From a virus: DNA of 23,324 nucleotides. Below, piece after piece: positions 1-23,324 of the stretch. The notes under the pieces were generated by a model. That model was not told the origin of the DNA. It saw only the letters and a list, made by a program, of their open reading frames with translations, and made no database searches. How positions within the stretch are numbered: the first letter of the stretch is position 1; each line of letters opens with the position of its first letter. The stretch covers positions 1-23,324 of IMG/VR virus record IMGVR_UViG_3300014502_000112; one strand, 5' to 3'. Both the position numbers and the translations under genes were made by a program.

Positions 1-1
1 A

Positions 2-1678
2 CAAGCCTCTATTTTGGAGGGTATGTCCCCATTTGGAGAAAATGTGGGTACTTTTTATCAGCCATACGGGGGATTGGATAGTTTTTATTCAGCACAAGGA
101 AACGTGCCGGAAAAGTTACTTATACCAAGAGATTATCATGGCGTTATTCAGATGTGCTACGACTTTTATCAGCGTGGGGGAATAGCTGCTTCAGTAGTAA
201 ATAGACTTTCTGAATTATCCATTACTCAAATTAGAAATGGGCAACGTAAAACTACTGATGAAGCTAATGAGTACTTTAACGCTGTTCTGCATAGACGCCC
301 ATCTAGATTAATGAGGTTCTTATCTACAGCCGCCTTGGAGTATTTTCTATCGGGTATGTTTCTTCCTCGCGTAGACTGGAAAGTAATGAAGGGTAGTGAT
401 ATTAGTCCTGATTTAAAGGCAGCTAAATCCTATGTTATGCCAGTTTTTGATTACTATCCCCCACTTTTAATTGAAATTGAGTGGGTAGGTTGGGGTACCA
501 AGGGATTCTACTTAAAGGTACCTTCAAAAGATATTGCCCTAATTCAAGGAAAGGGTGGTCCTGTAAAGGACCAACAAGCTAGATATAACTATTTAGCTAC
601 CGTATTTCCTGAATATGTAAAAATGGTAATGAGTGGTGGAAGCAGGGTAGAGATTACAGATTCAGACCCTATTTTGCGCAAAGAGATTTCTGTAAGTCCT
701 TATCCAACACCCTATCTATATAATGTGCTTGAAGCACTAGTGTTTAAGCAGCAACTAAGACGAATGGACTTTGCTGTAGCTGCCCGAGTTATTAGTGCAA
801 TTCTGTTAGTACAGGAAGGAGATAAAGATTTTCCATTAACAGATGAAACTAAGGGTAATATGGATCAATTAAAGAGTCAAATTCTTGCTCGATCCAATAA
901 TCCTAGATTAATGGAAAGAATATTTATTTTATTCTCTAACCATACTACTAAACTTTCATGGATTTCACCAGACGTTGAGGCTTTGCTTAATCAGCAGAAG
1001 TATACACAAACTAACGAAGAGATTCAAGAGGGATTAGGAGTAACTAGGGTATTAATTACGGGTGAGACTCGTGCAGGTACGGGAGCAGAAGTATCCACTT
1101 GGGCAGTTCTTCCAATGATGGAAGAGCTACGAATGATGCTAATAGAATGGATAACTGATATATATTCCCAAGCAGCCGTTTTAAATAACTTTAGAAATTT
1201 GCCATCCCCAGTATTTAGACCAATACGGTTGCAAGACTTTATTAAGACCGCTGCTGTATTTGCACAGATTTACAAGGAAGGTATTATCAGTCGGACAACT
1301 CGCGCGGAATCAGTTGGTACTGATTATGAGACAGAAGTTGAGCTAATGAAGGACGAAGCCTCCCTAAGTGTTGGTTTACCAGCCTTCCCACCAACTCCAT
1401 ACAGTCCACCACCCCCACAAATAGGGGGCACACCAAATCTACCGGGGCGACCAGTTGGTACAGAAAACCCACCATTAAGTGAACGAAAGACGGGTACTCC
1501 CTCTACTCCTTCTCAAAAAGGAGAGCCTACTTCTAGAATAAATGTCAAGGCAGAAGAATTAATGCCTGACGAGGAGTTTATTAATTTGCTTATAAAGGTA
1601 GCGGAATCTAGAGGAATTAAAATAACACCGGAAGTTCTAGAGATTACCCCACCTTTGCTACATAATGAGGATGAGTAG
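2..1678 (+). CDS. Phage portal protein (5' end cut by window edge)
   Basis: Probable portal, the dodecameric ring at the capsid vertex through which DNA enters and to which the neck binds. The identification rests on position directly before the protease/scaffold and capsid genes, on the size of about 550 residues, and on a portal-like C-terminal half: a segment with ETRAGTGAEVSTW followed by a long helix around EELRMMLIEWI, then 'KEGIISRTTRAESVG' before an acidic stretch. The last 100 residues are a Pro/Gly/Thr-rich linker (four consecutive Pro near residue 465) and a short helical tail, as in portals with floppy C-termini. The frame is open to the first base. The possible TTG (14) and ATG (23) starts overlap or nearly touch the GGAGG at 16-20, so neither is properly spaced, and the true start most likely lies upstream of the window. 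The gene ends in TAG with the next ATG directly abutting. The assignment is by pattern and context, not by a search. Confidence 0.78.
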   Translation, partial: QASILEGMSPFGENVGTFYQPYGGLDSFYSAQGNVPEKLLIPRDYHGVIQMCYDFYQRGGIAASVVNRLSELSITQIRNGQRKTTDEANEYFNAVLHRRPSRLMRFLSTAALEYFLSGMFLPRVDWKVMKGSDISPDLKAAKSYVMPVFDYYPPLLIEIEWVGWGTKGFYLKVPSKDIALIQGKGGPVKDQQARYNYLATVFPEYVKMVMSGGSRVEITDSDPILRKEISVSPYPTPYLYNVLEALVFKQQLRRMDFAVAARVISAILLVQEGDKDFPLTDETKGNMDQLKSQILARSNNPRLMERIFILFSNHTTKLSWISPDVEALLNQQKYTQTNEEIQEGLGVTRVLITGETRAGTGAEVSTWAVLPMMEELRMMLIEWITDIYSQAAVLNNFRNLPSPVFRPIRLQDFIKTAAVFAQIYKEGIISRTTRAESVGTDYETEVELMKDEASLSVGLPAFPPTPYSPPPPQIGGTPNLPGRPVGTENPPLSERKTGTPSTPSQKGEPTSRINVKAEELMPDEEFINLLIKVAESRGIKITPEVLEITPPLLHNEDE

Positions 1679-1957
1679 ATGAGCAACAATCAATATAAAA
1701 TAATAGCAGTACTTTGGATGGATCATGTTCATATGGATCGTAGTCCTCTTCCCCGAAATTTGGAGCAACTAAATCTTAAACCAACATTAACCGTGGGGGT
1801 ACAATTACAGGATACAGATGAAGCTCTTATAGTAGCATCTGATTTAGAACGATACGATGATAGGGATGATATTTCCTATACAGTAATTCTTAAAGGTACC
1901 ATAGTTAGTATAAAGGAGTATGGTATTATCGAAATAGATGGGCTAAAAACCACATAA
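1679..1957 (+). CDS. Small conserved-type phage protein of unknown function, 92 aa
   Basis: Unknown function. The ATG immediately follows the portal TAG. A GAGG at 1667-1670, 8 bases upstream, serves as ribosome binding site, so translation is probably coupled to the portal. The N-terminus has a hydrophobic strand (YKIIAVLWMDHV), then a variable segment, then a beta-rich body (TLTVGVQLQDTDEALIVAS, YTVILKGTIVSIKEYGIIEI). This looks like a compact all-beta domain without signal peptide, membrane segment or cysteines. Small proteins of this build sit near the portal in many siphoviruses, but I cannot assign a role. The next gene starts 92 bases later, leaving an AT-rich spacer. Confidence 0.75.
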   Translation: MSNNQYKIIAVLWMDHVHMDRSPLPRNLEQLNLKPTLTVGVQLQDTDEALIVASDLERYDDRDDISYTVILKGTIVSIKEYGIIEIDGLKTT

Positions 1958-2049
1958 TCAGGAAGATGGGTGTATTAATTATACATTAATTTTTATTAAC
2001 CCGCCCAAATATACTTGTTTATGTCCAGTTATAAAGGGAGGTGATATCC
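1958..2049 (+). other. AT-rich intergenic spacer before the protease gene
   Basis: It holds small AT hairpins (TTAAT/ATTAA pairs around 1974-1999), the 15-base motif at 1987-2001 that recurs before the tail tube gene, and a strong ribosome binding site AAAGGGAGGTGAT at 2033-2045. I see no convincing sigma-70-type promoter: TATAAA at 2030-2035 has no -35 partner at a usable spacing and overlaps the ribosome binding site. Confidence 0.5.
1987..2001 (+). repeat. 15-base intergenic motif, copy 1
   Basis: TAATTTTTATTAACC, identical at 9692-9706. The core TAAT-TTTT-ATTA is palindromic. Both copies lie in the short non-coding leaders of major structural genes (protease/scaffold here, tail tube at the second copy). 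The function is unknown; it could be a small RNA hairpin or a regulatory protein site. Confidence 0.45.
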
Positions 2050-3156
2050 TTGTCTGACAAATTAAAGATAGCGTTTTTTGAGTCTAAAGCCGAAATTTAT
2101 GATTCCCAAGAAGAGGGGGACTTTAAACACCCCCTACTTACATCTGCTAAGTTTGTTTTTGCGGATGATCAGGGAAATAATAACCATCAAGGTATACAAG
2201 AATCTGAATTTAATAACATTATTCGTTCCTCTATCGGAACACCAGTTAAGATGAAGTTTCTTGGTATGGCCGCAGGGCATGAGGGCTCTATTCCAATTGG
2301 TCATATTAGAACGATGACTAAGATTACGGAAGGAGATACAAATAAATTAGTAGCAGATGCAACTCTATATGCAGACGAGTTTCCAGATGAGATTCAATAT
2401 TTAAAGGATGCTTATGCTGCTGGTGACGCCCCCGGTATTTCATATGAATTACTTTATAGTGAAAGTGAGGAGTCCGGTGGAATTGAGTGGTTGAAAAAAG
2501 TTATTACTAAAGCTGCAACATTTGTGCGTCATCCGGCTTACGGTTCCAGAACTGCTTTAATGGCTTTAGCCACAGATAAGAATATAGATGATCAACAATT
2601 TGTTACCGCAGTATCACAATTGGCATCAGATTGGAGCCAAGCAAGTAAAATTGAAGAAACACAAGGAGGTAATAACATGACGGAGGAAGAGATTAAGGAG
2701 CTTCAAGCCGCACTTGCTGAGGCTGAGTCTGCAGTAAATCGCTTAAAGGAAGAGTTAGCTGCTAAGGACGCTGTAATCGCTGAAAAGGATACAGCCCTTG
2801 CAGAAACTAATTTGAAGGTTACTGAATTAACAGATAAAATTGCAACAGCAGAAAAAGAGGCTGTTAAGGCCGCAAGAATAGCTCGTGTAACTGAGGCTGG
2901 ATTTAAACTAGGAGCAGATGATGAGGCTATTGCTAAGAAGCAGGATTTCTTAGTAGGTCTTTCTGAAGAGGCTTTTGAAACATATATTACAGATTTAGTT
3001 GAAGCCAAAAAGACAACACAAACAGCTAGTGCCTCAGATAGATCGACTGTTAAGACATTTCTACCTGTCCCCCGACCAATTGCTGTAGCTAGCAGCAACG
3101 GTCTAGACAAGGAAGGTCTGAAAGCAGGACTTAAATCATTATCTAGACCAAGTTAA
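2050..3156 (+). CDS. Prohead maturation protease with C-terminal scaffold
   Basis: Probable capsid maturation protease fused to the scaffold that shapes the procapsid. I chose the TTG at 2050 (protein begins MSDKLKIAFF, 368 aa) over the in-frame GTG at 2041, because that GTG lies inside the ribosome binding site AAAGGGAGGTGAT, whereas the TTG is 8 bases from GGAGG. Residues 1-170 look like the protease. His77 (in AGHEGS), Ser131 (in PGISYEL) and His161 (in FVRHPAYG) follow the His-Ser-His order of herpesvirus-assemblin-type serine proteases, the fold used by many prohead proteases; this is an inference from order and spacing. Residues from about 213 to 280 are a charged coiled coil (repeated EELAAKD, AEKDTALAE), typical of scaffolds, with a helical C-terminus that would bind capsid subunits. 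The scaffold part has its own start at 2677. It lies between the portal and capsid genes, as expected. Confidence 0.75.
   Translation: MSDKLKIAFFESKAEIYDSQEEGDFKHPLLTSAKFVFADDQGNNNHQGIQESEFNNIIRSSIGTPVKMKFLGMAAGHEGSIPIGHIRTMTKITEGDTNKLVADATLYADEFPDEIQYLKDAYAAGDAPGISYELLYSESEESGGIEWLKKVITKAATFVRHPAYGSRTALMALATDKNIDDQQFVTAVSQLASDWSQASKIEETQGGNNMTEEEIKELQAALAEAESAVNRLKEELAAKDAVIAEKDTALAETNLKVTELTDKIATAEKEAVKAARIARVTEAGFKLGADDEAIAKKQDFLVGLSEEAFETYITDLVEAKKTTQTASASDRSTVKTFLPVPRPIAVASSNGLDKEGLKAGLKSLSRPS
2663..2670 (+). promoter_or_regulatory. Internal ribosome binding site for the nested scaffold
   Basis: AAGGAGGT lies 6 bases before the in-frame ATG at 2677, inside the protease reading frame. 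It is as strong as the best intergenic sites in the window, so it is unlikely to be incidental. Confidence 0.8.
2677..3156 (+). CDS. Scaffold protein made from an internal start (nested)
   Basis: An in-frame ATG within the protease gene, preceded by AAGGAGGT and the spacer AATAAC, would give a separate 159-residue protein beginning MTEEEIKELQ. It consists of an acidic/basic coiled coil of about 70 residues followed by a helical C-terminal region ending LKAGLKSLSRPS. Free scaffold encoded inside a protease gene is known from lambda (Nu3 within C), where it supplies the excess of scaffold over protease needed for assembly. The start codon, spacing and domain boundary all fall at the same place, directly after a Gln/Gly/Asn linker, which supports a real second product. 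Its expression has not been shown and is inferred. Confidence 0.75.
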   Translation: MTEEEIKELQAALAEAESAVNRLKEELAAKDAVIAEKDTALAETNLKVTELTDKIATAEKEAVKAARIARVTEAGFKLGADDEAIAKKQDFLVGLSEEAFETYITDLVEAKKTTQTASASDRSTVKTFLPVPRPIAVASSNGLDKEGLKAGLKSLSRPS

Positions 3157-3177
3157 TAATAAAGGAGGTAGAAACTA

Positions 3178-3828
3178 ATGGCAGACGCAATTACAGCAAT
3201 GAGAAATCCCGTTTCAGCCGCATTCATGGTAAATAAATATGATGACATTGATGGCGCGCGGGTAAATCAATCAACCGCAAGAGGTAAGCTTTGCTTCCGT
3301 GATTCAGACGGAAGAATGGTTCTTCCAGCTACACAAGCACAGGCAAATAAGGCTGTTTCTGCTGTAGACTGGGCAAAGCCACTTAACCCCGGACCATATT
3401 TCAACAATGGCAACGGGCTTAATGGTACTGGTCTTTATCCGTTCTCTGATGGTACAGAGGGCGCGGCAGAGAATTCATTTACTATGGACCCAAATGAGGC
3501 TTTCCAAACACCGTGGCCTGCTGCTGTAGCAGTTTATGAAATTCCACCACTGTTCTATAATCAGCCTGTTCCTTCTGGAGCAATGTGCTTGGTATATGAC
3601 GGAGAAACAACTGTAACTTATGCTTCAGGATATTATACTGGACTTATTACAGACTTTACGGTAGGAGCCGGTGTTTATGCAGACTGGGCTACTACAACTA
3701 AGGGCAATGTAACAGCCGGTAGCTTTAATGCTTCGGGTGTTGCAATTGGTATGGTTATGTCTAGAGGAACCTTCGGGGACCAGACACTAACTGTTAAACT
3801 ATTTGGCACATCTAACGCAAAACTGTAA
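3178..3828 (+). CDS. Putative capsid decoration protein
   Basis: A 216-residue soluble protein between scaffold and major capsid protein, the position of lambda gpD-like decoration proteins. It has a near-perfect ribosome binding site (AAAGGAGGT, 8 bases from the ATG), suggesting high expression. The composition is rich in Gly, Ala, Thr, Val and aromatics, with few charges. The C-terminal half (from about residue 130) reads as alternating beta strands: SGAMCLVYDG, YYTGLITDFTVGAG, GVAIGMVMSRG, QTLTVKLFG. I see no membrane segment or signal peptide. It could instead be a head fibre or an unrelated small head protein. The decoration call rests on location, expression signals and fold impression only. 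Confidence 0.5.
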   Translation: MADAITAMRNPVSAAFMVNKYDDIDGARVNQSTARGKLCFRDSDGRMVLPATQAQANKAVSAVDWAKPLNPGPYFNNGNGLNGTGLYPFSDGTEGAAENSFTMDPNEAFQTPWPAAVAVYEIPPLFYNQPVPSGAMCLVYDGETTVTYASGYYTGLITDFTVGAGVYADWATTTKGNVTAGSFNASGVAIGMVMSRGTFGDQTLTVKLFGTSNAKL

Positions 3829-3841
3829 GGAGGGATAAAGA

Positions 3842-4858
3842 ATGAGAGTACCGAATGATTCACGCATTACCCCCGAGCAGCGGAGTGCTTTTGCAGAAGT
3901 TGCCAAGACAGACAAGCAAGCATTGGCCGAGATTATAACGGAGTACATTGACCCCGTTTATCTAACAATTGATGTTGCTGGTGCCTTTATGAATACCAGA
4001 GAAATTAAGATTGGGGATATGCTTGTAAAGCGATATAAGGGTAAGTATAACGTACAGCAAATTGTACCGGGCCAAATAACATTGGGTCAGCAAATTGCTA
4101 TTAAAGATAAGGCCATGAGCTATAATCTAGATATTCTATCAGCGAAAGCTTCGTATAATACACTAGAACTGCAACATGGTGGGCCTAGTTTTACACCTGA
4201 AACTGTTAGATCAGATATTTCAAAGGCAATTCAGGAAAAACTAACTATGCGCATGTGGAATGCTCTTGCTAATGTATGGACCACAGGAAATGCATCAGCC
4301 TTAACTATTACAGGTTCAGGCAGTTCTAACTGGATTTCAGGTGGGGCAGCATTAACAGCAGCAGTACTAGATGCGGCTATTGATCACGTTAATTATTGGT
4401 CAGGATCAGTAAAAGCTATTGTTGGAACAGAAACCTCCTTAGCACCACTTTCTGAGTTTGGTCAGTATAAGATCGTAGGGGCAGTAGCAACCGATAGTGG
4501 CACACCACTAGCAACTAATGGTCAGCCTTTCGGACAATTCCAAGTAACTTCTCCTTACGGACCCGGAACAAAGGCCGTAGAGAATTATCGTGGAGTAAGC
4601 AATATTGTAAGAATTCCACAGATATTCGATAGAACGGATTATCCACCAAAGCCAATTCTTCCTGATAACTTTATATTAGTTGTTGGGGATAATATTGGTG
4701 AGTTTATTACTTACGGTGGTCCTCAGACAAAGGAATTTATTGACAACGAGCCAACTCCTCCTTATTGGAACTATGAGACATGGGTTCAGTATGGTATGAT
4801 GCTTTGGAACGCTCAGGGTCTTGTTAAGATCGAATTAACTACACAGACAAAGCCGTAA
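3842..4858 (+). CDS. Major capsid protein
   Basis: Probable HK97-fold major capsid protein of 338 residues. It follows the scaffold and decoration genes, has a strong ribosome binding site (AAGGAGGGATAAAG before the ATG), and is followed by a strong terminator, as for an abundant late product. The N-terminal part is helical and charged (residues 5-40). It is followed by a segment resembling the extended arm and spine region (MLVKRYKGKYNVQQIVPGQITLGQ), and a long helix around ETVRSDISKAIQEKLTMRMWNAL. An apical-domain-like middle and a conserved-looking C-terminal section follow (DNFILVVGDNIGEFITYGGPQTKEFIDNEPTPPYWN in outline, about residues 278-315). No long N-terminal delta domain is visible, in keeping with a separate scaffold. 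The family is inferred from length, order and composition. Confidence 0.8.
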   Translation: MRVPNDSRITPEQRSAFAEVAKTDKQALAEIITEYIDPVYLTIDVAGAFMNTREIKIGDMLVKRYKGKYNVQQIVPGQITLGQQIAIKDKAMSYNLDILSAKASYNTLELQHGGPSFTPETVRSDISKAIQEKLTMRMWNALANVWTTGNASALTITGSGSSNWISGGAALTAAVLDAAIDHVNYWSGSVKAIVGTETSLAPLSEFGQYKIVGAVATDSGTPLATNGQPFGQFQVTSPYGPGTKAVENYRGVSNIVRIPQIFDRTDYPPKPILPDNFILVVGDNIGEFITYGGPQTKEFIDNEPTPPYWNYETWVQYGMMLWNAQGLVKIELTTQTKP

Positions 4859-4876
4859 CCACTTTAAATTAATATC

Positions 4877-4920
4877 GAAGGGTCAAGAGTCAGTTTTGGC
4901 TCTTGACCCTTCCATTTTTG
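4877..4920 (+). terminator. Rho-independent terminator after the capsid gene
   Basis: A perfect 13-base-pair stem, GAAGGGTCAAGAG (4877-4889) with CTCTTGACCCTTC (4900-4912), a 10-base loop, then CATTTTTG. It ends 73 bases before the next gene and separates the major capsid gene from the connector genes. Confidence 0.9.
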
Positions 4921-4993
4921 TTAGAAAGTCATTTAAGATGACCTACAATTCATTAACATTTAGGGATATTTTTAGAATATCTAGGAGGATATA

Positions 4994-5416
4994 ATGGACG
5001 AGGAACTTCAATTTTACAAGACTAATGTAAAATTTACTATTGGTATTAGATTTTCTACACAAGATAGAACAGGTATTGTACTAACTCCTAATAATCCTTA
5101 TGTGGGAATCAAGAAGAGTCAGATACGAGATTTTGTGTTAGCTAATAAGGCTATGCTAGAAAATGGTTATTTGATTGCTTCTACCGCACCCGATATAGAC
5201 TTTACTACAGAGAATGCTATCTCTGATGAACAAGCTACAGAACTTGTTAAGAGTTTATTTGCTCTTAAAAAGAAGCTGCCTTTTGTAACATCAGAGGGGG
5301 CACTATCCAAGCTTCTTGACGAGGCTAAGGCACAAAAGCGTTCTCAGAAAATTATTGATATGATTCAGGAAAGAATGGAAGAAATTACCCCTATAGCAAT
5401 GGAATCTGTCGAATAA
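4994..5416 (+). CDS. Unknown phage head/neck-region protein, 140 aa
   Basis: Not recognised. A good ribosome binding site (AGGAGG, 7 bases before the ATG). The N-terminal 60 residues look beta-rich (NVKFTIGIRF, TGIVLTPNNPYVGIKK). The C-terminal half is helical and Lys/Glu-rich, with ALKKKLPFVTSEGALSKLLDEAKAQKR and MIQERMEEI as amphipathic helices. No cysteines or membrane segments. It is the first gene after the capsid terminator and is followed 13 bases later by the probable adaptor, so a role in head completion or in the neck is plausible but unproven. Confidence 0.75.
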   Translation: MDEELQFYKTNVKFTIGIRFSTQDRTGIVLTPNNPYVGIKKSQIRDFVLANKAMLENGYLIASTAPDIDFTTENAISDEQATELVKSLFALKKKLPFVTSEGALSKLLDEAKAQKRSQKIIDMIQERMEEITPIAMESVE

Positions 5417-5429
5417 AGGAGTGACGTAT

Positions 5430-5891
5430 ATGGATTGTTTAGATTTGGTACCATCCTTTAAACGGCAATTAAAAAAGTATGTTCAGGCTGAGGACACGGA
5501 TTCTAAACTAGCTGGATATCTTTCGGACGGTATAAAATCACTTGCATTCAGGTGGTCAAGAGAGTATACTATTACTAGCCCCTCTTCGGAGTCATTCATA
5601 GTTACTCCAAGTGTGGTGCAGAGTGATGAACGACCAATCATCTTGGCATCGTCAATCATCTATAAAAGCTCACTATTATTAGGTAGCTTTAGGGATGGAG
5701 ACTTTGCTTATGATGTTCCAGCGGGCGCAAACAACCCTATACAAAGGGACATAGATGAGCTTAAAATACTTCTGCCTGTTTTACCCGGAAAGAGATTGGT
5801 AGCAGCTACAGTCTCCTCACTAAATGGCTTTGATAACTGGTATAATCCAGAGAGCTACAAGTGGTTAGGATATTTTGCAGCCCTAGTATAG
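5430..5891 (+). CDS. Probable head-tail adaptor (connector) protein
   Basis: A 153-residue protein beginning MDCLDLVPSFKRQLKKY. I chose the ATG at 5430 over the in-frame GTG at 5421, because AAAGGAG (5415-5421) includes that GTG and is 8 bases from the ATG. The pattern is that of small helical head-tail connector proteins that bind under the portal: a helical N-terminus with DSKLAGYLSDGIKSLAFRW, a strand pair, then a helix IILASSIIYKSSLLLG and a short C-terminal segment after IQRDIDELKILLPVLPG. Connectors such as SPP1 gp15 and HK97 gp6 share this kind of layout and lie downstream of the capsid gene. The assignment is from order and helix pattern. The next gene is a glycosyltransferase rather than the expected head-closure protein. 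Confidence 0.55.
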   Translation: MDCLDLVPSFKRQLKKYVQAEDTDSKLAGYLSDGIKSLAFRWSREYTITSPSSESFIVTPSVVQSDERPIILASSIIYKSSLLLGSFRDGDFAYDVPAGANNPIQRDIDELKILLPVLPGKRLVAATVSSLNGFDNWYNPESYKWLGYFAALV

Positions 5892-5901
5892 AAAGGAGCA
5901 C

Positions 5902-6552
5902 ATGGATACAGAAGTATTAATTCCAACTTATTTTGCTAATCAGATGACAGCGAATTGTATTGCATCCGTGTTAGTACAGGTTAAAGATGTAAGAATGTCT
6001 GTGTGGAAAAATAGCGTTGGTTGGTTAAAAGCGTGCAACTCAATGATGGCTTCGTCCACTACAGACGTTGTTTTACTTAATGATGATACCATTCTTCTAT
6101 CTGATATTGTTACTGAAATGAGTAAATTAGCGTATAGTGATCCTAAGATTGGCATTGTGGGCGGAAAAGCACTATCTAACGATGGTAATACCATTATTAA
6201 TTATGGAATCTATGTTGGGAGTGACGGCAACACCGCACATAGGCACTTTGGTCAGCCAAAGGATTCTGTGGGGGTAGAAAAACAACAAGCAGTTGAAGGG
6301 TCCTGCATATTTATAAAGAGAGAGGTACTTGATAAGATCGGGTACTTTGATGAAAACTATGGTATGGGTTACAGAGAGGAATGTGATCTGGCTTTTAGAG
6401 CAAGAGAGGCTGGCTATAAAATAGTGTCTTGTCCTACAGCCGAATATATTCACTATGTAAATCAAACACACGGTAGATTAAATATTCATAATGATAAGTT
6501 TGATTACTTCAATGAAAAATGGGGCCTAAAATTAAAACTTGGTCAGTTATAA
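5902..6552 (+). CDS. Family 2 (GT-A) glycosyltransferase, shortened
   Basis: Transfers a sugar from a nucleotide-sugar donor, by family knowledge; donor and acceptor are unknown. Visible GT2 landmarks are the N-terminal strand VLIPTY (5-10), the metal-binding DxD-type motif LLNDDT (58-63), the acceptor and catalytic-base region YREECDLAFRAREAGYKIV (157-175), and a late His in YIHYVNQTHG. This order and the closing sequence resemble rhamnosyltransferase-like GT2 enzymes. It is only 216 residues: the usual segment with the DNGSTD-type nucleotide-binding motif between the first helix and the N-x-G-x3-A-x-N helix (about 37-46) seems to be missing. It may therefore be a minimal or altered enzyme. 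No membrane segments. The ribosome binding site AAAGGAG is only 3 bases from the ATG, which may lower translation. It lies between neck genes and directly before a second glycosyltransferase. Confidence 0.85.
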   Translation: MDTEVLIPTYFANQMTANCIASVLVQVKDVRMSVWKNSVGWLKACNSMMASSTTDVVLLNDDTILLSDIVTEMSKLAYSDPKIGIVGGKALSNDGNTIINYGIYVGSDGNTAHRHFGQPKDSVGVEKQQAVEGSCIFIKREVLDKIGYFDENYGMGYREECDLAFRAREAGYKIVSCPTAEYIHYVNQTHGRLNIHNDKFDYFNEKWGLKLKLGQL

Positions 6553-6562
6553 GGAGAAGGTA

Positions 6563-7537
6563 ATGGCAGTTAGAGCAATTGGAGAATTAGCGATTTTCTA
6601 CGGAGACAAACCAAATACTGGGGAGTATGACAACGGGGTATGGATGCACTTGTTGGATATCCCCTATATACAGAAAGTTGAAGAGGCTGGTCTTTATAAA
6701 ACTATTATTCATACAATGTGGTTAGATGCAATTGGTTGGCATAAAGAAATACGTAATCGGTGGCCGCATATTGCTTTAATTGGATTGTCGGATCATCCCC
6801 TTAGCGCCCATATTTCAAAGATATCTGCGGATAAGCAGGTAGCATATATCAAAGACCTACAATATTTGGATGGGATCATGGCTCTTTCTGAAGAAGAGCG
6901 ATCATGGTACTCTGTTGCCTGCCCATCTAGACCTGTAGTAAATGTTGGACTTCCCTTTCCGGTACAGACTTATGAGGAACGTTTTGGTAAATTACGTGCC
7001 TCTGAAAAGAAATATGTTGGACTAGGCGTAGGCGCATCCGATAATGACAGGAATTTTGTAAGTAATGTACTTGCTTTTCAAAGACTAAAGTTAGAGTTTC
7101 CTGATATACAAGGAGTGTTTCTATCTATTCCAAGCCAGCTAATCCCGTATTGCGCGTACTGGGCAGACAATGTTGAAGGAGTGTTTATTCACGAGCGAAA
7201 AGATACAGAGGAATATATGGATATACTGTCTCAGTGTAAATTCGTATTTAACTTAGCTGATAGAAACACACCCGGAAGATTACAGGCTGAATCGGCTTTC
7301 CTAGAAATACCTTGCATTGGATCAGAGCGTCTTGCTTTGCAGTCTGAGCTATATCCTGATTTGTCTGTTAACCCCTTTGATCTAGAAAAGGCTGTAAATT
7401 TGGGGCGTGAAATTCTTACCAATGGTATAAACCATGAAATGGTAACGAATGCTAGAACTGTTTTGGAGACTAATTATAACTATGAAACGAGCAAACAAAA
7501 GTTTGATTCTTTATTAGCCCTTATAAGGGGTGATTAA
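6563..7537 (+). CDS. GT-B type glycosyltransferase (GT4-like)
   Basis: A 324-residue protein beginning MAVRAIGELAIFYGDK. The start is ATG 6563, with AAGGAG just upstream; the frame runs back to a TTG at 6539 that overlaps the previous gene and lacks a site. The N-terminal half has the look of a GT-B acceptor domain (YKTIIHTMWLDAIGWH, HIALIGLSDHPL). After the linker (VVNVGLPFPV) the C-terminal domain starts with KYVGLGVGASDNDRN, then AFQRLKLEFPDIQGVFLSI. It carries the typical donor-site section TPGRLQAESAFLEIPCIGSE (236-255), where Glu243 and the following Glu resemble the EX7E motif of GT4 enzymes. The C-terminus is helical, as in this fold. The donor and acceptor are unknown. With the preceding GT2 gene it forms a two-enzyme cassette 10 bases apart, likely acting on the same target in sequence. 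Confidence 0.78.
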   Translation: MAVRAIGELAIFYGDKPNTGEYDNGVWMHLLDIPYIQKVEEAGLYKTIIHTMWLDAIGWHKEIRNRWPHIALIGLSDHPLSAHISKISADKQVAYIKDLQYLDGIMALSEEERSWYSVACPSRPVVNVGLPFPVQTYEERFGKLRASEKKYVGLGVGASDNDRNFVSNVLAFQRLKLEFPDIQGVFLSIPSQLIPYCAYWADNVEGVFIHERKDTEEYMDILSQCKFVFNLADRNTPGRLQAESAFLEIPCIGSERLALQSELYPDLSVNPFDLEKAVNLGREILTNGINHEMVTNARTVLETNYNYETSKQKFDSLLALIRGD

Positions 7538-7539
7538 TT

Positions 7540-7995
7540 GTGTATGGTAGTTGGGTATTGCATGTAGAAGATACAATTTTGCCGGGAATTCAACGTATTA
7601 TTTATCTATATACTACAAGTAAATCAGCTTGTCCGACGTGCCTAGCGGCTACTGATTATGATTCAGTTAACGATTGCTCGTTTAATCCTAAATGTGCTAT
7701 CTGTAAGGGAGCGTATTGGGTGCTGACTGAGGTAGCAAACGCGGTACCTGCTAGGATACGATGGACCAATGATCAGAATATAACAGCCACACCCGGAGGA
7801 AAGTATTATGTAGGTGATGCCACAGCTAAGATCGGGCTGAAGTACTATGATTTGGCAATGTCTTGTCAAACATTTACTGGGCACGTATTAGTGGATGGTC
7901 ATGATATGACAATATCCAAGATTGTTCCTGTTGGAACACCTATAATAACGCAGTATCATTTAGTGCTTAAAAATATGGGTAATAGCCCAAAGTAA
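7540..7995 (+). CDS. Probable head-closure (neck) protein with Cys4 zinc-ribbon-like insert
   Basis: A 151-residue protein with a GTG start at 7540, with AAGGGGTGAT about 7 bases upstream. The stop of the preceding glycosyltransferase ends 2 bases before. After an N-terminal strand region come paired cysteines: CPTC (35-38) and, after a loop with one more Cys, CAIC (56-59) followed by KGAYW. The C-x2-C...C-x2-C-x-G spacing suggests a bound zinc. The rest is beta-rich: PARIRWTNDQ, GKYYVGDATAKIG, GHVLVDGHDMTISKIVPVG, TQYHLVLKNMG. Small beta-barrel stopper proteins of the neck (SPP1 gp16-type) end in this kind of V-D-G-x-x-x-x-I-x-x-I pattern. The neck call is an inference from fold pattern and gene order; the metal site is seen in sequence only. 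Confidence 0.5.
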   Translation: MYGSWVLHVEDTILPGIQRIIYLYTTSKSACPTCLAATDYDSVNDCSFNPKCAICKGAYWVLTEVANAVPARIRWTNDQNITATPGGKYYVGDATAKIGLKYYDLAMSCQTFTGHVLVDGHDMTISKIVPVGTPIITQYHLVLKNMGNSPK

Positions 7996-8007
7996 AAGGA
8001 GAAGGAA

Positions 8008-8274
8008 ATGGCAGTACCATCTAATGTAGTATGCCCTAAGTGTGGCAATCTATTTGAATATAACAAAGTGAATGGTATGCAATTGATTGAAGCCTTACAA
8101 GATATAGAGGCTCGTAAGAGAATGCATCTACGGTTAGCTTTGGATACAATTGAATTAATGTATAGACAGGGTTCACCACCTTACGCACTTATAAAAAAAG
8201 TTTTGTTAGATAAAATGAATGACTATACTAGAGATATTACCACAATACTTGGATTAGGTGAGGAAGTGGAATAA
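8008..8274 (+). CDS. Small protein with N-terminal CPKCG knuckle, 88 aa
   Basis: Unknown function. A good ribosome binding site (AAAGGAGAAGG before the ATG). Residues 9-13 read CPKCG followed by NLFEYN, the first half of a zinc ribbon, but no second Cys or His pair follows, so a metal site would need dimerisation or a partner. The remainder is helical: MQLIEALQDIEARKRMHLRLALDTIELMY and YALIKKVLLDKMNDYTRDITTIL. It follows another Cys-pair protein in the neck block, which may be relevant. It could be a small assembly or regulatory factor; I cannot choose. Confidence 0.75.
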   Translation: MAVPSNVVCPKCGNLFEYNKVNGMQLIEALQDIEARKRMHLRLALDTIELMYRQGSPPYALIKKVLLDKMNDYTRDITTILGLGEEVE

Positions 8275-8277
8275 GTA

Positions 8278-9144
8278 ATGGCAGGTTGGATGCCCCGCAT
8301 AGTAATAGATTCCTCAGGTGTAGAGGCTTTTGGTAAAGAATTGGCACAGGCAGTATCAGAGGCAGGTCCAATCATAACATCTGTTCTTAGATACAATGTT
8401 CCTCTTATAGTCAAAATGGTGCTGGAGGAAGCTTGTTTAGCGGCTGAGCCTAATTTTCCTCGTATATACACAGAGCATGTACTATCTCTAGCAGGGACCG
8501 TACCAGCTACAGTAGAGTTTATGGGATCAGACGTAGTAGTAAATGTAGACTTGGATTATTTAGGAACTTCCACCGATTTAGAGCGTGCATATCATAGACA
8601 TGCACTATTAGCAAGTTTAAGAGAGTTAAATGGTAAGGGTTCTCACCATTCATCCAGTATGTCTCAGTATAGATTAGAGGACCCTTATACCGGGCAAGAG
8701 TTATATAATGAGGAAGTAGAAAAAAGACAAGAGTTTTGGGAAACCTTAGTTGAAGGTGGAACTTATGTATCTAGAGGTCCCAAAGGTAGGGGCGTAGAAA
8801 TAAATACCGCTGGTATGTATGATCAAACTCTAATTGATAGGGTTGTAATATGGGGGAATAAGGCACCAGAATGGTTAATTTTGGAGTATGGTTCTCATGA
8901 ATCTAGTCCATATGTCGCACCGCAGGATGTAACAGGTATGATGGAAGAAGCAATTATTGCGTATGGTAATGATGTTTACACTGAATACACTAATAGTGCT
9001 CTACAAAATATAAGGTCTTACACTCCTAGAGCAACTTCCGAATCTACCTATTATGGCGGTTGGGGGGAACAGCCTATGTACTCTGATCTTGGTAAATATC
9101 AAGTACGTGGTGGCGGGGGAAGATTTGCCCCAATAAATATATAA
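8278..9144 (+). CDS. Probable neck / tail-completion protein (HK97 gp10-like position)
   Basis: A 288-residue protein whose ATG lies 3 bases after the preceding stop, so translation is probably coupled. The N-terminus has an amphipathic helical part (GVEAFGKELAQAVSEAGPIITSVLRYNVPLIVKMVLEEA). The middle contains a polar insertion rich in His/Ser (GKGSHHSSSMSQ) and a charged helix. The segment APEWLILEYGSHESSPYVAPQDVTGMMEEAI resembles the end of HK97 gp10-type minor tail/neck proteins, in which 'E-x-G-T/S...P.P...' precedes a final helix. About 75 extra residues follow, rich in Tyr/Gly and ending in an RGGGGRF stretch. It is larger than typical gp10 proteins (about 120-150 aa). The function is inferred from position just before the probable tail terminator. 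Confidence 0.45.
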   Translation: MAGWMPRIVIDSSGVEAFGKELAQAVSEAGPIITSVLRYNVPLIVKMVLEEACLAAEPNFPRIYTEHVLSLAGTVPATVEFMGSDVVVNVDLDYLGTSTDLERAYHRHALLASLRELNGKGSHHSSSMSQYRLEDPYTGQELYNEEVEKRQEFWETLVEGGTYVSRGPKGRGVEINTAGMYDQTLIDRVVIWGNKAPEWLILEYGSHESSPYVAPQDVTGMMEEAIIAYGNDVYTEYTNSALQNIRSYTPRATSESTYYGGWGEQPMYSDLGKYQVRGGGGRFAPINI

Positions 9145-9156
9145 GGAGATAGATAA

Positions 9157-9600
9157 ATGGGTAGAAAACAATATTATGAAAAAAGAAGTATTTCTACTGC
9201 ATTGCAAACATATCTCGCTACTCAGAGTTGGACTGGCCTAACGTTTAAAGAGGGCTGGAAGGACGAGGAGATACAAATAGGGGATGTAGCAATACAGATT
9301 CTTCCTAGTAGTCCTGTTCTTACAGATATGGGGCAACATGCTTCAACATATACATATACTGTACAAGTTGAAGCATACCTAGAGTCAGAGCCTCGTGCTG
9401 AGGCTTTTGAAGATGCTGTTATGGAATTCATGGATTTGGCCTCCATATCTATTGTAGATAAAAATAGTACTGTTTTAGGAAGCATAATTTGTGATACAGA
9501 CTCTATACGGGCTGATACCTTGCCCCCAGTTTTTACTACCCCCAAAGTATTGTGGTGGAGAGCAGTTATAAGAGGAAAATTTGAAGCCCATTATTACTAG
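9157..9600 (+). CDS. Probable tail terminator protein
   Basis: A 147-residue alpha/beta protein directly before the tail tube gene, where siphoviruses encode the protein that caps the tube and stops tail growth (lambda gpU, SPP1 gp17 type). The ribosome binding site is AAGGAG about 9 bases before the ATG. A first helix (RSISTALQTYLATQ) is followed by strands and a central stretch STYTYTVQVEAYLESEPRAEAFEDAVMEFMDLAS. This strand-helix pairing is characteristic of tail terminators. The C-terminus ends in a strand VLWWRAVIRGKFEAHYY. No cysteine cluster or membrane segment. The call rests on order and fold pattern. Confidence 0.5.
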   Translation: MGRKQYYEKRSISTALQTYLATQSWTGLTFKEGWKDEEIQIGDVAIQILPSSPVLTDMGQHASTYTYTVQVEAYLESEPRAEAFEDAVMEFMDLASISIVDKNSTVLGSIICDTDSIRADTLPPVFTTPKVLWWRAVIRGKFEAHYY

Positions 9601-9726
9601 ATTGTGCCCATTTGGGGCAATTTGAGAATATTAATAAATTAGACGGCCACGTATACATAAAAAAGAGCGGGGCTATAAAAGGAAAAGGCAATAATTTTTA
9701 TTAACCTTTTAGGAGGATGAAAACGC
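9601..9726 (+). promoter_or_regulatory. Leader of the tail tube gene with hairpin next to the ribosome binding site
   Basis: No gene. A weak hairpin (GCCC/GGGC around 9607-9618) has no T-run and is not a convincing terminator. Nearer the gene, AAAAGG (9683-9688) can pair with CCTTTT (9705-9710), and AATAA (9690-9694) with TTATT (9698-9702), giving a stem that ends one base before the AGGAGG at 9711-9716. The stem leaves the ribosome binding site free. Such placement could stabilise the message or keep the site open. Contains copy 2 of the 15-base motif. Confidence 0.45.
9692..9706 (+). repeat. 15-base intergenic motif, copy 2
   Basis: Identical to 1987-2001 (TAATTTTTATTAACC). Here it forms the loop and 3' side of the imperfect hairpin described for the tail tube leader. 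Confidence 0.45.
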
Positions 9727-10899
9727 ATGGCAAGACGATCCAGAATCCATTCTAGGGATTTACAGCCGTTAATCGCGGCCCCAAAGGGCCTGTTTGCTGC
9801 CGCTCGTGTACAAAGATTCGATTGGCCCCTAAGCATAGCAACCAATACGGTAGATGAACTGGGCAGAAAACTACACGTTGGTATGACACAAGAGATACCA
9901 ACAGTAACAGTTACTATTGAGGCGTTTGATGTAAGTCACAATACGTTCTCATATTTGACAGGGTATACTCCTGCAACCTATCCGGCATCTGGTGTGAGCA
10001 TCACATCACTTAAACCAATTGATGTTGTTGGAAACATTAGAGATACCAACTCTTTGCAAGTTGTAAACGCTTTATACGTTAGACGTGGGGCAATAACAGC
10101 GATGGATGCCTCATTCGGAGTAGCAGCTAACTCAACTATTACTTATACAGTAACTTCTAACAGTAAGAAAGAGTTAAGACAACCAGTAGTTTATGATAGT
10201 TTAACAGTTTCAGCAGCTTCCGGCGTTACTCTTTCTACTTCCCCCATTTTCTTAACTAGAACATCAGGGTATATTCTAGATTGCTATAGTAATACAGCAG
10301 GAACTTGGCTAAGTGAAGGAACAGACTTTACTGTGGCAGGTACCGCAGTAACATTCATTAATGGAACAGTTGGAGACAACGTTTGGTTAACATACTGTAA
10401 CGCTACAGCACAGACATTCCAAGCATTGGATAATGCCGCGCCAGCAGCTATTGCTGGTAAGTATGTTCCAGTCAAGATTAGTGTTAATACTATTCCTAGA
10501 GTACAGTCAGCAACAATTAGAGCAGCCCTTGCATCTGAGCAAATCAATGAAATGGGTTCGTTCGGTGTTCCAGTAGCAACTGAGCTAGGTATTCCTAGCG
10601 TTACTGGTGATCTAACGGTTCTAAAGACTGACAACGATCTAGTTAATATATTAACAGGTGCAGCCACATCTGCTGTAGAAGCAGATATGGGTTATACTCT
10701 AAACTCATTGCCGCTAAAGATTCAACTTTATAATCCAGCAAATACCTCACAGGTATTGTTAACTTACTATGTACCTTCTATCATCGTTACAAATGAGGGA
10801 GATTCTTCATCAGTTAACCAGTCTGTTCAGGAAACATTTGGTTGGCAGTCAGTTACAGGTGATCTGTTTGTAGCAAGCGGCTCTGGTCCGTGGGCATAA
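9727..10899 (+). CDS. Major tail tube protein
   Basis: Probable tail tube subunit, 390 residues. It lies between the tail terminator and the chaperone pair, the standard siphovirus order, and there is no sheath gene, which argues against a contractile tail. The ribosome binding site AGGAGG is strong and the gene is followed by a strong hairpin terminator, as for an abundant product. The protein is rich in Thr, Ser, Val and Ala and in alternating beta strands, without cysteine clusters. About residues 150-235 look like an inserted beta-sandwich domain: SGYILDCYSNTAGTWLSEGTDFTVAGTAVTFINGTVGDNVWLTYC. Such a module would decorate the outside of the tube. After it, residues 245-390 resume a tube-like pattern (YVPVKISVNTIP, LPLKIQLYNPANTSQVLLTYYVPSIIV). 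It is larger than minimal tube proteins, consistent with an added surface domain. Confidence 0.72.
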   Translation: MARRSRIHSRDLQPLIAAPKGLFAAARVQRFDWPLSIATNTVDELGRKLHVGMTQEIPTVTVTIEAFDVSHNTFSYLTGYTPATYPASGVSITSLKPIDVVGNIRDTNSLQVVNALYVRRGAITAMDASFGVAANSTITYTVTSNSKKELRQPVVYDSLTVSAASGVTLSTSPIFLTRTSGYILDCYSNTAGTWLSEGTDFTVAGTAVTFINGTVGDNVWLTYCNATAQTFQALDNAAPAAIAGKYVPVKISVNTIPRVQSATIRAALASEQINEMGSFGVPVATELGIPSVTGDLTVLKTDNDLVNILTGAATSAVEADMGYTLNSLPLKIQLYNPANTSQVLLTYYVPSIIVTNEGDSSSVNQSVQETFGWQSVTGDLFVASGSGPWA

Positions 10900-10923
10900 G
10901 ATAATTCAATAAAAGGATAGGGC

Positions 10924-10941
10924 TTGTAGTTTTTACTACAA
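10924..10941 (+). other. Short hairpin upstream of the tail tube terminator
   Basis: A perfect 7-base-pair stem, TTGTAGT with ACTACAA, around a TTTT loop. It lies 6 bases before the larger terminator stem. It may be an extra 3'-end structure protecting the tail tube message. Confidence 0.55.
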
Positions 10942-10947
10942 AATAAA

Positions 10948-10993
10948 GGGGAGTTAGACTAGTTACGAGATAGTCTAACTCCCCTACTTTTTT
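10948..10993 (+). terminator. Rho-independent terminator after the tail tube gene
   Basis: A perfect 14-base-pair stem, GGGGAGTTAGACTA (10948-10961) with TAGTCTAACTCCCC (10971-10984), a 9-base loop, then TAC and six T. Only 19 bases separate the T-run from the next ATG, leaving no room for a new promoter. It is therefore probably a partial terminator or subject to antitermination. Confidence 0.92.
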
Positions 10994-11012
10994 ATTAGAT
11001 GGAGGAACAGGA

Positions 11013-11744
11013 ATGGGATCATTATCAAGTCTTTTAAGATGGAAGAAAACAATTGAATTAGTAGATCAAAATAAAAAGCCAATATTAGATGCTGATGGTA
11101 AACCTAAAAAGGTTTATATGAGAATCATAGGTGATCAGGATTTAAAGGAAGCTTATGCTGAGGCTAGAGTAGCCTCCTCTAATAAGAGAGCAGCCCTACG
11201 TGATCCAGAAACAAATGATTACAGGATGGAAGTAGGTATATTTGAGGATGCTTCAGAAGAAGAGTGTGTAGAAGCTATACGCGCTGCACAGGCTGCTAAT
11301 TGGACACAACAAGCTATGTCCAATGTTGTGCGCCCTGATGAAGTTGAGATAGAGGCTATAGCGGCTGATCCTGATGCTCCTACATTAGAAGAGCAAGAGA
11401 AACTAGACATTGCAAATAAAGAGCAGGATCAAAAGTATCTTGAAGAAATACAAGCGTATACTTTGCAAAAAAATAAGGAGCTAGAGGACACCCTTTCTGA
11501 TATGACTTTAGCCCAAAAAAGGGAGCTAGCAAAGGGTGCTATGACTAACATACAGCCTCTTTATATGTTTATGCAGACTTTAACTATTGAAAAGGTTTGG
11601 CGATCTTGTTGGGACGACCCTACATTTAAGATACGATCTTTTGATAGCGCCCAAGATTTTAAGGATACAGTAGATGTTATCCAGAAGCAACTTCTAGAGG
11701 CATATTCAAATCTAGAGGTTGAGGAGGATAAAGTAAAAAACTAG
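11013..11744 (+). CDS. Tail assembly chaperone, short form (gpG-like)
   Basis: Frame-0 product of the chaperone gene, 243 residues. Such proteins coat the tape measure during tail assembly and recruit tube subunits; they are absent from the finished virion. The sequence is charged and helical (KDLKEAYAEARVASSNKRAAL, EEECVEAIRAAQAANWTQQAM), with an acidic linker (about residues 108-160, EAIAADPDAPTLEEQEKLDIANKEQDQ). It then has a helical C-terminal domain ending in VEEDKVKN. It lies between tube and tape measure genes, the standard chaperone position. The ribosome binding site GGAGG is 7-8 bases from the ATG. It is longer than lambda gpG (140 aa). The stop codon TAG directly follows the slippery heptamer, so a fraction of ribosomes should continue in the -1 frame. 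Confidence 0.85.
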   Translation: MGSLSSLLRWKKTIELVDQNKKPILDADGKPKKVYMRIIGDQDLKEAYAEARVASSNKRAALRDPETNDYRMEVGIFEDASEEECVEAIRAAQAANWTQQAMSNVVRPDEVEIEAIAADPDAPTLEEQEKLDIANKEQDQKYLEEIQAYTLQKNKELEDTLSDMTLAQKRELAKGAMTNIQPLYMFMQTLTIEKVWRSCWDDPTFKIRSFDSAQDFKDTVDVIQKQLLEAYSNLEVEEDKVKN

Positions 11745-12031
11745 CAGAGGGGCAGTCCTTTGGTTTAGCACTTCAAATAGCTTCTAGAACAGATATGGCC
11801 TTAGCAAAAGGTTTGGGAAGTGCTGATGATCTGCCCCATACTATTTCCCAAGCAATAGCTTATCGCATGAAGATAGACTCTCTAAATGAGCTACCTGAGG
11901 ATAAGCGACCGCCTAGAGATTTGTGGGGCAAGCCATATAAATTAAAGTTATGGTTAGATGATGTATTTAATATAGAAAAGGATAGAAAGGGTAAAGATTA
12001 TACGGAAATAGACTTAGAGGATGTGGAATAA
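11013..12031 (+). CDS. Tail assembly chaperone, frameshifted long form (gpGT-like), joined across -1 frameshift
   Basis: Product of a -1 shift at A AAA AAC (11735-11741): 243 residues of the short form, then 96 residues read from 11741 (beginning LAEGQSFGLALQIASRTDMALAKG) to the TAA at 12029-12031, 339 in all. The -1 frame is open without interruption from the heptamer. Its T-domain pattern (a run to 'DDLPHTISQAIAYRMKIDSL', then charged residues KDRKGKDYTEIDLEDVE) fits gpT domains that bind the tube protein. An internal ATG at 11795 could begin a 78-residue protein, but it has no ribosome binding site, so I read this segment as a frameshift extension. The stop abuts the tape measure ATG (TAA ATG), so translation of the tape measure may depend partly on frameshifted ribosomes. 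Confidence 0.87.
11723..11762 (+). promoter_or_regulatory. Programmed -1 frameshift signal
   Basis: Three elements lie in order: a Shine-Dalgarno-like GGAGG at 11723-11727, the slippery heptamer A AAA AAC at 11735-11741 in the correct frame (codons GTA AAA AAC TAG), and a stem CAGAGG (11745-11750) with CCTTTG (11757-11762) that includes one G.U pair and a 6-base loop. This is the arrangement of the E. coli dnaX signal, whose upstream Shine-Dalgarno element stimulates slippage. Confidence 0.87.
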
Positions 12032-15000
12032 ATGGCTGGTGGGATATCCTACAACATTGGTTGGAGAGGCGATCTAAGCGGGCTGCAAAACTTTACGCGC
12101 GCATCTGAAACACAGATAGGGGCACTAAATAGACAGATGCAGGAAGCAAGTATGGCCGTTGCAACGCAAACCCTTGGTACACCTGTGTACTCTTCTCAGG
12201 AAGCTCTTCTTACTTCTTTAGGGACAAAGGGTGAAGGAACATTTGTAAAATCCTCTTATGATTTAGATCAGTATAATAAAGTATTAAAACAAACTACCGT
12301 GGCAAGTAGGCAACTAGGTGACGGTACTTCTTTTGTATATGATAAGTTTGATCGTTATGTTTCCAATACTGATGAATTAACAGCCGCTATAAAAAGACAA
12401 AGTGATGCTAGTCAGGCTTATCAGGGATTTCTTGCCAATAATAATATAGAAGAAGAGAAAGTTGCAGCCAAAAAGGGAGTAAGTGCCTCCGCTACGAAAG
12501 CACTTACTGCACAATATACATCATTAAAAAATGAGGTAAAAAATGCTACTGAGGCTGTAAAAGCTGCTGGAAGTTCCGATGAATTAACACAAGCCACACA
12601 AAAACAAAGTGCTGCTAATCAAGCTCTAAATACGTTTCTTTCTAATAATAACATAGAAGAAGAGAAGGTTGTAGCAGTACGAGGTAGACATACTGCTGCA
12701 ACTCAGGCACTTACTACCCAATATACTGCATTAAAAAACGAAGCTGAAAGTGCCACTAATGCAGTAGATAAATCATTGCGATCTGCATCAACGATTATGC
12801 CTAAAAATATTCAATTGATGGAAGCTAATGCGAAGGGATTATATAATCAATTACTTGGGGCTGGTCTTGGATCAGGTCAATTTAGTACTGTAGAAAATAT
12901 GTATCAAAATGCTAATATAAATGTCCCTATAAAAAATATGCGGACTGGCATGACTGAGTATAGTGGGGAATTCCAAAATTTACAAGGGTACATGACTAGA
13001 TTTAGTGCTGAGGTTGATAATACAGGCAAGGTTATCACTCGTTTTGGTGGGCAAATGTCAGGTTTCTCTAACATGCTTAACCAAACAGGTAGAAACTTCC
13101 TGAAAGTTATTGAATGGACTATCGCTACTACTGCTGTTATTGGAACCCTTGGTTTCGCAATGCAGAAGTTGTCCGAAATAACTGCTCTAGACAAGTCTCT
13201 AAGACAGTTCTCATTGACTGCTAGTATGTCAATTGGAGAGGCAAGAGATTACTTCTCTGTTATCTCTGACGTAGCAAACAAGACTGCTACTCCAATTCAA
13301 GAAATGATTAGTGCGATGGATGATATTGCTTTGGCTACACAAAAAGCAGGGCAATCAGCTAGCCAGTGGAAAGCATCTATAGAACAGGTAGCTACAGCCG
13401 TAGGTGTACTAACTAATATTGCTAATATGACAACGGTTGAAGCAACTGACTCCTTAACAGCTATTATGAAGCAGCTAAGTTTACTTCCTTCACAATTAAT
13501 GGATATAGAAAACAAGATTGCTGCCGTTGCTAATGGTCAGGCTAATGCTATTTCAGACATTACTAAGGGTCTTTCAGTAATGGCCCAAGCTGGTACACAG
13601 GCACAAATGACTATAGATCAACAAATTGGTGCCATTCAAGTGCTATCTCAGGTAACAGCTAAAACTCCCGCTGAAGTGGCTACATCATTCAAGAACTTGG
13701 TAGGTTCTATTGACTCATCAGGCTCTATTAAAGAGCTTAATAAGTTTGGTATTTCTGTGCGGGATGCTGCAGGAAATATGCGTCCCTTCTTGGATATATA
13801 TGGTGATATTAGAAAGGCTATTGATACTGGTGTTATTAGTGCTGGTCAAGAGAAGGAAGTTGTTAAGGCTATTTCTGGTGGCCCAAGACGAGCACCTGAT
13901 GCTGCTGCTTTGCTGGAAGCTTATAATCAAATTGCTGCTGCAACGCAAAAATCTACAGATGCTACAAACGAGGCTTTAGCTGCTAATGCAAGAATAGTAT
14001 CATCTATATCCGCACAATTTACCGTATTCCAAAACAAGCTAACAGAATTCTTCTTCGATAAATTTGCTGCTGGAATGAGTGATATGGCAGGACAGATAGT
14101 ACCTGTTCTTACAGGGGTATTGGATGTTATAACTGGAATAGGCTCAGTACTAGGTCCTTTGGTTCCGATGTTGAGAGACATTGTTGCTGGATTTATTGCA
14201 GTGAAAGTAGCTGCCTTTGGTCTTAAAATAATTAGTGCCCTAAGTATAGATTTTAATGCATTAAAATTAGCTGCTATATCAACATATGATGCGATGGCAG
14301 GAAATATTGAAAAGGCTACATTAGCTACAGAGGGTTTAAATACCGCAACTGCAACTGAGATTGATTTATTGAAGCAACAGCAAATAGCAGCAACGTCTGC
14401 GGGCGCAGCTACTACGGAAGCTGCTACTGCTTCTGCTCTTGCAAGTAAGGGTTCTATGGCATCAAGATTTATGGGTGGGGCATTAGTAGGAAAATCTGGT
14501 ATGGCATTAGGTTTGGTAGCAGGTGGTGCTGCTATAGCTGGATCAGTCATGGGAGGAGGTAACGTTTCCCAAGATTTAGGTAATGCAATGGCAGCTTTGG
14601 GTATGGGTATATCTGTAGTACAGCCTGAATTAGCCCCGTTCGGTATAGCTTTATCTGCAGTAGGTATGGCAGTAAGTTTATTTGGTCAAAATACTGGGGA
14701 AGCCGCACAAAAGGTGGCTGAATTAAAACAACAGCAACTAGATTCTTATCAATCTATTAAACAACTTCAATCTCAGTATGATTCTCTTACTTCTCAACAG
14801 GCTGAGGATAAAACCATTATGGATAGACTTAGCGGGGCGACCAACTTATCTACCGATGATCTAAATCAACTATCACAAGCATCTGACGATTATTATACTA
14901 TTGCTGGTAAATTAGTTACCATAAATAATTCCTTATTTGAATCTTATCAAAAGTTACTACAGGCCACACCTGAGTTAGCGGCGAAATATCCCGATCTAGC

Positions 15001-16816
15001 TTCGGCAATGGTAGCAGCTAAAGGTGGATTGTTGTCTAATGAAGATATTTCCAAGGCTACATATGAACTTCTTCACGGTACTAATCCCGATCTATTCCCA
15101 TCTACTACTTCCGTACCACAGGACATGTCTAAGGTTAGGTATGATTCAACTACAGGAAAATGGGTGGACTATAATCAGCCTATAAAGGTACAGACAGGTT
15201 CAACCCCCTCTTGGCGCGGACCAGCACAAGCTACTTATAGAAATGACTATGCTACTGTTGATCCTACTACTCTTTTAAGTAAGCAGTATGAAGGGTCTTT
15301 AGCTTGGATTCAGGCTCAGAGTATGTTTAATAAAGATTTTAATGCAACTACGGCTGGAACAAATTTACAGGGTTACACAGGATTAATGCAATCTTCTATA
15401 AATAGTCCTAATCAGGGAGCTATGCAAGGTTTTAGAGATTCTTTGCAAGCGACATTCTTCCCAAAGGGCGTATTGTCCGATACTGGCCCAAGTACTGATC
15501 AGATATTAAAGATGTACAAGGATTATCAAACAGCTTCTATAGATGCTACAGAGGATGCTGATAAATATAAAAAGGATGTAGAAGAAATAGGAAAATCTAC
15601 GCCGGAGTCTGCTATAACATGGTGGAATAGTATTTCAGGGGCTCAACTAGTTGTTATAAAAAACGGGGTCGCAATAAGTGAAGAAATAGCCACTTTGGAT
15701 GATCAAGCAACAGCAGCTATGACCGATTTAGGAAAACATATAGCTGATGTATCTAAGAATTTCCAGATTAAGAAACTATCTGGTGGAGTATCATCAGCAG
15801 ATATAGCTGCTAATGATAAGTATATTGCGTCTTTAAGAGAGGAGGCAAATACTTTTACAGAAATTATAGCTCTACAAGATAGCTTAAATGATACCAATAA
15901 AGTAGATGCGGCAGCGCAAAGTTTGGGTGGTTTCTTATCCCAGTTACCGGGTATGGAAAACGCTGCTTCACTAACTATGACTGAGCAAGTTACACAGTTA
16001 TTTGCTTTAGCAGATGCTTATGGATTAAATGCAGATCAAATACAATTCTTAATAAAGAATTTAGACTTATTGATAAATACTTCTACTGTTCTTGATAATA
16101 TAAAGACACAATTCCATCTATCCGCTGATATTGATATGGCAGGAGCTATTAATGCTCTTGAAGCAATGGGAAATGCTGCTCTTGCTGACGGCACACTTAA
16201 AGGAGAAAATCAGGCAGCTAGATATTTTGGTGCAGCAAATCAATTGAAAGCTGCACAAAAGGCTATGACTAATTTGGCAACTACTTTTAGTAGCGGACAT
16301 GTAGCTAGAACTAGTAGTAGTGGTAGTGGTGCTTCAGCAGCCCCAACCGTATCTACTAGTTTGTTAGATATTCCTGACCAGATACTTAATTCTGGTAATA
16401 TGAATGCTCTTATACAAAAGGCTATTCAAAATGCTATAAATCTACGAAATCAAGTTCCCGGTGAAACTGCTAAGGATGTTAACGATATTGTAGAATTACT
16501 TAATGGTACTAAGAAGATAATGGAAGTTCGTGGAATAAGTGAAACAATACTAAGTAAAGCACTACAGGAATTAGCAGATATTGAAAAGGCTCGATTAGCA
16601 TTTGAAACAAAGTCTGATATTGTAAGACGAATTAGAGTAGGGGCAGGAGACTTCTCTGCCATAGCCAACGTTCCAGTTAACTCCCAAACAGGAGTTAGCA
16701 TGGGTGGGGCTAATCAAATTAACGTAACACTAAATATAAATGGAGCGACATTAACTCCTGCTGAATTTGCTCAGCTTGCGGACAGAATTGGAGCATCCAT
16801 AGCCCGCCAATTGTAG
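12032..16816 (+). CDS. Tail tape measure protein
   Basis: Sets tail length and is ejected ahead of DNA. 1594 residues; by the usual rule of about 0.15 nm per residue the tail would be about 240 nm. Domain order: an N-terminal Gln/Ala-rich helical region (1-250) containing a tandem duplication (residues 114-176 and 183-245, both with NNNIEEEKV and a following ALT-QYT-LKNE pattern); a first hydrophobic helix near 358-380; a TP901-type tape measure core (about 380-640; AVAGSIDSSGSIKELNKFGI-like motif and GGPRRAPDAAALLEAYN); membrane-like segments near 685-740, 823-845 and 852-885; a long Gln/Asp-rich helical tail; and a C-terminal strand region (NQINVTLNINGATLTPAEFAQLADRIG) typical of Firmicutes tape measures. 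No lysozyme, peptidase or other catalytic domain is recognisable. The ATG directly follows the gpGT stop; its own ribosome binding site is weak (AGAGG 12 bases upstream), suggesting coupled translation. Confidence 0.93.
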   Translation: MAGGISYNIGWRGDLSGLQNFTRASETQIGALNRQMQEASMAVATQTLGTPVYSSQEALLTSLGTKGEGTFVKSSYDLDQYNKVLKQTTVASRQLGDGTSFVYDKFDRYVSNTDELTAAIKRQSDASQAYQGFLANNNIEEEKVAAKKGVSASATKALTAQYTSLKNEVKNATEAVKAAGSSDELTQATQKQSAANQALNTFLSNNNIEEEKVVAVRGRHTAATQALTTQYTALKNEAESATNAVDKSLRSASTIMPKNIQLMEANAKGLYNQLLGAGLGSGQFSTVENMYQNANINVPIKNMRTGMTEYSGEFQNLQGYMTRFSAEVDNTGKVITRFGGQMSGFSNMLNQTGRNFLKVIEWTIATTAVIGTLGFAMQKLSEITALDKSLRQFSLTASMSIGEARDYFSVISDVANKTATPIQEMISAMDDIALATQKAGQSASQWKASIEQVATAVGVLTNIANMTTVEATDSLTAIMKQLSLLPSQLMDIENKIAAVANGQANAISDITKGLSVMAQAGTQAQMTIDQQIGAIQVLSQVTAKTPAEVATSFKNLVGSIDSSGSIKELNKFGISVRDAAGNMRPFLDIYGDIRKAIDTGVISAGQEKEVVKAISGGPRRAPDAAALLEAYNQIAAATQKSTDATNEALAANARIVSSISAQFTVFQNKLTEFFFDKFAAGMSDMAGQIVPVLTGVLDVITGIGSVLGPLVPMLRDIVAGFIAVKVAAFGLKIISALSIDFNALKLAAISTYDAMAGNIEKATLATEGLNTATATEIDLLKQQQIAATSAGAATTEAATASALASKGSMASRFMGGALVGKSGMALGLVAGGAAIAGSVMGGGNVSQDLGNAMAALGMGISVVQPELAPFGIALSAVGMAVSLFGQNTGEAAQKVAELKQQQLDSYQSIKQLQSQYDSLTSQQAEDKTIMDRLSGATNLSTDDLNQLSQASDDYYTIAGKLVTINNSLFESYQKLLQATPELAAKYPDLASAMVAAKGGLLSNEDISKATYELLHGTNPDLFPSTTSVPQDMSKVRYDSTTGKWVDYNQPIKVQTGSTPSWRGPAQATYRNDYATVDPTTLLSKQYEGSLAWIQAQSMFNKDFNATTAGTNLQGYTGLMQSSINSPNQGAMQGFRDSLQATFFPKGVLSDTGPSTDQILKMYKDYQTASIDATEDADKYKKDVEEIGKSTPESAITWWNSISGAQLVVIKNGVAISEEIATLDDQATAAMTDLGKHIADVSKNFQIKKLSGGVSSADIAANDKYIASLREEANTFTEIIALQDSLNDTNKVDAAAQSLGGFLSQLPGMENAASLTMTEQVTQLFALADAYGLNADQIQFLIKNLDLLINTSTVLDNIKTQFHLSADIDMAGAINALEAMGNAALADGTLKGENQAARYFGAANQLKAAQKAMTNLATTFSSGHVARTSSSGSGASAAPTVSTSLLDIPDQILNSGNMNALIQKAIQNAINLRNQVPGETAKDVNDIVELLNGTKKIMEVRGISETILSKALQELADIEKARLAFETKSDIVRRIRVGAGDFSAIANVPVNSQTGVSMGGANQINVTLNINGATLTPAEFAQLADRIGASIARQL
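12371..12766 (+). repeat. Tandem duplication inside the tape measure gene
   Basis: Two copies of about 63-69 codons (12371-12577 and 12578-12766) start with the same codons for DELT and share NNNIEEEKV and ALT-QYT-LKNE blocks. They are diverged at many positions. This looks like an internal duplication that lengthened the N-terminal helix. Confidence 0.75.
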
Positions 16817-16859
16817 CAAAATTGAGTCCGCTAAAGTGCCCAACATTCAAAGTTAATGA

Positions 16860-16912
16860 CCGTTATCAAATATAGGGAAGAAATACTTCCTAAACTTAGA
16901 TAACGGAGGAAG
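16860..16912 (+). promoter_or_regulatory. RNA leader folding over the ribosome binding site of the endonuclease gene
   Basis: CCGTTATC (16860-16867) pairs perfectly with GATAACGG (16899-16906), whose last two G are the first two bases of the ribosome binding site GGAGGA (16905-16910). Inside lies a second hairpin, TAGGGAAG (16873-16880) with CTTCCTA (16886-16892), one bulged G. The same CTTCCT can instead pair with AGGAAG (16907-16912), covering the site completely. Hairpins that hide ribosome binding sites are known for phage homing endonucleases, such as I-TevI. Confidence 0.62.
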
Positions 16913-16915
16913 ATT

Positions 16916-17653
16916 ATGGAACGAAAATCAAATAAAACTAAACGCCCAGTACCAGAAAATTTAGTGGGGGAGTTTACTCAGGAGGAATGGGGTGCCCTTC
17001 CCTCTTATGCTAGATATAAGATAATCAAAAGAGGAACTTCTGTTGGAACAGTATATGACAGAAATCTAAAGGATTTAAAGGTGTGGACTAACAATATGAT
17101 TAGAAGGCCCATTCCAGAAAATCTTTCCAAAGAATTTACTGAAGAAGAATGGTATGCCTTACCTTCATACCTTAGATATAGATACACCAAAAAGGGTACA
17201 AGTAAAAGTAATAGGGGAGGAAAAGTACTCCCTATACCTCCCGATTTAGAGGAAACTTTCTCTAGAGAAGAGTGGGATAATTTATCTATATTCCAAAGAT
17301 TTGAGATTAAGCACAGAAACAGCCCAAAAAGGTCTATGAGGGGAATATATCTTAATCACGGTATATCTCCCGAATTTTATTGGGAAATATTTGATAAACA
17401 GGAAGGAAAGTGTGCCATCTGTAATCAGGTGGTACTACCTAGAGAGCGTACTCGCTCTGGTAAAAAGTTTATGTATACACCTAAATTAACTGTAGATCAT
17501 AATCATAAGTGTTGTGAGGGTGCAACCTCTTGTTCAAATTGTTTTAGGGGTTTACTTTGTAATAGTTGTAATTGGTTGCTTGGTCAAGCAAAGGATGATC
17601 CACAGATATTGCGAGCAGCAGCCAACTACTTAGAAAACGCGCGGCAACTATAG
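16916..17653 (+). CDS. Free-standing HNH / endonuclease VII-like homing endonuclease with three N-terminal repeats
   Basis: A DNA-cutting enzyme, 245 residues. The C-terminal domain shows CAIC (166-169), then the catalytic VDHNH stretch (193-197) and RGLLCNSCN (211-219), the zinc-bound beta-beta-alpha metal fold of the recombination endonuclease VII (HNH) family; an additional CC...C-x2-C cluster lies at 199-209. The N-terminal 140 residues contain three 32-residue repeats (11-42, 65-96, 106-137) with the shared pattern P-[VI]-P-x2-L-x3-F-[TS]-x-E-E-W-x2-L, then a basic tail (KRGTS, KKGTS). The first two are the closest. These are probably DNA-binding modules. It sits between the tape measure and distal tail genes, where a conserved gene pair is normally adjacent, as expected for a mobile endonuclease inserted in a late operon. 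Expression looks restrained by the RNA leader. I see no intron around it. Confidence 0.88.
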   Translation: MERKSNKTKRPVPENLVGEFTQEEWGALPSYARYKIIKRGTSVGTVYDRNLKDLKVWTNNMIRRPIPENLSKEFTEEEWYALPSYLRYRYTKKGTSKSNRGGKVLPIPPDLEETFSREEWDNLSIFQRFEIKHRNSPKRSMRGIYLNHGISPEFYWEIFDKQEGKCAICNQVVLPRERTRSGKKFMYTPKLTVDHNHKCCEGATSCSNCFRGLLCNSCNWLLGQAKDDPQILRAAANYLENARQL

Positions 17654-17664
17654 GGGGTAAATAG

Positions 17665-18438
17665 ATGACTAAACCAGCAGCACAATTTTTGGTGCAGTAT
17701 AATTCTTATACTTTACCCGGATATGCGCAAGGGGAATCCTTTGAGGATGCTGTGCAAATCACTGATTATGCTGCCCCCTATACGTATGATCCTATATCTG
17801 AAAATATGGGCACTAATCCTAAAAACCTAACAGTATCTATGTTGGTTATGGATGATAGCTACTATCTATGTAGGGAGCAGATACAAACTGCTGCCACATA
17901 TCTAAAAAGTAGACGTAGGGGATATGCAGACTTATACGTAGGGTACACTGACAGGTATTATCAAGCTATTCCAGTATCCTTAAAGTATGCTAAGGACGTT
18001 AAAGAAAACTATAGAACCTCTAAGTATGATGTTGTTTTTAAAGCTAAACCTTATCTATTATCAGCAATTACTCATACCATATCTTCTTCCATTGGAAATG
18101 AGTTGATAACTACTGATGTTGTTTCAAGAACAACAGCAGACGGAACTTACTCTCCTTGTATTATAACCATTACGGGAGCAGATTTGATCACAATATCTGG
18201 TTACACTGAAACAGGGGATTTCTGTGGGTTTTTATCTTTCTCTGGTTATAATGATTCAGAGTCTACTTTCACAATAGATTCCTCTAATTATACAACAGTA
18301 GATGAGTCAGGAAAAAATCAAAACACTAGACAACTATACGTAGATTATGCTCTATTTGTGGGAACAGGTAAAACATACTTTGAAATAAGTGGGGAAGGAC
18401 AAATAGATATAACTTGGAATGATAGATGGGCACTATAG
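17665..18438 (+). CDS. Distal tail protein (Dit)
   Basis: A 257-residue protein with the position (directly after tape measure, before the hub) and size of Dit, the hexameric adaptor between tail tube and baseplate. The N-terminal domain (about 1-135) includes an early strand-loop region (LPGYAQGESFEDAVQITDYA), MLVMDDSYYLCREQIQTAATYL and the strand YDVVFKAKPYLLSA that typically ends the ring domain. The C-terminal domain (140-257) is all-beta, of galectin-like pattern, ending GEGQIDITWNDRWAL, a common Dit ending. No extra domains. The ATG follows GGGGGTAAATAG; the site is modest. It is preceded by the HNH gene by 11 bases, so it probably depends on the same transcript as the tape measure. Confidence 0.83.
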   Translation: MTKPAAQFLVQYNSYTLPGYAQGESFEDAVQITDYAAPYTYDPISENMGTNPKNLTVSMLVMDDSYYLCREQIQTAATYLKSRRRGYADLYVGYTDRYYQAIPVSLKYAKDVKENYRTSKYDVVFKAKPYLLSAITHTISSSIGNELITTDVVSRTTADGTYSPCIITITGADLITISGYTETGDFCGFLSFSGYNDSESTFTIDSSNYTTVDESGKNQNTRQLYVDYALFVGTGKTYFEISGEGQIDITWNDRWAL

Positions 18439-18449
18439 AGGTAAAATAA

Positions 18450-21400
18450 ATGTATCAAATTAGAGTTACAGATGTAGATGGGTCAAATCCAGTTGTCCTT
18501 GAAAACGCCAATGACAAGGAACTAACTTTAGCAATTAATTCTGCTGGAGAAACCATCCAATTTACTATACCCCAAACTGATCCTAAGTCAGAATATGTAA
18601 ATCCTGATAATCCTTCTACCCCCCAAAAAATGATCGAATGGTGGGATACTAGAACTAATGTAAGAAAACAACATGGTCCTATACAGGGGGTAGATGATAA
18701 TCCGGGCGTATATACAGTAAAAGCCGGGGCAATATCACAATTTCTAGTTGATCAATTAAAGTCTCAGAATACTTTCTATAATTCCTTGGGACAAATTGTT
18801 GATGAGTTAAGATATGTAAATATAGCAGCACAACCAGCTACCTCTACTATAGTGCAAAATCTTCAACCACCCACACTTGCTTATCCCAATTATTTACAAG
18901 CTAGTGGTTATGGGCCTTCCGATGGTTATGGTGTATTTGGACCAATTGACATACAAGAGCAGTTTTATTCTTTAAGTAAGTACTCTAAGGATTTTGCGAT
19001 TGATGATGATGATGGGGTACAGTACGCTACTGGTTCTATAGAACCTACTAATACTTTGTATACTACTAATAAATTCTGGATGGGAATGAATAAAGCAGAT
19101 GCAATTATTATTGATCTTGGAGAGACACAGCCTATAAATAAGCTTCAGCTTTACTTTCCTTGGTGGGGAGGGATAAATAAAACAACTAATAGGTCCTTCC
19201 AATTTGAGTTAGCCTATGCCAATGATTCTACTAATCCAGTAGATGTAGGTGGTGTTCCAATAGGAGAATTTACTACCTTTTATACTACTAATGGAACAGC
19301 CCATATAACAGAACCGGGTCGCCCGGTAAACATCTATACAGGATATAATGAAGCAGGTACTTCCTTTGATAGTTTCCCTGTTTATACAGCACAGGATGTT
19401 CCTTATATTAATGCACGCTATATCAGGGTACTCATTACAGATGTAGAGGCTTGGTATATGGCAAAATGGGCGGGGGAGTATGATACAAAGAAAAGCTACA
19501 GATTTATGGATATTGTAACAATAGATGGGGATTGGGTAGGGGCATCACCTATTAGAGTAAGTTTACATAGTAATAATGTTGATGGGTCTATAGTATATAC
19601 ACCTAAATCTATTGATTGGTCTATGCCTGATAATTACGCTACTATAACCACTGCTAGTGGCTATCAAGTAGTTAATGTGTACTCTGCGGAGTGCTTAGGC
19701 GTTAGCGGTTATATATCCGCCCCCATAAATGATAAGAGCTTAGACCCACAAAACGATTGTTATGCAAGTCTTGTTGAGATTAAAACCCTTCAAGAATTGG
19801 TACCTGCTAATAAGATACTACCTCTAGGATTACAAAGAATTGATAATAATAATTCTCAAATACTCTATGATATGTATTATGATTCAGATGATACTATTAC
19901 TACTCCATCCGGTTATAGAAAATTTGAACCGGGTGGGTTCTTCTCTAAATATACAGTAACATGGACAGGATCACCTTCTACTTATTATACAACTTTCTTC
20001 CCTAATGATTGTGCTAATTGCTATCCTGATGGGTTCTCTTTTGCCATATTAGACCAAAACAATAATATGCTTTATCAGAGTGACCAGACTTCAGATAGTG
20101 TGGATATTGGGTGGGATACAAATCCAAGACCTGTTAATGTTCAGTATGCTCTAATGAAAGGTTCAGCAGATGCGTATATAAGTCATGCAGATGCATGGTA
20201 TTCTACAACTGATCCCTTCTCTTGGGGGTCTAGTTATTCTTGGTCTGATACTCCGGGTGCCACAGCTACTATGAAATTTAGAGGGCAATCCTTTAGATGG
20301 TATACTACTGTGCCTATTGGTAAGGGTGGGGGCCATGCGAAAATATATCTAAGAGAACGGGATGATACTTCTCCTATGGGTACATGGGGAAGTTGGGCAG
20401 AAATTTATGATATACCAAGTATGCCAGATGATTTACATGCAGACCCATTATTTGAGATAACTTATGAATCGGGTCTACTTAAACCAGAAACAACCTATGA
20501 TATAAAAATAGAGGTTGTAGAGGGATTTGTGTCCATTGACTCCTTTGAGGGTTATTGGCAAGGATCGTTTGTAAATTATAATGAGGATTCTAGAAGAGTG
20601 TTCTTCAATAGAGTAGATTACTTGCATCAGGTATATGACGCAAGATACACAAATGGTTCCATTTTTAAATGGGACGATCCTGATACTTATGCTACCTTTG
20701 ATTTTGTTGGAGATAGAATAATGGTATTGGGCGCTAAAGGCCCTAACTTTGGTAAGATGAACATACAGTTACTATTAAATAATGGTACTTATCAAACAGA
20801 GGCAACTTCTATTCTTACCTACAGGGATGAGAATGACGATCTTCAAGATAGTGTAATAGTTGATTTGGATAATGGAAAGAGGGCGGGGGAAATAGCCCAA
20901 CTATGTATATTTGATAGTAACGATTATTCATGGAGATACACTATTGATGCCTATGATTGGGGTAGATGGGGCTTAGGGTTAGGAGAAACTATTGGGGCTT
21001 CTCAGTTATCCCCGGAAATAAATGATGGAAATGATTCTACATATGCAGAACAAAATAAGCCTTTAGTTGTATCGGGTGATACTAGTTCTTGGTACATAGT
21101 AGATTTACTACAGCCCCTTTATGTTGATAAGGTAAGAGTAAAAACAGAGAGTAACATTGATGATGAATTCGGAACTAGCATGATTTGGCTAGAAAGTTGT
21201 AATGACGCAATTTATGACCCACTAGAGTTAGATTTGGGTAATTATGTAGTAACGGGTGGCACATGGGCTGGTCATGGGGGTCACTCAATGGTTACTGCTG
21301 ATGATACATGGGATGTAATGGGTGGCCCAGTTTCGGCTAGATGGTGGCGCATAACAGATTTGAATAAGTCCTTAGATGTAGGTACAGATAAGTGGAGAGT

Positions 21401-21563
21401 ATATACTTTTAATCTATTTTCTGAGGCTGGCGAACTTTATGGTGAATTGCCTTGGGGAAGTTATCGGGCAATTATAAAAACTGATAGTTCAAATGGGATA
21501 TATGACGCTACAGATGATCCTATTGATACAGCAGCCTATCCAGATAGATGTTTTAATTGTTAG
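18450..21563 (+). CDS. Baseplate hub N-terminal part with discoidin-like receptor-binding modules
   Basis: A large tail-tip protein, 1037 residues. Residues 1-130 look like the first domain of gp27/Tal-type hubs (ELTLAINSAGETIQFTIPQTD, then GVYTVKAGAISQFLVDQLKSQNTF). From about 175 to 335 lies an F5/8 type C (discoidin)-like module (DAIIIDLGETQPINKLQLYFP and ARYIRVLITDV). A beta-rich stretch with few landmarks follows. Near 600-640 and 745-780 are two related beta-sandwich motifs (ATMKFRGQSFRWYTTVPIGKG; ATFDFVGDRIMVLGAKGPNFG), likely carbohydrate-binding. A second discoidin-like module is at about 845-1000 (SSWYIVDLLQPLYVDKVRV; RWWRITDLNKS). The protein ends in a Cys-rich tail (DRCFNC). It stops at TAG 12 bases before, and in the same frame as, the next gene, whose C-terminus holds the missing hub domains. 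The role is host surface binding and baseplate structure; family calls are by pattern. Confidence 0.7.
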   Translation: MYQIRVTDVDGSNPVVLENANDKELTLAINSAGETIQFTIPQTDPKSEYVNPDNPSTPQKMIEWWDTRTNVRKQHGPIQGVDDNPGVYTVKAGAISQFLVDQLKSQNTFYNSLGQIVDELRYVNIAAQPATSTIVQNLQPPTLAYPNYLQASGYGPSDGYGVFGPIDIQEQFYSLSKYSKDFAIDDDDGVQYATGSIEPTNTLYTTNKFWMGMNKADAIIIDLGETQPINKLQLYFPWWGGINKTTNRSFQFELAYANDSTNPVDVGGVPIGEFTTFYTTNGTAHITEPGRPVNIYTGYNEAGTSFDSFPVYTAQDVPYINARYIRVLITDVEAWYMAKWAGEYDTKKSYRFMDIVTIDGDWVGASPIRVSLHSNNVDGSIVYTPKSIDWSMPDNYATITTASGYQVVNVYSAECLGVSGYISAPINDKSLDPQNDCYASLVEIKTLQELVPANKILPLGLQRIDNNNSQILYDMYYDSDDTITTPSGYRKFEPGGFFSKYTVTWTGSPSTYYTTFFPNDCANCYPDGFSFAILDQNNNMLYQSDQTSDSVDIGWDTNPRPVNVQYALMKGSADAYISHADAWYSTTDPFSWGSSYSWSDTPGATATMKFRGQSFRWYTTVPIGKGGGHAKIYLRERDDTSPMGTWGSWAEIYDIPSMPDDLHADPLFEITYESGLLKPETTYDIKIEVVEGFVSIDSFEGYWQGSFVNYNEDSRRVFFNRVDYLHQVYDARYTNGSIFKWDDPDTYATFDFVGDRIMVLGAKGPNFGKMNIQLLLNNGTYQTEATSILTYRDENDDLQDSVIVDLDNGKRAGEIAQLCIFDSNDYSWRYTIDAYDWGRWGLGLGETIGASQLSPEINDGNDSTYAEQNKPLVVSGDTSSWYIVDLLQPLYVDKVRVKTESNIDDEFGTSMIWLESCNDAIYDPLELDLGNYVVTGGTWAGHGGHSMVTADDTWDVMGGPVSARWWRITDLNKSLDVGTDKWRVYTFNLFSEAGELYGELPWGSYRAIIKTDSSNGIYDATDDPIDTAAYPDRCFNC

Positions 21564-21575
21564 GAGACAGTAAAT

Positions 21576-22838
21576 ATGGCAACTAAGAACTTTGCAGTTA
21601 CACAGGACTCGTGGGTGTGTCATTATGGTGGTTCTGCCAACTATGGTAGTGGTGCAGGAAATGCTATATATGCAGCCTATGATTCAGGCTCAGCCTCTCA
21701 GGATAGAATGCTCCTGAAATTTGCACTCGACTGGTCTAGTGTAACTACGATTACTTCTGCTAAGTTATTTATGCGTTCTTATCATGTATTTACTTATCAT
21801 AATCCTAATCTTTATGTTAAACGTAATACTTCCGCATGGTCTGAAGGAACGTATGGTAAGGGTGCAGATACTTCTGTTTGGTCCTCTAATGCTGTAACTT
21901 GGGGTAATAAACCTGCTACGACTGAGACTGATAAGGTTAATTGGGCACCGGGTAAAGCACGAGATACTTGGGTATCTGTGGATATTACTAATATAGTAAA
22001 GGCATGGGCACCTGTTATAGCAGGGGGAAGTAACGCAGCTAATTATGGTATTACAATTATGCAGGTATCCGAAGGTAGCGTAGATGATAACTGGGATGCT
22101 TGGAGCCGTGAGAAAGGTTCAGGGGCATATATTACTCTCACATATAATGGTGAGCCCGGTATAGATACTGAATCAACAAATACTTATAGATATATTTATC
22201 TAGATGGTGTTTTAACTAACGAAGAAATTGTGTTATCAGCAAGCTTTACACAGCAAAATCACATGGATATTTTAGGTAGTTTAACAGAAGCTATACAAAC
22301 AGAATCAAATATTACAGAGGATGGACTTAGTTTTGTTCCTAGAATTGGAACAGATACAGATATTATCTTGCGCGAGGGGCAAAATGTAATTGTTCAATGG
22401 CAGATAGTAAATGATTTCTCCAAGATGGGTTCTCTGTTGTATTCCAGCGGATCAGATATAGATGGACTCCCCTTGTTTACTCTTACACAAGACCATAAAA
22501 ACAAGATTATATTGGGAAGAACAGTAGTAAGACAGCAGGACTTTAGAGATACGGCTGACTATACCAAATTAATTGGCTTATCAAGAAATGAATTAAAGAA
22601 TAGGCGATTACCCGAAAAAAGATGTTCAGTTGAATATACAGGGGAAGATTTAGGGTTACTGCCCGGAGATAGCTTTGTGCTTTACTCTAAGAAAATGGGT
22701 CCAGTAAGAGTAAGAATAGACACAATGACTATTAAAGAATCCTCTTCTGGTAATTCTTGGGCTATGGAATGTGAAAGATGGCATACAAATACTGCTATTT
22801 ATCAATTACAGTCTATTGAGGATTCACCAGTTACATAA
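21576..22838 (+). CDS. DNRLRE-domain protein with C-terminal hub domains
   Basis: 420 residues. Residues 1-190 match the DNRLRE/CBM96-like pattern: DSWVCHYGGSANYGSG at the start, RMLLKFAL, W-S-E-G with W-G-N-K-P, VDITNIVKAWA and NYGITIMQ. This domain is common in carbohydrate-binding and surface proteins. From about 195 on the protein switches to the back half of a tail hub: a helix DILGSLTEAIQTESNI, the strand block DGLSFVPRIGTDTDIILREGQNV, a 'DIDGLPLFTLTQ' segment, a helix with DTADYTKLIGLSRNELKNRR, and a C-terminal beta unit YTGEDLGLLPGDSFVLYSKKMGPVRVRI. These match the domains missing from the preceding protein. The ribosome binding site AGGAGA is about 10 bases before the ATG, so it can be translated alone. 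It may form one hub with its neighbour. Confidence 0.7.
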   Translation: MATKNFAVTQDSWVCHYGGSANYGSGAGNAIYAAYDSGSASQDRMLLKFALDWSSVTTITSAKLFMRSYHVFTYHNPNLYVKRNTSAWSEGTYGKGADTSVWSSNAVTWGNKPATTETDKVNWAPGKARDTWVSVDITNIVKAWAPVIAGGSNAANYGITIMQVSEGSVDDNWDAWSREKGSGAYITLTYNGEPGIDTESTNTYRYIYLDGVLTNEEIVLSASFTQQNHMDILGSLTEAIQTESNITEDGLSFVPRIGTDTDIILREGQNVIVQWQIVNDFSKMGSLLYSSGSDIDGLPLFTLTQDHKNKIILGRTVVRQQDFRDTADYTKLIGLSRNELKNRRLPEKRCSVEYTGEDLGLLPGDSFVLYSKKMGPVRVRIDTMTIKESSSGNSWAMECERWHTNTAIYQLQSIEDSPVT

Positions 22839-22853
22839 AACTTTGGGGGAGAA

Positions 22854-23324
22854 ATGGGAGACAACTTAAAACAAGTAGGAAAATATATTAAAGATACACG
22901 AAAAGACACAGATTATAGTCTTAATCGGTATGGTGAAAAGTTCCCCAAAATAGAAAGAGTCCGGGGCTATATAAGTAGTTCCAGCCCTTATAAAATGGAA
23001 TTCAGATTAGCTAGACAAGACAATGTAGCAACTTTGTCTATTAGCTTCTTTACAGCTTTTATAGCTTCCGGTGCAATAGGCCCTTCTGGCCCCGCTAGTG
23101 AAGGTCCTCCGGGTCCATCTGGTCCTCAGGGAAGTATGGGTGTCTCTGGCCCCTCAGGTCCTTTAGGCCCCTCCGGGCCTTCCGGTCCTCAGGGTGTCAT
23201 AGGTCCTTCCGGTCCTCAGGGTGTAGTTGGTCCTTCCGGTCCTCAGGGCGTAGTCGGTCCTTCCGGTCCTCAGGGCGTAGTCGGTCCTTCCGGTCCTCAG
23301 GGCGTAGTCGGTCCTTCCGGTCCT
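22854..23324 (+). CDS. Collagen-like tail fibre (3' end cut by window edge)
   Basis: 157 visible residues, open to the last base. The start is the ATG at 22854; GGGGGAG is only 2 bases before, so the site is tight, and no other start is available in frame. Residues 1-72 are a charged, then mixed, N-terminal region (attachment to the tail is likely) ending in [13 protein letters not shown]. From Gly73 the protein is a Gly-X-Y series (GPS, GPQ, GVV), interrupted once by two extra residues (SE, 82-83). Collagen-like triple helices are known in phage tail fibres and in spore-surface glycoproteins; the trimer would match a trimeric fibre. The Pro/Ser-rich repeat has many Ser residues that could be glycosylated. 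The DNA turns GC-rich here and becomes a tandem repeat. Confidence 0.88.
23202..23324 (+). repeat. 27-base tandem repeat in the collagen-like gene
   Basis: Units start at 23202, 23229, 23256, 23283 and 23310 (the last partial at the window edge). Each encodes GPSGPQGVV. The three units at 23229-23309 are identical; the first differs by two third-position changes. Such near-perfect identity suggests recent expansion by slippage or unequal recombination. Confidence 0.95.

Follow-up and report, generated by a model that had tools for sequence, protein, structure and literature searches.

A glycosyltransferase gene pair at a fixed site among the neck genes of uncultured long-tailed phages, a candidate virion glycosylation system

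Known phage glycosyltransferase cassettes and the present locus

Virion glycosylation in tailed phages has been shown for actinobacteriophages, in which it changes antibody recognition. In Corndog (Cluster O), the slot between the portal and protease genes encodes an O-methyltransferase (gp35), glycosyltransferases (gp36-37), and a GlcNAc-transferase (gp38); gp35-38 were seen in infected cells and were absent from purified virions, from which few capsid peptides were recovered (PMC4351075). According to papers citing Freeman et al. 2023, enzymes of the Corndog type modify the capsid and the tail tube (PMC11600133, PMC12363180). A later paper places the glycans of mycobacteriophages at the C-terminal ends of these two proteins (PMC12619734). 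In Che8 (Cluster F), gp110 is needed for capsid glycosylation (PMC12363180). Synechococcus phage S-CBS4 carries a GT-B enzyme, a GT2 enzyme, and a methyltransferase (gp14-16), of putative function, inside its structural genes.

The window analyzed here is a virus fragment of 23,324 bases, whose + strand carries a head-neck-tail gene series with two glycosyltransferase genes, designated GT-A and GT-B after the predicted folds of their products. The relevant features are as follows.

3178..3828, + strand: decoration-like gene adjoining the capsid gene, candidate acceptor, by position and conservation only
3842..4858, + strand: major capsid protein, candidate glycan acceptor, with a Ser/Thr-rich conserved C terminus (consensus VTSTxP)
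4877..4912, + strand: terminator-like hairpin with a 16-bp stem, at the boundary between the capsid gene and the neck and glycosyltransferase series
5421..5891, + strand: left flank, head-tail adaptor by position, in a gene order common to GX15bay and all relatives
5902..6552, + strand: GT-A gene, encoding a soluble, GT2-like glycosyltransferase of 216 aa with a predicted GT-A fold
6563..7537, + strand: GT-B gene, encoding a GT4-like glycosyltransferase of 324 aa with a predicted GT-B fold
7540..7995, + strand: right flank, probable stopper (head-closure) protein, with weak PHROG 793 matches
9727..10899, + strand: major tail tube protein by position, candidate acceptor, by synteny and an HMM match to GX15bay

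Corndog resembles the present group in having several glycosyltransferases in the structural operon of a siphovirus and methyltransferase partners in the genome (PMC4351075, PMC11600133). As judged from its published description, it differs in the portal-protease slot and in the methyltransferase within the cassette; Corndog virion proteins are modified (PMC4351075, PMC11600133), as is proposed for the present group. The pair consists of same-direction glycosyltransferases in a virion structural operon and, by analogy, would work like the Corndog kind from a different slot. Che8 gp108-110 are likewise tandem glycosyltransferases, but their genes map to the opposite end of the genome (56-59 kb), well away from the structural genes, and the adaptor and stopper genes of Che8 are adjacent. 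No HMM match linked gp108-110 to GT-A or GT-B, and the two sets were not classed as homologous. The S-CBS4 genes are placed between the portal and the protease/capsid genes; gp15 can be aligned weakly with GT-A over the GT-A length (E 0.004), whereas gp14 resembles a separate GT4 of the relatives (36%) and not GT-B.

Gene order and conservation of the pair

The GT-A gene starts with ATG, upstream of which stands AGAAAGGAGC, and the GT-B gene starts with ATG at 6563, with an earlier in-frame codon, TTG, at 6539. The open reading frames on the + strand confirmed the initial annotation of two glycosyltransferases 10 bases apart, in the same direction, between adaptor and stopper; a further 2 bases separate the end of GT-B from the gene at 7540. 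The only other + strand terminator-like site before 9777 was a stem of 6 pairs (7517-7531) within the 3′ end of GT-B, and shuffled sequences give such stems too. Given the hairpin after the capsid gene and the weakness of this second stem, the pair probably shares one neck-gene transcription unit.

The left flank (5421-5891) had no family match, while PHROG 793 ("head-tail adaptor") was weakly matched by 8 of 19 orthologues of the right flank (best 4.9e-4). It is mainly gene order, and to a lesser degree sequence similarity, that places the pair between adaptor and stopper. The probable stopper of the window has a Cys-rich stretch (CPTC...CAIC), likely a metal site, which is absent in relatives L006 and L018 and is therefore not essential.

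Viral contigs were scanned from five anchor genes (GT-B, capsid, tube, adaptor, and GT-A), all of which gave the same group of uncultured long-tailed phages, with the longest contigs of 105-120 kb. The scans reach relatives sharing short conserved peptides, so that phages further removed, whether or not they have the pair, may be missed. Relatives were grouped by distinct adaptor sequence, and the counts cover those with enough sequence. GT-A followed the adaptor in 27/27 distinct relatives, GT-B came next in all 22 in which both genes could be placed in the slot, and the stopper followed GT-B in each of the 19 that extended far enough. Some lineages (L005, L016, L034) had an extra gene or spacer within the slot, and the pair occurred once in each of the 11 longer contigs searched. 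The fixed late-operon place proposed earlier, for which a search of related genomes had been suggested as the check, is thus strongly supported, and the pair was not found elsewhere in these contigs, which would have spoken against it. Among 50,697 phage records, no isolate matched positions 5000-10900 of the window at the DNA level, and GT-B, capsid, and stopper had no protein match; genome contigs yielded no relative of GT-B or capsid from which a host might be assigned.

Extra genes were observed along the series. The extra ORF of L005 (9176-9982), between adaptor and GT-A, appeared by eye to be cell-wall hydrolase-like (glucosaminidase-like), and in L053 an HNH endonuclease-like match near 13308 separates GT-A from GT-B. 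The window itself has an HNH gene at 16916-17653, between the tape measure and distal tail genes, where L002 and L003 have none.

Mean pairwise identities across 13 taxa were 73.6% for capsid, 65.6% for tube, 63.5% for adaptor, 62.4% for the decoration-like protein, 60.9% for GT-B, 60.7% for GT-A, 54.6% for stopper, and 41.7% for the tail terminator, which places the pair (61%) close to the adaptor and decoration-like proteins. Judged by identity to the window alone, the pair seemed to equal the capsid in conservation, but the means over the 13 taxa (74% for capsid versus 61% for the pair) put the capsid clearly ahead. The dN/dS values of the pair were approximately 0.07-0.12 in the closest pairs, as for the capsid, with dS near saturation, and point to purifying selection on both genes. 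GT-A and capsid distances were weakly correlated (Spearman 0.14, Mantel 0.54; 13 taxa), and GT-A identities followed those of its neighboring genes poorly in general. Because GT-A distances track those of the capsid weakly, GT-A may have been exchanged between lineages, or selection on it may have shifted.

A comparison is offered by GX15bay (Caudovirales, uncultured, 52 kb, mangrove soil), a distant relative that shares the head-neck-tail order and has homologs of the capsid, zinc-ribbon-like, and tube genes. Its genes run capsid, 4994-like, adaptor-position, stopper-position, zinc-ribbon-like, and tail tube, with HMM matches of 4.3e-7 for capsid, 1.4e-8 for the 4994-like gene, 3.1e-5 for the zinc-ribbon-like gene, and 2.9e-27 for tube. 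Unlike in the present group, however, its adaptor- and stopper-position genes are adjacent, and the slot holds no glycosyltransferase. The simplest reading of this order would be insertion of the pair in an ancestor of the present group, while loss in GX15bay is possible. The GX15bay gene at MK557849.1:33831-35048 is annotated as "epimerase," yet it is the one matched by the tail tube profile at 2.9e-27, and the label is probably a misannotation.

Predicted folds and donor sites

GT-A matched Pfam PF13641 above the curated cut-off (E 3.9e-11), and its AlphaFold model (mean pLDDT 92.2) was closest in the PDB to GalNAc-T2, GlfT2, and WrtF (E ~1e-10); fold and Pfam match together mark it as GT2-like, with a predicted GT-A fold. 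In an alignment of 24 sequences, N60-D61-D62, a DXD-type metal site, and R158-x-E160, an acidic base motif, were invariant. The donor-binding Asp after the second strand (DNGST-type motif) was not found in GT-A. In its alignment with S-CBS4 gp15, which is single and weak (E 0.004), GT-A is without the strand and DNG-type segment of gp15, and the invariant K36-N37 stands where gp15 has that segment. Nor did GT-A align meaningfully with another GT2 found in the relatives.

The GT-B protein of the window itself had no meaningful Pfam or PHROG match, whereas 16 of its 22 orthologues matched Glyco_trans_1_2 (PF13524; best 1e-8). Its AlphaFold model (pLDDT 89.8) matched GT-B/GT4 enzymes in the PDB with E values down to 4.5e-11 (6kih), which supports a GT-B fold, and the fold matches included sucrose-phosphate synthase, MshA, BshA, SdgB, and TarM. 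Enzymes of the GT4 family carry the motif E-x7-E. In a 22-sequence alignment of GT-B, N235-x7-E243 was invariant: the second Glu is kept, and Asn replaces the first. Consequently, we named GT-B GT4-like and not a GT4 member.

GalNAc-T2 and SdgB are protein-modifying enzymes, but at 10-15% identity, and unrelated enzymes of other specificity matched equally well; the fold neighbors of GT-A and GT-B do not give their specificity. Sequence searches of the PDB with profiles of GT-A, GT-B, and the flanking genes returned nothing useful. Since the donor sites of GT-A and GT-B both differ from the classical motifs, their activity is something we infer, and the models and conserved residues make catalysis likely rather than certain.

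Candidate targets of the pair

Other glyco-genes were searched for in 8 large contigs, several of them fragments, the 23,324-base window being too short to show such genes. A GT4 gene after the tail genes (45903-47126 in a relative of 119,870 bases) and a GT2-methyltransferase fusion (115609-117093 in the same relative) were each found in 7/8 contigs. The 119,870-base relative also has a variable cluster with O-methyltransferase, FkbM, and glycosyltransferase genes (109282-112970) and a pyruvyl transferase gene with a GT2 gene (8183-9854). Families of nucleotide-sugar synthesis (NAD-epimerase, NTP_transferase) were absent from all 8 contigs, in searches with positive controls. As a separate observation, this relative (L069-L074) encodes approximately 28 tRNA genes, some of them called with anticodons cta and tca, together with a CCA-adding enzyme, an RNA ligase, and Ro60/TROVE domain genes.

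The position in the late operon fixes the timing of expression and not the target, and several targets were therefore weighed. We regard it as unlikely that the enzymes decorate host surface glycans late, keeping new virions off debris or excluding competitors. Wall-polymer enzymes such as TarM are among the fold neighbors of GT-B, and genes typical of surface polysaccharide loci (polysaccharide pyruvyl transferase, FkbM) occur in some contigs; but the protein-modifying SdgB and GalNAc-T2 are equally close in fold, and all relatives have the pair embedded in the neck series. Both proteins also are without membrane segments, with highest 19-residue hydrophobicity means of 1.49 (GT-A) and 1.63 (GT-B) and nothing like the segment typical of membrane-bound GtrB-type enzymes, and GtrA was found in none of the 8 large contigs in a search with positive controls. 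A Gtr serotype-conversion cassette, which would have GtrA and a membrane-anchored glycosyltransferase, was rejected.

Glycosylation of phage DNA by the pair is improbable. Some phage glycosyltransferases are known for this activity, and a viral DNA alpha-GT appears, at rank 49, among the more distant fold matches of GT-B, but the pair does not adjoin DNA-modification genes, a location that the initial annotation had named as counting against a virion target. No member of the thymidylate synthase/hydroxymethylase (ThyA-like) family was found in the 8 large contigs, where the positive controls matched, nor was any Tet/JBP, in a search run without a positive control. A phage DNA-glucosylation system, with its hydroxymethyl-pyrimidine synthase, was likewise set aside as a class for the pair.

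Just as improbable, in our estimate, is that the proteins have kept glycosyltransferase folds without catalysis and now act in the neck as assembly factors or structural components. The fixed slot amid neck genes and the donor-site features missing from both enzymes would fit such a role, but NDD and R-x-E in GT-A and E243 in GT-B are invariant over 22-24 sequences, further glyco-enzymes are conserved in the same genomes, and GX15bay maintains the gene order without the pair. Finally, host takeover is a PHROG category under which phage glycosyltransferases are commonly listed, but a tool of anti-defense or takeover that glycosylates a host protein is very improbable, as the late-operon place and strict conservation fit assembly better than early takeover.

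Position, conservation, and precedent favor virion glycosylation, and the phages of this group likely put sugars on their own particles. We consider it fairly probable that a system glycosylating virion proteins with host nucleotide sugars has the pair as its conserved core. The virion-protein target suggested in the initial annotation is thereby supported in part: the fixed late-operon place and the Corndog precedent add to it, while the target itself and catalysis are what we infer. The departures of GT-A and GT-B from donor motifs and the weak tracking between GT-A and capsid distances count against this assignment.

If the pair does act on the virion, the two soluble enzymes would be translated together with the neck proteins from the late operon and would use nucleotide sugars supplied by the host. 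On at least one virion protein, free or assembling in the cytoplasm, they would build a glycan of two or more sugars, with the first sugar added by one enzyme and extended by the other, in either order. The acceptor would most likely be the capsid protein, whose gene (3842-4858) had PHROG matches without a named function, the decoration-like protein, or the tail tube protein, of which 21% is Ser+Thr. The conserved GT4, the GT2-methyltransferase fusion, and lineage-specific glycosyltransferase, methyltransferase, and pyruvyltransferase genes would then elaborate the glycan. A more specific version, which we hold only tentatively and think rather doubtful, is that the whole uncultured group makes an elaborate, partly methylated virion glycan that is obligatory in assembly, with a shortened GT-A and a GT-B, both of altered donor sites, modifying a protein of the neck, capsid, or tube.

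Every environmental relative seen carries the pair at this site among its neck genes, and no relationship of the pair to the Che8 enzymes was detected. Should the pair modify the virion, glycosylation of particles would be an old and probably required trait of environmental phages and would have to serve another purpose in them, for example stability, adsorption, or protection from proteases.
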